From the NCBI RefSeq assembly GCF_032999765.1, contig NZ_CP136051.1, forward strand, positions 4,316,417 through 4,380,416: a stretch of 64,000 nucleotides of DNA. Reading direction: 5' to 3'. Both the position numbers and the translations under genes were made by a program. Positions 1 through 64,000 of the stretch are shown piece by piece; positions within the stretch are counted from its first letter, which is position 1; the number at the start of each line of letters is the position of its first letter. Source of the DNA: Imperialibacter roseus (GTDB lineage Bacteria; Bacteroidota; Bacteroidia; Cytophagales; Cyclobacteriaceae). Below the pieces are notes generated by a model. It did no database searches. It was not told the origin of the DNA and saw nothing but the letters and a program-made list of their open reading frames with translations.

Positions 1-612
1 CCAGTGCCAACGGAATCGTGGCACGATTTGCTTCTGGATATCCTGAAAGCGGAACAAATAGATAAGTTCAGTGTGATGGGATACAGTCTCGGGGGTAAAC
101 TGGCGTTAACTACGGCCATGTTGTTTCCTCAGCGGGTGCAAAGAATCATTTTAGCTGCACCAGACGGCATCTACCTTAACCCCTGGTACAAAGTTGCGAC
201 TGGCACCTGGGTAATGAGGGCCATCTTTCATTATCTAAACGACCACCCTGCTCTTCTTATCCGCCTGATCTCCTTTTTTAGCCGCACCAGGTTGGTGTCT
301 GGGCGGTTGGCAAAGTTTGCTATCTCGCAGGTGGCTGATCACAACAACGGTAACAGCATTTACCACGCCTGGGTGGGCTTCAGGCATTTTACTCAAAACA
401 TAGACAAGGTGCTTCAAACTGTCAACCAAAATAACATACAAGTAACGATGGTGGCTGGAAAATATGATACGGTTATCCCCTATGGCAAACTTCATGCTTT
501 TGAAAAAAAGTGCGGCTCATCAGACTTTGTATTGATCAAAACCGGCCACAATTCCCTCCTAAAGAAATTTCACGAATCGCTCTTAGAAAACGTCCGTCCA
601 CACTCTGGATAA
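1..612 (+). CDS. alpha/beta hydrolase, 5' end outside window
   Basis: C-terminal part of an alpha/beta-hydrolase-fold enzyme. The reading frame is open to the first base, so the GTG at 4 is not the true start. The nucleophile elbow GYSLGG is visible with its serine codon at 85-87, a candidate catalytic Asp in KYDTVIP (466-468) and a candidate catalytic His in GHNSLL (547-549), so the triad looks complete. The cap segment between elbow and Asp is rich in hydrophobic and aromatic residues. The substrate cannot be told. It stands alone before purL with a 144-bp gap. Confidence 0.85.
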   Translation, partial: PVPTESWHDLLLDILKAEQIDKFSVMGYSLGGKLALTTAMLFPQRVQRIILAAPDGIYLNPWYKVATGTWVMRAIFHYLNDHPALLIRLISFFSRTRLVSGRLAKFAISQVADHNNGNSIYHAWVGFRHFTQNIDKVLQTVNQNNIQVTMVAGKYDTVIPYGKLHAFEKKCGSSDFVLIKTGHNSLLKKFHESLLENVRPHSG

Positions 613-717
613 GGCAACGGATCCCGGAGACGATCATTCCCAACGGCTAAATTCAATTTCTCTGTACCAGGCCTTCTAAAATTACCTTTTTTAGAAGTCG
701 ACTATTTCTTTTTGTTT

Positions 718-725
718 TAACTTTG
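718..725 (+). promoter_or_regulatory. Bacteroidota -7 promoter element of purL
   Basis: TAACTTTG matches the phylum's TAnnTTTG -7 box and lies 31 bases before the purL ATG, which would give a 5' leader of about 25 bases. A clear -33 TTG at 19 bp spacing is not seen; T-rich sequence occupies that place. Confidence 0.5.
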
Positions 726-756
726 GGCTTCAAAAATCCCATACCCAAGCGACCTC

Positions 757-3700
757 ATGATTCTCTTTTTCCAGAAAGACGCTAGTACATTTTATATCCT
801 TCAAGTTGCGACCTCTGCCAACGGCCTGACAAGAGAAAAGCTTACCTGGCTTTTCAGTGGCGGGAAGTTTGTGGACGGTCCGTCAGTTGAGGGGCCATTC
901 ATTGGGCCACGGAAAGAGATGATTACGCCATGGAGCACCAATGCCGTGGAGATCACCCAGAACATGGGCATCAGTGGGGTGGTGAGGATTGAGGAGTTTG
1001 TTAGAAAAGAAGCCTATCCGGGTGAATTTGACCCGATGCTGAAAGCAGTGTACCAGATAATTGATCAGGATGTTTTCACCATCTCCCATGTGCCCGATGC
1101 TATTGTAGAGATCGACAATATTAAGGCTTACAGCGAGAAAGAGGGGCTTGCACTCAGCCAGGAAGAAATCGACTACCTGGAATCAGTGAGCAAGTCGCTG
1201 GGGCGCAAACTTACCGACAGCGAAGTGTTTGGCTTCTCTCAGGTGAATTCGGAGCACTGCCGCCACAAGATATTCAATGGCACTTTTATCATCGATGGCA
1301 AGGAGAAACCAGATACACTTTTTCAGCTAATCAAAAAGACATCGAAAGCCAATCCCGGCTTTCTTGTTTCCGCCTACAAAGACAACGTGGCCTTTATTGA
1401 AGGGCCCAGTATCGAGCAGTTTGCCCCTACCCGGCAGGATCAGCCTGACTACTTTGAGGCCAAAACCAGAAAGAGCGTGCTTTCTCTCAAAGCAGAAACT
1501 CACAACTTCCCCACCACCGTGGAGCCATTTAACGGTGCCGCTACCGGCAGCGGAGGAGAAATCAGAGACAGGATGGCGGGCGGCCAGGGAAGCTTCCCAC
1601 TGGCAGGAACGGCTGTATACATGACCTCCTACTCCAGGCTGTCGAGCAACCGGCCCTGGGAAAACCACAGCCCTGAGAGACCGTGGCTTTATCAAACGCC
1701 TTCTCAAATACTCATCAAGGCTTCCAACGGTGCAAGCGACTATGGTAATAAGTTCGGGCAGCCACTTATCACCGGAAGCCTCCTGACCTTCGAGCACGAA
1801 GAGAATGGCAAGGCTCATGGCTTCGACAAAGTGATTATGCAGGCGGGTGGCGTTGGATTTGGGATCAGGGATCAGAGTCAAAAGAAGAGTGTAGAAAAAG
1901 GAGATAAGATTGTGGTGCTGGGCGGCGACAATTATCGCATTGGCATGGGTGGCGGTGCCGTGTCGTCTGTGGCCACTGGCGAATTTGGCAATTCCATTGA
2001 GCTAAATGCTGTGCAGCGCTCCAACCCCGAAATGCAGAAGCGGGTAGCCAACACCATCAGAGCCCTTGCCGAGCTCGACGAAAACCCCATTTCATCGGTG
2101 CACGACCATGGAGCGGGCGGGCATCTCAACTGTTTGTCAGAGCTGGTAGAGGAAACCGGAGGAAAGTTTGAGATCAGCAAGTTTCCTGTGGGTGACCCCA
2201 CCCTTTCTGACAAAGAAATTATCAGTAACGAGTCGCAGGAGCGCATGGGCCTTGCACTTCATGAAAAGCATCTCGACTACCTGCGCAAGGTGGCTGACAG
2301 AGAGCGTTCGCCCATGTACGTTGTGGGTGAAGCAAGCGGCGACCACAAATTGACCTTCACGAACAAAGAAGGTAAGAAGCCTGTGGATTTTGAGCTGACT
2401 CATCTTTTCGGCTCATCTCCTAAGACCATTCTGGAAGACAAGGAAGAGAAATCCAGCTTCCAGCCAATTCAAACTTCCGCAACTAAGGTGGAAGAATACC
2501 TGCTGAAGATATTGAAAATGGAAGCAGTGGCTTCCAAAGACTGGCTTACCAACAAAGTAGACCGCTGCGTTACCGGCAAGGTGGCCAAGCAGCAGACCTG
2601 TGGAGAGCTGCAAATTCCTCTCAACAACCTCGGCATCATGGCACTCGACTTTGGCAGCAACAAGGGAGTTGGTACCTCCATCGGCCATGCCCCGGTGCCA
2701 GCGCTCATCGACGAAAAGGCTGGCTCCAGGCTGGCCATTGCTGAAAGCTTGACCAACCTGGTTTGGGCTCCACTGGAAGGGGGCATCAAGGGCGTTTCGC
2801 TCAGCGCCAACTGGATGTGGCCTGCAAAAAATAAGGGCGAAAACGCCAGGCTGTACAATGCCGTGCAGGCAGTTAGTGATTACGCCTGTGCACTGGGCGT
2901 AAACATCCCGACAGGTAAAGACTCCCTGTCGATGACGCAGAAGTACCCAGGCAAAACGGTTTACTCTCCCGGCACTGTCATTATTTCCGCTGTAGGGCAG
3001 GTAACTGATATCAGGAAGACAATTGAACCGGTAGCCAAAGTCGTTGACGGCAGCAAATTGCTCTACCTCAACCTTGGCAGCAAAGGTTTCGAACTGGGCG
3101 GCAGCACACTCGGGCAGGTATTGAACAAGCTGGGTGACTCCACTCCAGACGCCGCTGAGGCCGACTATTTTGTTAAAGTATTTAGCCTGATGCAGTTGCT
3201 CATCAGCGAAGGGCTTATCATTGCCGGCCACGATGTCTCGTCTGGTGGGCTTGTCACCATGCTTTTAGAAATGTGCTTCCCTTCGGCCTCGGTGGGTATG
3301 AAAGTGAATTTGGATGGCTTGAATGAGCCTGATGCGATTAAAGTGCTTTTCAGTGAAAATCCAGGACTAGTGGTTCAAACAACCGATGCAGCAAGGCTTG
3401 AAACCATTTTCACTGAAACTGGCATTAGCTGCAGCGTTATTGGAGAAGTGACCTCAAAGTCCAGCGTAGAAATTAAACTGGGAAGTGATAGCTGGACGTT
3501 TGACGTAGCCCAAATGCGCAAAGAGTGGGCAGAAACCTCCTGGCTTTTGGATAAAAAACAAACCAAAGAGGGCTTTGCTGATACCCGATATGATAACCTC
3601 GGCAAGCAGCCATTGAAAATTAACCTCCCTGCACAATTCAGCGGCAAACTTGCTGATTATGGCCTTTCATTTACCAGACCAAAGACAACCGGCATAAAAG

Positions 3701-4449
3701 CGGCCATCATCAGAGAGCAAGGCAACAACAGTGACCGTGAAATGGCCTACTGCATGTGGCTGGCGGGCTTCGATGTGAAGGACGTACACATGACTGACCT
3801 TATCAGCGGCAGGGAAGATTTGTCAGAAGTCAACTTGATCGTGTTTGTGGGCGGCTTCTCCAACTCGGATGTGCTGGGCTCGGCAAAAGGCTGGGCGGGT
3901 TCCTTCCTTTACAATGACAAGGCTAAAAAAGCGCTGGATAATTTTTACGCAAGAGAAGACACGCTCAGCCTGGGCGTGTGTAATGGTTGTCAGCTGGCCA
4001 TGGAGCTCGGGCTGATCTACCCTGAGCTGAACGACCACCCAAAGATGCATCACAACACTTCAGGCAAGTTTGAGTGCACCTTTACAGATGTTGAAATTCT
4101 TGACAACAACTCCGTGATGTTTGGCTCACTGGCAGGCAGCAGACTGGGCATCTGGTCAGCGCACGGTGAAGGCCAGTTTGTATTTGCAGAGCCGGAAAAG
4201 ATCAATATTGCTGCTAAGTTTGCTTACTCTTCTTACCCGGCCAACCCCAACGGGTCGCAGTTCGACACGGCCTGCGTGGTAAGCCACAACGGGCGCCATG
4301 CGGCCATCATGCCTCACCTGGAAAGGTCGATGTTTCCTTGGAACTGGGGCTACTATCCCGACGGACGAAAATCAGATGAGGTAACGCCATGGATAGAGGC
4401 CTTTGTAAATGCGAGGAAGTGGGTGGAAGAGATGATTGTAAAGGACTAG
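757..4449 (+). CDS. purL: phosphoribosylformylglycinamidine synthase (large single-chain form)
   Basis: FGAM synthase, step 4 of de novo purine synthesis: FGAR, glutamine and ATP to FGAM. At 1230 aa it is the long form with everything in one chain: N-terminal PurS-like region (about 1-150), linker with the SEHCRHK motif, two AIRS-type synthetase repeats (about 210-960), and a C-terminal class I glutamine amidotransferase domain. The amidotransferase triad can be placed: Cys1075 in GVCNGCQ, His1187 and Glu1189 in PHLER. Cytoplasmic. The ATG follows a TAnnTTTG box by 31 bases. It is a single transcription unit; the next genes are an unrelated toxin-antitoxin pair. Confidence 0.97.
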   Translation: MILFFQKDASTFYILQVATSANGLTREKLTWLFSGGKFVDGPSVEGPFIGPRKEMITPWSTNAVEITQNMGISGVVRIEEFVRKEAYPGEFDPMLKAVYQIIDQDVFTISHVPDAIVEIDNIKAYSEKEGLALSQEEIDYLESVSKSLGRKLTDSEVFGFSQVNSEHCRHKIFNGTFIIDGKEKPDTLFQLIKKTSKANPGFLVSAYKDNVAFIEGPSIEQFAPTRQDQPDYFEAKTRKSVLSLKAETHNFPTTVEPFNGAATGSGGEIRDRMAGGQGSFPLAGTAVYMTSYSRLSSNRPWENHSPERPWLYQTPSQILIKASNGASDYGNKFGQPLITGSLLTFEHEENGKAHGFDKVIMQAGGVGFGIRDQSQKKSVEKGDKIVVLGGDNYRIGMGGGAVSSVATGEFGNSIELNAVQRSNPEMQKRVANTIRALAELDENPISSVHDHGAGGHLNCLSELVEETGGKFEISKFPVGDPTLSDKEIISNESQERMGLALHEKHLDYLRKVADRERSPMYVVGEASGDHKLTFTNKEGKKPVDFELTHLFGSSPKTILEDKEEKSSFQPIQTSATKVEEYLLKILKMEAVASKDWLTNKVDRCVTGKVAKQQTCGELQIPLNNLGIMALDFGSNKGVGTSIGHAPVPALIDEKAGSRLAIAESLTNLVWAPLEGGIKGVSLSANWMWPAKNKGENARLYNAVQAVSDYACALGVNIPTGKDSLSMTQKYPGKTVYSPGTVIISAVGQVTDIRKTIEPVAKVVDGSKLLYLNLGSKGFELGGSTLGQVLNKLGDSTPDAAEADYFVKVFSLMQLLISEGLIIAGHDVSSGGLVTMLLEMCFPSASVGMKVNLDGLNEPDAIKVLFSENPGLVVQTTDAARLETIFTETGISCSVIGEVTSKSSVEIKLGSDSWTFDVAQMRKEWAETSWLLDKKQTKEGFADTRYDNLGKQPLKINLPAQFSGKLADYGLSFTRPKTTGIKAAIIREQGNNSDREMAYCMWLAGFDVKDVHMTDLISGREDLSEVNLIVFVGGFSNSDVLGSAKGWAGSFLYNDKAKKALDNFYAREDTLSLGVCNGCQLAMELGLIYPELNDHPKMHHNTSGKFECTFTDVEILDNNSVMFGSLAGSRLGIWSAHGEGQFVFAEPEKINIAAKFAYSSYPANPNGSQFDTACVVSHNGRHAAIMPHLERSMFPWNWGYYPDGRKSDEVTPWIEAFVNARKWVEEMIVKD

Positions 4450-4473
4450 GTAATTTTTCCCTATATTTACTAG

Positions 4474-4809
4474 ATGCACATCTTACAACTGATAAAACGA
4501 AATCAGGAGGGGTTTATCAAACTTTGTGTCAAATACAAGGTGGATAAACTATATGCATTTGGTTCTTCGGTAACAGATCAGTTTGATAAAGACAAAAGCG
4601 ATATTGATCTCGTTATAAAAATGAATATCACAGATCCGATGGAGTACGGGGAAGCTTTGATGTCATTTTGGGATGAAATTGAAAACTTTTTCGGTAAAAA
4701 AGTGGACCTATTGACAGATGAATCAATAAAAAATCCCTACCTCAGAAAAAGTATCGAAGCCACCAAGAAGTTGATTTATGACGGACAAAGAGCGGAAGTA
4801 TCTGTCTGA
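4474..4809 (+). CDS. mntA: MntA-like nucleotidyltransferase antitoxin
   Basis: A 111-aa minimal nucleotidyltransferase. The polymerase-beta type signature is present: Gly30-Ser31, eleven residues, then Asp43-Ile-Asp45, one residue longer than the usual GSx10DxD, followed by a beta strand LVIKM. In type VII toxin-antitoxin systems (HepT/MntA) this protein AMPylates a tyrosine of the HEPN toxin and so inactivates it. The toxin gene starts 32 bases before this one ends, in another frame, implying translational coupling. The pair sits between purL and a transporter and is visibly more AT-rich than its neighbours, consistent with later arrival. CTATATTTACT just upstream (about 4460-4470) resembles a -7 box ending in A. 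Confidence 0.88.
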   Translation: MHILQLIKRNQEGFIKLCVKYKVDKLYAFGSSVTDQFDKDKSDIDLVIKMNITDPMEYGEALMSFWDEIENFFGKKVDLLTDESIKNPYLRKSIEATKKLIYDGQRAEVSV

Positions 4810-5119
4810 TATCCTAAGTTCAATTCGGCTGGTATATTCCTTCACAGAAAATATAAATTCCTTTGACGAATACGGCACCAGCTATATGGTTAAAAGTGCT
4901 GTAGAACGTCAGCTCGGCATAATTGGAGAGGCTGTTAATCTTTTCATCAAAAACTCGGATGATTCTCCTCCACTGAATAACGCAAAACAAATAATAAGCC
5001 TTCGTAATAGACTGGTTCATTCATACGACAACATTGACGATAGAATCATTTGGAATATTATTCGCAGACACCTGTCTCCACTGGAAGATGAAGTCGTCCA
5101 GCTCCTGAGTGAAGCATAA
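4778..5119 (+). CDS. hepT: HepT-like HEPN ribonuclease toxin
   Basis: A 113-aa all-helical HEPN-domain protein (DUF86 type). The catalytic RNase motif Rx4HxY is intact at Arg76-His81-Tyr83 (RNRLVHSY), followed by the DNID segment typical of HepT. HepT proteins are RNases; in the characterised systems MntA AMPylates the motif tyrosine, here Tyr83. The ATG at 4778 lies inside mntA, giving a 32-base overlap. Gene order here is antitoxin first. Since all key residues are kept, the module is probably active. Confidence 0.88.
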   Translation: MTDKERKYLSDILSSIRLVYSFTENINSFDEYGTSYMVKSAVERQLGIIGEAVNLFIKNSDDSPPLNNAKQIISLRNRLVHSYDNIDDRIIWNIIRRHLSPLEDEVVQLLSEA

Positions 5120-5133
5120 ATCTTGCTATACCG

Positions 5134-6519
5134 TCAAATCAGTTCCACTCCAAAAAACTTCTGAAGAACAGTCAATAGAAACATAGCGCCCAATACGACG
5201 GGACAAACGTAGACTATCATCAGGTTGAAGAACTTTTCAATGAACGATCCCCTGTAAGAAGGGTTTCCATGGCTTATTTCTTCGCTAAGTCCGGCAGTTT
5301 TCCATTTGGAGGATATGAAAACACTCAAAAGGAACCCACCAAGTGGCAGGCTGATGACAAAAAAGAGATCCTGCACCACGTCCATAAAGGATTTAACCCC
5401 ACCCTCATAGCTGACGAATTCAGTGAAAGCTCCTACAGCGCCAAACCCGAGCATACTTGGCAGGCCAATAAGAAATATCAATAGCGCCATCACAGAAACC
5501 GCCTTTTTCCTTGACCATTTCTTCTCGTCCACCAGAAAGGCGACCGGCACTTCCAAAAGAGATATGGTAGAGGTCAACGCTGCAAAACAAAGCAGCAGAA
5601 AGAACCCGCCACCAACAATTTTGCCGATAAGTGGCCCCATTGTCTGAAAAACTCCAAGCAGTGCTACAAACACAAGCCCGGGGCCTTCAGCAGGCGACTG
5701 TCCTTGCGAAAACACCAAGGGAAATATCATCAGGCCAGCCAGAAAAGCGACTGCTGTATCGGCAATGGTCACAAGAATTGCAGAATTAACAATGTTGTCA
5801 TTCCTGCTGATGTAGGATCCGTACGTGATCAGTGCTCCCATTCCCAGGCTGAGAGAGAAGAAAGCCTGCCCCAAAGCGGTGTAAATCGTTCGGCCATTGA
5901 TCAGACTAAAGTCAGGAAGCAAATAGAAGCTAACACCATCCATGGCATTGGGTAGTGTAAGTCCGTAAATGATAATAAAAATGAGAATCAGAAACAGCGT
6001 GGGCATCAGCACTTTGGAAGTGCCCTCTATCCCCTTCTGCACCCCTCTGTAAACGATATAAGCTGTGATCACCATAAAGGCGATGCTGAAGAACAAATTG
6101 TCTCTGAAGTCGGCCACGTAGGCCGAAAAGAAACCACTGTAGTCTTGCTCATTCAACAGGTTCCCGAAGCTTAGTTCGAGGAAGTACCCAAATGCCCAGC
6201 CTGCCACTACGTTGTAAAAAGACAGGATCATCACGCCGCATATGATCCCAAACAGGCCCACGTAGGCCCATGACTTACCGCCCAGCTTTTTGTACGCCCC
6301 GTAAGGGTTCGATTGTGCCTTTCTCCCGACGGCGATCTCCCCCACCATTATCGGCAAGCCGATGAGAAAAATCCATCCAATATATACCAGCAAAAAAGCT
6401 GCGCCCCCGTTTTGCCCGGTGACATAGGGGAACTGCCATATATTACCCAAGCCAACAGCTGAACCAGCTGCGGCTGCAATGAATCCAAGTTTATTAGAAA
6501 ATCCTCCCCTGGCCGCCAT
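5134..6519 (-). CDS. sodium-dependent transporter, NSS/SNF family
   Basis: A 461-aa polytopic inner-membrane protein with about 11-12 hydrophobic segments. The N-terminal AGSAVGLGNIWQFPY motif is the Na+/substrate-binding signature of neurotransmitter:sodium symporters (LeuT, Tyt1, MhsT), with ENGGAAFLL-like sequence after it (here QNGGAAFLL). Length suits the prokaryotic 11-helix subgroup. Such proteins import amino acids with Na+; the exact substrate cannot be told. It is monocistronic, and convergent with the TA pair, only 14 bases from hepT. Confidence 0.93.
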   Translation of the reverse strand: MAARGGFSNKLGFIAAAAGSAVGLGNIWQFPYVTGQNGGAAFLLVYIGWIFLIGLPIMVGEIAVGRKAQSNPYGAYKKLGGKSWAYVGLFGIICGVMILSFYNVVAGWAFGYFLELSFGNLLNEQDYSGFFSAYVADFRDNLFFSIAFMVITAYIVYRGVQKGIEGTSKVLMPTLFLILIFIIIYGLTLPNAMDGVSFYLLPDFSLINGRTIYTALGQAFFSLSLGMGALITYGSYISRNDNIVNSAILVTIADTAVAFLAGLMIFPLVFSQGQSPAEGPGLVFVALLGVFQTMGPLIGKIVGGGFFLLLCFAALTSTISLLEVPVAFLVDEKKWSRKKAVSVMALLIFLIGLPSMLGFGAVGAFTEFVSYEGGVKSFMDVVQDLFFVISLPLGGFLLSVFISSKWKTAGLSEEISHGNPSYRGSFIEKFFNLMIVYVCPVVLGAMFLLTVLQKFFGVELI

Positions 6520-6740
6520 CTATTGTTTTTTGTGTTCCAATAAAAAAATCAAGCCGGAAGATAGGCCCATATTAAGTTTTAATCAAAACAAACTTGCTAA
6601 ACGGGCATTTTAATGACTCTCCCGTGATGTCTTCCCAAAGCACCCTGCTCAATTCTGCCTGGCATGCCTTTGCACTATGTGAAACTGCTTATTTGGCCAC
6701 TCATTTGAGTAACTTTATGTCCAAATATAGCCTAAAAACC

Positions 6741-7433
6741 ATGTCGACATTCATCAGCGATACTTCAGGTAAGGAGTTTCCCATCAGCGACAGAGTAGCT
6801 GGAAATTCCATCCGAAAAAAAATCCTGGACTTAATCAGGTCTGATCATCCAAAATTCTCCGATGACTCTTTTCTGGCATTACAGGAGCTCAATTTTTACC
6901 GGGAGAAATACATATCCAATTGCCTGCTTACCGAGCTCGACGAGCTTTCTGATCTTGAAAGCAATGTTTTGGAGACGCTGAAAGACCAAACCACCATTAC
7001 CGATAAAGTGGAAGATGATGCGGTTCAAAGCACTTTTGGCCAGCGGATAGCAGATCATGTGGCGAGTTTCGGGGGCTCATGGACCTTCATCATATCGTTT
7101 GGCATATTTCTATTTATCTGGATCGTTTTCAATTTTTACTGGCTCTCCAACAAAGGGTTTGATCCGTATCCGTTCATCCTGCTTAACCTTATCCTCTCCT
7201 GCCTTGCGGCCATGCAGGCACCAGTGATCATGATGAGTCAAAACAGGCAGGAGCAGAAAGACAGAGAAAGGGCCAAAAAAGATTATATGATCAACCTGAA
7301 GTCGGAACTGGAAATCAGAATGCTGCACGAAAAAATCGATCACCTGATTCTTCATCAGCAGCAAGAGCTCATTGAAATTCAAAAAGTTCAGATTGACATG
7401 ATGAATGATATTCTTACCAGAATAGACAAATAA
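6741..7433 (+). CDS. DUF1003 membrane protein
   Basis: About 230 aa. The C-terminal half has the DUF1003 layout: an amphipathic FGQRIADHVASFGGSW segment, two transmembrane helices with a short polar link (around IISFGIFLFIWIVF and PFILLNLILSCLAAMQAP), then the conserved MMSQNRQ..RD segment and a charged coiled-coil tail. The start is ambiguous: ATG at 6741 is preferred because sequence before it looks non-conserved; in-frame ATGs also exist at 6717 and 6594. The N-terminal part (ISDTSGKEFP) resembles the cytoplasmic lead of other DUF1003 proteins. Function in this family is unknown. A hairpin terminator follows at once. Confidence 0.8.
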   Translation: MSTFISDTSGKEFPISDRVAGNSIRKKILDLIRSDHPKFSDDSFLALQELNFYREKYISNCLLTELDELSDLESNVLETLKDQTTITDKVEDDAVQSTFGQRIADHVASFGGSWTFIISFGIFLFIWIVFNFYWLSNKGFDPYPFILLNLILSCLAAMQAPVIMMSQNRQEQKDRERAKKDYMINLKSELEIRMLHEKIDHLILHQQQELIEIQKVQIDMMNDILTRIDK

Positions 7434-7434
7434 A

Positions 7435-7458
7435 AAACGAGGCCTCCCGACCTCGTTT
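7435..7458. terminator. bidirectional terminator
   Basis: Perfect 8-bp stem AAACGAGG / CCTCGTTT around an 8-base loop, with A-rich sequence on the left and T-rich sequence on the right, between two convergent genes. Confidence 0.8.
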
Positions 7459-7482
7459 CATTTATCTCATCGTTAGCATTCG

Positions 7483-8832
7483 CTATTCCCAGAAGAAGCC
7501 TCCCTCGAAGGAGCTGTAGGCCGTACCACCAGCATCTGGCGGTGTTGACGCAGCATCAAAGGTATCAAGATAGGGCACCCAGTTCGCCCCTGATTTCGAT
7601 AGCAGCTTGAATTTTACAACAAAACTATCGCCACTATTGACAATTGGAACCATGCCTCCTATGCTGGCAGGCATACCCAGGGTTGCCGGGTCAACCACGC
7701 CTCTCGGCGTCACTCCATCGCCGTCAAAAATCGACATTTCCATTCGTGTTTCATTCGGCTGAAAAGATCCATTGAACAACGGTATCTGGGTTAATCCCTG
7801 CCAAACAAGTACCCCGTTGCCCCTGTTCGATTCGGCCTCGACAAAGTCAAGCGTCTCATTTAACACAAGGTCATCATATCCATCCCCATCCATCGATGCC
7901 TTGATGCCACCTATGACCGGGCTCCAGTAAATTGCGTTATTATTTGCGAGCGCTATGTCTGAAAACGTCCAAACTAGTTCCCCAAAAGGAAATCCACGCT
8001 CATCCTCAAAGGACTGCTCAAAACTGGCCCCAATCGTTTCAGGGGTGGCGGGTCCATTCAGCACCTCTACTTCAGCAGGAGTAATATCGACTACATCGAC
8101 ACCGTCGTCGATATTGATATTGATAACGATTTTACCGTCGTCGAGGTGGGCATCTGCATTAATTCTGTAGTGTGTTCTTGGTTGTGGATTATCAATAGTT
8201 GCTGTAAGTGTTCTATCAATCGTCGTTCCATCAAACACCTTGAAATAAGTCATCGAAATTTCGATGAAAATAGGGTTGTTGGCTCTGAAGTAGCCTTCCA
8301 GCTCCTCGGAGTCGCCATAGTCAAGCTGCTCCCCGGTGTTGTTATAGGTAACAACCATTCCGTAGGTGTCAAAATCCATTTTGATGTCGTCTGAATAAAC
8401 CACTGACACCTTGTAATTAGCCAACGTCACAGTAAGGGGGATTTCCTTGATCTCTTCCTTATCAATTGTGAAATTGTCGGATCTTCCAAAATAATAAGGA
8501 TTGTTGAACGCTGCGTCCACCAGATTATTGGAGTGTGCTTCGATGTAATACTCACCTGTCTCCAGCTCAATCTCTTCCGGTGCGCTCGACCAGGGATCGA
8601 AAACTATCACCTCAGTGTCGTCAGTAGCGTCGAAAATAGTGACGACGTAATCGCCCAAATCTACTACTTCTGCTACCCTACCCGAAGTAGGGAATTCGTC
8701 AATGGCTAGTGCAAGGCTGAGCTTAAGCACCCCCTTGTCAGCCAATGGCTCTGTTGGATCCTCATTCTTGTTACAAGACAGAAGGCATGATACAAACAGA
8801 ACCATTAAGAATAATTGTGAAATTCTTCTCAT
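7483..8832 (-). CDS. DUF4493-like surface lipoprotein
   Basis: A 449-aa secreted lipoprotein. It has a signal peptide with lipobox LLSC, so it should be lipidated at Cys20. Residues about 35-250 look like the DUF4493 type of Bacteroidota lipoproteins: a first domain in which a value is turned into a beta-sandwich (GDYVVTIFDA, LETGEYYIEAHS) and a second similar one. The C-terminal half (about 270-449) is a different, Gly/Asp-rich beta domain rich in acidic residues. No enzyme motif is seen. Monocistronic; possible adhesin or surface-exposed structural protein, which is inference only. Confidence 0.7.
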   Translation of the reverse strand: MRRISQLFLMVLFVSCLLSCNKNEDPTEPLADKGVLKLSLALAIDEFPTSGRVAEVVDLGDYVVTIFDATDDTEVIVFDPWSSAPEEIELETGEYYIEAHSNNLVDAAFNNPYYFGRSDNFTIDKEEIKEIPLTVTLANYKVSVVYSDDIKMDFDTYGMVVTYNNTGEQLDYGDSEELEGYFRANNPIFIEISMTYFKVFDGTTIDRTLTATIDNPQPRTHYRINADAHLDDGKIVININIDDGVDVVDITPAEVEVLNGPATPETIGASFEQSFEDERGFPFGELVWTFSDIALANNNAIYWSPVIGGIKASMDGDGYDDLVLNETLDFVEAESNRGNGVLVWQGLTQIPLFNGSFQPNETRMEMSIFDGDGVTPRGVVDPATLGMPASIGGMVPIVNSGDSFVVKFKLLSKSGANWVPYLDTFDAASTPPDAGGTAYSSFEGGFFWE

Positions 8833-9162
8833 GATTAGTATTGTTTTGATGGTAAAAAAATGCTCTTGAGTTGGCTAACCTTACTGTAAGGTACATTATT
8901 CTTGTAACTAAATCAATTTCAACTCATTAGAGAGTAGAAAATACCAAAAAGTAAGTACTTCGGCGGCAACATTTGAGAGAGTGAGCGATACATGTTACCA
9001 GGTAATATGGATGCTCACTACCCGATGTTAGAGAGAGTGGCAGGTAGAATGACAATGCAGGGCAGAGCTGCCCGTCCGTTCAGCCTGGTCTTGTGCTGGG
9101 CGCATTCAGGCGAAAAAGAGAAAGTGTTACTGACTTTCGTGTAATATTTTTATTACCTGCTA
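8833..9162. other. intergenic region without a supported gene
   Basis: About 330 bases between the lipoprotein start and the tRNA-Gln promoter. No convincing ORF. It holds two copies of GAGAGAGTG (8975-8983 and 9031-9039) and a small palindrome TTACC-A-GGTAA (8995-9005) that could be an operator. No clear -7/-33 pair for the leftward lipoprotein gene was found. Confidence 0.5.
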
Positions 9163-9192
9163 TTGTAAACCAAAAGATAGTTTCTACTTTTG
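9163..9192 (+). promoter_or_regulatory. promoter of tRNA-Gln
   Basis: TTG at 9163-9165 and TACTTTTG at 9185-9192, separated by exactly 19 bases: a near-ideal Bacteroidota sigma-A promoter (TTG-N19-TAnnTTTG). Transcription should start about 10 bases before the mature tRNA. Confidence 0.85.
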
Positions 9193-9209
9193 TACCTCCA
9201 AAATCGGAT

Positions 9210-9280
9210 TGACCGATGGTGTAACGGTAGCACAACAGATTTTGGTTCTGTTTGTCAAGGTTCGAATCCTTGTCGGTCAA
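9210..9280 (+). tRNA. tRNA-Gln (UUG anticodon)
   Basis: Complete cloverleaf, 71 bases. Acceptor stem TGACCGA (9210-9216) pairs with TCGGTCA (9273-9279), discriminator A at 9280. D stem GTG/CAC, anticodon stem ACAGA/TCTGT with loop TTTTGGT and anticodon TTG at 9242-9244, T stem CAAGG/CCTTG with loop TTCGAAT. U1-A72 is a weak first pair, as usual for glutamine tRNAs. CCA is not encoded. A reading frame runs through it into prs, but this is not coding. Confidence 0.97.
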
Positions 9281-9290
9281 CTTTCAAAAG

Positions 9291-9308
9291 TCCCGGTGAA
9301 AGCCGGGA
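9291..9308 (+). terminator. hairpin between tRNA-Gln and prs
   Basis: Stem TCCCGG / CCGGGA with a 6-base loop, followed by TTCTTACTTTCT. It could end or attenuate the tRNA transcript, or serve as a processing stop in a tRNA-prs transcript. No separate prs promoter was recognised after it. Confidence 0.55.
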
Positions 9309-9336
9309 TTCTTACTTTCTGGAGTGCTCTATTTTG

Positions 9337-10281
9337 ATGGAACCAATTGAATCATCTGTAAAGATTTTTCCTGGAACGGGATCGTTAGACCTGGCGAAGA
9401 AAATTGCTGAGGCTTATGGCAAACCTCTTGGGAACTATTCTTCGCAGCGCTTCAGTGATGGCGAACTTTCCTACAGCTTCAACGAGTCCATCAGAGGCTG
9501 CGACGTTTTCCTGATTCAATCTACCTGTCCACCCGCCGACAACCTTATGGAGCTTTTGCTCATGATAGATGCGGCAAGAAGGGCCAGTGCCAAGTACGTT
9601 ACAATCGTGGTGCCCTACTTTGGTTACGCACGCCAGGACAGAAAAGACAGGCCAAGAGTTTCCATTGCAGCAAAACTGGTAGCCAATGTAATGCAATCGG
9701 CAGGTGCTGACCGCCTGATGGCTATGGACTTGCATGCGGGACAGATTCAGGGCTTTTTTGATATCCCTGTTGATCACCTTGATGGAACGGCTATTTTCGT
9801 TCCGTACCTTCAATCACTCAATCTTGATGCGCTGACGTTTGCCTCTCCTGATGTTGGAGGCGTAGCAAGAACACGGACGTTCGCTAAGCATTTCTCAGCC
9901 GATATGGTTATCTGCGACAAACACCGCAAGCGTGCCAACGAAATTGCCTCCATGCAGGTAATTGGAGATGTAACCGACAGAGATGTGGTGCTTATCGATG
10001 ACCTTATTGACACCGGCGGCACACTTTGCAGGGCAGCGCAGCTTATCAAGGAGAAGGGAGCAAGAACTGTAAGAGCAATATGTACGCATCCGGTACTGTC
10101 GGGTAATGCTTACGCCAATATCAACAGCTCGGTGCTCGAAGAACTTGTTGTCACAGACACCCTGCCCCTTAAGCAGCAATCATCAAAAATAAAGGTACTT
10201 ACCGTTTCAGACCTTTTCGCCAAGGCTATCAATAACATTCACAGCCACGGCTCCATTAGTTCGCTATTTATAAATAATTAA
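9337..10281 (+). CDS. prs: ribose-phosphate pyrophosphokinase
   Basis: PRPP synthetase (314 aa), making phosphoribosyl pyrophosphate from ribose 5-phosphate and ATP for purine, pyrimidine, His and Trp synthesis. Seen: the N-terminal SQRFSDGE-like stretch, the DLHAGQIQGFFDIPVD segment (flexible loop/catalytic area) and the PRPP-binding loop VVLIDDLIDTGGT. The start is set at the ATG at 9337; the open frame continues upstream, but through the tRNA gene, so longer versions are wrong. It is followed 11 bases later by rplY and then pth, the common prs-ctc-pth order. Confidence 0.96.
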   Translation: MEPIESSVKIFPGTGSLDLAKKIAEAYGKPLGNYSSQRFSDGELSYSFNESIRGCDVFLIQSTCPPADNLMELLLMIDAARRASAKYVTIVVPYFGYARQDRKDRPRVSIAAKLVANVMQSAGADRLMAMDLHAGQIQGFFDIPVDHLDGTAIFVPYLQSLNLDALTFASPDVGGVARTRTFAKHFSADMVICDKHRKRANEIASMQVIGDVTDRDVVLIDDLIDTGGTLCRAAQLIKEKGARTVRAICTHPVLSGNAYANINSSVLEELVVTDTLPLKQQSSKIKVLTVSDLFAKAINNIHSHGSISSLFINN

Positions 10282-10292
10282 TATACATCATT

Positions 10293-10883
10293 ATGAAAAC
10301 AGTAGAGATTATAGGGTTTAAAAGAGCAAATCTCGGTAAAAAGGAGTCCAAAGACCTTAGGGCTGCGGGCAGTGTTCCATGTGTTATCTATGGAGGGAAA
10401 AGCCAGGTGCATTTTCATGCGCCTATGATTCTTTTCAGAGACCTTGTTTACACGCCAAATGCTGCTTTTGTTCATCTGAATATTGAAGGACAAGAGTTCA
10501 AAGCGATCTTGCAAGACATTCAGTTCCATCCGGTAAACGAGATGATTCTGCATGCTGACTTCCTTGAATTGAATGAAAACTCACCGGTAAAACTTGATAT
10601 TCCTGTTAAGTTCCTGGGTGTAGCTCCCGGAGTTCAAAAAGGTGGTAAGTTGGTTTCTAAGATGCGTAAACTTACTGTGAAGGCACTTCCTTCTGAAATG
10701 CCGGAATTCATTGAGGTAGACATCAGCAAACTGGAACTTGGCAAAACAGTGAAGGTGGGAGAGCTTGGAGAAGCTAAATACAACATCTTGAATAGCCCCC
10801 TTGTTTCTATCGCATCAGTGGAAGTTCCTAGAGCGCTTAAAGGCAAAGGAGCTGACGGAGAAGAGGAAGAAGAAGAAGCATAA
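10293..10883 (+). CDS. rplY: 50S ribosomal protein L25 / Ctc (long form)
   Basis: Binds 5S rRNA on the large subunit. At 196 aa it is the long TL5/Ctc form: N-terminal L25 beta-barrel (about 1-95, ending ILHADFLEL) and a C-terminal beta domain (about 100-185) closed by an acidic tail of glutamates. Members are often stress-induced; nothing here shows that. It lies 11 bases after prs and is followed by a hairpin. Confidence 0.96.
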   Translation: MKTVEIIGFKRANLGKKESKDLRAAGSVPCVIYGGKSQVHFHAPMILFRDLVYTPNAAFVHLNIEGQEFKAILQDIQFHPVNEMILHADFLELNENSPVKLDIPVKFLGVAPGVQKGGKLVSKMRKLTVKALPSEMPEFIEVDISKLELGKTVKVGELGEAKYNILNSPLVSIASVEVPRALKGKGADGEEEEEEA

Positions 10884-10908
10884 AAAATATTCTAATGCCA
10901 TCAATCTG

Positions 10909-10936
10909 AAAATCCTGCCTCTTAAGGCGGGATTTT
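10909..10936 (+). terminator. terminator or attenuator between rplY and pth
   Basis: 11-bp arms (AAAATCCTGCC with GGCGGGATTTT, one T-G pair) around a 6-base loop, followed by T-rich sequence. Because pth continues 35 bases later on the same strand, partial read-through is likely. Confidence 0.7.
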
Positions 10937-10970
10937 CTATTTTGGAGGCAGTAGACAAACGATTAACGCA

Positions 10971-11531
10971 ATGAAATACCTAATAGCAGGACTGGGCAAC
11001 ATCGGGCCTGAATACGAGCTCACACGGCACAACATTGGCTTCCTGGTGTTGGATCGGCTTGCTCAGGCAGAGTCTGCCAGCTTCACCTTCAACAAGCAAG
11101 CCTACACCACTGAAATCAAACATAAGGGCCGAACCCTGCACCTCATTAAGCCGACTACCTATATGAACCTCAGCGGCAAGGCTGTGGCTTACTGGATGCA
11201 GCAATTGAAAGTTCCCAGAGAAAACATCCTTGTTATCACCGATGACATCGCCCTCCCATTTGGCAAGTTGCGGATGAAGCCCAAGGGCTCAAGCGCCGGT
11301 CACAATGGACTCAAAAACATTGAGGCCACACTTGGCGGCCAGGACTACGCAAGGCTTCGTTTTGGCATTGGCGATAACTACTCAAAGGGCCATCAGGTGG
11401 AGTACGTTCTAAATAATTTTTCCAGGGAAGAAATGGCCCTCCTGCCTGAAAGAATGGACAAATCCATCGATATGATCCTATCATTTGCAGCAATAGGAAT
11501 CGAAAGAACTATGAATTTTTTCAATGAATAA
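10971..11531 (+). CDS. pth: peptidyl-tRNA hydrolase
   Basis: Releases tRNA from stalled peptidyl-tRNA. The 186-aa chain has the full set of motifs: GLGNIGPEYELTRHNIGF with Asn and the catalytic His, PTTYMNLSGKAV, VITDDIALPFGKLR with the catalytic-dyad Asp, and GSSAGHNGLKNI. Usual family length. Downstream of prs-rplY, separated from rplY by a hairpin. Confidence 0.97.
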   Translation: MKYLIAGLGNIGPEYELTRHNIGFLVLDRLAQAESASFTFNKQAYTTEIKHKGRTLHLIKPTTYMNLSGKAVAYWMQQLKVPRENILVITDDIALPFGKLRMKPKGSSAGHNGLKNIEATLGGQDYARLRFGIGDNYSKGHQVEYVLNNFSREEMALLPERMDKSIDMILSFAAIGIERTMNFFNE

Positions 11532-11588
11532 TTGACTATTCAAAACTTTATATTTCTTTGCATAAAATTATAGTGTTATGAATTAGGT

Positions 11589-12194
11589 ATGATTCATCCT
11601 CACACTGAACTCCGACTGGTAAATGAGACCGTAGGCTACGGTGTATTTGCCACAGAATTTATCCCTGAAGGTACAATTACGTACATCAGGGATAGTCTGG
11701 AACTTGAAATCACCCCCGAAGCATTCGAAAAATGTGTCCCGCTACTTCAAGAGAAGATCGAAAGATATTCTTACATAGATCAGCGTGGCGTTAGGGTGGT
11801 GAGCTGGGACCTTGCCAAGTATGTAAATCACTGTTGTCAATGCAACACGATGAGCACTGGTTATGGTTTTGAAATTGCAATCCGGGATATTTTTCCCGGT
11901 GAACAGATCACCGATGAATACGGTATTTTTAACATGACAGAGAGAATTGATCTGCTGTGTGACAAGCCGGGTTGCCGTGGATCAGTTAGTGCCGATGACT
12001 TTGACGCCTACTACCCAAAGTGGGATGAGACGCTGAAACAGTCCTTAGCAAAATTAAAACAAGTGCAGCAACCGCTGATGCCATTAATGGAGGAAGAAAC
12101 CGTTGAGCAGTTGGAGAGTTACTTTAGCAACCCTGCCAACTACCTGTCGGTCTATTCTTTAAAACTTGAAAAGGAGACAGCAAAGGTTAGATAA
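11589..12194 (+). CDS. SET-domain protein (putative protein-lysine methyltransferase)
   Basis: A 201-aa protein with the SET fold order: N-terminal GYGVFATEFIPEGT (SAM-site glycine strand), then AKYVNHCCQCNT (the NHS/C knot motif, here NHC), then PGEQITDEYGIFN (the catalytic GEELxxxY segment), then a Cys-containing post-SET piece (LLCDKPGCRG). The pseudoknot residues and the tyrosine are kept, so SAM binding is likely. The target is unknown; bacterial SET proteins modify ribosomal proteins or other basic proteins. TTG at 11532-11534 and TTTCTTTG at 11553-11560 form a near-consensus promoter. A strong palindromic terminator follows. Confidence 0.8.
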   Translation: MIHPHTELRLVNETVGYGVFATEFIPEGTITYIRDSLELEITPEAFEKCVPLLQEKIERYSYIDQRGVRVVSWDLAKYVNHCCQCNTMSTGYGFEIAIRDIFPGEQITDEYGIFNMTERIDLLCDKPGCRGSVSADDFDAYYPKWDETLKQSLAKLKQVQQPLMPLMEEETVEQLESYFSNPANYLSVYSLKLEKETAKVR

Positions 12195-12213
12195 CCCCTC
12201 AACCTCCAGCGGA

Positions 12214-12256
12214 ATTAAATAAGAAAAGCCCCATTATGGGGCTTTTCTTATTTAAT
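12214..12256. terminator. perfect 20-bp inverted repeat, bidirectional terminator
   Basis: Arms 12214-12233 and 12237-12256 are perfectly complementary around a 3-base loop. The GC core (GCCCC/GGGGC) is flanked by A-runs on one side and T-runs on the other, so it works for the SET gene from the left and the OmpA/TPR gene from the right. Confidence 0.92.
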
Positions 12257-12278
12257 AGAATTCAAATCTTCCTGTGAA

Positions 12279-14042
12279 TTAAAGGGATCTTACGGCGTCT
12301 GCGTAGTTCCTAAATTCAAGATCTGTAAGTGCTTTTTCTTTCAGCGAAGAATCTTCAGCAATAGCTGACTTCAGGCCGTTTGTTACTTCTGTTGCATTTG
12401 AAGTACGGGCACCTACAATCGCAAGGCCATAGAATGCTTTCGCATAAGAGCTATCCTTATCAGTAGCGTCTTTGAATGCAGTCTTAGCGTTTGAGAATTC
12501 TTTCTTAAGCACAAGAGCAAGACCTCTGTTGAAAGATACCTCGGCAGTATTGTCAGCTCCAGCGAAAGACATCAATGCCTTGTCGTACTGAGCAGTTTTT
12601 ACCTCAAGAGTTCCTTTCAAAGTGTTAAGCTTTCTCAAAGCATCACCTGTTGCACCAGAAACGGTTCCTGCTACGTCATATGCTTTAGTGTTGTCACCCT
12701 GTAGCATGTAAACTGTTGCCATGTTTACCAGTACCTCGGCAGTGTTCGCTTTTTGTTTGTTGGCAATTTCCAATTGAGTAAGCGCCAAGTCAACATTCTT
12801 CTTCACGTCAGCACCGCTAGCTGCAGCAGCCATTTGAAGATAAACAGCTCCAAGGTTGTTGTGTGCTACCCAAGTATCCTGCTTCTTAATAGCCGCTTTG
12901 TAAATAGCTTCTTTCTCAGTAAGAGATGGAGTAAGTGTTGCACCAAAAAGCAACTCAGCATTTGAAAGAGAATCGGCAGAAATTGAGCCTTCACCAATTT
13001 GCTTAGCCAGAACAGCTATTTCAGGGTTAGGGCGCTTAACTTTAACAGTCAAGACTTCAGTTTTTGCAGTACGCAATACTGGGTAGATTTTGTCAAACAC
13101 TTTCTTGTAACCTGAAAGCTTCTGCAGCGCCTTTTCTTTTTCTTCGAAAGTGCCTGTTCCGTTTACCACAGCAAGCATGGCAGTTTTTTCATCAGAGCTT
13201 ACACCGTCAAAGCCATTTAGCATGGTTTTAAATTGTGTCCAGTCCTGAACTACTGGCTTCAATACAAATTTGATCTGATCAGCCATTCCTTTGTAGTCGT
13301 ATTTGGCCATCATGTCTCTGTACCACTTTTCAATCGCCTCAGCACGATCCTGAGATAGATCAGAGTTGATTGTTTCAGTACCTTCAGGTGAGTGAGTACC
13401 TGTGATAGTTACAGTACGGGTTACGTTCTTATCGGCAACGAAAGCAGTGAAACCTTTACCACGGTCACTGTTTTTCTCTGAAGTTCTAAGAACTGAACGA
13501 CCTTGTTCAAAAAAGAATTCAACGTTTGTTGGTTCCAATTCTTCTTTGTCGTTGTATCCGTGGTCAGCATAAGAAGCAGCTACAATGTCTTCTACCATCA
13601 AAGATGTAGTGATGACACCCTCAGCTACTTTCATTTTTTCAGTAGTCTTGTTTTTTGCTCCTTTGGCAGCAACACCCTGAATCATTACATCACCCTTCGC
13701 CATTGCTGGGTCGTAGGCAAATGAGAATGTTTGGCTTTTTCTGGATGTTGTAGAACTGCTATTAGGAAAATCACCTGCTTTGAATTCAACTGTGCCTAGC
13801 TCGGCTTCGTTGGTTCCATACTGATAGAAGGTTTTTAGGCTGTAAGAAGTACCGCCTGGGAGCATTTTTGGAGGAAGTATAGCGGACATCTCAAATTCCA
13901 CTTTGTCAGCATGAAGCTCTAAAGGATTCGGGGTCACTTCCAACTGCTGGTCATTGGCAAGTTTTATCATCTTGTTTAGCGCACAACCTGACATCAGGAG
14001 TGATCCAAACAATATGCCGAAAGCAAGTCTCGTTTTTTTCAT
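12279..14042 (-). CDS. OmpA-like / TPR lipoprotein
   Basis: A 587-aa lipoprotein (lipobox LLMSGC, Cys20). Residues about 35-170 form a beta-rich domain; about 170-280 look like an OmpA C-terminal peptidoglycan-associated segment (VEFFFEQGRSVLR..., ITGTHSPEGTE, LSQDRAEAI), with a long insert; about 370-580 are TPR-like repeats (YLQMAAAASGADVKKNVDLALTQLEIA, ATVYMLQGDNTKAYDVA, SFNRGLALVLKKEFSNAKTAF). Likely anchored in the outer membrane and holding peptidoglycan; the TPR part suggests partner proteins. A TTG-N20-TAGTTTTA promoter lies just upstream. Monocistronic. Confidence 0.72.
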   Translation of the reverse strand: MKKTRLAFGILFGSLLMSGCALNKMIKLANDQQLEVTPNPLELHADKVEFEMSAILPPKMLPGGTSYSLKTFYQYGTNEAELGTVEFKAGDFPNSSSTTSRKSQTFSFAYDPAMAKGDVMIQGVAAKGAKNKTTEKMKVAEGVITTSLMVEDIVAASYADHGYNDKEELEPTNVEFFFEQGRSVLRTSEKNSDRGKGFTAFVADKNVTRTVTITGTHSPEGTETINSDLSQDRAEAIEKWYRDMMAKYDYKGMADQIKFVLKPVVQDWTQFKTMLNGFDGVSSDEKTAMLAVVNGTGTFEEKEKALQKLSGYKKVFDKIYPVLRTAKTEVLTVKVKRPNPEIAVLAKQIGEGSISADSLSNAELLFGATLTPSLTEKEAIYKAAIKKQDTWVAHNNLGAVYLQMAAAASGADVKKNVDLALTQLEIANKQKANTAEVLVNMATVYMLQGDNTKAYDVAGTVSGATGDALRKLNTLKGTLEVKTAQYDKALMSFAGADNTAEVSFNRGLALVLKKEFSNAKTAFKDATDKDSSYAKAFYGLAIVGARTSNATEVTNGLKSAIAEDSSLKEKALTDLEFRNYADAVRSL

Positions 14043-14077
14043 TTGAATAATGTTTTGAATGATTATGAATTCCGACG

Positions 14078-14108
14078 TAAAACTATTGTTATAATGGTTC
14101 TATTGCAA
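14078..14108 (-). promoter_or_regulatory. putative promoter of the OmpA/TPR lipoprotein
   Basis: On the minus strand TTG (14108-14106), 20 bases, then TAGTTTTA (14085-14078). Only the last base differs from TAnnTTTG. It sits 36-66 bases before the start codon. Confidence 0.45.
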
Positions 14109-14167
14109 TTATACGGAAAATAATTTTGCATTAATCAACCATTAGAACAATATACGACTTTTGTTAT

Positions 14168-14175
14168 TAACTTTG
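14168..14175 (+). promoter_or_regulatory. -7 element before the PspC-like gene
   Basis: TAACTTTG matches TAnnTTTG exactly and lies 22 bases before the ATG at 14197. It supports that later start over the upstream TTG. No clear -33 TTG at the usual spacing. Confidence 0.5.
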
Positions 14176-14196
14176 CAGAGCAAAAAGCCGGTATTC

Positions 14197-14406
14197 ATGA
14201 TACAGTTTCTTGAAAAATACGCATTTGGGGTCTGTAACAGGTTAGGTGATTATCTGAAAATCCCCACTACAAGTATCAGGTTGTTTTTTATTTATTCGTC
14301 GTTCTTAACTTTCGGATCTCCTCTGATCGTTTACCTGACGTTGGCGTTTATCATGCAGTTCAGACGTTGGTTCAGAAGGCGTGACAACATACTTTGGTAT
14401 TATTGA
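14197..14406 (+). CDS. PspC-like small membrane protein
   Basis: A 69-aa protein with a single hydrophobic helical hairpin: FGVCNRLGDYLKIPTTSIRLFFIY is the PspC motif (G-x-C-x-x-L-x-x-x-x), followed by a membrane segment and an Arg-rich tail. The ATG at 14197 is chosen over 14161 because a TAnnTTTG box ends at 14175. It overlaps the convergent GT2 gene by seven bases. PspC proteins take part in envelope stress responses in other phyla; no psp operon is present here. Confidence 0.75.
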   Translation: MIQFLEKYAFGVCNRLGDYLKIPTTSIRLFFIYSSFLTFGSPLIVYLTLAFIMQFRRWFRRRDNILWYY

Positions 14407-15413
14407 ATTCTCCCTCTCAGTTTGCTGTAACCTTTATTCCCAGCTAGATAAGCCAGGGGCGCAATTCCCTTATAGGCACCGGTTAGCATTTTCAAAGCTT
14501 TCTTTGGCTGAAGCGGTCTGTATTTCGAAAAATTCCTTACAATAAACACGTGGGCATTTGAAATAGCCTTTGCATGATCCGCTTTGCCCGACACCAAAAA
14601 CCTGAGCAAGATTAGGAAGTCAATACTGAACCGCACCGGTATTTTCCACCACAGCGATCGGGAAACGTCGTTTTTCAATAATAAAACGATGCTATTTCTA
14701 AAATTGAGATAGGTTTTATAGGCATTTGAGCTATCGAGCGTGCCTCCCCCAACATGATACACGACCGACTCTCCCTGGTAGTAAACGCTGTAGCCAGCCA
14801 TCTTCAAACGCCAGCAAAGGTCAATTTCCTCCATGTGAGCAAAGAAGGTGGCATCCAGCCCGCCTGCTTCGTTAAAGGCGGTAGACCGGATAAACAAACA
14901 AGCCCCTGTAGCCCAAAAAACTTCAAGTTGGTCGTTGTACTGTCCGCTGTCTTTTTCAAGCGTTTCGAATACCCGCCCCCTGCAAAACGGGTAGCCAAGT
15001 ATATCGATAAAGCCACCAGCCGCACCGGCATATTCGAAAGTGTCCCGCAAATGCCAGGAAAGAATTTTTGGTTGGCAGGCAGCAATCGTTTTGTCTGCTT
15101 CGAGAAGGGAAATCATTGGCTGAAGCCAGCTTTCAGTTACTTCTACATCTGAATTAAGCAAAACGTAGTAGTCGGCGTCGATCTGAGCCAGCCCAGCCTG
15201 ATAGCCACCGGCATAGCCCAGGTTCTCTTCAAGGGTTATAATCTTTACATCAAGGAAGTTTTTCTTCAAAAAATCTACCGAGCCATCGGTTGAGGCGTTG
15301 TCTATCACCCAAATGTCGGCTTCGGGTGAAAAATCGATGACCGAGGGCATGAAACGGTCAAGATAGTCTTTGCCGTTGAAGTTGAGAATGGCTACAGCTA
15401 CCTTTGGGCTCAT
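14400..15413 (-). CDS. GT2 family glycosyltransferase (rhamnosyltransferase-like)
   Basis: A 337-aa cytoplasmic or membrane-associated GT-A enzyme. Seen: VAILNFNGKDYLDRF start, WVIDNASTDGS (nucleotide binding), YYVLLNSDVEV with the DxD-equivalent SDV, and FWATGACLFIRSTAF then FFAHMEEIDLCWRL (acceptor/catalytic region). This layout is that of nonprocessive GT2 enzymes that act on O-antigen or other surface glycans (WbbL-like). It overlaps the EbfC gene by four bases (ATGA), so they are translated together from a leftward transcript. Confidence 0.9.
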   Translation of the reverse strand: MSPKVAVAILNFNGKDYLDRFMPSVIDFSPEADIWVIDNASTDGSVDFLKKNFLDVKIITLEENLGYAGGYQAGLAQIDADYYVLLNSDVEVTESWLQPMISLLEADKTIAACQPKILSWHLRDTFEYAGAAGGFIDILGYPFCRGRVFETLEKDSGQYNDQLEVFWATGACLFIRSTAFNEAGGLDATFFAHMEEIDLCWRLKMAGYSVYYQGESVVYHVGGGTLDSSNAYKTYLNFRNSIVLLLKNDVSRSLWWKIPVRFSIDFLILLRFLVSGKADHAKAISNAHVFIVRNFSKYRPLQPKKALKMLTGAYKGIAPLAYLAGNKGYSKLRGRIQ

Positions 15414-15742
15414 ACCATGCTACCAAAGTCGAACCCCGGAATATTGGGCAGAACTCCTTCTGTGCTCTTCTTTATTTCCTCTTTGGCTTTTTCATCAGCC
15501 TTTTCTGTCGCCATGTTTACTGCCGCTATCACCAGGTCCTGAAGCATCTCTTTGTCCTTGTCATTGAGGAGTGACGGATCAATATCAAGACTTACAAGCT
15601 TCTTTTTTCCGTTAACCACAGCTTTGACCATGCCAGCTCCCGACTCACCTTCCACTTCGATGCGTGCAAGGTTTTCCTGGGCAGCCTTCATTTTGTCCTG
15701 CACCTCTTTCACCTTGCCCATCATTTTCATCATATCAAACAT
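15410..15742 (-). CDS. YbaB/EbfC family nucleoid-associated protein
   Basis: A 110-aa DNA-binding protein. It starts MFDMMKMMGKVKEVQDKM, has the central VEGESGAGMVKAVVNGKKKLVSLDID segment and the acidic-helix C-terminus (DLVIAAVNMATEKADEKAKEE). This is the usual size and layout of the YbaB family, which bends DNA as a dimer. It overlaps the downstream GT2 gene by four bases and lies 11 bases after the T9SS cargo gene on the same strand. Confidence 0.93.
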   Translation of the reverse strand: MFDMMKMMGKVKEVQDKMKAAQENLARIEVEGESGAGMVKAVVNGKKKLVSLDIDPSLLNDKDKEMLQDLVIAAVNMATEKADEKAKEEIKKSTEGVLPNIPGFDFGSMV

Positions 15743-15753
15743 ATGCTCTTCGT

Positions 15754-17664
15754 TTAGTTTTTCAGCAGAACAAAATTACCGCTTTTTTTGATCAGTCTGC
15801 CTCCTGCATCGGTTCCTTCCACATAATACCTGTATGTTCCCTGCGGTGCCCGGGCACCTTTGAATACGCCATTCCACCCTTTGGGTTGCTCAGTTGTGTA
15901 AAACACCAGCTCTCCCCAGCGATTGTAAATTCTAAAGCTAAAATTAGTCACTTCCGGCCCTTTCACACCAAACTCCTCATTCAGGCCGTCTCCATTAGGG
16001 GTGAAGGCTGATGGCAGGTAAAGATCGCTGTGAAAAGCAATGGCCCGCCGATTGCTGGTTGTGACAAAGTCGGCATCAACACCTAACCCTGCTGCCCGCA
16101 CGGTTACATAAGCAGCGCTGTTGTATTCGGAAGTAAGCCGCAGCTCGTAGAAGGTGGGATCCCATACATCGAAAGTGGTCAACAGCGCCATATTGATATC
16201 CCATAGATCGACATAATATTGCCGCACACCGTCGGTGAGTGGCCGGTACTGATTCCACGTTAGGTGGAAGGTGTTTGTCTGCTGTTGCTCAATACTGAGA
16301 AATACGGGCCGGGTAATTGTGCCTAATGGAGAAATATTATTGCATTCGTCGCTATATCGAATAGTATAAGAATAGCTGTTCTTTAAAAACTGTGGATTGC
16401 TAACCAGTTGCTCATTAATGTCGCCTTTGAAAGTAGCTCCTGTACTAAAATTGCTACCGTCAAAAGCATAAACTGCCTGATAGGTAGTGTTGGCATTGGC
16501 TTGCTCAGCACTCTCCCAACTGAGAAAAAGATCATCGCCCTGATAAGTGGAATAGACACCTGTGATGGGTGCTAAGTTTTGCTTTTCGAAGGAGGTTCCA
16601 CACACCACCTGGCTCAGGGCAAACCCTACCGGATAGTTGACCCTTACCTGGTAACAGTAGCCGGTGTTGCAAATGAGGGTGGAGTCGGGATACTGCGTTA
16701 CCCCCGCATTGGCAGACTGATAATATAAGGTATCGTTGCGGTAGATTTCAAATGACTGAGCTGCCGGGCCGGGAGGAACCCAGCTAAGGAGGTTTCGGTA
16801 CTGTTCGAAGCTGGCAGCCAGGCTTACCTGGCAGAGTGTGTTGGAGTAGTAGTACTCATTGTTGCAGGGGTCGTAGGCTGCCAGGCGAAAACAATAGTCG
16901 TTAGTCATCGGCAGCAGTTGATCCAACAAAATTTGATTTCCCTGAAAGACTAGCGAAATCTCACTGAAAGTGCTTTCATTGTTTTCCGACACCTGTAATA
17001 CGTAGCTAATGCCTGAGTTGAGCGTGGCACTGATCAGCATGGTGCTGTCCTGAAAAGTTTCGATGCTATTGAGGGTCGGGTCGGTAAGCTCCTGCCTTGT
17101 GTTAATGATTACATTGGTTTCGCCACAGCCGTCATTGCCGCCATTGTAAAAACCCTTCACCCTCACCGGAAATCTGCCAGCCACGCCATAGTCGTGCGGA
17201 ACAGCATAGTTACCAGCCAGCACATCCACTGAGTCGGCGGCGGTGTAGTAAACCCGGTAATAATCGTAGGGGCTCGCAGGCACCCTGACACTGGCTGAAA
17301 AATTGCGGCAGTTGGCGACCGTTACCTGCGGTGGTTCGGGGGAATTGACAACTATTGTCAAAGTATCGGTTCTTGGAACGGCATTCTGAACAATTTGAAC
17401 CACATTATATATACCAGGCGAACTGAACGTATGGGTCGTGTCATTAGTAACACTTATTCCCTCTTCAAAGAGGTACTGTCGTGAGATGTCACCGAAGTTA
17501 TCAAGCTTGGTGACATTAATGCTTAGTGGAGCACACCCAATGGTTTTATCAACTGAAAACCGGCCTATTTTGCTGGTGTTCTGAGCATGTGCGACTACCG
17601 AAAGTGCCAACACCCCCCAACATATCGCAAGCTGAATAAACCGTTTTCTCTGAATCAAAGCCAA
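15754..17664 (-). CDS. T9SS-secreted protein, gliding-motility type C-terminal domain
   Basis: About 636 aa, exported. A signal peptide (FIQLAICWGVLALSVVAHA) is followed by a PKD-like domain (about 30-120), several fibronectin-like repeats (WVPPGPAAQSFEIYRN, LFLSWESAEQAN, FHLTWNQYRPL), and a C-terminal CHU_C / type B sorting domain: PSAFTPNGDGLNEEF, FRIYNRWGELVFYT, GWNGVFKG, APQGTYRYYVEG. This sends it across the outer membrane by the type IX system. No ATG precedes the signal peptide: TTG codons at 17664 or 17658 are the likely starts; the frame is open to another TTG at 17730. hisS lies just upstream. Confidence 0.88.
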   Translation of the reverse strand: MALIQRKRFIQLAICWGVLALSVVAHAQNTSKIGRFSVDKTIGCAPLSINVTKLDNFGDISRQYLFEEGISVTNDTTHTFSSPGIYNVVQIVQNAVPRTDTLTIVVNSPEPPQVTVANCRNFSASVRVPASPYDYYRVYYTAADSVDVLAGNYAVPHDYGVAGRFPVRVKGFYNGGNDGCGETNVIINTRQELTDPTLNSIETFQDSTMLISATLNSGISYVLQVSENNESTFSEISLVFQGNQILLDQLLPMTNDYCFRLAAYDPCNNEYYYSNTLCQVSLAASFEQYRNLLSWVPPGPAAQSFEIYRNDTLYYQSANAGVTQYPDSTLICNTGYCYQVRVNYPVGFALSQVVCGTSFEKQNLAPITGVYSTYQGDDLFLSWESAEQANANTTYQAVYAFDGSNFSTGATFKGDINEQLVSNPQFLKNSYSYTIRYSDECNNISPLGTITRPVFLSIEQQQTNTFHLTWNQYRPLTDGVRQYYVDLWDINMALLTTFDVWDPTFYELRLTSEYNSAAYVTVRAAGLGVDADFVTTSNRRAIAFHSDLYLPSAFTPNGDGLNEEFGVKGPEVTNFSFRIYNRWGELVFYTTEQPKGWNGVFKGARAPQGTYRYYVEGTDAGGRLIKKSGNFVLLKN

Positions 17665-17744
17665 GTAATTAACCTGCCTGGTACTGTTACGCAGGCCTTT
17701 CGGGTAGTTAAACAACGCAATATAAAACAACGAAATTGCTTCCC

Positions 17745-19115
17745 TTACCTTAGCTCGCTAATGATTTGCTCTATTGTGAATGTTTTTTGCTCCCCCGACT
17801 GAAGGTTTTTAAGCCCAAATTCACCTGAGGCGAACTCCGACTCTCCGGCCATGAGCAGAAAGGGAATGCCCTTGCTTTCGGCATAGGTAAACTGCTTTTT
17901 CAGCTTGGCCGACTCTGGGTAAAGTTCGGCTGCAATGCCACCTTCTCTTAGCTTTCCAAGAACTGCCAGCGCCTTCATTGCCGAGGCCGGGTCAAAATTA
18001 GCGATAAGCACTTTGGATGTGCGCAGCGATTCTGCAGGAAACAAATTCAGTTCGTCGAGCACATCGTAAATACGATCAATACCGAAAGAGATGCCGACAC
18101 CAGAAACGTTGGGCAAACCGAACATGCCAGTGAGGTCATCGTATCGGCCGCCGCCGCAAATGCTTCCCATTTGCACGGAGGTGGGTTTCACTTCAAAAAT
18201 GCAACCTGTGTAGTAGCTAAGGCCACGGGCCAGTGTTGGGTCTATGGCAAGTTGATCCACCTTTACCCCAAAGCCTTCCACCATTGCCATTACCTCTTTC
18301 AACTCTGCGACGCCAACCATACCGACATCACTGCGAGCCAATAGCTTTTCAAGGTCGGCAATGATGGCAGCATTAGACCCGGTAAGCTGCAAAAATGGCT
18401 GTAGTTTTTTGGCCACGTCGTCACCAAACCCTCTTTCCTTTAGCTCCTCGAATACTTTCTCCTCCCCTATTTTATCCAGCTTATCGATGGCTACACACAG
18501 GGGCCCTTCTTTGCCAGGGGCCCCCATCAGTTCGGCGATGCCGCTCAGTATCTTCCGGTTGTTGAGTTTGATAGAATAATCGGCCAGCCCCAGCTTTTCA
18601 AACACCTCCCTGATCATCAGCACAATTTCCGCTTCGCACAGGAGGCTGTTGGTACCCACCACGTCGGCATCGCACTGGAAAAACTCCCGGTAGCGGCCTT
18701 TTTGCGGCCTATCGGCTCGCCACACAGGCTGTATCTGGTATCGCTTGAATGGAAAGTTGTGCAGGTGCTGGTTCATCACCACATAGCGGGCAAAAGGTAC
18801 CGTGAGGTCGTAGCGAAGGCCTTTTTCGGAGATTTCTGGTGTGATGGATTTGGAGTTTCGCTCCGACAAGTTAGCATCAGAAGCATTTTTCATAAAGTCA
18901 CCAGAATTCAAAATCTTAAACAGCAGCTGATCTCCCTCCTCGCCATACTTACCGGTAAGCGTAGCCAGGTTTTCAATTGCGGGCGTTTCCAAAGGCTGAA
19001 AGCCAAATTTTTCGAAGACCGTTCGGATGATGCCGAAAAGGTAATTCCTCCTCGACATTTGAACGGGTCCAAAATCCCTTGTTCCTCTCGCTAAACCTGG
19101 TTTTTGTGCAGCCAT
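17745..19115 (-). CDS. hisS: histidyl-tRNA synthetase
   Basis: Class II aminoacyl-tRNA synthetase charging tRNA-His (456 aa). Motif 2 (YREFFQCDADVVG), the HisA box LARGLSYYTGCIFEV and motif 3 with GGGRYDDL and GVGISFGIDRIY are all present, plus a C-terminal anticodon-binding domain from about 365. The N-terminal start GLARGTRDFGP is canonical. First gene of a leftward group; -7 element TAGTTTTG (19139-19132) lies 17 bases before the ATG. Confidence 0.97.
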   Translation of the reverse strand: MAAQKPGLARGTRDFGPVQMSRRNYLFGIIRTVFEKFGFQPLETPAIENLATLTGKYGEEGDQLLFKILNSGDFMKNASDANLSERNSKSITPEISEKGLRYDLTVPFARYVVMNQHLHNFPFKRYQIQPVWRADRPQKGRYREFFQCDADVVGTNSLLCEAEIVLMIREVFEKLGLADYSIKLNNRKILSGIAELMGAPGKEGPLCVAIDKLDKIGEEKVFEELKERGFGDDVAKKLQPFLQLTGSNAAIIADLEKLLARSDVGMVGVAELKEVMAMVEGFGVKVDQLAIDPTLARGLSYYTGCIFEVKPTSVQMGSICGGGRYDDLTGMFGLPNVSGVGISFGIDRIYDVLDELNLFPAESLRTSKVLIANFDPASAMKALAVLGKLREGGIAAELYPESAKLKKQFTYAESKGIPFLLMAGESEFASGEFGLKNLQSGEQKTFTIEQIISELR

Positions 19116-19131
19116 TACTCCTGTTTTGCGG

Positions 19132-19139
19132 CAAAACTA
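19132..19139 (-). promoter_or_regulatory. -7 element before hisS
   Basis: TAGTTTTG on the minus strand matches TAnnTTTG. It lies 17 bases before the hisS ATG, which would give a very short leader. No good -33 at 19 bp, so moderate confidence only. Confidence 0.4.
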
Positions 19140-19214
19140 CGAATTAGTCGATGGAATTACCCTAAAGCTTTGTGATTTATAGCGTTGGGAGTTATGAATT
19201 TGAAAGTAAACCAC

Positions 19215-19222
19215 TATATTTG
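19215..19222 (+). promoter_or_regulatory. -7 element before the Lys/Ala-rich protein
   Basis: TATATTTG matches TAnnTTTG, 29 bases before the ATG at 19251. It argues for that ATG rather than an in-frame start at 19185 that would lie upstream of the promoter. Confidence 0.55.
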
Positions 19223-19250
19223 CGCTCCATTTCGAAAAATATTGAACCTC

Positions 19251-19595
19251 ATGGGAGTTACAAGATTAAAACGCAAGGGTCGTAAAAATAGAAACGTATC
19301 AGCTTCAAGGCAGTTTTCTATCAAGCATTTGACTGCAACACCCGTTATAAAAAATGTTGACTTAGAAGAGTTGAAGAAGCAATTCACTGCTCCTAAGCCA
19401 GAAGCTAAGAAGGAAACACCAGCACCTAAAGCTGAAGCTCCCGTAGCTAAAGCTGATGCACCCGCTACAGAAGCTCCGGCAGCTGAGGCACCTGCAAAAG
19501 AAGCTAAAAAGCCTGCTGCAAAGAAAGCCGCTGCTCCTAAGAAAGAAGCTGCACCCAAAGCAAAAGCTGCGAAGAAAGACAAGGACGCTGAGTAA
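19251..19595 (+). CDS. small basic Lys/Ala-rich protein of unknown function
   Basis: A 114-aa, very basic protein. Residues 1-45 are ordered-looking and rich in Lys/Arg (MGVTRLKRKGRKNRNVSASR, then IKHLTATPVIKNVDLEELKK); the rest is a low-complexity run of Ala, Pro, Lys and Glu resembling histone H1 or nucleolin-like tails. The basic head suggests RNA or DNA binding, possibly the ribosome; inference only. The start is fixed by the promoter at 19215-19222. It stands alone between hisS (divergent) and a terminator, so it is probably an abundant single-gene transcript. Confidence 0.72.
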   Translation: MGVTRLKRKGRKNRNVSASRQFSIKHLTATPVIKNVDLEELKKQFTAPKPEAKKETPAPKAEAPVAKADAPATEAPAAEAPAKEAKKPAAKKAAAPKKEAAPKAKAAKKDKDAE

Positions 19596-19616
19596 ATCAC
19601 TCGGTTTAACTATATA

Positions 19617-19648
19617 AAAAAGCCCTGCTTGCAAAAGTGGGGCTTTTT
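19617..19648 (+). terminator. rho-independent terminator
   Basis: AAAAAGCCC / GGGCTTTTT, 9-bp arms with a 14-base loop, ending in a T run. It follows the Lys/Ala-rich gene; reversed, it could also end the decarboxylase transcript. Confidence 0.85.
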
Positions 19649-19689
19649 GTGTTAAGCAAGCCCGTCGCTTCCCTTCCGTTAATTATACG

Positions 19690-21630
19690 CTACACTGCCA
19701 GCGGACTCGCAATAAGTGATTCGGCTATTTTGGTAGCCTTAAGCACGAGAAATTTCACAAAGTCATCGAGGTATTCGGCATCAACCGCTTTGGACTGCTC
19801 AAGCCAGGGATTCATGACGACCGAACGTAAGATGAAAAGCCCTTCACGCAAATACTCTTCTTTCGTAAAACCATAGCTGATCAGAATATCGCCGACTGAC
19901 TCCCAGGAATACTGCTCACACCTGATTTGAGTTCTCGAAACAAAAAAAGCATGATCGTAAGGCATGAGGTGGCGCTTGTCCTCCGTTCTCAACGAGAAGG
20001 TTTCGTAAACTCCTCTATTTATGGTATTATTTTCCTTTAATGATGCCCCATTCAGCAGCACCAAATAGCAGACAACGTTTGTGTCGGGTTGGGTCAACGT
20101 TCGTATCGTTAACCTGGTGTTCTTAAACTGAGCTTCGTTAATTAACTGGTAGAGTCGCTGGGCTCCTGCCAATGACTGCCTGATGATTTTTCCATGGCCG
20201 TGTCGGTGAAGCGGGATCGTTCTGTGCGTTAACCAGGTCGCCAGGGCGGCGGCTCCCGGCTTGGATCCTTCAATGATATAGGGACCAATGGCTTCATCCA
20301 ATACCCTGGTATCGAAAAAATTGGCGCTTGTCTGGTCGAGGATATAAGGCGCCTTTTGCCTTGCATAAAGTACGCTCCGCTTATCTTTAAAATTGATTAC
20401 ACCAGAGGGGTACGGGATGTATCCCAGCTTATGAGGATCGATTGTGACCGAATCTGCCAAATGAATAAATTCTATATCCTCGTTTTCAAACGCCTCTTTC
20501 CCAGCACCATCTGATTGCTCAGGGGCGTCTATGTAAAGGGTTCGCAAGTAGCCTCCCCAGGCTGCATCGGCATGAAGCCAAAACGATTTACATTTCTCCT
20601 TTTCGTACTTTTTCCTTGTCTTTTCGATATCCACCAGGGGATCGACTGCTCCTTCCTCAGTTGTGCCCATAATGCCTACCACGGCCACAATTGTTTGTGA
20701 AGCACTCATGCCCAGTATGGCCTCTTCAAGTTTTGGAATCGAAAGTCTGAAATTGTTGTCGACAGGCATAGGAATCACCTGGTCGTCGCCAAAGCCGAGC
20801 AGGTTGGCAATTTTCCGGATACTGTAGTGAGCAGCTTCCGAAACCAGAATAACTGGTTCCACCCCGACATCCCGGTAAAGCCCCACCCCTTTTTTACCAA
20901 CGTTGTACCTGCTGGATTGAAAAGAATCCTCCAACCATTGATGAGCGTCGTCTGACTTACACTGTGCTGCCAGTCGTTCCGGGATATTCAGCCGTTCATC
21001 GAGTGTGAGGTTGAGCAGTGTAGCAACAGGCACTTCCCTGATGTCCTTCGAGTCTCCATTGGGTAACCCCACCTGGAATGCGATAGATTCCTCCCGGCAA
21101 AGTTCAGCCACCATCACGGGAATCCACTGCGTTTGCCGGGCCAACCAAAGCGCCTCCATATTGGCAATGGTGCCGCCAGAAGTAATATGAGACCAGCTTT
21201 TGTCTGTATCGTAGCCCAGCATGCCTGCAATCATTTTGCCGGCTTCTATTTCCAGTTTTACTGTTACCGGGGCTGCCTCATCTGACACATTGTTGGGATT
21301 GTACAACATACCAGCAAAATAGCCCATGATCCCTGGCATACTTGTTTCCGATATCATATGCGCCAGGTAGCGGGGAGAGTAAAAGGGATAGTCAGCTTTT
21401 AGCTGATTGAGGACAAAGTCGAGCTCGTTGCTCAATTTATCAAACCAAACGTCGTGCGAGCGTCGCTGCGCCCGGCCGAGAATAAGCGGGTCTTCCGGAA
21501 AATAATTCTTTCTCCAGTGGGCATAGTCCTGAAAAATGTAGTTGATAACTTCCTGCCATACCCCCGCCTGCTCTGACTTTGGCCCCAGAAACCAGGCACC
21601 CATTGGTAGCTCTTCTTCTCCCTTCCACAT
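19690..21630 (-). CDS. group II pyridoxal-phosphate decarboxylase
   Basis: 646 aa, PLP-dependent amino acid decarboxylase (glutamate/tyrosine/aromatic type). Seen: THITSGGTIANMEALWLARQ-like PLP phosphate site (HITSGGTIANMEAL), SEAAHYSIRK with the cofactor-stacking His, HADAAWGGY with the PLP-nitrogen Asp, and TIDPHKLGYIPY with the PLP-lysine. It is longer than GadB (466) because of an N-terminal extension of about 100 residues. The substrate cannot be told. It starts divergently from the flavin-barrel gene; the shared 184-base region holds the Rrf2-type palindrome and a TGACT-TT-AGTCA inverted repeat (21688-21699). Confidence 0.9.
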   Translation of the reverse strand: MWKGEEELPMGAWFLGPKSEQAGVWQEVINYIFQDYAHWRKNYFPEDPLILGRAQRRSHDVWFDKLSNELDFVLNQLKADYPFYSPRYLAHMISETSMPGIMGYFAGMLYNPNNVSDEAAPVTVKLEIEAGKMIAGMLGYDTDKSWSHITSGGTIANMEALWLARQTQWIPVMVAELCREESIAFQVGLPNGDSKDIREVPVATLLNLTLDERLNIPERLAAQCKSDDAHQWLEDSFQSSRYNVGKKGVGLYRDVGVEPVILVSEAAHYSIRKIANLLGFGDDQVIPMPVDNNFRLSIPKLEEAILGMSASQTIVAVVGIMGTTEEGAVDPLVDIEKTRKKYEKEKCKSFWLHADAAWGGYLRTLYIDAPEQSDGAGKEAFENEDIEFIHLADSVTIDPHKLGYIPYPSGVINFKDKRSVLYARQKAPYILDQTSANFFDTRVLDEAIGPYIIEGSKPGAAALATWLTHRTIPLHRHGHGKIIRQSLAGAQRLYQLINEAQFKNTRLTIRTLTQPDTNVVCYLVLLNGASLKENNTINRGVYETFSLRTEDKRHLMPYDHAFFVSRTQIRCEQYSWESVGDILISYGFTKEEYLREGLFILRSVVMNPWLEQSKAVDAEYLDDFVKFLVLKATKIAESLIASPLAV

Positions 21631-21687
21631 AAGTTATGTTTTTTCTTTTTACTATCTAAAGCTAGAAATACACCACCGCCCACCCTA

Positions 21688-21699
21688 TGACTTTAGTCA
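21688..21699. repeat. small inverted repeat in the divergent promoter region
   Basis: TGACT-TT-AGTCA, perfect 5-bp arms, 58 bases before the decarboxylase start and 41 before the 26-bp palindrome. It could be an operator for the leftward gene; no regulator can be named. Confidence 0.4.
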
Positions 21700-21739
21700 G
21701 GTTCGATGAACACTTTTGCCATCATTTCTAATAAATCTA

Positions 21740-21765
21740 AATAAAAGACTTTTTAATCTTTTATT
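21740..21765. promoter_or_regulatory. operator palindrome, copy 1 (before the flavin-barrel gene)
   Basis: A 26-bp palindromic sequence with outer arms ATAAAAGA / TCTTTTAT around CTTTTTAA. All 26 bases recur at 24354-24379 before nrdJ. It ends four bases before a -7 box and covers the -33 region, so a bound protein would block or contact RNA polymerase. The likely ligand is the Rrf2 regulator encoded at 23700. Confidence 0.85.
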
Positions 21766-21769
21766 GTTT

Positions 21770-21777
21770 TACATTTG
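21770..21777 (+). promoter_or_regulatory. -7 element of the flavin-barrel gene
   Basis: TACATTTG fits TAnnTTTG; it lies 38 bases before the ATG at 21815. The -33 position falls inside the palindrome and lacks a TTG, which suits a promoter that depends on or is controlled by a regulator. Confidence 0.7.
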
Positions 21778-21814
21778 CCGAACCATTGCTAAATAACTCA
21801 AATACTATCTCCCC

Positions 21815-23647
21815 ATGGACAATTCACCCCAGCACAGTTTTCATATCCCCGTTATGGGATTGGCTTACACCATTGATTCGCCAATAAAAGTGGCCCGGTT
21901 TGGTATATCCTCAGTGATGTCCATCATTGAGGACAATCTGATCGAGAAAATGAGGAGCTATTACTATGGGAAAATAAACGAGCCCTATCTGCCGATTTCC
22001 ACTCATGAAGAAGATTACAGGGCTAAGCGTATCACCGACTACCTCAACCTTGTGAACCGAATTGTGTGCCAGCAGGTAGAAACCCTCCGAAATTCAACTT
22101 TTGAGGCGGGGTCAGAGATTGTCAAGTACTTCGAAATGCTCCCTGACGGCAACAAGGTCAAACAGCTATTTCAGCTCATAAATGAACTACAGGACCGGGA
22201 GGAACAGGAGCAACTCCAGAAGTACTTAAAAAGTCAGATCCAGCCGGGAAGTATCGATGTGAACATAATGACTAAGGTTGACAAAGTGAACACGGATGCC
22301 TTTGGTAAGCCGATAGAAGATGGATCGGATGCCCTTACCGCCCTCAGGGGGTATGTAAATAGTGATCTGGTCAACTCCTCTGTCGTGTTATCGGCGGGTA
22401 TGAACCCCCGCCTGTTCAACTATATGGAAAAGCTGCATCAATTGGCCGCAAAGGGTTGGGGCGATTTTGAAAAGAAAATAGTTATTAAGGTAAGCGACTA
22501 CAGATCGGCCCTGATTCAGGGCAAGTACCTGGCCAAGAAGGGCCTCTGGGTTAGTGAGTTCAGGATAGAGTCGGGGCTTAACTGCGGAGGACATGCTTTT
22601 GCTACTGACGGCCTCCTGCTGGGGCCAATTCTGAACGAGTTCAAAAACAAAAGAGCAGAATTGCGTATCGAACTATTTGAAATATACAACAGAGCACTCC
22701 AGGAAAAAGGCCTCCGCACCTATAATGAAGCTCACCCAATAAAAATCACAGTGCAGGGAGGCATAGGCACTTATGAGGAAGATCAGTTTCTCAGAAGGTT
22801 TATGGGAATGGACAGCACCGGCTGGGGCACACCATTTTTACTTGTACCAGAGGCCACCACCGTAGACGACAAGACGTTGCAGTTGCTGGCTAAAGCAGGG
22901 CAAGATGACCTCAAACTAAGCAAAAACTCCCCTCTCGGTGTGCGCTTTCATTACCTGAAAGGAACCAGTTCGGATGAGGAAAAACTTAATCGAATTAAAA
23001 AAGGTCGGCCCGGCAGTCCCTGCACAGAAAAATACCTCGTTTCCAATACCGAGTTTACCAAAGAGCCAATTTGTACTGCCTCCTACAAATACCAGAAATT
23101 AAAGGTAAAACAGTTGCAGGGGATGGAGCTCCCAGAAGATCAATACCAGCAGCAATTAAGCAATGTGCTCGATAAAGAATGTCTGTGCATCGGATTGAGC
23201 AATTCAGCGGTACACACTTACCAACTCAAGCCATTCAAAAAACTGGAGGCAGTTACTATTTGCCCGGGCCCAAACATTGTCAATTTTTCAGCAACATTGT
23301 CTCTTCAAGCTATGGTCGATCACATTTATGGCAGGGCCAATGTGATCTCCAACCCGCAAAGGCACCATATGTTTATCAGGGAACTACAGCTCTATATCGA
23401 TCACCTGAAAGAATCGATGGAATTCAATAGCGGCGAGGTGGCTAGTAAAAAGGACAAATACCTCAAAACATTCCATGACAACTTGCTGGACGGCATAGCC
23501 TACTACAGGCATATTGTAGTCGACATCGCCCATGGTATCGAAGAGCTGAAATATCGGTTTCTAGACTCGCTTGAAAAAGAAGAACACAAACTTCGGTCGT
23601 TGTACGAAAACTACGTTAGCCATACAAATTCTCTTGAGGCAGTATAA
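21815..23647 (+). CDS. nitronate-monooxygenase-like flavin-barrel protein with extra Cys residues
   Basis: 610 aa, function unknown. Parts match the FMN TIM barrel of nitronate monooxygenases: N-terminal IPVMGLAYTIDSPIKVARFG (like the PIxxxMxxxVStpeLaaAV opening), IVIKVSDYRSALIQGKYLAKKG, NCGGHAFATDG with Gly-Gly-His260 (like EAGGHxG, where the His is near FMN), and VQGGIGTYE (314-320) then GWGTPFLLVPEATT (like the phosphate-binding GGI and the GTxFl..pE end). The order of motifs is right, but there is a 150-residue helical insertion (about 55-200) and a C-terminal domain with Cys403, 420, 456, 458 and 483 that could hold an Fe-S cluster. It is co-directional with the Rrf2 gene 52 bases later and shares its operator with nrdJ. 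Homology to the barrel is my inference from motifs; the reaction is unknown. Confidence 0.7.
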   Translation: MDNSPQHSFHIPVMGLAYTIDSPIKVARFGISSVMSIIEDNLIEKMRSYYYGKINEPYLPISTHEEDYRAKRITDYLNLVNRIVCQQVETLRNSTFEAGSEIVKYFEMLPDGNKVKQLFQLINELQDREEQEQLQKYLKSQIQPGSIDVNIMTKVDKVNTDAFGKPIEDGSDALTALRGYVNSDLVNSSVVLSAGMNPRLFNYMEKLHQLAAKGWGDFEKKIVIKVSDYRSALIQGKYLAKKGLWVSEFRIESGLNCGGHAFATDGLLLGPILNEFKNKRAELRIELFEIYNRALQEKGLRTYNEAHPIKITVQGGIGTYEEDQFLRRFMGMDSTGWGTPFLLVPEATTVDDKTLQLLAKAGQDDLKLSKNSPLGVRFHYLKGTSSDEEKLNRIKKGRPGSPCTEKYLVSNTEFTKEPICTASYKYQKLKVKQLQGMELPEDQYQQQLSNVLDKECLCIGLSNSAVHTYQLKPFKKLEAVTICPGPNIVNFSATLSLQAMVDHIYGRANVISNPQRHHMFIRELQLYIDHLKESMEFNSGEVASKKDKYLKTFHDNLLDGIAYYRHIVVDIAHGIEELKYRFLDSLEKEEHKLRSLYENYVSHTNSLEAV

Positions 23648-23699
23648 AGCACCACATGAGCCCCTTGCAGAAGACTCGGGGGCGACATAACTTACGGAC

Positions 23700-24146
23700 A
23701 TGTTTTCAAAAGCCTGCGAATATGCCGTAAGAGCGGTCATGTACATTGCCATCAAAAGCGCTAAAGGGCTGAAACCGGGCTTCAAAGAAATCGCCAGGGA
23801 AATTGACGCCCCGGATCCGTTTGTTGGTAAAATCTTGCAACAGCTGGTCAGGGAAGGTATCATATCTTCCAATAAAGGCCCGAACGGCGGGTTTTATCTT
23901 CACCCCGAAGGCAAGCCTGTGCCACTGATGGACATTGTGAGGGTAATTGATGGCAAGGAGGTGTTCAGCCTCTGCGTGCTTGGGCTGAAGGACTGCTCGG
24001 ACAAATTCCCATGCCCTATTCATCACGATGTAAAAGCCTTCCGGGATAAATTGAAGGAAAGCATGCAAAACCAGCACGTTCAGGATCTTGTGAAAAAAAT
24101 AGAGCAAGGCAAAGTGTTTCTTAAAAACCATAGCATTAACAGCTAG
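23700..24146 (+). CDS. Rrf2-family Fe-S transcriptional regulator
   Basis: 148 aa, winged-helix dimer. N-terminal MFSKACEYAVRAVMYIA, recognition region FKEIAREIDAPDPFVGKILQQLVREG, and the wing NKGPNGGFYL are typical. The cluster ligands are visible: Cys92-x6-Cys99-x5-Cys105, with His108 three residues later, close to IscR/NsrR spacing, so it should bind an iron-sulfur cluster and sense NO, oxygen or cluster supply. It lies 52 bases after the flavin-barrel gene (one transcript likely) and 375 before nrdJ. The shared palindrome before both is the obvious candidate site, which would make it autoregulated. Confidence 0.9.
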   Translation: MFSKACEYAVRAVMYIAIKSAKGLKPGFKEIAREIDAPDPFVGKILQQLVREGIISSNKGPNGGFYLHPEGKPVPLMDIVRVIDGKEVFSLCVLGLKDCSDKFPCPIHHDVKAFRDKLKESMQNQHVQDLVKKIEQGKVFLKNHSINS

Positions 24147-24353
24147 AGAAGATTTGCGCAGCGGTGCACCTCGAAGCATTTGCAACTATTTTACCCCTCT
24201 CCTGAAACAATCTCTTCTGCTTACAAAGGCGAATCTATTGGAACCAGATGCGCTTTTTGAAAAGAACTGGCTCAAGACCCCAAAGGCTAACTTTTTCAGG
24301 CTCCTACACTCACCTTTCATCTACACGAAATAAGCTCAAGCAAAAGGTAATTT
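24147..24353. other. intergenic region before the nrdJ promoter
   Basis: About 200 bases without a supported gene. I looked for a cobalamin riboswitch here because nrdJ needs B12 and saw no B12-box-like sequence. Nothing else recognised. Confidence 0.5.
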
Positions 24354-24379
24354 AATAAAAGACTTTTTAATCTTTTATT
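24354..24379. promoter_or_regulatory. operator palindrome, copy 2 (before nrdJ)
   Basis: Identical over 26 bases to the one at 21740-21765: arms ATAAAAGA / TCTTTTAT around CTTTTTAA. It ends two bases before the -7 box, at nearly the same place as in copy 1. This conservation in two different promoters means selection, not chance. Confidence 0.85.
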
Positions 24380-24381
24380 AA

Positions 24382-24389
24382 TATATTTG
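24382..24389 (+). promoter_or_regulatory. -7 element of nrdJ
   Basis: TATATTTG fits TAnnTTTG; transcription would start near 24396. It lies 33 bases before a TTG at 24422 and 132 before the ATG at 24521, the two possible starts of nrdJ. Confidence 0.7.
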
Positions 24390-24520
24390 TTGAGCAGACG
24401 AAATCCTCAGAGGCTAGTCAGTTGGAAGGCCTTTGTGCATTTCAGAATGACGCTGCAACTCAGCCTTTGCAGGTATGGGCGGCAGTTGACCAATATTATC
24501 TACCCAGAACAAAGAAAGGC

Positions 24521-26371
24521 ATGGAACTAAACCAGGAAATTCTTAGTGACATTATCGTACACATGAAGTATGCACGGTACATTCCGGAGCTCAATCGCAG
24601 GGAACTATGGCCGGAAATCTGCGGTCGCTATGAAGAAATGATGGTGGACAAATACCCTCATATGCGAGAGGAGATTCGGGAAAACATGGCGTTTGTACTA
24701 CAAAAAAAAGTACTTCCCTCCATGCGGGCCATGCAGTTTGCCGGTCCTCCTATTATTAAAAACAACAGTCGTATTTACAACTGTGCCTACTTGCCAGTAG
24801 ACGATATCAGGGCGTTTTCTGAGGCCATGTTTCTACTACTGGGCGGAACTGGCGTTGGGTTTTCCGTTCAGTTGCACCACGTCAGTCAATTGCCTGCTGT
24901 TCAAAAGCCCGAGCGGAGAAGAAGATTTTTGGTCGGCGACAGCCTGGAGGGCTGGGCCGATTCCATCAAAATGATTATGAAAGCCTATTTTGGATTTCAC
25001 AGCACTCTGCCTGACTTCGATTACTCGGATATACGGCCCAAGGGAGCGAGGCTGGTGACCGCCGGCGGCAAAGCGCCAGGCCCTGAACCTCTAAGAGTTT
25101 GCCATGCTCATGTCATCTCCGTTCTTGAAAGAAAGCAGAACGGTGAAAAGCTGTCCTCACTGGAGTGCCACGACATCATGTGTCATATTGCCAATGCAGT
25201 GCTTTCGGGTGGCATTCGCAGGTCAGCTATGATATCTCTTTTTTCGCCGCAAGATGATGAAATGCTGAGCTGCAAGTTTGGCAACTGGTGGGAGCTTAAT
25301 GAGCAAAGAGGCCGGGCCAACAACTCCGTGGTGCTCACCAGAGACGGCACTACCAAAGAGTCTTTTATTAAGCTTTGGAAGAAAATAGAGCTGTCGGGCT
25401 CTGGAGAACCTGGTTTCTATTTCACCAATCACCCAGAGTGGGGAACCAACCCTTGCTGCGAAATTGCTTTGCGGCCTTTCCAGTTCTGTAACCTCTGCGA
25501 AATTAACGTTTCGGATGTAGAAACGCAGGAAGACTTGAACGCAAGGGCCAGAGCGGCTGGTTTTCTGGGCACACTTCAGGCCGGATTTACCGATTTCCAT
25601 TACCTGAGGGAAGAATGGATTAAAACAACGGAGGAGGATGCTCTTATCGGCGTAGGAATGACGGGAATAGCCAGTGGGAGAGTTTTCCAAATGGATTTGA
25701 AGGAAGCGGCTGATGAAGTGAAGCATGTCAACATGGAGGTATCGGCGAAAATAGGGATAAACTTTGCTGCCAGGTGCACTACAATAAAACCCTCCGGCAC
25801 CAGTTCACTTGTATTGGGCACCTCTTCTGGCATCCACGCCTGGCACAACGATTTCTACCTGAGAAGGGTAAGAATAGGTAAGAATGAAGCATTGTACCAA
25901 TACTTGAAGGACAACCACCCTGAGCTGCTGGAAGACGACTTACTCAACGAGAAACAGGGCATTATCTGTATCCCCCAGAAGGCACCTAAAGGGAGCATTA
26001 CACGAAGCGAAAGTGCCATGGATTTACTGGAAAGAATAAAAATCTTTAATACTGAGTGGGTGAGGAATGGATATCGTCTTGGCAACAATGCTAACAACGT
26101 ATCGGCAACAGTGTCCATCAAAAAAGACGAATGGGAAAAAGTCGGACAATGGATGTGGGAGAACAAAGCATCCTATAATGGTTTGAGTGTGCTGCCGTTT
26201 GACAGTGGAAATTATCAGCAACCTCCATTTGAAGATATTACTGAGGAGAAATTCAATGAACTGGAAATAAGCTTACGCAGCATTGACCTCTCAAAGGTAG
26301 TGGAGGGGGAAGATGAGACCGACCTGCAAGCGGAGGCAGCGTGCGCCGGCGGTGCCTGCGCTATCGTTTAG
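24521..26371 (+). CDS. nrdJ: adenosylcobalamin-dependent ribonucleotide reductase (class II)
   Basis: Reduces ribonucleotides to deoxyribonucleotides with a cobalamin-made thiyl radical, independent of oxygen. 616 aa from ATG 24521; a TTG at 24422 would add 33 residues. Motifs: NCAYLPVDDIRAFSEAMFLLLGGTGVGFSVQ, SGGIRRSAM, active-site Asn310-x-Cys312-x-Glu314 in NPCCEIALRP, KPSGTSSLVLGTSSG, and C-terminal redox pair Cys608/Cys613 in the tail ACAGGACAIV. It lacks an ATP-cone domain at the N-terminus, so overall activity regulation by dATP is not expected. Its promoter shares the 26-bp palindrome with the flavin-barrel gene. It ends overlapping the convergent phosphoesterase by four bases. Confidence 0.92.
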   Translation: MELNQEILSDIIVHMKYARYIPELNRRELWPEICGRYEEMMVDKYPHMREEIRENMAFVLQKKVLPSMRAMQFAGPPIIKNNSRIYNCAYLPVDDIRAFSEAMFLLLGGTGVGFSVQLHHVSQLPAVQKPERRRRFLVGDSLEGWADSIKMIMKAYFGFHSTLPDFDYSDIRPKGARLVTAGGKAPGPEPLRVCHAHVISVLERKQNGEKLSSLECHDIMCHIANAVLSGGIRRSAMISLFSPQDDEMLSCKFGNWWELNEQRGRANNSVVLTRDGTTKESFIKLWKKIELSGSGEPGFYFTNHPEWGTNPCCEIALRPFQFCNLCEINVSDVETQEDLNARARAAGFLGTLQAGFTDFHYLREEWIKTTEEDALIGVGMTGIASGRVFQMDLKEAADEVKHVNMEVSAKIGINFAARCTTIKPSGTSSLVLGTSSGIHAWHNDFYLRRVRIGKNEALYQYLKDNHPELLEDDLLNEKQGIICIPQKAPKGSITRSESAMDLLERIKIFNTEWVRNGYRLGNNANNVSATVSIKKDEWEKVGQWMWENKASYNGLSVLPFDSGNYQQPPFEDITEEKFNELEISLRSIDLSKVVEGEDETDLQAEAACAGGACAIV

Positions 26372-26868
26372 CCCCTCTTCCCCAGCTCAATCAACTGCAG
26401 GTTCTTAACCCCCTCTGGCGTAAGATCAAACCGCATGATGGTGCGCATTTTGTGAAAGCCCTGCATGCCAGCTGCACCCGGGTTGATGTGGATCAGAGGA
26501 AGCCTTGCTTTGTCGGTAAGGACTTTCACTATATGAGAGTGCCCGCAGATAAAAAGATAAGGTTTGATCGTATCCAGTTGCTTTATTACCCTTCGGTTGT
26601 ACCTGGGGGGGTAGCCGCCTATATGCGTGATCCAGATCGTTTTTTCTTCCCGTTCGAATACCTGGTCTTCCGGATATGAATGTCTCAGGTCAGCGCCGTC
26701 GATATTACCATATACGGCTACGACCGGCTTGAAGGCCTCCAGCTTATTCATGACCTCCTGGTCGCCAATGTCGCCAGCATGCCAAATTTCATCACACCCC
26801 GCAAAATATTCAAACACTCTTTCGTCCAGATAACCGTGCGTGTCTGAGATCAGTCCTATTTTTGTCAT
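26368..26868 (-). CDS. YfcE/MJ0936-type metallophosphoesterase
   Basis: 166 aa, cytoplasmic calcineurin-like phosphoesterase. Metal ligands: GLISDTHG (DxH), HAGDIGD (GDxx), YGNID (GNxD), THIGG and CGHSHI (GHSH). Such small enzymes act on phosphodiesters in vitro, natural substrate unknown. Convergent with nrdJ, overlapping by four bases; the start is 104 bases from the divergent histidine kinase. Confidence 0.92.
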   Translation of the reverse strand: MTKIGLISDTHGYLDERVFEYFAGCDEIWHAGDIGDQEVMNKLEAFKPVVAVYGNIDGADLRHSYPEDQVFEREEKTIWITHIGGYPPRYNRRVIKQLDTIKPYLFICGHSHIVKVLTDKARLPLIHINPGAAGMQGFHKMRTIMRFDLTPEGVKNLQLIELGKRG

Positions 26869-26972
26869 TATATATTCAATACGAATTCAGACAAATAAAC
26901 AAGTTTAGAAAGAATATTTGGTAGGTTTACGATATTCGTTTCGCTACCCAGAATACTACACCAAATAGAAAA

Positions 26973-29924
26973 ATGAACATTGATAGTCAGCATAGAATAG
27001 ACTACAGTCAAATCAGAGCTAATCTGATTATTCTTTTCATTGTGGCGGTCTCAGTAGTGATTGGCGTGGCGCTATTCCTCAACGCCAGGCTCGACAGGTT
27101 CATTGCCATGAATGCCGACCTCGGCAAGGTAATTAATGTAGCTGGCAGACAGCGAATGTTGAGCCAAAATATCAGCAAAACAGGGCTGCTGATTTATTAT
27201 TCCGATAGCCTTTCCATCGACCGAAAGAAAACAATCGATTCCCTTTCCCTTATTTTTGCAGAGGCTCATCGCTCACTGAAAGGAGACAATTTTGCCTTCC
27301 ATGAAAATAAAGAGCAACGCACAAGGCTAGATTCTCTTTTTGACAAGCTTGAAATTTCTTTTCAGGGCCTGACCAGCACGGCCAAATCTATTGCTCATTC
27401 AAGCCCGGTGTCGAAACAAAATGCAGAAAGGCTTCTGGCATACGAATCGGACTTTCTACCCTTGATGGATGAAATCACCAATGAGTATGAGCGCCTCTCC
27501 TCCGAAGTATTGGATGAGATAGATAGTAGCACCACACTGGTCAATTATTCAATCGCTATTTCAGTATTACTTTCAGCAATTACGGTGCTACTGGTCACAC
27601 TAAATGCCATCAAGCACTATTCTGTAAGGCTTGAACAAACGAGAGAAGATTTAGAAAAATCAGTTAGCCAGGAAAAGTTAAAAGCCGATAAGCTTGAGTT
27701 TCTAACACGGTCAATTAAGGTTGGTATTTGGGAAAAAAGTGTTTCTGACGGCGCAGAGAGGTGGTCGGAAGCACTCTACACCCTGCTAGGGTACAAAAAA
27801 GACGAGATAAGACCTACGTCGGAGACATTTCTTAGCCTGGTGCATCCGGCTGATGTTCCCATACTTATGGACTCCACGGATTCATCCATAAAAACTGGCC
27901 TTCCCTCAACCATAGAGGTGAGAGTGAAGATGAAGAGCGGGGATTACAAATGGGTAGAGGCCACCGGCAATACGCAACGCTCTGAGAATGGGAAAATTTC
28001 CTTACTCATTGCCGGCATTGTTGACATCCATGACCGCAAAGTGCTTGAAATGCAGCTCAAGGCCTTTATCGAAAGGGCTCCTGCGTCGATTGCAATGTTC
28101 AACAAAGAACTACGGTACATAGCGGCCAGCCAAAAATGGGTAGAAGAATACAACATTCAAGATCAGGTCATTATCGGGAAAAGCCACTACGATATTTTTC
28201 CTGAAGTAAGTGACAGCTGGAAAGATATCCACAGAAAATGCCTGAATGGTGCTGTTGAAATGAGAGACGAAGATCCATTTGAACGAGCAGACGGCACGAT
28301 CCAATGGCTAAAATGGGAGGTGAGGCCATGGTACATCGACCAGGACACTGTTGGAGGCATCCTGATGTTCACAGAAGACGTCACCAACAATAGACTCAAG
28401 AAGGAAGAGCTGCAAAAAGCAAAAGAGGTCGCCGAAGAAGCTTCCAAGGCCAAGGAGCAGTTTTTGGCCACCATGAGCCATGAAATACGCACTCCTCTGA
28501 ACGCCATCAACGGCATTACCCAAATCCTTTTGCTGGAAAACCCAAGGTTCGATCAAAAGGAGCACCTCAACCTGCTCAAATTTTCTGGCGAAAGTCTGCT
28601 AAGCCTCATCAACGACATCCTCGATATATCTAAAATAGAGGCCGGAAAATTGGTGCTTGACTATGCGCCATTCGATTTTTTCTATTTGGTGAATGCGATT
28701 AAAAGCTCATTGGTTTTTCGGGCAAAGGAAAATCTGGTCACGGTAGAGGTAGACTACGATAAAAACCTTCCCCATGCGTTTATAGGTGATGACACGAGGG
28801 TCACACAAGTTCTGTACAATTTAGCTGGCAACGCTATTAAATTTACCGAAAATGGCAACGTGACCATTTCGGCCAAATCATTAAGCCGAAGGGATAACTT
28901 TTGCAAAATGCGGGTGTCAATAACCGACACAGGAATTGGCATGTCCGAAGAACAGCAAAAGGGTATTTTTGAAGCATTTAGTCAGGCTGAAGGTGGAACT
29001 ACCAGAAAATATGGAGGAACAGGTCTTGGCTTGTACATCACAAGGAAAATTTTGGAGATGATGGGTTCCGAAATTCAGTTGCAAAGTAAACCTGGAGAAG
29101 GTTCAACCTTCTTTTTCGATATCGAACTTGAGGAAACCACTCTCGAAGTGGAATTGACCAGGAAGTCGGTACAAAAAAGCAAAGACTTCAATGGCAAGGA
29201 TATACATCTGCTGGTGGCGGAAGACAACACCGCCAATCAAATCATCATGAAGAAGTTCCTCAAGTATGTGGATGTTACTTTTGACATTGCAGCCAATGGA
29301 TTAGAAGCTTTTGATGCCCTGCAAAAAAAGACATATGATTTGGTGCTGATGGATCTCCAAATGCCGGTAATGGATGGGTTTACGGCGACTATTAAAATAC
29401 GGGGCAGCGCCGACGAGTATTTCCAGAATATCCCCATCGTTGCGTTAACGGCTGACGCATTCTCCAATATTCGGGAAAAAACGTTTGCCGTTGGTATGAC
29501 TGACTATCTCAGCAAACCATTTAAACCAGCCGATCTTTATGCCATTATTGAGAAATATGCCGGACGAGTAAAAAAGGAAGTGACAGTGGCTGATTCTTCT
29601 CTAAAGAGTAAAATCTATGAGTTAGGAGAAGGCGACAAGGAATTTGTAATGGAGTTTTCCAACAACAGCGTGCAAAACTACATCGAGTTTGTCAGCGATT
29701 TGAAGAAGTCGATTAAGGAGAGAGACCTTGACCTATTGCACACAATCGCTCATAAAATCAAGTCGCTAAATATGCTTTTTGAGTTGGAAACGCTGGAATC
29801 GAAGATCGATGAACTTAAGTCACACAAAGCATCTTTTTTCTCAGAAACATCGCTTGTTGAAGTTATACAGAAGGAAGCTGGCGCTGTAATAGAAGAAATA
29901 AAAAACACCATATTGAATGACTGA
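26973..29924 (+). CDS. hybrid histidine kinase with PilJ-type sensor, PAS, receiver and Hpt
   Basis: 983 aa inner-membrane kinase. Order: TM1 (about 13-32), periplasmic helical PilJ/nitrate-sensor-like domain with INVAGRQRMLSQNISK (about 45-60), TM2 (about 190-212), PAS (about 240-355 and 360-480), HisKA with His503 in MSHEIRTPLNA, HATPase (NLAGNAIKF; DTGIGM; GGTGLGL), receiver with Asp794 in LVLMDLQMP, and Hpt with His927 in HTIAHKIKS. The full His-Asp-His chain is present, so a later receiver must accept the phosphate; the lone receiver at 32152 is a candidate. First gene of the long rightward array. The PilJ-type sensor suggests a small molecule or surface cue. Confidence 0.93.
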   Translation: MNIDSQHRIDYSQIRANLIILFIVAVSVVIGVALFLNARLDRFIAMNADLGKVINVAGRQRMLSQNISKTGLLIYYSDSLSIDRKKTIDSLSLIFAEAHRSLKGDNFAFHENKEQRTRLDSLFDKLEISFQGLTSTAKSIAHSSPVSKQNAERLLAYESDFLPLMDEITNEYERLSSEVLDEIDSSTTLVNYSIAISVLLSAITVLLVTLNAIKHYSVRLEQTREDLEKSVSQEKLKADKLEFLTRSIKVGIWEKSVSDGAERWSEALYTLLGYKKDEIRPTSETFLSLVHPADVPILMDSTDSSIKTGLPSTIEVRVKMKSGDYKWVEATGNTQRSENGKISLLIAGIVDIHDRKVLEMQLKAFIERAPASIAMFNKELRYIAASQKWVEEYNIQDQVIIGKSHYDIFPEVSDSWKDIHRKCLNGAVEMRDEDPFERADGTIQWLKWEVRPWYIDQDTVGGILMFTEDVTNNRLKKEELQKAKEVAEEASKAKEQFLATMSHEIRTPLNAINGITQILLLENPRFDQKEHLNLLKFSGESLLSLINDILDISKIEAGKLVLDYAPFDFFYLVNAIKSSLVFRAKENLVTVEVDYDKNLPHAFIGDDTRVTQVLYNLAGNAIKFTENGNVTISAKSLSRRDNFCKMRVSITDTGIGMSEEQQKGIFEAFSQAEGGTTRKYGGTGLGLYITRKILEMMGSEIQLQSKPGEGSTFFFDIELEETTLEVELTRKSVQKSKDFNGKDIHLLVAEDNTANQIIMKKFLKYVDVTFDIAANGLEAFDALQKKTYDLVLMDLQMPVMDGFTATIKIRGSADEYFQNIPIVALTADAFSNIREKTFAVGMTDYLSKPFKPADLYAIIEKYAGRVKKEVTVADSSLKSKIYELGEGDKEFVMEFSNNSVQNYIEFVSDLKKSIKERDLDLLHTIAHKIKSLNMLFELETLESKIDELKSHKASFFSETSLVEVIQKEAGAVIEEIKNTILND

Positions 29925-30115
29925 AACAGATGTGGTAATTGAAAACAATAAAGCGTTTGACGTCCCTCCTGAAAAGGGAGGGGGTAACTTTTCGGATTTG
30001 AAATGGTTGCAAACACACTTGATCAGAATAGTGGCGGCGCTGGGGGCCACGAAGCCAAATCCTTTGCCAAACAGCAAACACCGACCAGTTCTTAACAAGG
30101 TTATTTAGCATATTG

Positions 30116-32032
30116 ATGTTGTCATTAGAAAAGAAAAAATCTCTTAGAGTGTGCGGCCTGGCATCGCTCACCATTGCCTTGATAGTAATGGTGGGGTGGT
30201 TGCTCGATTTATCCTACTTAAAAGATTTGGGAGTAGCCGGAGCGAGTATGAAGTTTAATACAGCTCTGGGCTTTTCTCTGCTGGGACTGGCACTTATAGG
30301 TAAGGCCTACGAGCGAAAATGGGCAGTGGTCGTCCTAACCATTTTCCTTAGCCTCCTCGCCCTTGTAACATTAGCTGAATATATTTTTGGCATTAGTCTG
30401 GGAATAGACCAACTATTTGTAACCGATCGGCGGAGTGTGAAATATCCCGGAAGAATGTCCACAGGTAGCTCCACTGCATTTCTTTTAACGGCTTTTGCGC
30501 TTACCAATTTAACAAGCCGCAGATGGTATCTCCGGCTAAAGCAATATGGCCTCCACCTGGTTTCATTTATGGCGCTCCTGTCCATTGTGGGAGTGGCGTT
30601 TGGGTTGTCGCCAAACGACAGGCTGATTTTTATTTCATCAATGGCATTGCACACAGCCATATTATTCTTGGCTACCTCCATTTGCCTTTCAAGCCTCTCA
30701 CAATTTGGCTTAGCTAATATTTTGACGGGCGAAAAGCCAGGAAATATACTGTCCCGAAGAATGTTCGCACAGATGACGGGAACAGTTCTGATTGCTGGCT
30801 ATTTGCTGACTACCCTTGAATCTCATCAATTCATAACGGCCAAGACATCCACAGTACTAATTGGTGTTATTTCGTTGTTCTTTAGCCTGATTTATGTTGG
30901 TCTCATTGCCAAGCGCCTCAATTTGTCTCATGACATAAGGCGATATACTGAAAAGCAGTTGCAGTCGTATAACGAAGCGCTGGAGTCAAAAGTGGCAGAG
31001 CAAACAAAATCAATGAAAACTACGCTGGACCGCCTCTACGATATTAATCGGGTGGCCATGGTTGGCGGATGGGAGGCTGATCTGGCAACCAATAAAGTCA
31101 CCTGGAGCACCACAACCAAGCGTATCCACGAAGTGCCTGAGGACTACCAACCCGATCTGTCAACCGCTATTAAGTTTTACAAAGAAGGTGAAGACCGCAA
31201 CGCCATGGCCAAAACCGTCAATGACGCCATTTCGCTTGGCTTACCATGGGACGTAGAACTAAGAATAATTACCCCAACAGGCAAAGAAAAATGGGTAAGG
31301 GCAATAGGTAAACCAATTTTTGAAAATGGTAAGTGTATGAGGTTAAACGGTACTTTTCAAGACATTGACAAAAGAAAACGGGTAGAAATAGAGGCAACGG
31401 AAGGGCGAGAATTTTTACAAACACTTATTGACAACATTCCTGTTAATATTTACGCTAAGGATATTGAGTCAAGAAAGATCCTCATTAACAAAGCCGAGTT
31501 GTCGCTTATGGGTCTCAACGATAAGGCGTTGGTTATAGGCAAAACAGATCATGAGTTGTTCCCGAAAGCGTCTGCTGACTTATCTAAGGCGGAAGACTTA
31601 CAAGTATTTTCGACGGGAGAGCCTATATTGGGCGTGGAGACCTCCATGACATTGAACTCAGGAGAAACTCGTTGGTTTCTGACATCAAAAATACCGATAA
31701 AAAACACAGAAGGAACTATCACTGGCCTGCTTGGGGTTAGCGTGGACATTACCGACAGAAAGCACAGTGAAGAAACACTTAAGGGGGCTGCCACCTTTAA
31801 AACGCAACACCAGGAGCTAAAGGACTTTTCTTCTACCCTTTCCGAACAGCTTCTGAATCCTTTGGTAAGTTTACTCAAAGAGATTGAAACTACCGGTGGG
31901 GAAAATGAGGAAAAGCTGGTTAGTAATGTAAACAGGCTTCAAACGTCAATAAGAACGACGGTGAAAGCGATTGAGGACTTTACGCTTTCGATAAAAAACA
32001 CTGATTCAGGTAACTGGCGTAATATCAAATAG
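30116..32032 (+). CDS. MASE-like 7TM PAS protein with degenerate kinase core
   Basis: 638 aa from ATG 30116 (a TTG at 30113 is in frame). About seven transmembrane helices (residues about 8-280), then a short coiled coil, two PAS domains (about 305-425 and 430-545) and a helix pair. That pair aligns with a HisKA dimerisation helix (FAYVASHDLQEPL in active kinases), but here reads FSSTLSEQLLNPL: the His is Glu577. No HATPase follows; the protein stops about 60 residues later. So it cannot phosphorylate as a normal kinase; it may sense and dimerise with the hybrid kinase before it. The 190-base gap before it contains a CCCTCC/GGGAGG hairpin. Confidence 0.75.
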   Translation: MLSLEKKKSLRVCGLASLTIALIVMVGWLLDLSYLKDLGVAGASMKFNTALGFSLLGLALIGKAYERKWAVVVLTIFLSLLALVTLAEYIFGISLGIDQLFVTDRRSVKYPGRMSTGSSTAFLLTAFALTNLTSRRWYLRLKQYGLHLVSFMALLSIVGVAFGLSPNDRLIFISSMALHTAILFLATSICLSSLSQFGLANILTGEKPGNILSRRMFAQMTGTVLIAGYLLTTLESHQFITAKTSTVLIGVISLFFSLIYVGLIAKRLNLSHDIRRYTEKQLQSYNEALESKVAEQTKSMKTTLDRLYDINRVAMVGGWEADLATNKVTWSTTTKRIHEVPEDYQPDLSTAIKFYKEGEDRNAMAKTVNDAISLGLPWDVELRIITPTGKEKWVRAIGKPIFENGKCMRLNGTFQDIDKRKRVEIEATEGREFLQTLIDNIPVNIYAKDIESRKILINKAELSLMGLNDKALVIGKTDHELFPKASADLSKAEDLQVFSTGEPILGVETSMTLNSGETRWFLTSKIPIKNTEGTITGLLGVSVDITDRKHSEETLKGAATFKTQHQELKDFSSTLSEQLLNPLVSLLKEIETTGGENEEKLVSNVNRLQTSIRTTVKAIEDFTLSIKNTDSGNWRNIK

Positions 32033-32108
32033 TAAGTCAGAAGGTATTATTTAAAGGAAAGTTTGCGTCTGCTTACACATGGGGGTATGCCACAAAGCTA
32101 TATTGCAG

Positions 32109-32116
32109 TACCTTTG
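32109..32116 (+). promoter_or_regulatory. -7 element before the lone receiver gene
   Basis: TACCTTTG matches TAnnTTTG, 36 bases before the ATG at 32152. It sets the receiver start downstream of an in-frame start at 32119. The receiver, HEAT and GT2 genes may thus form their own transcript. Confidence 0.55.
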
Positions 32117-32151
32117 CAGTGTTTTATTACAGAATAATTTTTCTGCATACT

Positions 32152-32526
32152 ATGGAAATTGTAAAAATACTGATTTGCGAGGATGATGAGGCGCTGAGCT
32201 CTCTGATACGATTTAAACTCTCCAGAGCTGGCTATCGGAATTGTGAGGTAGCTGCAGACGGCAAAAAGGCAAAAGAGATGATACAAGACAATGAGTATGA
32301 CTTAGTCATTACAGATATCCATATGCCTTACGCCTCAGGGCTGGAGCTGACCACCTATATAAGAGAGGAGCTAAAAAGGCAAACACCCATCATCATATTA
32401 TCATCAGAAGGAGTCGAAAATACCGTGCTTCAAAGCTTCAATTTGGGCATCAACGATTTTCTTACAAAGCCATTTAGCCCGCAAGAGCTTGTCATAAGGG
32501 TGAAAAAATTGCTTGGGCATCAATAG
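32152..32526 (+). CDS. single-domain response regulator
   Basis: 124 aa receiver only, no output domain. Acidic pocket CEDDE, phospho-acceptor Asp55 in LVITDIHMP, switch residues LSSEG (T/S) and Lys in LTKPFSPQEL. Expected to take phosphate from the Hpt of the hybrid kinase and act by protein contact, as CheY or Spo0F do. It lies 17 bases before the HEAT-repeat gene; both continue into the GT2 synthase gene, so the receiver probably controls that machinery. The start is set at ATG 32152 because a TAnnTTTG box precedes it. Confidence 0.92.
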   Translation: MEIVKILICEDDEALSSLIRFKLSRAGYRNCEVAADGKKAKEMIQDNEYDLVITDIHMPYASGLELTTYIREELKRQTPIIILSSEGVENTVLQSFNLGINDFLTKPFSPQELVIRVKKLLGHQ

Positions 32527-32543
32527 TTTCATCACAGAAAGCC

Positions 32544-33635
32544 TTGATTCCAATAGAGCTCATATACTTCCTTAATACGTTAATGGCGACGGCCGCTATT
32601 GGAGTGGTAATCCTGATTATTGTGCTAAAGGTCAGAAAAAAATACCGATATGAAAGTGAGAAAAGTCTACTCAAAGTAATAGAGAAGGACCTTAACAACT
32701 ATTTGATATCTTCCACTGAGAATGAAGGAGTTAAATGGAAAAGTGTTCACCACTATCAACTAAATGAAATTAAAGCCAAACTTGAAAATAGCTTTCTTAA
32801 GGGGGTCTTTATAAGGCACTTGATCTCTTTAAGGAAAAACCTCTATGGAGAGTTTGATGAGGTATTGGAGGATTTGTATGAGCTTCTCGGACTTCATGAG
32901 TTGAGCATAAAGAAAGCCAATAGCCGGAGAATAACCTCGGTTGTTAGGGGAATACATGAACTGAGTCAATTTGAGTACAAATCCGGATATCATCATGTCC
33001 TCCAGCACCTTGGCCATAGCAGTCAAATTGTGAGGCAGGAAACCCAGGTGGCCTTGCTAAATTTGAGTGCAGGAAGTCCGCTGTTCTTTTTAAAAACAAG
33101 CTGGAAGGATCTTTCCGGCTGGCACATATTAAGTTTGCATCATACCTTGCTAAGGACAGGCCTTGCTCACCGTGTGCAATATGACTACTGGCTACGCAAT
33201 CCAAACTGGGAAGTACGAGCGTTTATTATTGACATGTGTGTGTTTTTTAGGCTTGTTGCACACATGGACAACATAAGGATTCATCTTTTCAGTGACGAAT
33301 ATCAGGTTCAGGCAGCGGTTTTAAGAGCCGTTACAGAAATGGGAGACGACAGGGATGCTCCAGGCGTCTATAAATTCCTGGTGAACACTGACCGGCAAGA
33401 CTTAAAAATTCTGTCTATCAATGCACTGGCAAAAGTAGGTGGGCCCGATGAGGTGGAAGGTTTGCTCACCCTTCTTGAGACAGACCATTCCGACACGTTG
33501 CTGGCGACAGTTATGGCCATTGAAGAAATTTCTGGCAATGCCGAAGAGCTGATCAGCAACTCGTATGATCTGCAATCTCACATTCATTTGGCTACCGCAC
33601 TTGCTCACATCAGAGAACCATTGAACAACAGCTAA
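32544..33635 (+). CDS. HEAT-repeat membrane protein
   Basis: 363 aa. One N-terminal transmembrane helix (LNTLMATAAIGVVILIIVLKV), then an all-helical cytoplasmic part with HEAT-like repeats, clearest in about 135-350: HHVLQHLGHSSQIVRQETQVALLNL, FSDEYQVQAAVLRAVTEMGD, LVNTDRQDLKILSINALAKVG, LETDHSDTLLATVMAIEEISG. Start at TTG 32544 keeps the full helix; ATG 32583 would cut into it. No enzyme motif. It ends four bases before the GT2 synthase. Such repeats are usually scaffolds; a role in linking the receiver to the synthase is inferred from position. Confidence 0.78.
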   Translation: MIPIELIYFLNTLMATAAIGVVILIIVLKVRKKYRYESEKSLLKVIEKDLNNYLISSTENEGVKWKSVHHYQLNEIKAKLENSFLKGVFIRHLISLRKNLYGEFDEVLEDLYELLGLHELSIKKANSRRITSVVRGIHELSQFEYKSGYHHVLQHLGHSSQIVRQETQVALLNLSAGSPLFFLKTSWKDLSGWHILSLHHTLLRTGLAHRVQYDYWLRNPNWEVRAFIIDMCVFFRLVAHMDNIRIHLFSDEYQVQAAVLRAVTEMGDDRDAPGVYKFLVNTDRQDLKILSINALAKVGGPDEVEGLLTLLETDHSDTLLATVMAIEEISGNAEELISNSYDLQSHIHLATALAHIREPLNNS

Positions 33636-33639
33636 ATCA

Positions 33640-35058
33640 ATGATCAAGATTATATACGGTTTGCAGTTTTTATTTCTGGTCTATGCTGTGGCCATCTTTT
33701 CTTCCTATTTGATTTTGGCTCTCATTTCTTACTTTGAAATGCGCAGGTACATGACGAAAAACTCATTTGCTGATTACAAAATGATTCTTTCGTCGCCTTT
33801 GGCCCCCTCCATATCGCTCGTTGCTCCTGCCTACAATGAAGGATTGACTATAATCGAGAATGTGAAATCTCTTATGTCAATCGAATACAATAACTACGAC
33901 ATCATTATCGTCAACGACGGGAGTAAAGACGACTCTCTTGAAAAGATGCAGCAGGCATTTGATTTGAAAAAAGTAGACTTCCTTATCGATCGCACCCTGC
34001 CTTGCAATGACATAAGGGCAATTTATAAATCAAAAAACAGGGCCTATAGAAAGCTTATTGTGGTTGATAAAGTCAACGGTGGCAAGGCTGACGCATTGAA
34101 TGCTGGGATAAACATCAGTAACAAAGAACTCGTAGCCTGCATAGACGTCGACTGCATTATCCAACCCGATGCCCTGTTAAAGATGGTAAAACCATACCTT
34201 GAAGACAGAGAAAATACCGTAGCGATTGGCGGTGTTGTCCGCATCGCCAACTCCTGCATTGTAGAAGAAGGTCGGTTGATAAAAGTTAATTTACCGGAAA
34301 GCCTCCTGGCCCGGTTCCAGGTACTTGAGTACATGCGTTCTTTTTTATTAGGCAGAATGGCCTGGAGCCGACTAAACGGCCTGATGCTCATTTCCGGTGC
34401 TTTTGGTCTTTTCAAACGTGAAGTGGTGTTGACGGTAGGTGGATACGACAAGTCCACTGTGGGTGAAGACATGGAGCTAGTGGTTCGCATCAGGAGAAGA
34501 TTAATGGAGATGGGTAGAAAGGCAAAAGTGATATACGTGCCTGACCCGCTTTGCTGGACAGAGGCTCCGTCGGACAGGAAAATATTGGGTCGTCAGCGAA
34601 ACAGATGGATGAGGGGCACTATTGAAACACTCAGCCGCCATAGAAAAATTTGCATGAACCCTAAATATGGCTTGCTGGGAGTTCTCAGCTACCCCTATTG
34701 GTTTATGTTTGAGCTTTTGGCACCCTGGATTGAGCTCTCAGGTTTGCTCTTTTTTGTGTACCTGACTATTGCTGGATTTGTTAACTGGGGCTATACGTTG
34801 ACACTGCTGTTGTTTGTATACTTGTTTTCGATATTCATTTCCGTTCTTACACTCTTATTTGAAGAAGTTTCTTTCTATCGCTACACTCGTCAAAGGGATT
34901 TTTATAAAATGCTGGCCACCGCTTGCCTTGAGCCAGTGCTTTTTCACCCCTCGGTGATGTATTGGGCAATTCGGGGAACGTTTGATAAGTGGAGGGGGAG
35001 GAAAAGCTGGGGCGAAATGTCGAGAACCGGATTCTTAAAGAAAGCAGAGGCAAAATGA
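33640..35058 (+). CDS. processive-type GT2 glycosyltransferase (PgaC/IcaA-like)
   Basis: 472 aa polysaccharide synthase. One N-terminal TM (4-30), cytoplasmic GT-A domain with VAPAYNEG, IVNDGSKDDS, ACIDVDCI (DxD), STVGEDMELVVR (ED) and LGRQRNRWMRG (QxxRW), then about three to four C-terminal TM helices. The four acidic/QxxRW motifs are those of processive synthases that both make and cross the inner membrane with a polymer. No PilZ domain is visible, so c-di-GMP control would have to come through another protein. Polymer type cannot be told. Confidence 0.9.
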   Translation: MIKIIYGLQFLFLVYAVAIFSSYLILALISYFEMRRYMTKNSFADYKMILSSPLAPSISLVAPAYNEGLTIIENVKSLMSIEYNNYDIIIVNDGSKDDSLEKMQQAFDLKKVDFLIDRTLPCNDIRAIYKSKNRAYRKLIVVDKVNGGKADALNAGINISNKELVACIDVDCIIQPDALLKMVKPYLEDRENTVAIGGVVRIANSCIVEEGRLIKVNLPESLLARFQVLEYMRSFLLGRMAWSRLNGLMLISGAFGLFKREVVLTVGGYDKSTVGEDMELVVRIRRRLMEMGRKAKVIYVPDPLCWTEAPSDRKILGRQRNRWMRGTIETLSRHRKICMNPKYGLLGVLSYPYWFMFELLAPWIELSGLLFFVYLTIAGFVNWGYTLTLLLFVYLFSIFISVLTLLFEEVSFYRYTRQRDFYKMLATACLEPVLFHPSVMYWAIRGTFDKWRGRKSWGEMSRTGFLKKAEAK

Positions 35059-35126
35059 CAACGAGGCAGGCTCCTTTTAGCCCTCCTCTAAAATTCACAA
35101 TAATGCAAAGTGGAAAAAAAATAACG

Positions 35127-36650
35127 ATGAAACAATTACTTCTCATATTTGCAGGTCTGCTAGTCCTCCCTTTCAATACCATTGCGCAAAAGGTGACACA
35201 AGAGAAGCTGAACCAATTGGCAATGGAGCATGGCAAGCAAAGCCTCAACACTTTGTATGAGCTTTTGAGCCTTCCAAATGACGCACACTACCCTGCCGAT
35301 ATTGAAAAAAACATTCAATGGTGCGAAAAAGCCTTTGCAAACAGAGGATTTGCTACGAAAAGGCTGGAGACGTCAACCGTTCCCCTGCTGCTTGCAGAAA
35401 GAAAGGCGAAAAAAGCCTCCAAAACAGTTCTCATCTATCTGCAGTTGGATGGACAGCCTGTAGATTCTACAAAGTGGTTCCAAAAAAGCCCCTGGATTCC
35501 TGCATTAAAGAAGCCGGACGGCAAAGGTGGTTTTACGGAAATCGATTGGAGCAACCTCAGCGGTTCGTTTGATCCCGAATGGCGAATTTTTGCCCGCTCC
35601 ACCAGTGACTCCAAAGGAGCGGCCATGGCGTACCTCACCTCTCTTGATGTGATGGAAAAGCTGAAAATGGAGCCTAACTTCAACATCAAGGTGATCATGG
35701 ACTTTGAGGAAGAGCTAGGCTCACCAAGATTGCCGGGCGCAGTGGTTGCCTACAAGGAAGACCTGAAATCCGACATGCTCATCATATTCGACGGGCCCAG
35801 ACATGTAAGCAACGAGCCTACGCTGACCTTTGGAGCCAGAGGCATTGCCACCATCACGCTCCATACATTTGGCCCGAGGGTAGCCCAGCACAGCGGTCAC
35901 TATGGCAACTACGCCCCTAACCCCGCACTCAACATGGCTCAGTTGCTTGGCAGCATGAAGGACAAAGACGGCAGGGTCGTTATTCCTGGTTTTTACGACG
36001 GGATAACCTTTGATGAAAAAACCAAAGCCATCATGGCCAGCGTGCCTGACGATGAGGAATTTATCAAAAAGAAAATTGGGATTGCCGACATCGACAAAGT
36101 AGGCACAAACTACCAGGAGTCGATACAATACCCTTCCCTGAACATCAGAGGCATGTCGTCTGGCTGGGTAGGAAAAGAAGTGCGCACCATTGTGCCGCCA
36201 ACCGCTACGGGCGAAATCGACGTGAGGCTGGTCATGGAAAGCGACCCGGAAAGGTTGATTGGGCTGATAAAAGAGCACATCAAAAGCCAGGGCTACTACG
36301 TAATTGACAACCGTGAGCCGACTGAAGAAGAAAGAATGTCGAAGTCGAAAATAGTTTCATTTGACTACGAAGTAAGTTACAAAGCTTTTCGCACCGACTA
36401 TGACACAGAAGTGGGGCAATGGCTGGTGAAAGCCATGACAAAGGCATTTGGTACTGAACCCATTATGATTCGAACAGGTGGTGGCTCAATCCCTATCTCG
36501 CCTTTTGTTACTACACTTGGAATTCCGGCAGTGCTGGTGCCAACGGTTAACCCCGACAACAATCAGCATAGTCCCAACGAAAACATCAGGCTGGGGAACT
36601 ATGTCGATGCGATAAAGACATTTACTGCTATTATGACGGAGAAGCTTTAG
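35127..36650 (+). CDS. exported M20-family metallohydrolase, first zinc His replaced
   Basis: 507 aa with a signal peptide (MKQLLLIFAGLLVLPFNTIAQ), so periplasmic or secreted. Peptidase M20 layout: first metal motif at LQLDGQPVD (106-112), RSTSDSKGA (bridging Asp), IMDFEEELGSP (catalytic Glu), dimerisation domain about 220-390, and NQHSPNENI near the end (last His). Active enzymes have HxD at the first site (HYDVQPVD); here it is Gln106-Leu-Asp108. ATG 35127 starts the signal peptide; an in-frame ATG at 35103 is less likely. It starts 68 bases after the GT2 gene; a link to polymer synthesis is not clear. Confidence 0.85.
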   Translation: MKQLLLIFAGLLVLPFNTIAQKVTQEKLNQLAMEHGKQSLNTLYELLSLPNDAHYPADIEKNIQWCEKAFANRGFATKRLETSTVPLLLAERKAKKASKTVLIYLQLDGQPVDSTKWFQKSPWIPALKKPDGKGGFTEIDWSNLSGSFDPEWRIFARSTSDSKGAAMAYLTSLDVMEKLKMEPNFNIKVIMDFEEELGSPRLPGAVVAYKEDLKSDMLIIFDGPRHVSNEPTLTFGARGIATITLHTFGPRVAQHSGHYGNYAPNPALNMAQLLGSMKDKDGRVVIPGFYDGITFDEKTKAIMASVPDDEEFIKKKIGIADIDKVGTNYQESIQYPSLNIRGMSSGWVGKEVRTIVPPTATGEIDVRLVMESDPERLIGLIKEHIKSQGYYVIDNREPTEEERMSKSKIVSFDYEVSYKAFRTDYDTEVGQWLVKAMTKAFGTEPIMIRTGGGSIPISPFVTTLGIPAVLVPTVNPDNNQHSPNENIRLGNYVDAIKTFTAIMTEKL

Positions 36651-36674
36651 TGCCCTCATAAAAAGAATAAGAAA

Positions 36675-37415
36675 ATGGTCAATCCATACTTCGAAAAATT
36701 CAAAGTGAGAGCCGCTGAAATTGGGCCAAATGGGAAGGCCAAATTCCCCGTGCTGATCAACTTTTTTCAGGAGGCAGCCTGGCAGCATGCAGATGCACTT
36801 GGCGTGTCAGTTCCAGCGCTCATGGAAAAAGGGCATACGTGGGTGTTACACCGGTTGTTTCTCAGGGTGGTGAAGCCTATAGAAAAAAATGAAGTGGTCG
36901 AGGTGGAGACCTGGCCGTCAGGCATCGAAAAGTTCTTCACGTTCCGGGACATGAGGTTCAAAAACGAAAAGCAAGAGCTGGTGGCAGAGGGTTGCACAGC
37001 CTGGGTAGTGATTGATATTGAAAAAAGACGGCTCATTCCCGTGCCTGACTATATCACGGGTGGCAACTTCGTTATTGAAAACAATCACCTCCCCCACCCC
37101 ACCGACAAGCTGCCGTCGCTGGGAGAGGCTGGCAGTGGCCCCGAGTTCAAGGTATATTATCAGCACCTTGATCAAAACAACCACGTCAACAATGTTCATT
37201 ACCTGGAATGGATGCTGGCCTCTCTGCCTCAAGACTACCTACTGCATATGAGTTTGAAGGAAATCGACATCCAGTTTAAAAGTGAATGTGTGCTAAACGA
37301 CGAAATAACAGCTGAATTTCAGCAACTGTCGGACACTGAAATAATTCACAGTTTGAAAGAAAAATACAGCAAAAGAGAAGTGGCAAGGGCTCTGACTAGC
37401 TGGGAGGAGAAGTAG
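36675..37415 (+). CDS. acyl-ACP thioesterase
   Basis: 246 aa, double hotdog fold. First hotdog has FFQEAAWQHADALGVS and LHRLFLRVVKPIEKNEVVEVETW; second has YQHLDQNNHVNNVHYLEWML with Asp-x-Asn-x-His, the catalytic set of FatA/FatB type thioesterases. It frees fatty acids from acyl-ACP in the cytoplasm. Bacterial versions are common in Bacteroidota and Firmicutes. It lies 24 bases after the M20 gene and 75 before the LtaS-like gene; whether it takes part in that system is unknown. Confidence 0.9.
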   Translation: MVNPYFEKFKVRAAEIGPNGKAKFPVLINFFQEAAWQHADALGVSVPALMEKGHTWVLHRLFLRVVKPIEKNEVVEVETWPSGIEKFFTFRDMRFKNEKQELVAEGCTAWVVIDIEKRRLIPVPDYITGGNFVIENNHLPHPTDKLPSLGEAGSGPEFKVYYQHLDQNNHVNNVHYLEWMLASLPQDYLLHMSLKEIDIQFKSECVLNDEITAEFQQLSDTEIIHSLKEKYSKREVARALTSWEEK

Positions 37416-37489
37416 CGGCTCCCGCCAGTCGACCGTTCCCCAAAAGGCTTGCCCTTCCTGTTCATAGCTGCTAAAATATTTAGAAGCAA

Positions 37490-39826
37490 ATGAGAGAGTT
37501 CAAAGAATTAAAATGGCTTCAGTTGCTAGTCATTAACTGGTGGGGCATCAGCATCCTTCTTCTCCTTTTTCGCCTTTATGCCCTGGTTGGAGTTAGCCAG
37601 GAGCATTTTGTCACTATTGGTGACACGGGTCTCACGTTTGTGGCAGGCATGGCCAACGATATGGTCACAGCTTTGTGCATTACACTCGCATTATCGCCGA
37701 TCGTGTTGCTTCTCCATTTTGCAGCTCCCAAATGGCCTCTGATTTGGCATCTTCCTTCTTACATTTCTGTCGCTGCACTGAGCTTTGGACTGGAGCGGTA
37801 CTTTGTTAACGAAATGACTCCTCTGGGTGCAGATTTTTGGGCCTACTCTGGCGAAGATGTCGCCGCCGTTATTACTGCCTCGGTTCAGGTAGATGCCATC
37901 CTTGTACTTGGCATCGTGATTTTGATGCTCTCGCTTCTTTTTGTGGTTTATATGAGCAAAAAAGCATTGCCAGGCTACAAAAGAATCTATTCATGGGTTG
38001 CCCTTTTTGCATTGTTGCTTTCAATACCATTAAGTCTCCTTTCGTCACGCTTCGAGAGCCTGCAAAACCAATACCTTGCGACTAGCAGAATGGGCTATTT
38101 TATTCGTTATTCAGTCGGCTCGCTGGAACTTTTTGATAGCCAATCAACTATCGCCTTAGGGAAATACCCATTTGAAAAATCATTTATTGACGCTGACGTA
38201 CTGGGCCCGCACTTTGGAGACTTTGACGCACCCCCCAACCTTATTTTCATACAAGTGGAAGGGTTGGGTGGCAATTTTACCGGCGCTGGAGCTTCCATGA
38301 AGGGGTTCACCCCATTTCTCGATAGCCTGAGTGAAAAGAGCCTTTTCTGGCCCAATTGCCTGAGTACGACCGGCAGAACATTTGGGATAGTGCCGGCCTT
38401 GTACGGCTCCTTGCCATTGGGCGACACCGGCTTCATGGACCTGGGCCCTGACTACCCCTCCCACTTCACCCTGATTAGCTGGCTAAAGGACAATGGGTAT
38501 TCAACGTCCTACTTTTACGGCGGCAATATCAACTTTGATAAAACTGACATTTTCCTTGAATACCAGGGTGTCGACAACCTGATTTATGAAGGTCGGTTTC
38601 CTGAATCCTACAAAAAAATGGAAGCCAACACTGATGGTTTTAGCTGGGGATATCCTGACAAGGCTCTTTTCGACTTGTATGAAAAAAGCATCCCCATAGA
38701 GGCCGGGCCACGTATGGATATGCTGATGACGATAACCACACACGAACCTTTCAAAGTGCCAGAAGCGAGTGTATACACTGCAAAATTCGATAGCGTGGTG
38801 GCAGGGTTTGACAACAAAGAGCTTTTTGTAACCTACCGCAATATCTTTGAGACTTTTCTCTACTTCGATGACGCACTAAGAATTCTTTTCGACAAGCTCT
38901 CAAAAAGAGCGGACTGGAAAAACACTATCGTGGTCATTACAGGAGACCACAGGGTGATTCCGTTGCCACAAGAAAGCCAACTGGACAGGTTTCACGTTCC
39001 ACTGCTGATCTATTCTCCCGCTCTAATGCATGGCCAAACATTTAAAGCGATGGCTAGCCATGCGCAGGTTACACCGTCTTTTGTGAGCTATTTCAAATCA
39101 AAATACAAGTTCCCCACAGAAAGTAAACTGCCGTTTATTAGTGGCACATTGCCAATTAAGACTGACTTCGAATCACACCTTTCCTTGCCGCTGATGCGCA
39201 ACAAAGGAACGTTAGACATTTACCTTGACAACGACACACTATTGGCCAACGATAGATTATTCCATGTAACGAGCAGGCTAGCGACCGAGCCGGTTGATAA
39301 CGCCGCAGGAAAAAAGCGAATAAAGGAAAAACTTAGAGCTTTTAAGCAAAACCAAAATGTCGCTTTGAATGAAAATCGGCTTTGGGAATACAATGCTGGC
39401 AAGAGTGCCAAACAGTTTGTGCTCAGCGACTCGGCCTTTCAATGGCTCGAAGAACTCGGCGTCAAACAAATAGGTTCCGACAGCCAGTTATACTTAGCCA
39501 AGACTCTGGCTCAAAAAAAAGAATACGAAAAAGCCCGGTGGGTGGCGGGCTACCTTCTCAACAATAGCCCCAACTATAGCGATGCACGTATACTGATAGG
39601 CCGAACATTTGCCTGGGAAGGGAAATATAACCTGGCAGCGCCAATACTTAAGGAAGGGCAACGGCGCAGTCCTAACTATGAAGATGTATACCTCGCCCTG
39701 GCTGATGTCTATTTCTGGGATGGCCAACTCGACTCTTCCCTGGTTTGGGCACAAGAGGGAAAAAAAAGGTTTCCTAATTCTACCGAGTTGGAAGAAAAGA
39801 TAAAAAGGTTGAGCACCGTAAAATAA
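37490..39826 (+). CDS. LtaS-like phosphotransferase/sulfatase with C-terminal TPR tail
   Basis: 778 aa. About five TM helices (10-190), then a periplasmic alkaline-phosphatase-fold domain (about 250-560): Glu in QVEGLGGNF, predicted nucleophile Thr297 in TTGRTFG, FLYFDD and ITGDHRVIP (Asp/His metal site). This is the LtaS / phosphoethanolamine-transferase layout that adds a phospho group to a glycan or lipid. Residues about 667-778 form TPR units (AKTLAQKKEYEKARWVAG, RTFAWEGKYNLA, LADVYFWDGQLDSSLVWA) that resemble those at the start of the YaiO-like protein encoded next. That tail is unusual for LtaS. It and YaiO are likely co-transcribed. Confidence 0.85.
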   Translation: MREFKELKWLQLLVINWWGISILLLLFRLYALVGVSQEHFVTIGDTGLTFVAGMANDMVTALCITLALSPIVLLLHFAAPKWPLIWHLPSYISVAALSFGLERYFVNEMTPLGADFWAYSGEDVAAVITASVQVDAILVLGIVILMLSLLFVVYMSKKALPGYKRIYSWVALFALLLSIPLSLLSSRFESLQNQYLATSRMGYFIRYSVGSLELFDSQSTIALGKYPFEKSFIDADVLGPHFGDFDAPPNLIFIQVEGLGGNFTGAGASMKGFTPFLDSLSEKSLFWPNCLSTTGRTFGIVPALYGSLPLGDTGFMDLGPDYPSHFTLISWLKDNGYSTSYFYGGNINFDKTDIFLEYQGVDNLIYEGRFPESYKKMEANTDGFSWGYPDKALFDLYEKSIPIEAGPRMDMLMTITTHEPFKVPEASVYTAKFDSVVAGFDNKELFVTYRNIFETFLYFDDALRILFDKLSKRADWKNTIVVITGDHRVIPLPQESQLDRFHVPLLIYSPALMHGQTFKAMASHAQVTPSFVSYFKSKYKFPTESKLPFISGTLPIKTDFESHLSLPLMRNKGTLDIYLDNDTLLANDRLFHVTSRLATEPVDNAAGKKRIKEKLRAFKQNQNVALNENRLWEYNAGKSAKQFVLSDSAFQWLEELGVKQIGSDSQLYLAKTLAQKKEYEKARWVAGYLLNNSPNYSDARILIGRTFAWEGKYNLAAPILKEGQRRSPNYEDVYLALADVYFWDGQLDSSLVWAQEGKKRFPNSTELEEKIKRLSTVK

Positions 39827-39934
39827 GCTATTGATAGTGGGCCGTTTTAGGAAAATCACATGAATCATTTGAAGTAAACAATATTGCCGCCATACTTTTT
39901 TCAATTGACACATAATTCACCTTACTTTAAAATT

Positions 39935-41212
39935 ATGCATAAAGCCAATTCAGTACTTGCTTTCCTCTGTTTGTTGCTTCTCGTATCTGCCAATGTGAAA
40001 GCGCAGCAGGCAGACTCTTTGGCGGCGTATGATTCGGACGAATTGTTTGCTAAGGGCAGGGAGGCGTCTTTCGGCGGAAACCGTGAGAAAGGAAGGGTTT
40101 ACCTGATGAAGGCGCTTGAAAAAAGTCCCGGCTATGCGGAGATAAGGGTTTTCCTTGCCAGGACATATTTGTGGGACGACATGCCAGATAAAGCCAAAGA
40201 AACACTTGCACCACTGCTCGACCAGGAACCCGTGGATTTGGGTGCGGCCAAAGTGATGTTTGATGCTGCCTATTGGAATGACGATTCGGAAACTGCTTTG
40301 CTGTGGGCCAACAAAGGGTTGGACAAAAACCCCACAGACAAGGACATGCTTATTAACAAGGCAAAAGCCCTCGGTGACCTGGAAAGGTACGACGAAGGGC
40401 TGGAGGTGCTCGACATCCTCTTGCAGCGGTTTCCCGGCGACAAGGCGGTACTTTCTCTTTGGGAGACTTTCAAAACCGCCAGGCGTGCCAATTCCATCAC
40501 CGCTTCTGCCAGCTACGACTTTTATTCAAAGATATTTGGTAATGCCTCCCTCTACAGCCTGCAGTATGGCCGGAGAACTAGCATCGGTAGCATTTTTCTC
40601 AGAGCGAACGAATCCAACCGTTTCAGTACCAACGGATGGCAAATTGAAGCTGACGCCTATCCTTCCATAGCAAAAGGGGTGTACGCCTATCTCAATTATG
40701 GCTTTTCACCCACGTCACTTTTTCCGAATCACAGAGCAGGGGGCGAAGTTTATGTAAGTCTTCCATGGGCCTTCGAAGCTTCAGGAGGGTTTCGTTATTT
40801 GTACTTCGGCAAGGATTCCGGTTTCATCATGTACACAGGAACCCTTGGCAAGTACTATAGGAGCCTGTGGTTCTCTGCGAGGGTTTTCATAACACCCGAC
40901 CCGGCCGGGGCATCCAAATCGCTGGGGTTACAAGTGCGCCGGTATTTCAGCAATGCAAATAACTACGTTGGTATTACAGGAGGCTTTGGTTTCTCACCCG
41001 ACTTTCGAAACCTTCAAAGCAATGATGGCTTCAGTAGCTCCGAGATTTACAAACTGAAGGCATGGCGCATAGGTATGGATTATCAGCAGCCAGTGGGAAA
41101 CAGGTGGCTATTGTCCGGAACCTTAGGCTATGCAAGCCAGGAATACCTTTTTGATGTCGGCAATTACGTTGGTATTTCGTCATGCTCTGTTACGGCCAGG
41201 TATCAATTTTAA
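39935..41212 (+). CDS. YaiO-like outer-membrane beta-barrel with N-terminal TPRs
   Basis: 425 aa from ATG 39935 (signal peptide LAFLCLLLLVSANVKA; a start at 39884 would put 17 residues before it). Residues about 30-160: TPRs (FAKGREASFGGNREKGR, RTYLWDDMPDKAKETL, DAAYWNDDSETALLWANKGL); about 185-425: amphipathic beta strands ending in aromatic Y-Q-F, the C-terminal signal of outer-membrane barrels. YaiO proteins have this plan and lie in polysaccharide loci of other bacteria. It may be the outlet or a tether for the polymer made by the GT2. Last gene of the array. Confidence 0.85.
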   Translation: MHKANSVLAFLCLLLLVSANVKAQQADSLAAYDSDELFAKGREASFGGNREKGRVYLMKALEKSPGYAEIRVFLARTYLWDDMPDKAKETLAPLLDQEPVDLGAAKVMFDAAYWNDDSETALLWANKGLDKNPTDKDMLINKAKALGDLERYDEGLEVLDILLQRFPGDKAVLSLWETFKTARRANSITASASYDFYSKIFGNASLYSLQYGRRTSIGSIFLRANESNRFSTNGWQIEADAYPSIAKGVYAYLNYGFSPTSLFPNHRAGGEVYVSLPWAFEASGGFRYLYFGKDSGFIMYTGTLGKYYRSLWFSARVFITPDPAGASKSLGLQVRRYFSNANNYVGITGGFGFSPDFRNLQSNDGFSSSEIYKLKAWRIGMDYQQPVGNRWLLSGTLGYASQEYLFDVGNYVGISSCSVTARYQF

Positions 41213-41242
41213 GCTAACCATGCTACAAATTATTGGTTTGTG

Positions 41243-41485
41243 CTATACCACATCATTGATCGCCTGACCAAAGTCCTTTTCCATTTCCAGAAACCTTACC
41301 ATCACTTTAGAAACGAACGCCTCCGACACAATTTCATTGATGTCGTTTTCTGAGGTCAGATCCATTTCGCTCACTTTGTAGGTTTGCTCCAGAAAACCAT
41401 ATTCAAACTTCACCAGGTACCTGCCATTCCATGAGAAGATGGTGATCTTGGTTTTTGGGTGCGGTATTTCGGCTACAACCCGCAT
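41243..41485 (-). CDS. small conserved hypothetical protein
   Basis: 80 aa, not recognised. N-terminal two-thirds is a small beta-sheet (AEIPHPKTKITIFSWNGRYLVKFEYG, LEQTYKVSEM) followed by a helix (VSEAFVSKVMVRFLEMEKDFGQAINDVV). Its start codon overlaps the last base of the OsmC stop (TAATG-like junction), so it is translated after OsmC. No membrane segment or signal. Function unknown; it may accompany OsmC. Confidence 0.65.
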   Translation of the reverse strand: MRVVAEIPHPKTKITIFSWNGRYLVKFEYGFLEQTYKVSEMDLTSENDINEIVSEAFVSKVMVRFLEMEKDFGQAINDVV

Positions 41486-41904
41486 TATGGTTTAACTATC
41501 TCTACCGAATGAGTCAGATTAATTTCTGAACTAATGGAAGCGGCTACACTGCAATATTTTTCTACTGCCAGGTCAACCAGCTTTTCTACCTCTTCCAACT
41601 GAGCGTCAGGCGACACAACTTTGTAGTGCACATGAATGTCAGTGAACCTTCTTGGCTGTTCCTCTCTCCTTTTGCCCGTCACTTCTGAGGTCAGATCAAC
41701 CAGGGTCTTCCGCCTTTTCTTGATCATCGACACCAAATCGACTGCTGCGCAGCTAGTGATGCCTGCCAGCAATAGTTGTGTGGGCGAAAAAGCTTTTTTG
41801 TCGTCCTTTGCCAGCATATCGATGTTCAAGATATTGCCAGACTCGTTTTCGGCCTGATACTCCTCATCGGCCACATACTTAAGAGATACTTTCATTTCCT
41901 GCAT
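41485..41904 (-). CDS. OsmC-family peroxiredoxin-like protein
   Basis: 139 aa from ATG 41904 (alternatives at 41895 and 41931). OsmC/Ohr fold with FSPTQLLLAGITSCAAVDLVSMIKK carrying the first Cys on the central helix, and VDLAVEKYCSVAAS carrying the second Cys. Both peroxidatic residues are kept, so it can reduce organic hydroperoxides. Cytoplasmic. It is directly followed by the 80-aa gene. Confidence 0.9.
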   Translation of the reverse strand: MQEMKVSLKYVADEEYQAENESGNILNIDMLAKDDKKAFSPTQLLLAGITSCAAVDLVSMIKKRRKTLVDLTSEVTGKRREEQPRRFTDIHVHYKVVSPDAQLEEVEKLVDLAVEKYCSVAASISSEINLTHSVEIVKP

Positions 41905-42052
41905 ATGCTTACAATTATTTGGGCAAAGCAATAGTTCAAAACTGATGTTATAAACTGACTAATCTATTATTGAAGTCACCGAGGCAAAACTAACACAACT
42001 ATTGATTCTTATTTGGAAGATTATTCTCTAATATCGGCTCAAAGCAAGGAAG

Positions 42053-43450
42053 ATGGATGTACGAGTTAAGTTTTTAGGAGGTGCGGGGTCGGTTACCGGT
42101 TCGAAATACCTATTGGAAATCGATGATTTTAAGCTTTTGGTTGATTGCGGCCTGTTTCAGGGCATGAAGGAATTGAGGCTTCGCAACTGGGAGCCCTTTC
42201 CGGTTGATCCTGCAAGCATTGATGCCGTAGTCATTACTCATGCACACATCGATCACTCAGGATATTTACCAAAGCTGGTAAAAGAAGGCTATGCGGGGCC
42301 CATTTATTGCACACACGCCACGGCAAGGCTCATGGAAATTATGCTGCGGGACTCGGGCAAGCTGCAGGAAGAAGAAGCCGCTTATGCCAGAAAAAAAGGA
42401 TATTCCCGTCACGAAAACCCTCTCCCGCTTTACACGCTGGAAGAAGCAGAGCATTCCTTTAGCCAATTTGTCAGCCTCGACTTCGATGACACATTTGAGG
42501 TCAGTCCAAATATCAGCCTAAAGTACCTGTATGCGGGGCATATTCTTGGTGCTGCCCACGCTGAGCTTGAGATAAAAGGTGAGCAGCAAACTAAAAAACT
42601 GCTGTTCAGTGGAGACATCGGCCGATATGAGAACCGGCTGTTGTACGACCCCGCCAACATTGAGAATGCTGATATTCTCTGGGTAGAATCGACGTACGGT
42701 AACAAGGCCAGCCCTGAGACTGATCATAAGGTGGCGCTCAAAAAGACTATTCTGGAAACATTTGATGCCAACGGATGCGTACTGATCCCTGCCTTCTCTG
42801 TCGGGCGCACCCAGGACATCCTGCTGCTGCTCGCTCAGCTTTTTCAGGAGAATGCCATTCCTGACTGCCCTGTTTACATTGACAGCCCCATGGCCATTTC
42901 AGTCACGGGCCTCTACAGGGAGTTTCACAAACTCCACCGCCTCGACGATGAAATGATATCAAAAGCGCCAGTATTTGATCACCCCAATTTCAAATACGTA
43001 CGGACACAGGACAGCTCCGAAAATATCAACACCGTGAAAAGAAACGCCATCATCATTTCGGCCAGCGGCATGTGCACTGGCGGCCGGGTGTTGCACCATT
43101 TGTTTCATCGTCTTCCGAGAATGAACGATACGGTCATCATTGTTGGCTACCAGGCCGAAGGTACCCGGGGAAGGCGCATTTTGGACAAGGAGCCGCAGAT
43201 CAAAATATTCGGAGAAATGGTAGACTTGAGGTGTAGGGTAGAATACATCCAGGGATTCTCTGCACATGCCGACCGGAACGAGTTGATACGTTGGCTGAAA
43301 AACTTTAAAGAAAGCCCCAAATACACTTTTATCGTGCATGGAGAGAAAGAGGGAGCTGAAGCGCTGGCGATAACCACCAGCGCTGAAATGCATTTTAACA
43401 CTTATATTCCCCATTACATGGAATCGTTTGATCTTTTCCAGGGCATATGA
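42053..43450 (+). CDS. beta-CASP metallo-beta-lactamase RNA nuclease
   Basis: 465 aa. MBL core with THAHIDHSGYLPKL (HxHxDH), HILGAAH, SGDIGRYENRL (Asp bridging zinc) and beta-CASP cap (YIDSPMAISVTGLYREF; ASGMCTGGRVLHHLFHRL; GFSAHADRNELIRW; VHGEKEGAEAL). This is the CPSF73/YsiF-like type lacking KH domains, found in many bacteria. It cuts RNA; targets unknown. It overlaps the small lipoprotein gene that follows by four bases (ATGA). Confidence 0.93.
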   Translation: MDVRVKFLGGAGSVTGSKYLLEIDDFKLLVDCGLFQGMKELRLRNWEPFPVDPASIDAVVITHAHIDHSGYLPKLVKEGYAGPIYCTHATARLMEIMLRDSGKLQEEEAAYARKKGYSRHENPLPLYTLEEAEHSFSQFVSLDFDDTFEVSPNISLKYLYAGHILGAAHAELEIKGEQQTKKLLFSGDIGRYENRLLYDPANIENADILWVESTYGNKASPETDHKVALKKTILETFDANGCVLIPAFSVGRTQDILLLLAQLFQENAIPDCPVYIDSPMAISVTGLYREFHKLHRLDDEMISKAPVFDHPNFKYVRTQDSSENINTVKRNAIIISASGMCTGGRVLHHLFHRLPRMNDTVIIVGYQAEGTRGRRILDKEPQIKIFGEMVDLRCRVEYIQGFSAHADRNELIRWLKNFKESPKYTFIVHGEKEGAEALAITTSAEMHFNTYIPHYMESFDLFQGI

Positions 43451-43899
43451 AGTCGCTGTTGATCATCGGCTTTCTGCTGGCTGCTGTCGGTTGTAAATCT
43501 TCGTTATCAACCACGAGCGAGAAACAGGGAGTGACCGGCGCAGTTTATTGGATGGAGGGGGATTTTATGCCTCGAATTGGTGAAAAACCCGGAGGAAGTC
43601 GTCAACCTATCGTAAGAGAAATTTTGTTCTACGCACCCATCAATGCCTCTGATCTTGCAGGAGACCACGGCCCTTTGTATGAAAGTTTACCAGGTGAGCC
43701 CATCGCTCAGACCGGTAGCGGCGAAAACGGTAGATTCAGGATTTCCCTTCCTGTTGGCACCTATTCAGTCTTCACCAAAGAACCTGATGGGTTCTTTGCC
43801 AACCGCTTCGATAGTAATGGAATAATTAACCCTGTTGAAGTAAAAGCCGGTGCTTTTTCCGAAATTGTTATCGAAATCAACTACAAGGCCGTTTTTTAA
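43447..43899 (+). CDS. small lipoprotein with carboxypeptidase-regulatory-like fold
   Basis: 150 aa. Lipobox AAVGC gives a lipid-anchored Cys16. The middle resembles a Cna-B/CarboxypepD_reg type beta-sandwich: VTGAVYWMEGDFMP, IAQTGSGENGRFRISLPVGTYSVFTKE, with the G-x-F-x-I-x-L-P-x-G-x-Y pattern typical of such folds. Translation-coupled to the nuclease gene, though that is a cytoplasmic enzyme; the coupling may be only positional. Function unknown. Confidence 0.75.
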   Translation: MKSLLIIGFLLAAVGCKSSLSTTSEKQGVTGAVYWMEGDFMPRIGEKPGGSRQPIVREILFYAPINASDLAGDHGPLYESLPGEPIAQTGSGENGRFRISLPVGTYSVFTKEPDGFFANRFDSNGIINPVEVKAGAFSEIVIEINYKAVF

Positions 43900-44010
43900 C
43901 CACTTTGGCAGCGACCTTATTGTTCGCTTGAAACATTTTTCAAATATTTTATCACCCCCATGCAACCTCCGGCCCCGGCAGGTGCATCTACCTGTTGAGC
44001 GACCTAATCA

Positions 44011-44595
44011 ATGAGGCTGATACTACAAGAATCGAAAACCGAAGAAGCGCTAATCAAGGGATGTCAAAAAGGCAATTCCCGTGATCAGCAGACGCTTTTC
44101 GAAAAACATTCGGCCAAAATGATGGGAGTTTGCTACAGGTATGTGAAAGACTCCGACGAAGCGGAAGATGTAATGATCAGTGCCTTTGCCAAGGTATTTG
44201 AAAAGCTTGACAGCTTTCGGTTTGAAGGGAGTTTTGAAGGGTGGCTAAGGCGGATCATGGTCAACGAAAGTTTGATGTACCTCCGCCGCAACAAGTCGAT
44301 GTATGTAGAGGTGGAAATAGAAAAAGCCGACAGGGAACCGGACTTTTCCCAGCTAAGTGACCAGCTGGAGGCCGACGACCTGACGGCAATGATTCAGGAG
44401 CTTCCGGTGGGGTACAGGACAGTTTTTAACCTCTATGCCATTGAAGGGTTTAGCCACCAGGAAATTGCTGAGATGATGGAGATAAGCGAAGGCACGTCAA
44501 AATCTCAGTTGAGCAGAGCAAGGGCACTTTTGCAAAAGCAATTGTTCGAACAGGAAAAAAAAATGAATGACAAAACAGGAAGCCATGAGCAATAA
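44011..44595 (+). CDS. ECF-type sigma-70 factor
   Basis: 194 aa. Region 2 (MMGVCYRYVKDSDEAEDVMISAFAKVFEKLDSFRFEGSFEGWLRRIMVNESLMYLRR) and region 4 (LPVGYRTVFNLYAIEGFSHQEIAEMMEISEGTSKSQLSRARALL) are complete. Bacteroidota-type ECF. It overlaps the next gene, an anti-sigma-like protein, and that one is followed by a beta-barrel gene; the three form one operon responding to an envelope signal. Confidence 0.95.
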   Translation: MRLILQESKTEEALIKGCQKGNSRDQQTLFEKHSAKMMGVCYRYVKDSDEAEDVMISAFAKVFEKLDSFRFEGSFEGWLRRIMVNESLMYLRRNKSMYVEVEIEKADREPDFSQLSDQLEADDLTAMIQELPVGYRTVFNLYAIEGFSHQEIAEMMEISEGTSKSQLSRARALLQKQLFEQEKKMNDKTGSHEQ

Positions 44596-45439
44596 GAAAA
44601 TAGATCACTTATTTCGGACAAAGCTGGAAGCACATCCGGTAAGCCCAAGTCCCGAAGCATGGGCCAAGCTGCAAGGGAAAATGAACCCTGGCAGCCGAAA
44701 AAAAGGAGCGTTTTGGATGTCGGTAGCGGCTGCGGTCTCAATGATCCTTGTCGCTGGGTGGTTCATTTACAGGCAATCGACAGGTGAGCTCAATAGCCCC
44801 AATACCCTGGCAGGTATTGATAACACAGAAAAAGTGACCACCCCGGAAAACACGAATCCGGCATTAGCCGACGATCAAACGCCCGATAATATGATAGCAG
44901 AAACGCAAGTTGGCTCAGAGGAGACTACGGAAGTGGCCGCTGCTAACGAAGGACTGACGACGGAGAGTAAAGCCCATGCGCCTGCGAAAAAAATAAACAG
45001 ACCCGTGCAACCTGCTACCACACAAGTGGCATCTACCACTCAAAAGGAAGAAATAAAAACGGAGGCACTCATAGCGCTGGAAGATGTAAACAAAGTGACC
45101 GAAGTGACCGAAGACATCACTGTTCCTGAAACACTTGAGATAGAAAAGATTGAAAAGAGCCTGATGGCCAATGCTCAGGCACCCCTGGAGCCGATGGAGG
45201 TAAAGATCACCTTCAAGGCCGATGAGGACGAAGATAGATTTCTTGAGCCAGTACGTGAACTGATGGCTTCCGATGACGGAAAGGAAAAGAAGAATGGATT
45301 TAACAAGCTCCTGGCTTCCGCCCGAACATTCAGCAACAGAGACATTCTGGCTGAGCTCCGGGAAACCAAAGACGGGCTTTTAAGTGGAAGTTTGAAAATT
45401 GGAATTACAAAAAACGAAAAGGTCAATAACTCAAAATAA
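44585..45439 (+). CDS. anti-sigma-like membrane protein
   Basis: 284 aa from ATG 44585 (ATG 44567 is six codons earlier); overlaps the sigma gene by 11 bases. A short cytoplasmic head with VSPSPEAWAKLQGKM (typical for Bacteroidota anti-sigma-like proteins in ECF operons), one TM helix (MSVAAAVSMILVAGWFIY), and a long periplasmic, acidic, low-complexity region rich in Glu, Thr and Ala, ending in a small helical domain. No Zn-binding HxxxCxxC motif is seen. Sigma binding is inferred from position and the head motif. Confidence 0.78.
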   Translation: MSNKKIDHLFRTKLEAHPVSPSPEAWAKLQGKMNPGSRKKGAFWMSVAAAVSMILVAGWFIYRQSTGELNSPNTLAGIDNTEKVTTPENTNPALADDQTPDNMIAETQVGSEETTEVAAANEGLTTESKAHAPAKKINRPVQPATTQVASTTQKEEIKTEALIALEDVNKVTEVTEDITVPETLEIEKIEKSLMANAQAPLEPMEVKITFKADEDEDRFLEPVRELMASDDGKEKKNGFNKLLASARTFSNRDILAELRETKDGLLSGSLKIGITKNEKVNNSK

Positions 45440-45445
45440 ACAATT

Positions 45446-46546
45446 ATGAAAAAATTATCATTATCTCTACTGGCTGTGCTGATAGCCATTGGCTTGTCAG
45501 GCACTTCAGCAAAAGCTAACTCGGAAGGCATGGACACCATCCTGATCGAGCTGGGGCAAAATAGCAAGATCATCCTTGTGGTGAAGGATCAGAAAGACCT
45601 GGAAACCATCAAGAACTACGACATCAATAAGATGCTGAAAGATTTGAAACTGTCGATCGATTCTTCATCAAGCGAAGTGAATTATTTGCAGATCACTGAT
45701 GAGTCGGGCACCAGGTACTTGCAAGACACTACCATTGTGTGGAGCAACAACGAATACCCCAGACACAAAGCTGAAATCAACATCGGTAACAAAAAGCTGG
45801 AAGTGGCGGCTGACGACTGGGACGACATCGAAGACGAATTCGACAATGATGACCTCGAAGTGAAAAAGTACGAATATGTAGAGGATCGTCGGTACAGAAC
45901 CAAGCATTCGTTCAATGTTGAGCTCGGCATGAGCAACTGGCTGGAGGATGGCAAATTCCCCAACGACAACAACCAGCAATATGCTGTGCGCCCCTGGGGT
46001 TCGTGGTTCGTAGGATTGTCGAGCATCAACAAGTCGCAGGTAGGTGGGCCGTTGTTTGTGGAGTGGGGCTTCTCGCTCAACTGGTACAACTGGAAGTTTG
46101 ATGATGACAGAACCACACTTGACAAAACACCTGAAGGGCTAAGCTTTGGAACAATAGACCCGAATCTTAACCCGGTGAAAAGTAAACTCTCGGCTACCTA
46201 CCTCAACGCCAGCTTCGTTCCATTGCTCGATTTTGCCAAGGGAACCAGAAAAGTAAAAAGCTTCGAAAGGGGGAGTTTGAAATATACTTCTTATAAGAAA
46301 AGAGGCATCAGGATTGGCGCCGGTGTGTATGGTGGCTACCGACTAGGCAGCAGCACCAAGGTGAAAACTGAAAGCAGCAAAGACAAAGAAAGAGGCAGCT
46401 ATTACATGAACAACTTCCGATATGGTGTAAGAGCACAGTTTGGCTACAAGGGCCTCGACTTCTTTGCCAACTACGACCTCAACGATGTGTTTGTGAGCGG
46501 AAAAGGGCCATCTTTGAACGCTATCAGCTTCGGCATCATCTTATAA
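45446..46546 (+). CDS. outer-membrane beta-barrel protein of an ECF operon
   Basis: 366 aa. Signal peptide MKKLSLSLLAVLIAIGLSGTSAKA. Residues about 25-130 are a soluble, very acidic segment (DDWDDIEDEFDNDDLEV), and about 145-366 amphipathic beta strands, ending GISFGIIL-like as expected for a barrel. Six bases after the anti-sigma gene. The operon order sigma-anti-sigma-barrel occurs often in this phylum; the barrel may be target or sensor. Confidence 0.8.
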   Translation: MKKLSLSLLAVLIAIGLSGTSAKANSEGMDTILIELGQNSKIILVVKDQKDLETIKNYDINKMLKDLKLSIDSSSSEVNYLQITDESGTRYLQDTTIVWSNNEYPRHKAEINIGNKKLEVAADDWDDIEDEFDNDDLEVKKYEYVEDRRYRTKHSFNVELGMSNWLEDGKFPNDNNQQYAVRPWGSWFVGLSSINKSQVGGPLFVEWGFSLNWYNWKFDDDRTTLDKTPEGLSFGTIDPNLNPVKSKLSATYLNASFVPLLDFAKGTRKVKSFERGSLKYTSYKKRGIRIGAGVYGGYRLGSSTKVKTESSKDKERGSYYMNNFRYGVRAQFGYKGLDFFANYDLNDVFVSGKGPSLNAISFGIIL

Positions 46547-46573
46547 CTCATTGCCCAATTAATTTCAAGTCCG

Positions 46574-46604
46574 AAGAGGCTGACTCACTTTTGAGCAGCC
46601 TCTT
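46574..46604 (+). terminator. terminator of the ECF operon
   Basis: Stem AAGAGGCTG / CAGCCTCTT extended inward by CTCA / TGAG with one bulged A, 4-base loop, then a T run. Confidence 0.85.
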
Positions 46605-46660
46605 TTTCTGTTGTTTAAAAATTCAAAGCTATTCTAGCAGCCTTGCCTTAACTTAGCGCC

Positions 46661-47209
46661 ATGGATGCACACTCAAACCCATGGACAAAGATCTCGACCA
46701 AGAAAATTTATGACAACCCCTGGATCGAACTGGAAGAATTTCAGGTGCTAACACCGTCGGGAACGCCCGGAATTTATGGCAAAGTTCATTTTAAAAATAA
46801 GGCAATAGGCATCATACCTATTGATGGAGAGATGAACACCTGGCTGGTAGGTCAGTACCGCTTTCCCCTTGATGAATATTCATGGGAGATTCCTATGGGA
46901 GGCGGGCCGCTGGAGATCGATATTCTTGACTCTGCCAAAAGGGAGCTTAAAGAAGAAACCGGGCTTTCCGCCCGCAAGTGGACCAATATACTTCGCATCC
47001 ATACGTCCAACTCAGTCACCGACGAAGAAGGGTTTATATTTCTGGCCGAAGACCTTGCTGAGGGTAAAACCGAGTTCGAGGAAACAGAACAGCTGATCAT
47101 CCGTAAACTACCATTTGGTGAAGTATTGGAAATGGCGATGAGGGGCGAAATAACTGATAGCCTGAGTCTTGCCGGCATCTTCAAGACGGCCCGCTTAATG
47201 AATTTGTAA
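46661..47209 (+). CDS. Nudix hydrolase, ADP-ribose pyrophosphatase type
   Basis: 182 aa. The Nudix helix is SAKRELKEETGLSA (REUxEExGU) preceded by PMGGGPLEIDILD; the conserved Glu before it is at an offset of one compared with the strict Gx5Ex7REUxEExGU pattern. Flanking strands (WLVGQYRFPLDEYSWEIPMGGG) match ADP-ribose/nucleoside-diphosphate-sugar enzymes. Cytoplasmic. 22 bases before the MATE gene. Confidence 0.92.
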   Translation: MDAHSNPWTKISTKKIYDNPWIELEEFQVLTPSGTPGIYGKVHFKNKAIGIIPIDGEMNTWLVGQYRFPLDEYSWEIPMGGGPLEIDILDSAKRELKEETGLSARKWTNILRIHTSNSVTDEEGFIFLAEDLAEGKTEFEETEQLIIRKLPFGEVLEMAMRGEITDSLSLAGIFKTARLMNL

Positions 47210-47231
47210 TTTTTTTGACTATAGCGCTTTC

Positions 47232-48641
47232 ATGGCAAACCCTTATCCCTGGTCGTACTACCTTCGAAACAATATCAAGCTGGCTTACCCGGTTATGCTG
47301 AGTCAGCTTGGGCACATTTCCGTGAGCGTGGCCGACAGTGTAATGGTAGGTCAAATAGGCGCCTTGCCACTGGCAGCTGCTTCTCTCGGCAACAGCCTTT
47401 TTGCGGTCTTTATGCTTTTTGGCATAGGTGTTTCTTATGGGATCACACCACTAGTGGCCTCGGCCTACGGCGAGCAAAATGCCGGCAAATTACTAGACCT
47501 GCTGCGGCATGGCGTAGTCAGCAACTTTCTCATGGGGTTATTTCTTTTCGGCCTGATCGTAGGCGTTTCTCCGATTTTATATCACCTGGATCAGGAGGCC
47601 GATGTTGTCGAAAACGCCATACCCTACCTGGGGATCATCGGGTTTTCCATCGTTCCCCTGATGGTGTTTCAGGCTTTTCGGCAGTTTACTGAAGGGCTCC
47701 ACCTCACCAGACAGGCGATGACCATCTCTATCATCGGAAACCTCTTCAATATCTTTCTTAACTACCTGCTGATCTACGGCAAATGGGGCTTTCCGGCACT
47801 CGGACTGAACGGAGCTGCCATTGCCACGCTGGTAGACAGGGTATTGATGGCCATTGCCATGGGCTACTTTGTCTTTCGCTATCAAAAATTAAGGCCCTAC
47901 ACCATCGGCTTCCATCTAAAAAATCTCTCGAAGGCCATTTTCAAAAAACTATTGGCGCTTGGCATCCCTTCGGGTATGCAGTTCATATTTGAAGTGGGTG
48001 CCTTTGCAGCAGCAGCCATCATGATTGGGTGGCTGGGTGCCAATGCGCTGGCTGCCCATCAAATTGCCCTCAACCTCGCAGGCGTCAGCTATATGGCTGC
48101 TACCGGCATTGCAGCTGCTGCCAGCATAAGAGTAGGCTTTTACCTGGGCCAAAACGACTACGTGAACATGAGAATGGCCGGCATGGCAAGCTTTATTATG
48201 GCCATGATTTTCATGACTGTTTGCGGGATCACCTTTGTGCTTGGGCGTAACTTTTTTCCTTCGCTATACATCGACGATGCCGAAGTCATTTCGCTGGCTG
48301 CGGGCATGCTGGTGGTAGCCGCCTTCTTTCAAATCTCCGACGGTGTGCAAGTAGTTGGGTTGGGGGTGCTAAGAGGACTGTCCGATGTAAAAGTGCCGAC
48401 TTTGGTGACTTTGGTAGCCTACTGGGTAATCGCCTTGCCAACCGGCTATGTGCTCGGCTTTGTCTTTGATCTGGGCACAATCGGGGTCTGGATTGGGCTT
48501 CTATTTGGCCTGTCGATATCAGCCGTTGCCAACTTTACTAGGTTCAAAGGTCTCAGCAAACGGCTACGCACGCAGGCTCAAGAGAAGGCTGCAATTGTAG
48601 ATGATAACAGCCAGGAAGCAGTCGCCAAACCCGTCGCCTGA
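47232..48641 (+). CDS. MATE-family efflux transporter
   Basis: 469 aa, 12 TM helices, two MatE halves: the first opens AYPVMLSQLGHISVSVADSVMVGQIG and the second ALGIPSGMQFIFEVGAFAAAAIMIGWLGANALAAHQIAL. Exports cationic drugs or metabolites with Na+ or H+. NorM-like. The last 30 residues are a charged, soluble tail. Co-directional with Nudix. Confidence 0.95.
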   Translation: MANPYPWSYYLRNNIKLAYPVMLSQLGHISVSVADSVMVGQIGALPLAAASLGNSLFAVFMLFGIGVSYGITPLVASAYGEQNAGKLLDLLRHGVVSNFLMGLFLFGLIVGVSPILYHLDQEADVVENAIPYLGIIGFSIVPLMVFQAFRQFTEGLHLTRQAMTISIIGNLFNIFLNYLLIYGKWGFPALGLNGAAIATLVDRVLMAIAMGYFVFRYQKLRPYTIGFHLKNLSKAIFKKLLALGIPSGMQFIFEVGAFAAAAIMIGWLGANALAAHQIALNLAGVSYMAATGIAAAASIRVGFYLGQNDYVNMRMAGMASFIMAMIFMTVCGITFVLGRNFFPSLYIDDAEVISLAAGMLVVAAFFQISDGVQVVGLGVLRGLSDVKVPTLVTLVAYWVIALPTGYVLGFVFDLGTIGVWIGLLFGLSISAVANFTRFKGLSKRLRTQAQEKAAIVDDNSQEAVAKPVA

Positions 48642-48650
48642 AAAAAAAGA

Positions 48651-49373
48651 TTATTTTCTTGAGTAGCCGGAACGATGGTATCTCCAACTCATTCCCAACT
48701 GGAAATTGAAAACACTAGTCCGGTCATTCACTTCCGCCACATTGGAGCCAAGCACTACCTCAGGAAAGTCGTCAATTTCAAAAGGGAAATAGGCATTCAC
48801 TCTAAAAAAGGGTGATACGCCAAAGTTTTTGTTAAAGTAAACATCGTACCCAACGCCAGCTCCAAAAAAAGGCACCATTTTACTTGGCTTGTAGGGCTCT
48901 CCGTCAAGACCGTTCTTAAGCTCCAGGTCTTGATAGACACGGGGCAGCATATATGAAACGCCCGGGCCGGCCATCATATAAAAGTCATGAGCAAAACCCT
49001 TCTGTACTCTTTTTCCCAACTCAAACACATAGACCTCGGCCGACACTTCCAGCGTGATGAAATGCATGAGCAAATCAATTTCATAAAGCTTATTGTCCGT
49101 CACGCTTCTTACCCGCTTATAAACCAGCTCAGGCGTGATGAAAATATGATTGCCGATTTCATAGTCAAATTCAAATCCAGCAAAGAATCCATTTTGCAAC
49201 AATGGCTGATTATTGTCAAACTGTGGATGAGCAAGATTGTAGTGCCTCACCACCTCATTCCAGCCAATTCCATTCATATAGTTGTACCCGCCAAGAAAAC
49301 CAATACCAACCTCAGATTGAGCGAAGGAGGCCCCGGGGGCTATCAACATTATTAAAACTAAGATTCTCTTCAT
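48651..49373 (-). CDS. outer-membrane beta-barrel protein
   Basis: 240 aa with a signal peptide (MKRILVLIMLIAPGASFAQ). The rest alternates hydrophobic and polar residues (GIGFLGGYNYMNGIG, NGFFAGFEFDYEIGNHIFITPELVY, FFGAGVGYDVYFNKNFGVSPFFRVNAYF), as in small OmpW/OprF-like barrels, and ends near FNFQLGMSWRY. Overlaps the amine-oxidase gene by four bases, so the two are translated together. Confidence 0.82.
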   Translation of the reverse strand: MKRILVLIMLIAPGASFAQSEVGIGFLGGYNYMNGIGWNEVVRHYNLAHPQFDNNQPLLQNGFFAGFEFDYEIGNHIFITPELVYKRVRSVTDNKLYEIDLLMHFITLEVSAEVYVFELGKRVQKGFAHDFYMMAGPGVSYMLPRVYQDLELKNGLDGEPYKPSKMVPFFGAGVGYDVYFNKNFGVSPFFRVNAYFPFEIDDFPEVVLGSNVAEVNDRTSVFNFQLGMSWRYHRSGYSRK

Positions 49374-50773
49374 GAGATACTTTTTAGTATTTCGTATGCA
49401 GCACGGTAGCCCGTTTCCATAGCACCATGCACAGTCCCGAAGTGGCCCTCGTTGTGGGTAGCCTCGCCTGCAAAATATATTTTGTTATCAATGGCACTAG
49501 CCAAAATTTCCCTCGCTCCCTCGCTCCCGACTTTGGGGTAAGAATAGGCTCCCTTTGTAAACGTGTCCTTTGACCAGTCCATCACATAGCTCTGAGTTAA
49601 GAACTTAGTTGCCTGCCCATTAAACATCTCATCAAGATCTCTTAGTGCGTAGGCTACCGCATCGTTGCCCAATTCACTTAACGTAGCGCCCGCTGAGCCA
49701 TTGGCTTCACCCACCAGCACGTTGTTGAAAAATATAAGATCATCGTCAAACTCAGACCTTTTCCCCCAACCCGGTGCTCTGTATTCAGGTATTATTCCAC
49801 CAGGATAAACTGTGCTTGTTTCATCACCCCAGAAATTTTGACCAAAGCGCATGAAAATCTTCACGCTTGCATCCATGCCAATACCGTCCATGGCGAGCAG
49901 TTTTTCCTCAGGCAAAGCTGGGCTAAATGATATCCTCCCTTCTTTGAGAATCGGTAATGGAACGGTGACGATGACCTTGTCTGCCTCATAAGTCTGATTC
50001 GCATCGTCAGTCAAAACCACCTTTCCGCTGCTGTAGTCTATGGACTTAATAGGTGTATTTTGTCTTATTTTAGAGCTAATAGGAGAGTATTGAATATCCA
50101 GCACCTCGCTAAATGATCTGCGTCGCAAAATGATCTTTTCATTTCCTGAGGTCCGCTTTGCCAGTGCTTCGTTGTAGCCAGCAACACTCAGCAAATCCAG
50201 GTCAGTGCCAAATTCATTAGCGATAAAAGAGTTCAACAGCGTGAGTGATTCATCAGACAGTGGCTCTTTGTCGAGATAGTCTGACAGTGAAATGTCAGGC
50301 CCGCTGTAAAGTGGAAGCTTTTCTATGACTTTGCTGGCAGCTCTGAACGATGTGTTCGAATTAGCTTCGCTCTCTTCAATGATCTTTCCCGTCAGTTGGT
50401 AGTAAGTTTTGCCTCTGTCCTGATAGTACTCAAAATTGGAAATGCGCACCGCATCATAAAAAACGGAATTCACTCCCCGCACGTGGTCGGCACCGAGCTC
50501 TAAAGGGTATCCGGTAAATTCATCAAGCGCCTTTATTCTACCCCCAACTCTGTTGGTAGCCTCCAACACCTGTACGTCAACACCATTTTTGTGCAGGATA
50601 TAAGCAGCATGTAAGCCGGCGGCTCCAGCTCCCACCACAATCACTTTTCCTCCAAAACTGAGGTTGGGAAACAAATCATCCTGCGTTTCACAGGACGACA
50701 GCACTGATGGCAGAACGTATCCCGCCGGTAAGCTCAGAAGTAGTTTCCTCAAAAAGGAACGCCGATTATTCAT
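49370..50773 (-). CDS. exported FAD-dependent amine oxidase
   Basis: 467 aa. N-terminus has NNRRSFLRK (twin Arg, Tat-like) followed by a hydrophobic stretch and lipobox LSSC, so it is likely a Tat-exported lipoprotein. FAD domain: KVIVVGAGAAGLHAAYILHKNG then EATNRVGGRI; substrate domain with GYPLELGADHVRG; C-terminal FAD motif IYFAGEATHNEGHFGTVHGAMETG. Flavin monoamine oxidase type; substrate (amine or polyamine) not known. Confidence 0.9.
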   Translation of the reverse strand: MNNRRSFLRKLLLSLPAGYVLPSVLSSCETQDDLFPNLSFGGKVIVVGAGAAGLHAAYILHKNGVDVQVLEATNRVGGRIKALDEFTGYPLELGADHVRGVNSVFYDAVRISNFEYYQDRGKTYYQLTGKIIEESEANSNTSFRAASKVIEKLPLYSGPDISLSDYLDKEPLSDESLTLLNSFIANEFGTDLDLLSVAGYNEALAKRTSGNEKIILRRRSFSEVLDIQYSPISSKIRQNTPIKSIDYSSGKVVLTDDANQTYEADKVIVTVPLPILKEGRISFSPALPEEKLLAMDGIGMDASVKIFMRFGQNFWGDETSTVYPGGIIPEYRAPGWGKRSEFDDDLIFFNNVLVGEANGSAGATLSELGNDAVAYALRDLDEMFNGQATKFLTQSYVMDWSKDTFTKGAYSYPKVGSEGAREILASAIDNKIYFAGEATHNEGHFGTVHGAMETGYRAAYEILKSIS

Positions 50774-50878
50774 TCAATAGAGAAGTCAGTATGCTGAAAA
50801 ACGATGAAAACTTAACCAAATTTAAGCAAAGGCCCAATATTTTACTATTCGAAGAAAAAAATGCACTTATAAAAGCTC

Positions 50879-51790
50879 TTATGCTGTTAGGAGTGCTGCT
50901 CCAAAAACACCGGCACTATCGCCCAATTTCGGCCTCAGAAACGGTGTTTCCAGCCGGGGATTGAACAGGTGTTTCTCAGCTTCCTTTACACCTTTCGAGT
51001 ACAAAAGGTCAATATTACCCACTCCTCCGCCTAACACAATTGCGTCGGGATCAACAATATTTACTATCACGGAAATGGCTTTTCCGAAGAATTCAACCAT
51101 TCTGTCCATCGTTTGGACAGCTGCCTTATCATCTCCCGTTTTAGCCCGCTCTACAATTTCAGGGAGCTTTCGTTTCTCACCAGACAAGCTCTCATAGTAT
51201 TTCTGAAGAGCTGGGCCAGACAAAACCTGCTCAACGCAACCAGTATGCCCGCAATAGCAGGGCCCTCCTGATGCATCAAGGAAGTTATGGCCCCATTCAC
51301 CGGCGATGCCATGGCGACCATTCGGTACTTTACCATACATCACCAGGCCTCCACCCACACCTGTGCCGAGAATGACACCAAAAACGACTTTCGCATCGGG
51401 CACCTTTTCGGGCACTGCACCCCACAAGGTTTCCGCAATGGCAAAGCAGTTGGCGTCGTTGGCCATGGCTACAGGAATTCCGAGCTGCTTTTCAATATCT
51501 TGCCGCAGGGGTTTTCCATTGAGGCAAGTGGTATTAGAGTTTTTCAATGTATTAGTAGTTGGATCCATGGCACCTGGCGTTCCAATACCAATACTTTCAG
51601 GGGTAAGGCCACTTTCCGTCTTGAGCAAATCAACCAATTTGCAAATTTGCCTAACGATATGATCGTATCCCTTGTCGGCCTCAGTAGGCAGTCTCAGTCT
51701 GGCAATGACGTCCGGCCTTTTATCTGAAGAGATGATGACGCCTTCTACCTTTGTGCCTCCCAGGTCAATACCCCAAAGTGGTCTGCTCAT
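50879..51790 (-). CDS. ROK-family sugar kinase
   Basis: 303 aa, glucokinase/N-acetylhexosamine kinase type. ATP-binding WGIDLGGTKVEG, substrate region EWGHNFLD with the conserved His, zinc motif CYCGHTGCVEQVLSG (CxCGxxGCxE), and VILGTGVGGG. Phosphorylates a hexose in the cytoplasm. Next to an exported oxidoreductase gene on the same strand, 69 bases away, suggesting use of a sugar from outside. Confidence 0.93.
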   Translation of the reverse strand: MSRPLWGIDLGGTKVEGVIISSDKRPDVIARLRLPTEADKGYDHIVRQICKLVDLLKTESGLTPESIGIGTPGAMDPTTNTLKNSNTTCLNGKPLRQDIEKQLGIPVAMANDANCFAIAETLWGAVPEKVPDAKVVFGVILGTGVGGGLVMYGKVPNGRHGIAGEWGHNFLDASGGPCYCGHTGCVEQVLSGPALQKYYESLSGEKRKLPEIVERAKTGDDKAAVQTMDRMVEFFGKAISVIVNIVDPDAIVLGGGVGNIDLLYSKGVKEAEKHLFNPRLETPFLRPKLGDSAGVFGAALLTA

Positions 51791-51859
51791 AACAAAAACT
51801 TTTGCCGAATATAGCCCAATAAATTGCTGTATTGCAAAGAGCGCACATTAAAATCCCGT

Positions 51860-53308
51860 TCACCCAACAAGCTCCCATCCCTTTCTGTAAGTCCTTTTAA
51901 CAAACTGATTGGCTTCGTCAAAATTTGTCACTTTCATATTTTCAGCATCCCAAAGCAGCTTTTTCCGGCCAGGGTATCCCTTTCCTCCCTTGATTTGATA
52001 GGCTCTGAGAGCCACGTTGCCCAGCAAAATGGCCTCAGTAAACGGCCCGCTGTAGTTAAATGGCGAGCTAGGCACTCCTTTGCCATAACCCGTCATAGCT
52101 GCGTCAACCCAATTGGCGTAATGACCGTCAACTCCTTTCGCAATTCTTGGAATTGTCTCAGGGGGAAATGTTTCCGTCTTCATTCTCGACGACGGAAGCA
52201 GCCTGGGCTTTCGCCCCCACATGCCCGTGATGATTTTTCCTTTGGTACCCTCCATGATGAGCCCGCCGTCCACGTCGCCCATTTCTTCATCGGGAAGCAA
52301 TTCCAACGGCCTTTCCGGCCGAAGGCCACCGTCCATCCAGGTGAGCCTGATGTCCCCTTTGCCGTCAGTTCTGGGAAATGTAAAGTGTATAATGGAAGAA
52401 GGTGGGCAGCTATCAGGATAGTCGGCCTCTACAAAAAAATCGGACCAGATGGTGGAAGCACTGCATTCAACATCAGAGGCATATTTCACGGGTAGTATTC
52501 TGAAAAATGGGTCAAGGATATGGCAAGCCATGTCGCCCAGTGCCCCGGTGCCATAGGGCCACCAGCCCCGCCAGTTGAACGGATGATAGGCTGGGTTGTA
52601 GTCAACAAAATCGGCACAGCCTATCCACAAGTCCCAGTCGAGCTCTTTTGGGGTATCAAATTTACCCTTCGGCGTGGGCAGCCCCTGAGGCCAAACAGGG
52701 CGGTTAGTCCAGGAGTGAACCCGGGTAACGTCGCCAATCATGCCTGCGTCGACCCATTCCTTCACCGTGCGCACATCGTCACCAGAGCCACCCTGGTTGC
52801 CCATTTGGGTTACCACCTTGTATTTCTCCGCTGCCCGGGTAAGGAGCCTGGCTTCGTAAATATTGTGAGTAAGCGGCTTCTGCACATACACATGCTTGCC
52901 CATTGACATCGCCCGAAGAGCCGGATGTGCATGCATGTGGTCGGGCGTGGTGACGGACACACCGTCGAGGTTCTTTCCTTCCTTGTCGAGCATGATGCGC
53001 CAGTCTTTGTAGTAGGTGGCTCCCGGAAAACGCTTGACCGACTTTTCAGCGCTCTTATCATCCACGTCGCAAAGGGCGATGACTCTGGCATTTTTGCAAT
53101 CACCTATGCCTTTCATGTCGACTTCGCCTTTGCCCCCTACCCCTATCCCTGCTGCGTAGAAAGTGTCGCTGGGAGGAATGAATCCTTTGCCTCCAAGCAC
53201 AAACCTTGGCACAATGGTGATGCCCGAGGCAATTAATGCAGCGTTTCTAATAAAAGATCTTCGTGGGGCTGCATTGCCAGACTGGTGATTTTTCTTTGAT
53301 CTTGACAT
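51860..53308 (-). CDS. Tat-exported Gfo/Idh/MocA-family oxidoreductase
   Basis: 482 aa. Tat-type leader APRRSFIRNAALIASG, then the NAD(P)-binding fold (AAGIGVGGKGEVD, ALCDVDDKSAE), GVSVTTPDHMHAHPALRAM, and the motif YVQKPLTHNIYEARLL with the catalytic Lys (EKPxx, here QKPLT). Oxidises or reduces a sugar outside the cytoplasm; the nicotinamide must travel with it. Such exported members are common in Bacteroidota. On the same strand as ROK. Confidence 0.92.
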   Translation of the reverse strand: MSRSKKNHQSGNAAPRRSFIRNAALIASGITIVPRFVLGGKGFIPPSDTFYAAGIGVGGKGEVDMKGIGDCKNARVIALCDVDDKSAEKSVKRFPGATYYKDWRIMLDKEGKNLDGVSVTTPDHMHAHPALRAMSMGKHVYVQKPLTHNIYEARLLTRAAEKYKVVTQMGNQGGSGDDVRTVKEWVDAGMIGDVTRVHSWTNRPVWPQGLPTPKGKFDTPKELDWDLWIGCADFVDYNPAYHPFNWRGWWPYGTGALGDMACHILDPFFRILPVKYASDVECSASTIWSDFFVEADYPDSCPPSSIIHFTFPRTDGKGDIRLTWMDGGLRPERPLELLPDEEMGDVDGGLIMEGTKGKIITGMWGRKPRLLPSSRMKTETFPPETIPRIAKGVDGHYANWVDAAMTGYGKGVPSSPFNYSGPFTEAILLGNVALRAYQIKGGKGYPGRKKLLWDAENMKVTNFDEANQFVKRTYRKGWELVG

Positions 53309-53393
53309 GACAATTAGAGGGTGTTTCTGGTTTCAATTTACATTTTTCAGGCATTCTTTTCTCAATGCCGTATTATTGTTCACAAATTGATCT

Positions 53394-53993
53394 ATGCTGC
53401 TACCGTTTTTCAATAAAGGAGTGATAGAAGCTGGCTGTGATGAAGCAGGCCGTGGCTGCCTGGCCGGGCCTGTGGTGGCTGCGGCAGTCATCCTTCCTCC
53501 CGACTTCCATCACAAAGTGCTCACGGACTCGAAGCAGTTGAGTGAAAAACAACGAATGGCACTCAAAGAAGACGTGAAATCGGCTGCAATTGCCTGGGCT
53601 GTAGGCTGGTGCTCCCCTGAAGAAATAGATAAGATCAATATACTGAACGCCTCGTTTGTCGCCATGCACAGGGCGGTAGACCAGTTAAAAAAGGTGCCTG
53701 AACACCTGTTGATTGACGGCAACCGGTTCAAAAAATACAAAGAACTACCTCACAATTGCATTGTTAAAGGCGACAGCCTCTACTACAGCATTGCGGCGGC
53801 TTCCATTCTTGCCAAAACCTACCGGGACGAATGGATGGAGCGGCTTGGGGAGGAGTTTCCGGTGTATCAGTGGGCTAAAAACAAGGGCTACCCGACCATG
53901 GATCACCGGGATGCCATACGAGCGCACGGCATTACGCCTTACCACAGAAAATCTTTCAGGTTGTTGCCTGAACAAATGGAGTTGTTTAAATAG
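53394..53993 (+). CDS. rnhB: ribonuclease HII
   Basis: 199 aa. Cuts RNA of RNA-DNA hybrids and misincorporated ribonucleotides. Motif [23 protein letters not shown] (Asp-Glu), [17 protein letters not shown] with the third Asp, and [22 protein letters not shown] with the fourth. Usual length. Followed 18 bases later by a dinB-like gene. Confidence 0.97.
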
Positions 53994-54011
53994 CGTCACA
54001 AATTCAAAAAA

Positions 54012-54518
54012 ATGCCTTACACCATCCATCAACAGCTGGCCTACAATGTATGGGCCAATGAAGAACTTGCCAAAACCATTGACCGTGTAACGGAGGAACA
54101 ACTGGTGCGGCCGGTGCTGAGCAGCTACCCTACGCTGAGAGAGACCCTGCTGCATATCTGGGAGGCCCAGGTGATTTGGCCTTCACGCATGCAGAACAAA
54201 GTGATGGACAAGTGGCCCCGGTTATCGTTTGTTGGTGGAAAAAAGGAGGTGATGGAGGCGTTGGTCACCTCAGCAAAAGACATGCAGAGGTTCGCCTCGG
54301 AGGCGGGGTCGGAGTTCCTGGCTGAAAAAATGATCTACCGTAACATGAGGAACATGCCGTATGAAACCGTTAAGGAAGAAATACTTTTTCATGTGGTAAA
54401 TCACGGCAGCTACCACCGGGGCCAGGCTATTACAATTATCAGGGGTCTGGGTATTACCAAAATTGACAATACAGACCTGATCACCTACCTGCGCATATCT
54501 GCCGGCCAACAGGTTTAG
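54012..54518 (+). CDS. DinB-family protein
   Basis: 168 aa four-helix bundle, likely metal-dependent thiol transferase type (DinB/YfiT). Metal ligands: His in LRETLLHIWEAQ, and NHGSYHRGQAITIIRGLG with HxxxH. Cytoplasmic. Substrate unknown. Next gene after rnhB. Confidence 0.88.
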   Translation: MPYTIHQQLAYNVWANEELAKTIDRVTEEQLVRPVLSSYPTLRETLLHIWEAQVIWPSRMQNKVMDKWPRLSFVGGKKEVMEALVTSAKDMQRFASEAGSEFLAEKMIYRNMRNMPYETVKEEILFHVVNHGSYHRGQAITIIRGLGITKIDNTDLITYLRISAGQQV

Positions 54519-54701
54519 TCGCAGGTGGCATTTTTCACAAAATACCCCGCCAATTTTGAATAGACGATAAGTTGCAAGCCGGTGGGGCAATCATCTCTTC
54601 CTTTCAATACATTAATTTGCTAGATTGTAAGGTATACGGGCCAGTCCTAACCTCTCAGCCGGCCCATTGCTTAACTAAATGAGTACAAAACCTTACTTAC
54701 T

Positions 54702-55625
54702 ATGAATTACAACCGTAGAGATTTCATCCGTACTGCCGGAGCGGTATCAGCAGGCGCACTTATTTTGCCACAAATGGGATGTGGAAGTGGCAAAAGTGGT
54801 GCTGAAACTGCTGCCGAAGGCGCAGCAGCCACTGCCGAGACCATCGCCAAGCCGACTCTTGATAAATTTGGTATCCAGCTCTATTCAGTCCGTGATGTGA
54901 TCCCCGCCGACCCAAAAGGCACCATGAAGCAGCTGGCTGGTTTTGGTTACAAGCAGTTTGAAGGCTATGAAGGCCCTCAGGGCATGTTCTGGGGCATGAG
55001 CCACACTGAATTCAAGGCCTATATGGATGAGATAGGCGTCAACTTCATTTCCAGTCATTGCAATGTGACCGAAAATTTTGAAGAGAAATGCGTCCAGGCC
55101 GCCGAAATAGGTATGAAACACCTGATTGCTCCCTGGATCGGCCCACAAAAGACCATGGACGACTGGAAGGTGGTAGCCGACAAGTTTAATGCTTGGGGAG
55201 AAACAGCCAAAAAAGCCGGCATCCGGTTCGCCTACCACAACCATGGCTACACTTTCGAAGCACTGGAAGGGCAAATGCCACAGGACTTCCTGATTGAAAA
55301 TACCGACCCTGCCGTGGTGGACTTTCAAATGGATATTTTCTGGGTGGTGACGCCCGGAGCTGATCCGATAGCTTATTTCGAAAAGTACCCGGGCCGCTGG
55401 GTATCCTGCCACATAAAAGACCGTGAAAAAGATGCCCCTGCTGGCGAAGGAGACGCTTCGTGCATCGTTGGCACTGGCAGCATCGACTACGCCAAAGTGC
55501 TTTCGGCAGCCAAGGCTTCCGGCGTAAAATACTATGTGGTGGAGCAGGAAAAGTATGCCAACTCTACCCCAATGGACAGCGCCAAAGCAGACGCAGAATA
55601 TGTGTCAAAACTTGTTTTTGCATAA
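54702..55625 (+). CDS. Tat-exported sugar phosphate isomerase/epimerase-like lipoprotein
   Basis: 307 aa. Tat leader YNRRDFIRTAGAVSAGALILPQ with lipobox QMGC, so an exported lipoprotein. TIM barrel of xylose-isomerase (AP endonuclease 2) type: FGIQLYSVRDVIPADPKGT, SSHCNVTENFEEK, FAYHNHGYTFE, VDFQMDIFWVV, WVSCHIKDREKD. Metal residues (Glu/His/Asp) are kept. Acts on a sugar in the periplasm. One of two such genes in a row. Confidence 0.9.
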   Translation: MNYNRRDFIRTAGAVSAGALILPQMGCGSGKSGAETAAEGAAATAETIAKPTLDKFGIQLYSVRDVIPADPKGTMKQLAGFGYKQFEGYEGPQGMFWGMSHTEFKAYMDEIGVNFISSHCNVTENFEEKCVQAAEIGMKHLIAPWIGPQKTMDDWKVVADKFNAWGETAKKAGIRFAYHNHGYTFEALEGQMPQDFLIENTDPAVVDFQMDIFWVVTPGADPIAYFEKYPGRWVSCHIKDREKDAPAGEGDASCIVGTGSIDYAKVLSAAKASGVKYYVVEQEKYANSTPMDSAKADAEYVSKLVFA

Positions 55626-55702
55626 ATTGAGCTAACGCAGCCTTTGCTCTGTTCAAAGGCTGCCATTTAATACCTACTTTTCACGTTTACAACTACAACA
55701 CA

Positions 55703-56617
55703 ATGGATAACTCACGCAGATCCTTTATCAAAAAAAGTGCGCTGGCAGGCACTTTGGCCTTCGCCGGCAGTTCGTTGCTTTCCGAATCGCTTTTCGCCGC
55801 CAAAGGCAAGCAGCTCACGGGTCTTCAGCTCTACTCAGTGAGAGATGACATGAAGAAAGACCCGATGGCTACGCTGAAGGCGCTGGCTGACATGGGCTAT
55901 AAGCACGTGGAGCATGCCAACTACATCGACCGCAAGTTTTATGGCTGGTCGGCCAAAGAGTTCAAGAAAATACTGGACGACCTGGGTATGAAAATGCCCA
56001 GCGGCCACACCGTGATGCGCAGCGACCACTGGGACGACAGTAAGAAAGATTTCACTGACGCCTGGAAGTATACCATAGAAGACGCAGCTACTGTTGGCCA
56101 GATGTATGTCATCAGCCCGTCGATGACGCAGGGCCAGCGCAAGGAATACGACCAGCTCATGCTGCTGATGGAGCGCTTCAATAAAAGTGGTGAGCTTTGC
56201 AAAAAGTCAGGGATGATGTTCGGTTACCACAACCACGACTTTGAGTTCAACGAGAGCCTGAACGGGCAGCTGCTTTATGACATCATCATGAAAAATACCG
56301 ACCCCAAGCTGGTGATGCAGCAGCTCGACATCGGCAACCTGTACAATGGTGGTGCCACAGCGCTCGAGATCACCAAAAAGTGGCCGGGCCGATTTGCTTC
56401 TATGCACGTAAAGGACGAAATTCTGAGTAAGGAGGGCGGTGAGAAGTATGAAAGCTGTGTGCTTGGAAAGGGGATCGTACCGGTCAAAGAAGTCATTGAC
56501 ATCGGAAAGAAAGACGGCACTATCCATTTCATTATCGAGCAGGAAAGCTATCAGGGCATGGCTCCGCTCGCCAGCATGAAGGAAGACCTGGGGATCATGA
56601 AGAAGTGGGGATATTAA
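55703..56617 (+). CDS. Tat-exported sugar phosphate isomerase/epimerase-like protein
   Basis: 304 aa, second copy of the family (LTGLQLYSVRDDMKKDP, MFGYHNHDFEFNE, VMQQLDIGNLYNGG, FASMHVKDEIL). Tat leader NSRRSFIKKSALAGTLAFAG without a lipobox, so probably soluble in the periplasm. It starts 78 bases after the first copy. The two have diverged clearly, so likely different sugars or steps. Followed by a strong terminator. Confidence 0.9.
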   Translation: MDNSRRSFIKKSALAGTLAFAGSSLLSESLFAAKGKQLTGLQLYSVRDDMKKDPMATLKALADMGYKHVEHANYIDRKFYGWSAKEFKKILDDLGMKMPSGHTVMRSDHWDDSKKDFTDAWKYTIEDAATVGQMYVISPSMTQGQRKEYDQLMLLMERFNKSGELCKKSGMMFGYHNHDFEFNESLNGQLLYDIIMKNTDPKLVMQQLDIGNLYNGGATALEITKKWPGRFASMHVKDEILSKEGGEKYESCVLGKGIVPVKEVIDIGKKDGTIHFIIEQESYQGMAPLASMKEDLGIMKKWGY

Positions 56618-56651
56618 AGGATTGCTTATTTGAGATTGAAAATTAAAGATT

Positions 56652-56673
56652 AAAGGCGCCGGGTGGCGCCTTT
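56652..56673. terminator. terminator after the isomerase pair
   Basis: AAAGGCGCC / GGCGCCTTT, perfect 9-bp stem with a GGGT loop, followed by T run; flanking A run also fits the convergent BlaR1-like gene. Confidence 0.92.
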
Positions 56674-56696
56674 TTTATTCTCAAACATAGAAGCAA

Positions 56697-58493
56697 TTAC
56701 TGATCTTCATAAAACTCGTAATCATAATCGATCGTAAACTCCAGCTCCTTGTAAAGATTATAAATTTCAGTTCTGGTTCTAAGTCCTTCTGCACTATAAA
56801 AATGCTCCCTGTAATTGTACATATTCTCCTTAATGTAGTACTCTGTTCGTGTGAGTAAACCACCTTCGTAGGCGAACTGATAAACTCTGTCGGAGTAAGT
56901 TACCCGAGAAAGATTGTTGTTCTCATAGACATACACGACTCCATCACCTTTTTCAACTACCCCATTCTTTCCGAAAATCTCTTCAGCTGCCTCATCAGGA
57001 ATATAAGAAGCCAAATACCTGGTAACCTTGCCATCATTATATTCAAATTCCTCCTCATACCCTTTAAAGAGTCTAAGCGGCGCTTCCTTGTTATTATAGA
57101 AAACGTGTCTATTGGCTATCGCATCTTCATTGAGGCCAGTCTCCGTGGTAAAAATTTTAACAGGCAGATCAAACTGCCCTCTCTCCACAGACACATTATA
57201 AGTAAATATCTCAGAGTGTGTCTTCATCTTAGGGTGGCCATTTTTCACATAGTCCCAATACTTAACAGGCCAGTCGTTTCCATACAAAATATTGTTTTCA
57301 GCATTACCCAACTCCAATCCATCCATGACCAAAGGCACATTAATAGGATCAGGCTCTGTCCAAAACTCCCGACGGAATGGGTTTTTGTAATTGTATGGAT
57401 AAGTCATGTGCTGGTCTACCCTGTCGATGGTGCCGTCGGGGTGATAGTAGGCAACGGCTATCACCCGGTCGTCTTTGTCCTGGGTATCACTCTGGTGGCT
57501 GGTGAAGCGAGTGGTGACGGTTTTAATGTTCTCCATCGCTTTCACGGGATCAGCACTCCTGCTGCCCTCCCATGGCTCCACACAGGCGATCAGCAAGAAA
57601 GCCAGCGCATAAAACAAGCTGGTCCAGACCAAACCACGATAGAACTTGTGCTCCCTGAATGTATGCAGGCTTTCGATCCTTCTTTTTACACTTTTGGCAC
57701 TAAAGAAATTGCTCACCCTTTCATAGTAGAGCGTACTCGACAAGTCGATGAGCATGTGAGAATATGCCTTCCTGTCGACATGGCTCATCATGGCCTCATC
57801 CGCTTCATATTCTGTATTGAGTCGGATTTGGCTTTTTATTAGCCAGCCTATCGGGTTAAGCCAAAACACTGCTGTGTAGACTTCGGAAAGCAGAAGATCG
57901 AGACTGTGCCACCTTGTGGCATGCACTTGCTCATGCCTATAAATAATCGATTCCTTTGAGGTATTAAGCAGGCTTTTGCCAATGAAAATAAGTTGAAAAA
58001 ATGAAGCACCGGTAAAGGCCTCCTTGTCAACAATAAAAAAAGAAGAAAACTCACCATCAACCTTTTCCGCTGATTTCATTAGCCGGTAAACGCCGTACAT
58101 ACTTATGCCGATTCTTACGAGGAAAAATATCACGCCAATTAAATAAACAAACAAGAGGATATCTCCTGTTTCTACGCTGCTTACCTGTTCCACAGGAAGC
58201 GCCGCCGTAGCTATTTCAGTTGCTTCGTCCATTGAGGCGGTGCTCACCGGAGAGGTAACCGGCGACGATGTGGCAATAAACGATGAGGCCCTGGGCTCCT
58301 CGTGAAAAGACACCGTTAAAGGAGACGATAAGTGGAGACCGGAAAATGGGATGGCTGCTGACATCAACAGGCAGCTTAGCAGATAGAGCCTCCTGAACTT
58401 TACAGAAGTGTTCTTCGACAAGATCAAAAAACCAAAGTAGAGGATGGCACTAGCCCCGCTTACTTCGAGTAGATAGATGAAAAAGCTATTCAT
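56697..58493 (-). CDS. BlaR1/M56-family membrane metallopeptidase
   Basis: 598 aa. N-terminal TM helices (about 1-330, roughly four), with the zinc site His187-Glu-x-x-His191 in RHEQVHATRWHSLD, the M56 protease signature. C-terminal part (about 330-598) is periplasmic, acidic and beta-rich, including YD-like strands, not a penicillin-binding domain. It overlaps the BlaI-like gene by eight bases. Thus it is a signal-transducing protease of the BlaR1 type but with a sensor domain unlike PBP; ligand unknown. Confidence 0.88.
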   Translation of the reverse strand: MNSFFIYLLEVSGASAILYFGFLILSKNTSVKFRRLYLLSCLLMSAAIPFSGLHLSSPLTVSFHEEPRASSFIATSSPVTSPVSTASMDEATEIATAALPVEQVSSVETGDILLFVYLIGVIFFLVRIGISMYGVYRLMKSAEKVDGEFSSFFIVDKEAFTGASFFQLIFIGKSLLNTSKESIIYRHEQVHATRWHSLDLLLSEVYTAVFWLNPIGWLIKSQIRLNTEYEADEAMMSHVDRKAYSHMLIDLSSTLYYERVSNFFSAKSVKRRIESLHTFREHKFYRGLVWTSLFYALAFLLIACVEPWEGSRSADPVKAMENIKTVTTRFTSHQSDTQDKDDRVIAVAYYHPDGTIDRVDQHMTYPYNYKNPFRREFWTEPDPINVPLVMDGLELGNAENNILYGNDWPVKYWDYVKNGHPKMKTHSEIFTYNVSVERGQFDLPVKIFTTETGLNEDAIANRHVFYNNKEAPLRLFKGYEEEFEYNDGKVTRYLASYIPDEAAEEIFGKNGVVEKGDGVVYVYENNNLSRVTYSDRVYQFAYEGGLLTRTEYYIKENMYNYREHFYSAEGLRTRTEIYNLYKELEFTIDYDYEFYEDQ

Positions 58494-58851
58494 GATTTTT
58501 CTTATTTATGATGTCTTTTAGTTTTTTTGCTTCCTCAGCCGAGAGGTCTTTGCTGCTCACGATGAAAGACATGAGGCTTTCGTACGAGCCATCAAAATAG
58601 TCGCTCATCATGCCCGAGAAAATGCTCCTCCGGTATTCATTCTTGCTCACCTTAGGATAGTACATGTGGGTTTTTCCGTAGGCCTCATGACCTACCAACC
58701 CCTTGCTTTCGAGTATCCTTACCAAAGAAGAAATAGTATTATAGGGCGGCTTGGGCTCCGGCATCAGCTCAATAATGTCTTTTACAAACACTTTCTGCCT
58801 GCTCCAGATAATGTGCATGACAGGCTCCTCTGCCCTGGTTAATCGTTCCAT
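58486..58851 (-). CDS. blaI: BlaI/MecI-family repressor
   Basis: 121 aa winged-helix repressor. LTRAEEPVMHIIWSRQKVFVKDIIELMPEPKPPYNTISSLVRILESKGLVGHEAYGKTHMYYPKVSKNEY is the BlaI DNA-binding part; the rest is the dimer/cleavage region (SFIVSSKDLSAEEAKKLKDII). Cleaved by the M56 partner on induction. Two inverted repeats lie directly before its start, so it probably regulates itself. Confidence 0.93.
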   Translation of the reverse strand: MERLTRAEEPVMHIIWSRQKVFVKDIIELMPEPKPPYNTISSLVRILESKGLVGHEAYGKTHMYYPKVSKNEYRRSIFSGMMSDYFDGSYESLMSFIVSSKDLSAEEAKKLKDIINKKNHE

Positions 58852-58859
58852 GAAATGAA

Positions 58860-58885
58860 TGTATAACTAAAAAATAAGTTATACA
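58860..58885. promoter_or_regulatory. BlaI operator (inverted repeat 1)
   Basis: TGTATAACT (58860-58868) and AGTTATACA (58877-58885): perfect 9-bp arms 8 bases apart, 9 bases before the blaI start. Contains TGTA/TACA, the half-site type of BlaI/MecI operators. It covers the expected promoter. Confidence 0.7.
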
Positions 58886-58900
58886 ACTGAAAAGTCAGTT
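58885..58900. promoter_or_regulatory. second inverted repeat before blaI
   Basis: AACTGA-AAAG-TCAGTT, perfect 6-bp arms next to the first repeat. It could be a second, weaker operator or part of the promoter. Confidence 0.4.
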
Positions 58901-58983
58901 TTTATTCCACGGTATACTTTTAATTCTAATAAAACGGGATGCATTACTCCATTTTTTGATATTTTTACTGCTCATGACGCTGT

Positions 58984-59466
58984 ATGGACTGGAAAAGCAG
59001 GCAAGTCACACTATTAAATACAACAGCTATTCTCTGCCTGGCAGTTGGCTGTTTGTCACTTTCGTGCAGTAAAGAGATTGATACCCAGCCGACTTTTGTA
59101 CAGGTGCCATTTGCGGGTACATGGATAGTGTCAGAAGCACGAGAGAACGGTGTTCTACAGAATGAATGGCTGGGGCTGGAGCTAACCTTTGAGCAGCTCA
59201 AAAAAGACAGCGGAGCCTACTATTTGCCGGCAACGCCTGGCGACTCGGTTTGGGCAAAAAGCGGCGGGTGGCAGGTGATAGACTCGATCCGCCTTGTGAG
59301 GGACAACTATGCCAACCTATACATTTTTTTTAACAGAGAAGGCAAACTGCTGACGACGTTCACAATTGAATCGGCAGACACTACTGGTACCTGCCCAGAG
59401 TACCCTTGTCCGCTTGATGTTACCGGCACCTGGGTGTTTGCTTTTAATCCGTTGCCAAAAAATTGA
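58984..59466 (+). CDS. lipoprotein of unknown function
   Basis: 160 aa. N-terminus MDWKSRQVTLLNTTAILCLAVGCLSLSC: signal peptide with lipobox LSLSC. The rest looks like a small beta-barrel/lipocalin-like fold (FAGTWIVSEARENGVLQNEWLGLELTFEQL, YYLPATPGDSVWAKSGGWQVIDSIRLVR, NLYIFFNREGKLLTTFTI). Lipocalin-like lipoproteins of this kind (e.g. DUF5004-type) occur widely in the phylum. Overlaps the convergent methyltransferase by 23 bases. Function unknown. Confidence 0.7.
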   Translation: MDWKSRQVTLLNTTAILCLAVGCLSLSCSKEIDTQPTFVQVPFAGTWIVSEARENGVLQNEWLGLELTFEQLKKDSGAYYLPATPGDSVWAKSGGWQVIDSIRLVRDNYANLYIFFNREGKLLTTFTIESADTTGTCPEYPCPLDVTGTWVFAFNPLPKN

Positions 59467-60292
59467 ATCCCACATCGGGCTTCCTTCTGTCGTTTGGGAA
59501 ATCCAGGTCTTTTACGGGGTAGGTAAGAACCTCAGCCGACTCGGGTTGGTATCCGCTGTCCTTCTTCGCAATGGTTAGCTCAATGGAATTCAGAAAGCCA
59601 AAGCTGTTGACGCTGTCGTAGTTGTTGCCATGCACATGCTGCACATAGTGGGTGGCCCTGGTGGCTTTCAGGAACGGCACGATAGCATCTATGTTCTCTT
59701 CTACATTGTGAAACTCTATCAGGAGGAGCTCTATTTTGTCAAGCTTATCGATAATGGTGTCGAGCAGCTCGTATTCGGTTCCTTCCACATCGAGCTTCAC
59801 CCCATAGCCGCTGCTGTGTTCCAAAAGCTCTCCAAACGACTGCACCCCCGAATTGCTTTCAAGCCCGATGTGCTTTTTGACAAACTGCAGGTTGCCAGAA
59901 AATAGCTGCTTCATGCGAAGCATCATCGATATTTTGCCCCACGACTGAGCAGGCGTATCCTGCACACCCAGAAACCTGAAGGGATACAAGGCAATTTTGC
60001 CAAAGTTTTTGAGCACCCAGTAAAGCATGGTGCTGTTGAACCCCGATGTTCTGTCGAAGGCAACGATAGGTAAATCAGGTCGGCTCTCTTTCAACTCTAT
60101 CTCAAACGACCAATCGTACGAAAGCCCACAAGAGATAAAATGACTGCAATTGGCTAAGCTCCGAGACGAAAAAACGTAGCCCCCATCATAGTTCCTGCCT
60201 AATCGTATCAGATCCGCCGGAGCAACAGGACGCAACAGTTCCAAAATTCCCAGGGTTTCTTCCCGCATATCTACTTTCTCTTTCATCTTCAA
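59444..60292 (-). CDS. FkbM-family methyltransferase
   Basis: 282 aa. Class I SAM enzyme of the FkbM type: FISCGLSYDWSFEIEL, VAFDRTSG (SAM-binding Asp), GVKLDVEGTEYELLDTI (DVEGxE signature), LIEFHNVEE. No membrane segment. FkbM enzymes O-methylate sugars, often in surface glycans or secondary metabolites. Monocistronic. MKMKEKVDM offers three ATG/Met starts; the first is used. Confidence 0.85.
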   Translation of the reverse strand: MKMKEKVDMREETLGILELLRPVAPADLIRLGRNYDGGYVFSSRSLANCSHFISCGLSYDWSFEIELKESRPDLPIVAFDRTSGFNSTMLYWVLKNFGKIALYPFRFLGVQDTPAQSWGKISMMLRMKQLFSGNLQFVKKHIGLESNSGVQSFGELLEHSSGYGVKLDVEGTEYELLDTIIDKLDKIELLLIEFHNVEENIDAIVPFLKATRATHYVQHVHGNNYDSVNSFGFLNSIELTIAKKDSGYQPESAEVLTYPVKDLDFPNDRRKPDVGFNFLATD

Positions 60293-60358
60293 TGGCTAGC
60301 TGGCGCAAAACAAAATGCAAATATGCGGGTATTATTCAGTTTTCTGCTAAAAATTCAC

Positions 60359-61495
60359 TCACCGTTTCTTCTTCTTGTAGATATTCTTCAGGTCGTTTTC
60401 AAACAGTGTATAGGGATCGTCATAAAACTTCATGAAGTCAGGCACACTTACCTGCCCCGGATACGGCGCATAGTAGTGCGTTGGGCTGCGGATGTCGTTG
60501 CGCCACACCAGCACGTAGGCGAGCCGCATTTTGTGCATGCGCATGGTCTTGAGCAGCGTCTCTGTCCACCAGGTTTCGTTGGGAATCGACTCCAGGCCTG
60601 TCTCCGTAAAAGCAGCCAGCTTACCGGCCTTTCGGGCATAGTCCGACACAATCTTTAGTTTCAATGCAGCCGTGTCAATCGCATAGCGGTTGCGGCCCAT
60701 GTCGCCATAGTTGTCCATGCCCACCATGTCCACCCATTCGTCGCCAGGATAGCGGGCAAGGTATTTTTCTTCTGTAAGAAACTGATTGTCGGGCGAGAAG
60801 GCGTAGATGAAATTGTGTACATCCAGCTCGTCACGCAGGTAGCTAACTGTGAATTGCCACAAGGCGATGAACTCTTCCCGGGTGCAATGCGAAGCACCCC
60901 ACCAAAACCAGCCACCGTCAAACTCGTGATAGGGCCTGAAGATGACAGGTACGAGCTCTCCGTTGGCCCCTTTGATGCTGTGTGCCCAATCGGCTATGCC
61001 TTTCAGTATCTCCTTGTATTGTTCGTGGGCCTGCCCTCCGGGAATGATATAACTCACGGCAGGCAGCGACACGGTGTCCCGCCAGTAGAAGCCTCCGCCC
61101 GACACGGGGTTCGAAAAGTGCCACGCAATGGTAGTGACACCTCCCCTGTTGTAGGTATCCACCACATTCTTTCTCAGGCGCTCCTTAGCTTGCTCTATTT
61201 GCTCTGGTGAACGACCTGAAAAGCCACTGAAATCCACACCCACCATGGCGGGATGGGATCCGGTCACCGATTTCACATCAGAGCGGTCTTCGTCGCCAGC
61301 CCAGCCATGTCCGTACTCAGTGGCGTGCTGGTGAGCAAACAGTGTATGTTTTTTGGAAAGCTTCCGAAGGCTTTTGTAGAGCTTCTGCGTTTCTCTTGTG
61401 GCGTCTTTATCAATTGGTTTGTTTTTTTGAGCCAAAGCAGTTGATAAAAAAACACCAATAAGGCCAAAGATGAGAAGAATCCGTTTCGTCGTCAT
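60359..61495 (-). CDS. GH26 endo-beta-1,4-mannanase
   Basis: 378 aa with signal peptide (MTTKRILLIFGLIGVFLSTALAQ). GH26 motifs: VGVDFSGFSGRS, GVTTIAWHFSNPVSGG, VIFRPYHEFDGGWFWWG (acid/base Glu after RPYH), and LAAFTETGLES (nucleophile Glu). Degrades mannan or similar, such as algal or plant hemicellulose. Secreted or periplasmic, no lipobox. No SusC/SusD partners near, so it is not part of a usual PUL here. Confidence 0.93.
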   Translation of the reverse strand: MTTKRILLIFGLIGVFLSTALAQKNKPIDKDATRETQKLYKSLRKLSKKHTLFAHQHATEYGHGWAGDEDRSDVKSVTGSHPAMVGVDFSGFSGRSPEQIEQAKERLRKNVVDTYNRGGVTTIAWHFSNPVSGGGFYWRDTVSLPAVSYIIPGGQAHEQYKEILKGIADWAHSIKGANGELVPVIFRPYHEFDGGWFWWGASHCTREEFIALWQFTVSYLRDELDVHNFIYAFSPDNQFLTEEKYLARYPGDEWVDMVGMDNYGDMGRNRYAIDTAALKLKIVSDYARKAGKLAAFTETGLESIPNETWWTETLLKTMRMHKMRLAYVLVWRNDIRSPTHYYAPYPGQVSVPDFMKFYDDPYTLFENDLKNIYKKKKR

Positions 61496-61782
61496 GTGGG
61501 TGCGTTTAGGTGCAAATCAGTCTCAAAAATACCTCCTCACTCAAAAGGTATCAACTGATTGGTGGCCAATGGTAGGCGTCTTTCGTACCAAAATAAGGGG
61601 TGAAATCGCTCGGTGGTCAGCCGACTACAGATCAAATGCCAGAACCGCCCAAGGAGTTTTCATCCTTTGTGGCCGCAAAAAGTGCTAGCTTTCATTCAAC
61701 ATCACGCTACGTCAGGCTTCTTGAGCAAAAGCACCGGCAGCCAACTGTTATTACCCATCTTTATCAGCGATTCCCCTATACA

Positions 61783-62685
61783 ATGAAAAACACAGTCAAC
61801 CAGACGCCGCTTTTAGTGATAGTGCTTGCCTTCCTTTATGGTTGTGCCAGCGAGCCTAAAACTGAGACTGTCCATGAAGCCCCCTCTGCTGCTGTCAAAT
61901 CTGAGAGCAAAGGCCCGGAAAATGGCACCCTGCTCATCATTGGCGGTGCCGCCCAAAGCATCTTTTACGACAAGTTCATGGAGCTGGTGGGCGGCCCCGA
62001 CGAGCCCATTGTGGTCATTCCTACGGCGGCCTCCAGCGATGATTTTGACGAGGCCTACCTCGAAAAGTTCAGGAAAAGCTATACCGACAGGGGCTTTACC
62101 AATGTAACGGTGCTGCACACCCGTAGTGCTGAAGAAGCCAACACCGAGGAGTTTGCAGCTCCCATCAAAAATGCCAGGGGCGTGTGGTTCAGCGGCGGCA
62201 GGCAGTGGCGCCACGCCGACAGCTACCTGAATACAAAAACGCATGAAGCTTTCAACGAGCTGCTCGGCAGAGGCGGTGTGATTGCCGGAAGCTCTGCCGG
62301 AGCCACCATACAGGGTTCTTACCTGGCACGAGGCGACACAAAGTCAAACACCGTCATGATGGGTGACCACGAAGAAGGGCTCGGCTTTGTGACAAACATC
62401 GCCATCGACCAGCACCTGTTTGCCCGAAACAGGCAATTCGATCTATTTGAAATACTCGAAGAAAAACCGGAGCTGCTCGGCGTTGGGCTCGATGAGAACA
62501 CAGGCATCATTGTGCAGGGCGATCAATTCACAGTGTTTGGCGAAAGCTATGTGGCCATTTACGACGGCACCAGGTGGTCGGCGGAGCGAGACACAATTTA
62601 CCAGCTAGCACCTGGCAGCAAGGAGTTTTACCTATTGAAAGAAGGCCAGATGTATGATTTGAAGAACCGCAAAGTTATCAACTGA
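61783..62685 (+). CDS. lipoprotein cyanophycinase (peptidase S51)
   Basis: 300 aa from ATG 61783 (the frame opens earlier, but a lipobox FLYGC follows this ATG). S51 fold: GTLLIIGGAAQ, VVIPTAASSDDFDE, GVWFSGGRQWRH, VIAGSSAGATIQGSYLARGD with the nucleophile Ser in GSSAGA, then the IAIDQHLFARNRQFDLF segment. Cuts cyanophycin into beta-Asp-Arg dipeptides. As a lipoprotein it would act outside the cell, feeding on polymer from cyanobacteria or other bacteria. Divergent from GH26. Confidence 0.93.
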   Translation: MKNTVNQTPLLVIVLAFLYGCASEPKTETVHEAPSAAVKSESKGPENGTLLIIGGAAQSIFYDKFMELVGGPDEPIVVIPTAASSDDFDEAYLEKFRKSYTDRGFTNVTVLHTRSAEEANTEEFAAPIKNARGVWFSGGRQWRHADSYLNTKTHEAFNELLGRGGVIAGSSAGATIQGSYLARGDTKSNTVMMGDHEEGLGFVTNIAIDQHLFARNRQFDLFEILEEKPELLGVGLDENTGIIVQGDQFTVFGESYVAIYDGTRWSAERDTIYQLAPGSKEFYLLKEGQMYDLKNRKVIN

Positions 62686-62716
62686 CTTGATCTGAGTCCT
62701 TAGTAGCCAGCCTGGC

Positions 62717-63100
62717 TTAACCTTCTGCCTGATGCAATTGGATCAAATTGCCGCAAGTATCCTCGAAAACAGCCTGCGTGCCCCATTCGGCTTTTTTAGG
62801 CTTACTTCTGAAAACGACTCCCTTTTCCCTCAGCCTTTGGTAGTCCGCATGGATGTCTTTGGTTCCAAAAACAATGGTCGGCAATCCAGCCTCATATACA
62901 GCTTTCTGGAAGGCGTCGGCCCCAAGGTTTTGGTTAGGTTCCAGGAGCAGCGAAGTGCCATCTGGCTCATCCGGGCCTGCAACAATCGCTAGCTGCATTT
63001 CCGGCATGTACATTTTTTCCACAAAACCCAGCACCTCGGTATAGAACTTAAATGCAGCAATGGGGTCGTTTACAAAGATACTTGTTAGTGCTATTTTCAT
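62717..63100 (-). CDS. VOC-family (glyoxalase-like) protein
   Basis: 127 aa, two beta-alpha-beta-beta-beta modules: IFVNDPIAAFKFYTEVLGFVEKM, then IHADYQRLREKGVVFRSKPKKAEWGTQAVFEDTCGNLIQLHQ. Metal residues are typical for such proteins (Glu near the end replaced by Gln in LIQLHQ). Function unknown; 11 bases before the DUF4199 gene ends, same strand. Confidence 0.88.
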   Translation of the reverse strand: MKIALTSIFVNDPIAAFKFYTEVLGFVEKMYMPEMQLAIVAGPDEPDGTSLLLEPNQNLGADAFQKAVYEAGLPTIVFGTKDIHADYQRLREKGVVFRSKPKKAEWGTQAVFEDTCGNLIQLHQAEG

Positions 63101-63111
63101 TTTCTTCTTGC

Positions 63112-63630
63112 TTAGGGTTGCTTTCTTTTCAAGATCAGGGCGCTCACCAGGGAAATGACAAGACCTATAGGAAACACTTCTGAAAAAGTGATGAGCACTA
63201 CCGCCAGGGGATTTTGGTACATGTCGGCAAAAGTGGCCATTTCAGTAGCCTTGGCAGCCAGTTCCTGTTCGTTAGCACCACCAATTTTCGCCATATACAT
63301 CACATGCTGGTTGTATTTATCCAGATAATCGGGCATGAATAAATAATAGTCAAAAAGCCACACCACCACATACATCGTTGCGGCGATGAGGCTAATATAA
63401 AGCCCTGTTAAAAATGCTTTACCAAAACCGATAACGCCTCCATTCTGCTTGTCCCTGAATGTTTTGATGCCCACAAAAATGAAGGAGAAGGCGGCGATCA
63501 TCAGGGCGTAACCGACTACATCGTTGGTCTCAAATTCCGGGTTGGTGTAACACTTATCGGCCATATACAGCATCATGCCCGTGATGATGACGCCAGAAAT
63601 AAGGCCGAAAACAAGAACTATCTTTTTCAT
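63112..63630 (-). CDS. DUF4199 membrane protein
   Basis: 172 aa from the ATG at 63630 (an earlier in-frame ATG at 63663 is possible). Four TM helices (KIVLVFGLISGVIITGMML, YALMIAAFSFIFVGI, AFLTGLYISLIAATMYVVVWLF, AVVLITFSEVFPIGLVISLVSALIL), with the FRDKQNGGVIGFGKAFLTGL link typical of DUF4199. Function unknown; widespread in Bacteroidota. Confidence 0.88.
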   Translation of the reverse strand: MKKIVLVFGLISGVIITGMMLYMADKCYTNPEFETNDVVGYALMIAAFSFIFVGIKTFRDKQNGGVIGFGKAFLTGLYISLIAATMYVVVWLFDYYLFMPDYLDKYNQHVMYMAKIGGANEQELAAKATEMATFADMYQNPLAVVLITFSEVFPIGLVISLVSALILKRKQP

Positions 63631-63738
63631 CGTCGTGATTGTTTTTTTGTTGGATGCTGGCAAAGATGCAGGATGGAGCCTGTCAATTAATCACACTTTC
63701 GGGTGATTTTGAATTATTCACCCAAAAGGATGAGCCCA

Positions 63739-64000
63739 TCAAGCCACAATTCCCAACTTTCTTGCTTTGTCGACGGCCTGCGTTCTGCGGCCCACGTCAA
63801 GTTTCTCAAACAGGTTTTTCAAGTGCGTCTTCACCGTGTTCAACGACACAAAAAGCTGATCAGCAATTTCCTGATTACTTTTGCCAGCCGCCATCAGCTG
63901 CAGCACCTCGAGCTCCCTTTGGCTAATGCCGGTTTCCTTCAATGCTTCTTCGTTGGCAAGAAAATGCGCTGAATCAACAAGCACAGCTTTCTCTACTATT
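63739..64000 (-). CDS. LuxR-type transcriptional regulator, 5' end outside window
   Basis: C-terminal 86 residues. The frame is open to the window edge, so the GTG at 63984 is not the true start. A GerE helix-turn-helix is complete: [45 protein letters not shown]. The start and any receiver or sensor domain lie past the window. It ends at ARKLGIVA. Confidence 0.92.

Follow-up and report, generated by a model that had tools for sequence, protein, structure and literature searches.

A palindrome shared by the promoters of an rrf2 operon and a class II ribonucleotide reductase gene suggests a nitric oxide-related Rrf2 regulon in Bacteroidota

Introduction

Nitric oxide (NO) poisons class I ribonucleotide reductase (RNR), so the supply of DNA precursors in denitrifying or NO-exposed bacteria is a real question. 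Dnr is an activator of the Crp/Fnr type. In Pseudomonas aeruginosa, induction of the class II RNR gene nrdJ is Dnr dependent and higher with an NO donor, according to the sections cited here (PMC4860495). Sites for NsrR, an NO-sensing repressor of the Rrf2 family, precede hmp, norB, and the RIC gene, there named dnrN (Rodionov et al. 2005, PMC1274295); the terms "nrd" and "ribonucleotide" are absent from that account, and its two passages on Bacteroides concern HcpR2. In some genomes of gut Clostridia, the gene for the Rrf2 protein C0FN14 lies close to RNR genes. The protein has been proposed to be released on cluster oxidation, and the cited part of this preprint describes no operator for it (PMC13404960).

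Here, we describe a locus of Imperialibacter roseus, a groundwater bacterium, in a stretch of 64,000 nucleotides (the window, to which all coordinates refer). It resembles NsrR systems in the Rrf2 profile of its regulator, three Cys in the cluster region, a palindromic site over the promoter, and the presence of this site before hmp, norB, and RIC genes in relatives, and differs from them in the operator sequence and in a score of 28.7 bits against the cut-off of 182 of the NCBIfam NsrR equivalog. With IscR and RirA, it shares a cluster loop with three Cys plus His, whereas its Rrf2 protein stays below the NCBIfam equivalog cut-offs (IscR, 44.3 bits against 207.55; RirA, 51.3 bits against 193) and no isc/suf operon was found among the recognised genes beside the mapped sites. 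In its outer ATA/TAT and inner GAC/GTC, the window site resembles the IscR type 1 site. As in the Dnr system, so far as it is cited above, an NO-linked regulator may govern an oxygen-independent RNR, but the candidate regulator here is an Rrf2 protein with a site on the promoter. C0FN14 is likewise encoded near RNR genes and is proposed to lose its grip via the cluster; in the cited part of its description, it differs in belonging to Clostridia, in its proposed role in oxygen defence (BOOR, rubrerythrin), and in being linked to both subunits of an RNR (PMC13404960). A literature search, conducted mostly without full texts, returned no Rrf2-RNR regulon of this kind in Bacteroidota.

Results

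The same 26-bp palindrome, AATAAAAGACTTTTTAATCTTTTATT, occurs twice on the forward strand, at 21740 to 21765 upstream of P610 and rrf2 (candidate operator 1) and at 24354 to 24379 upstream of the class II RNR gene (candidate operator 2), exactly as a preliminary description of this DNA had reported. Its inverted arms, AATAAAAGA and TCTTTTATT, enclose an asymmetric 8-nt spacer and are 9 bp long, one base more than in that description. Identity between the two copies covers the spacer as well and stops at 26 bp. A TAnnTTTG (-7) box follows each copy on the same strand at the short distance claimed before: TACATTTG at 21770 to 21777, 4 nt past operator 1, and TATATTTG at 24382 to 24389, 2 nt past operator 2. 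With up to 3 mismatches, the window contains two matches to the palindrome (0.00 expected from 100 shuffles), in line with the earlier remark that no further copy was noticed there. The genome-wide search suggested at the time also yields two matches in 6,747,663 bases (reversed control, 0), both of them perfect and both in the P610/rrf2/RNR cluster, so the palindrome is not a widespread repeat. A looser consensus adds one place in this genome at 1 mismatch, within a coding frame, and its reversed control also gives one.

P610 (21815 to 23647, forward strand) probably heads an operon whose next gene is rrf2 (23700 to 24146, forward strand), 52 nt further on. The RNR gene (24521 to 26371, forward strand) encodes a predicted adenosylcobalamin-dependent, RTPR-like enzyme of 616 aa. 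Its assignment to class II, made in the preliminary description, is backed by matches to TIGR02505, the model of adenosylcobalamin-dependent RTPR (5.6e-72), and to the Pfam RNR barrel PF02867 (39.5 bits, above cut-off), but the TIGR02505 score of 243 bits lies under the cut-off of 340. Translation likely starts at ATG 24521, because the alignable protein begins there; the mechanically called TTG at 24422 was set aside. The genes for the housekeeping class I RNR (NrdA, NrdB) lie in another part of the genome. A divergent gene for a pyridoxal-dependent decarboxylase (19690 to 21630, reverse strand; PF00282, 6.3e-29) starts about 110 bp from operator 1 and may or may not be under its control; in another Imperialibacter sp. 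(L003), no TAnnTTTG box lies 0 to 12 nt from the site on the decarboxylase side.

P610 does not reach the cut-off of any Pfam or NCBIfam family. It matches no FabX, PfaD, or nitronate monooxygenase (NMO) sequence family in either collection at an E value of ≤0.1 and no PDB sequence significantly; two weak matches, to HrpJ (E 0.004) and LcrE (E 0.015), fall below threshold. Its AlphaFold2 model (pLDDT 88.3) nevertheless has the FabX/PfaD/NMO TIM-barrel fold, with FabX found by Foldseek (E 1.9e-9, TM 0.66 by target length) along with PfaD and 2-nitropropane dioxygenase, all of them FMN TIM barrels. The former label of flavin-barrel gene thus stands as a predicted fold but not as a recognised sequence family. 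Invariant residues of P610 include a GGH motif (G258-G259-H260), a further likeness to these flavoenzymes, and Cys 257, 403, 420, 456, 458, and 483. These Cys are spaced otherwise than the cluster ligands C300/C304/C308/C320 of FabX, as given in the cited part of its description (PMC8626469).

The regulator belongs to the Rrf2 family according to Pfam PF02082 (7e-25, 88.1 bits, cut-off 30) and TIGR00738 (85.1 bits, cut-off 73.3). Counting on the translation places Cys92, Cys99, Cys105, and His108 where they had been reported, in the arrangement C-x6-C-x5-C-x2-H, which has the three Cys plus a His or acidic residue at the ligand positions of Fe-S Rrf2 proteins. The same CCCH pattern is found in 63 of the 64 collected Rrf2 rows (hits with fewer than 110 aligned residues and duplicate loci excluded), consistent with the Fe-S-type ligand set assumed earlier. 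Furthermore, Glu7 aligns with Asp8 of NsrR, a cluster ligand according to the cited part of PMC13404960, and is Glu throughout the clade of the window Rrf2 (12/12 rows). This clade (99/97) comprises 12 rows from 11 genomes, one genome being present twice (L130, L143), and every row has a site within 3.5 kb. A clade of 7 rows (MLSLTC type) has none within that distance, and a gene read as MIP18/SufT-like accompanies another Rrf2 clade, one without the site.

Comparison with relatives marks the 26-bp palindrome as a conserved element of promoters: there it recurs upstream of P610/Rrf2, NO-reductase, RIC, flavohaemoglobin, and oxygen-independent RNR genes. The arms are kept across species and the spacers vary: in L003, operator 1 is identical at 24/26 positions, with both changes in the spacer, compared to 124/189 flanking columns, and operator 2 at 25/26, with flanks that are also well kept (304/353 columns). 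The arms-only pattern (≤1 mismatch) matches in 70/146 relatives, but its reversed control is as frequent or more so in many of them, meaning that only the position before genes is informative. Of 114 site/gene pairs, 43 have a TAnnTTTG box 0 to 12 nt downstream of the site, against 0.92 expected and a maximum of 4 in 300 shuffles, and 35 of these 43 boxes start 0 to 6 nt from the site; the other 71 pairs have no box within 12 nt. All these counts are raw rows, with related genomes counted separately, and the consensus was drawn from sites that it had itself selected.

Among the best 80 of 198 related stretches (79 distinct P610 genes, L050 10577 being a spurious short frame), a site with ≤2 mismatches lies within about 300 bp upstream of P610 in 22, compared to 1.1% of Markov shuffles, and is absent from this range in 58. 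Where this Rrf2 gene comes right after P610, a site with ≤1 mismatch is found upstream of P610 in all 7 loci that could be tested outside the genus, versus 7 of 73 other P610 upstream rows; these P610 counts and the upstream counts for nor, RIC, and nos genes omit upstreams shorter than 200 nt and L003, which is of the same genus, L079 has no P610 upstream for the test, and a downstream Rrf2 is invisible on contigs ending near P610 (such as L012, L023, and L047). G024 is an exception, with P610 and an Rrf2 adjacent and no site (≤2) within 300 bp. The site (≤2) also precedes genes for NorC-like cytochrome c (15/20), qNorB (9/16), and RIC (7/24), and in G047 a flavohaemoglobin gene comes directly after Rrf2 and a site. 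It was found upstream of none of 80 nosZ, nosD, nosF, and nosY genes and in 6/17 cases upstream of the small lipoprotein gene before nosZ (family 15); the nos genes are not usable as a negative control, since they are mostly operon internal and the lipoprotein gene ahead of nosZ has the site.

Ten genomes, that of I. roseus included, encode this class II RNR. The site lies directly upstream in 3 of them, both Imperialibacter and G033, where it is perfect and the RNR is orthologous. In three more (L008, L079, L004), it stands ahead of a gene pair, either qNorB-RNR or RIC-like-RNR. The remaining four genes have no site (G016, G025, G044, G065), three of them lying in RIC-like/RNR/Crp groups. A related class II subfamily with 35 to 40% identity has the site in 0/9 relatives. 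For the class III gene nrdD, the site (≤2) is present in 6/14 genomes, versus 3 of 140 background upstreams (two doubly entered loci removed).

The genome of I. roseus encodes a second CCCH-type Rrf2 protein of 144 aa (G000:C1:2947897), whose gene neighbours those for a truncated globin and RIC. This paralogue belongs to another clade than the window Rrf2, its 3.4-kb locus contains no site (≤1), and its own promoter has a different palindrome, AATTCGGATAAAATTATCCGAATT (short form, AATTCGGAT), unique in the genome at 0 to 1 mismatch. Site types are mixed in its wider group of 14 rows: AAAAGA-type sites precede the rrf2 gene itself in L134, L124, and L217 and lie right behind rrf2, before hmp, in L123, and TCCGA-type half-sites occur in L005_5104m, L123, L058, and L218. 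Site type is thus not strictly tied to Rrf2 clade.

Discussion

We consider it probable, on these comparisons, that the window Rrf2 is an NsrR-like Fe-S repressor of the P610-rrf2 and class II RNR promoters, released by NO or Fe-S damage. The Rrf2 protein whose gene lies between the two palindromes would use both as its operators, an ownership that had been proposed at the outset and that the contrast between the two sets of P610 upstreams (7/7 versus 7/73) and the complete co-location within the clade (12/12) support. As a cluster-bearing dimer, the protein would sit in NsrR-like fashion on the 24- to 26-bp site directly ahead of the -7 box and block RNA polymerase at its own promoter, in autoregulation, and at that of the class II RNR. 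NO or another agent damaging Fe-S clusters would hit the cluster and end repression, and the derepressed cell would then make P610, a FabX/PfaD-like flavoprotein, and a class II RNR, which can work without oxygen and without the radical centre that the class I housekeeping enzyme needs.

Only P610-rrf2 and the RNR gene have the site in the genome of I. roseus, no qNorB homologue was found there at an E value of ≤1e-40, and two COX1 proteins were read as oxidases; without a recognisable NO reductase, NO need not be the natural signal in this species. In relatives, the placement of the site ahead of nor, hmp, and RIC genes points to NO over plain oxygen or iron. A less likely reading is that this Rrf2 protein owns the operators but responds to oxygen, superoxide, iron, or the general state of Fe-S clusters, in the manner of IscR or RirA. 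The lack of a recognisable NO reductase in the host suits it, as do the RirA and IscR models, which outscore that of NsrR (51.3 and 44.3 versus 28.7 bits), a ligand spacing resembling the three Cys and one His of IscR, and the fact that low oxygen would also favour a class II RNR. All three models are far below their cut-offs, however, and the NO-related genes behind the site in relatives, the absence of an isc/suf operon among the recognised genes beside the sites, and a Glu7 invariant in the clade and aligned with an NsrR ligand lead us to doubt this reading. Binding of the window sites by the paralogue is unlikely: it is of the same CCCH type, resides in the same genome, and has AAAAGA-type sites in its wider group, yet it falls into a separate clade, has no such site in its locus, and carries AATTCGGATAAAATTATCCGAATT at its own promoter, with TCCGA-type half-sites in four members of the group.

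Activation instead of repression of both promoters is also quite unlikely. Rrf2 proteins can activate, as IscR does, and no TTG exactly 18 nt before a TAnnTTTG box was found in the window (the single spacing tried), so a weak -33 element could need an activator. The palindromes, however, end 2 to 4 nt before the -7 box and would occupy the place of the polymerase, and most boxes in relatives are as close (35/43), although 71/114 pairs lack a box within 12 nt. RNR or B12-dependent enzymes are often under the control of NrdR or a cobalamin riboswitch, and either could run the RNR gene here with the palindrome incidental; this is very unlikely given the perfect site ahead of the orthologue in G033, an Rfam search that found no riboswitch anywhere in the window, and the lack of any NrdR-box-like match (≤3 mismatches) between rrf2 and the RNR gene. 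It is hardly credible that these palindromes represent a small mobile repeat or act as an RNA element instead of as operators. The identical spacers and a possible RNA hairpin (-8.3 kcal/mol, z -2.75) would fit it, but the genome has two copies only, with identity ending at 26 bp, Rfam has no match at the palindromes, they lie upstream of the -7 box, and between species the arms stay and the spacers differ.

There is about an even chance that Bacteroidota possess an Rrf2 NO regulon with a built-in switch of RNR class, by which DNA synthesis would continue under NO or denitrification and P610 would be released alongside. The repressor would free an oxygen-independent RNR that escapes the attack of NO on class I RNR. 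In Imperialibacter and its kin, this enzyme would be of class II, and in ten further genomes of the family it would be the class III enzyme (nrdD); P610 may play the same part for another NO-sensitive step. These comparisons give an initial outline of such a regulon for Bacteroidota and would provide a functional setting for a conserved flavoprotein family outside all Pfam and NCBIfam models. On this prediction, one protein, an Fe-S sensor, would act directly on a backup RNR through a defined candidate operator.

The palindrome and the genes of the locus

The 26-bp palindrome had been reported to occur twice in the window, and both copies, operator 1 at 21740-21765 and operator 2 at 24354-24379, are indeed identical letter for letter. 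No further copy exists in the window at up to 3 mismatches, where none had been noticed before, and a search of the whole genome (6,747,663 bases, ≤3 mismatches) found only these two; the reversed control gave 0 in the window and none in the genome. Arms of 9 bp enclose an 8-nt spacer. The end of the palindrome lies 4 nt before the TAnnTTTG -7 box TACATTTG and 2 nt before TATATTTG, distances that agree with the preliminary description.

Operator 1 is located 49 bp before the start of P610 (21815-23647), and the Rrf2-family gene rrf2 (23700-24146) follows 52 nt behind P610; a pyridoxal-dependent decarboxylase gene (19690-21630, minus strand) is divergent. Operator 2 lies about 140 bp before the class II ribonucleotide reductase (RNR) gene (24521-26371), counted to the ATG at 24521, the likely start because the conserved protein begins there. 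Class I NrdA and NrdB are also encoded side by side in this genome (C1:6314252-6317439), and the class II RNR is therefore a second enzyme.

For P610, Pfam and NCBIfam profile searches gave nothing above cut-off, and a sequence search of the PDB gave no significant match. An AlphaFold2 model predicted from a 51-row alignment (pLDDT 88.3, pTM 0.90) has FabX, PfaD-type enoyl reductases and 2-nitropropane dioxygenase as its top Foldseek matches (FabX: E 1.9e-9, TM 0.66 by target length), a predicted fold that supports the earlier label of a flavin barrel. The P610 family, which has no Pfam or NCBIfam model, is large and conserved: mean column identity is 66% (51 rows), and six Cys and a GGH motif are invariant. 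It is found in 47 of 146 genomes and in 198 stretches of genome_contigs, often beside denitrification genes.

Conservation of the site in relatives

Both sites are retained in the closest named relative found, Imperialibacter sp. EC-SDR9 (L003; P610 90% and Rrf2 100% identical). Its P610 site is identical at 24/26 positions versus 124/189 flanking columns (Fisher 0.006), with both changes in the spacer, whereas its RNR site (25/26) gives no contrast because the flanks are likewise identical at 304/353 positions. Outside the genus, 22 of 80 P610 upstream rows carry the site with ≤2 mismatches and 14 with ≤1, compared to Markov-shuffle expectations of 1.1% and 0.075%; the 58 rows without a site count against the proposed regulon. 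Among 73 distinct intergenic sites from 52 loci, chosen at ≤1 mismatch to WTWAARGAYNNNNNNRTCYTTWAW, the centre is A/T-rich and variable, and 40 have a TAnnTTTG box on at least one side. The box follows 0 to 12 nt downstream in 43 of 114 site/gene pairs, 35 of them at 0 to 6 nt (300 shuffles: mean 0.92, maximum 4).

The site precedes several gene families, named by Pfam except for NorC, NadA and Nos, which are our own reading; in these counts a site between divergent genes can be assigned to both. It is upstream of NorC-like cytochrome c (15/20), qNorB (9/16), a 6-pyruvoyl-tetrahydropterin-synthase-like gene (14/28), an aminotransferase (4/4), NadA (4/11) and RIC (7/24), and in one genome (G047) it lies between Rrf2 and a flavohaemoglobin gene with globin, FAD and NAD domains. 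None of 80 nosZ, nosD, nosF and nosY genes has it, which probably does not exclude nos operons from the regulon, since the lipoprotein gene preceding nosZ has the site in 6 of 17 cases. Two other conserved proteins that match no Pfam model (family 74, L130:8443-9552; family 20, L004:3764-4978) and their kin are repeatedly found next to nor, nos and Rrf2 genes, often sharing a promoter region with the site.

The probable cognate Rrf2 protein

This Rrf2 gene stands directly behind P610 in L004, L005, L006, L008, L016, L020 and L030, as well as in L003 and L079. With relatedness uncorrected, the P610 site (≤1 mismatch) is present in 7/7 testable extra-genus loci with Rrf2 directly downstream versus 7/73 other P610 rows; one genome (G024) with adjacent P610 and Rrf2 but no site counts against this reading. 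In a 64-row Rrf2 tree, the window protein belongs to a clade of 12 rows from 11 genomes (support 99/97), all 12 with a site within 3.5 kb, compared to 40 of all 64 rows and none in a 7-row clade of another type.

I. roseus has three Rrf2 genes above cut-off, of which the third (L113) is far from the window type. The paralogue, the second NO-type Rrf2 gene (L115, G000:C1:2947897 region), falls in a different clade and precedes a truncated globin (Pfam) and a RIC gene (BLAST). The palindrome AATTCGGATAAAATTATCCGAATT, unique in the genome at 0-1 mismatch, lies 62 bp before its start; it is perfect, with a TATCTTTG box downstream, and L115 is probably a second, autoregulated paralogous circuit. 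Within the paralogue's 14-row group, similar TCCGA-type half-sites occur in L005_5104m, L123, L058 and L218, but AAAAGA-type sites occur in L134, L124 and L217; thus, the split of sites by clade is clear in I. roseus but not strict family-wide.

Link to ribonucleotide reductase

Class II RNR (≥76% identity) was found in 7 of 146 genomes, counting I. roseus, and three more named loci bring the total to ten. Three of the ten genes, those of I. roseus, Imperialibacter sp. and G033, have the site immediately before them; the order in G033 is RIC, Rrf2, perfect site, RNR, next to nos genes. It heads a qNorB-RNR pair in L008 and L079 and a RIC-like hemerythrin-RNR pair in L004. The remaining four (G016, G025, G044 and G065) have no site and count against the proposed regulon; RIC-like and Crp-like genes flank RNR in the first three, and neither was recognised beside it in G065. 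The grouping of RIC-like, class II RNR and Crp-like genes without an Rrf2 site in three genomes (L189, L187 and L190; Crp type confirmed by Pfam for L189 only) suggests that another regulator runs class II RNR there.

Class III nrdD is present in 14 of 146 genomes, and the site (≤2 mismatches, within 450 bp upstream) precedes 6 of the 14 versus 3 of 140 background upstream regions, drawn from loci that have no P610 site. Ten of the 14 nrdD genes share one type, and each of these has an Rrf2 gene within 10 kb, albeit one of only 34 to 42% identity in L262, L263 and L265; nine also have nor, nos or RIC genes within 10 kb. No such neighbours were recognised within 10 kb of the other four, one on a 7.6-kb contig. 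The co-occurrence with both classes makes the link of this gene group to an oxygen-independent RNR recurrent, by either class.

In ten loci (L208-L214 and L216-L218; G039, G053, G085, G047, G078, G040, G027, G043, G045 and G024), class III RNR is apparently split. The NrdD frame stops after a CPxHGYLxGEHExCPxC stretch. Just after nrdD, a separate frame of 56 to 81 codons between stops carries the glycyl-radical motif TRVMGYHRPxESFNxGKKGEH (10/10 nrdD of this type), followed by an nrdG-like frame in the 8 loci whose sequence included one. The motif is in one piece in L215 and L219. A class III RNR whose radical subunit is a protein of its own may explain the split form.

Proposed signal and relation to known regulons

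Repression is the simplest reading of these promoters, since a protein bound at the site would cover the place of the polymerase: holo-Rrf2 would repress, and attack on its cluster would loosen its grip on DNA. The genes that accompany the site in relatives argue for NO as the signal. In I. roseus itself, oxygen or Fe-S status is a possible signal instead, because a genome search found no qNorB homologue and its two COX1 proteins are read as oxidases.

Rodionov et al. (2005) describe NsrR and HcpR regulons, place Bacteroides under HcpR2 and mention neither "nrd" nor "ribonucleotide"; a 2026 preprint on B. thetaiotaomicron also centres on HcpR and hcp. Other reports describe P. aeruginosa nrdJ as Dnr-dependent and raised by an NO donor (PMC4860495), Sphingopyxis granuli nrdZ as increased by as much as 365-fold during anaerobic growth with nitrate (PMC6472365), and, for gut Clostridia, RNR genes that have an Rrf2 gene in their vicinity (2026 preprint, PMC13404960). 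Among papers on Rrf2 or NsrR in Bacteroidetes/Bacteroidota, in denitrification or with RNR, and on class II RNR with NO, judged mostly by title and start of abstract and with few from subscription journals, none was recognisable as a description of this regulon.

The finding of the paired sites is real, and its support exceeds what the preliminary description could have known. In type it would be an NsrR-like regulon, set apart by an operator unlike that of NsrR, by a flavoprotein that carries no name and by a switch of RNR.
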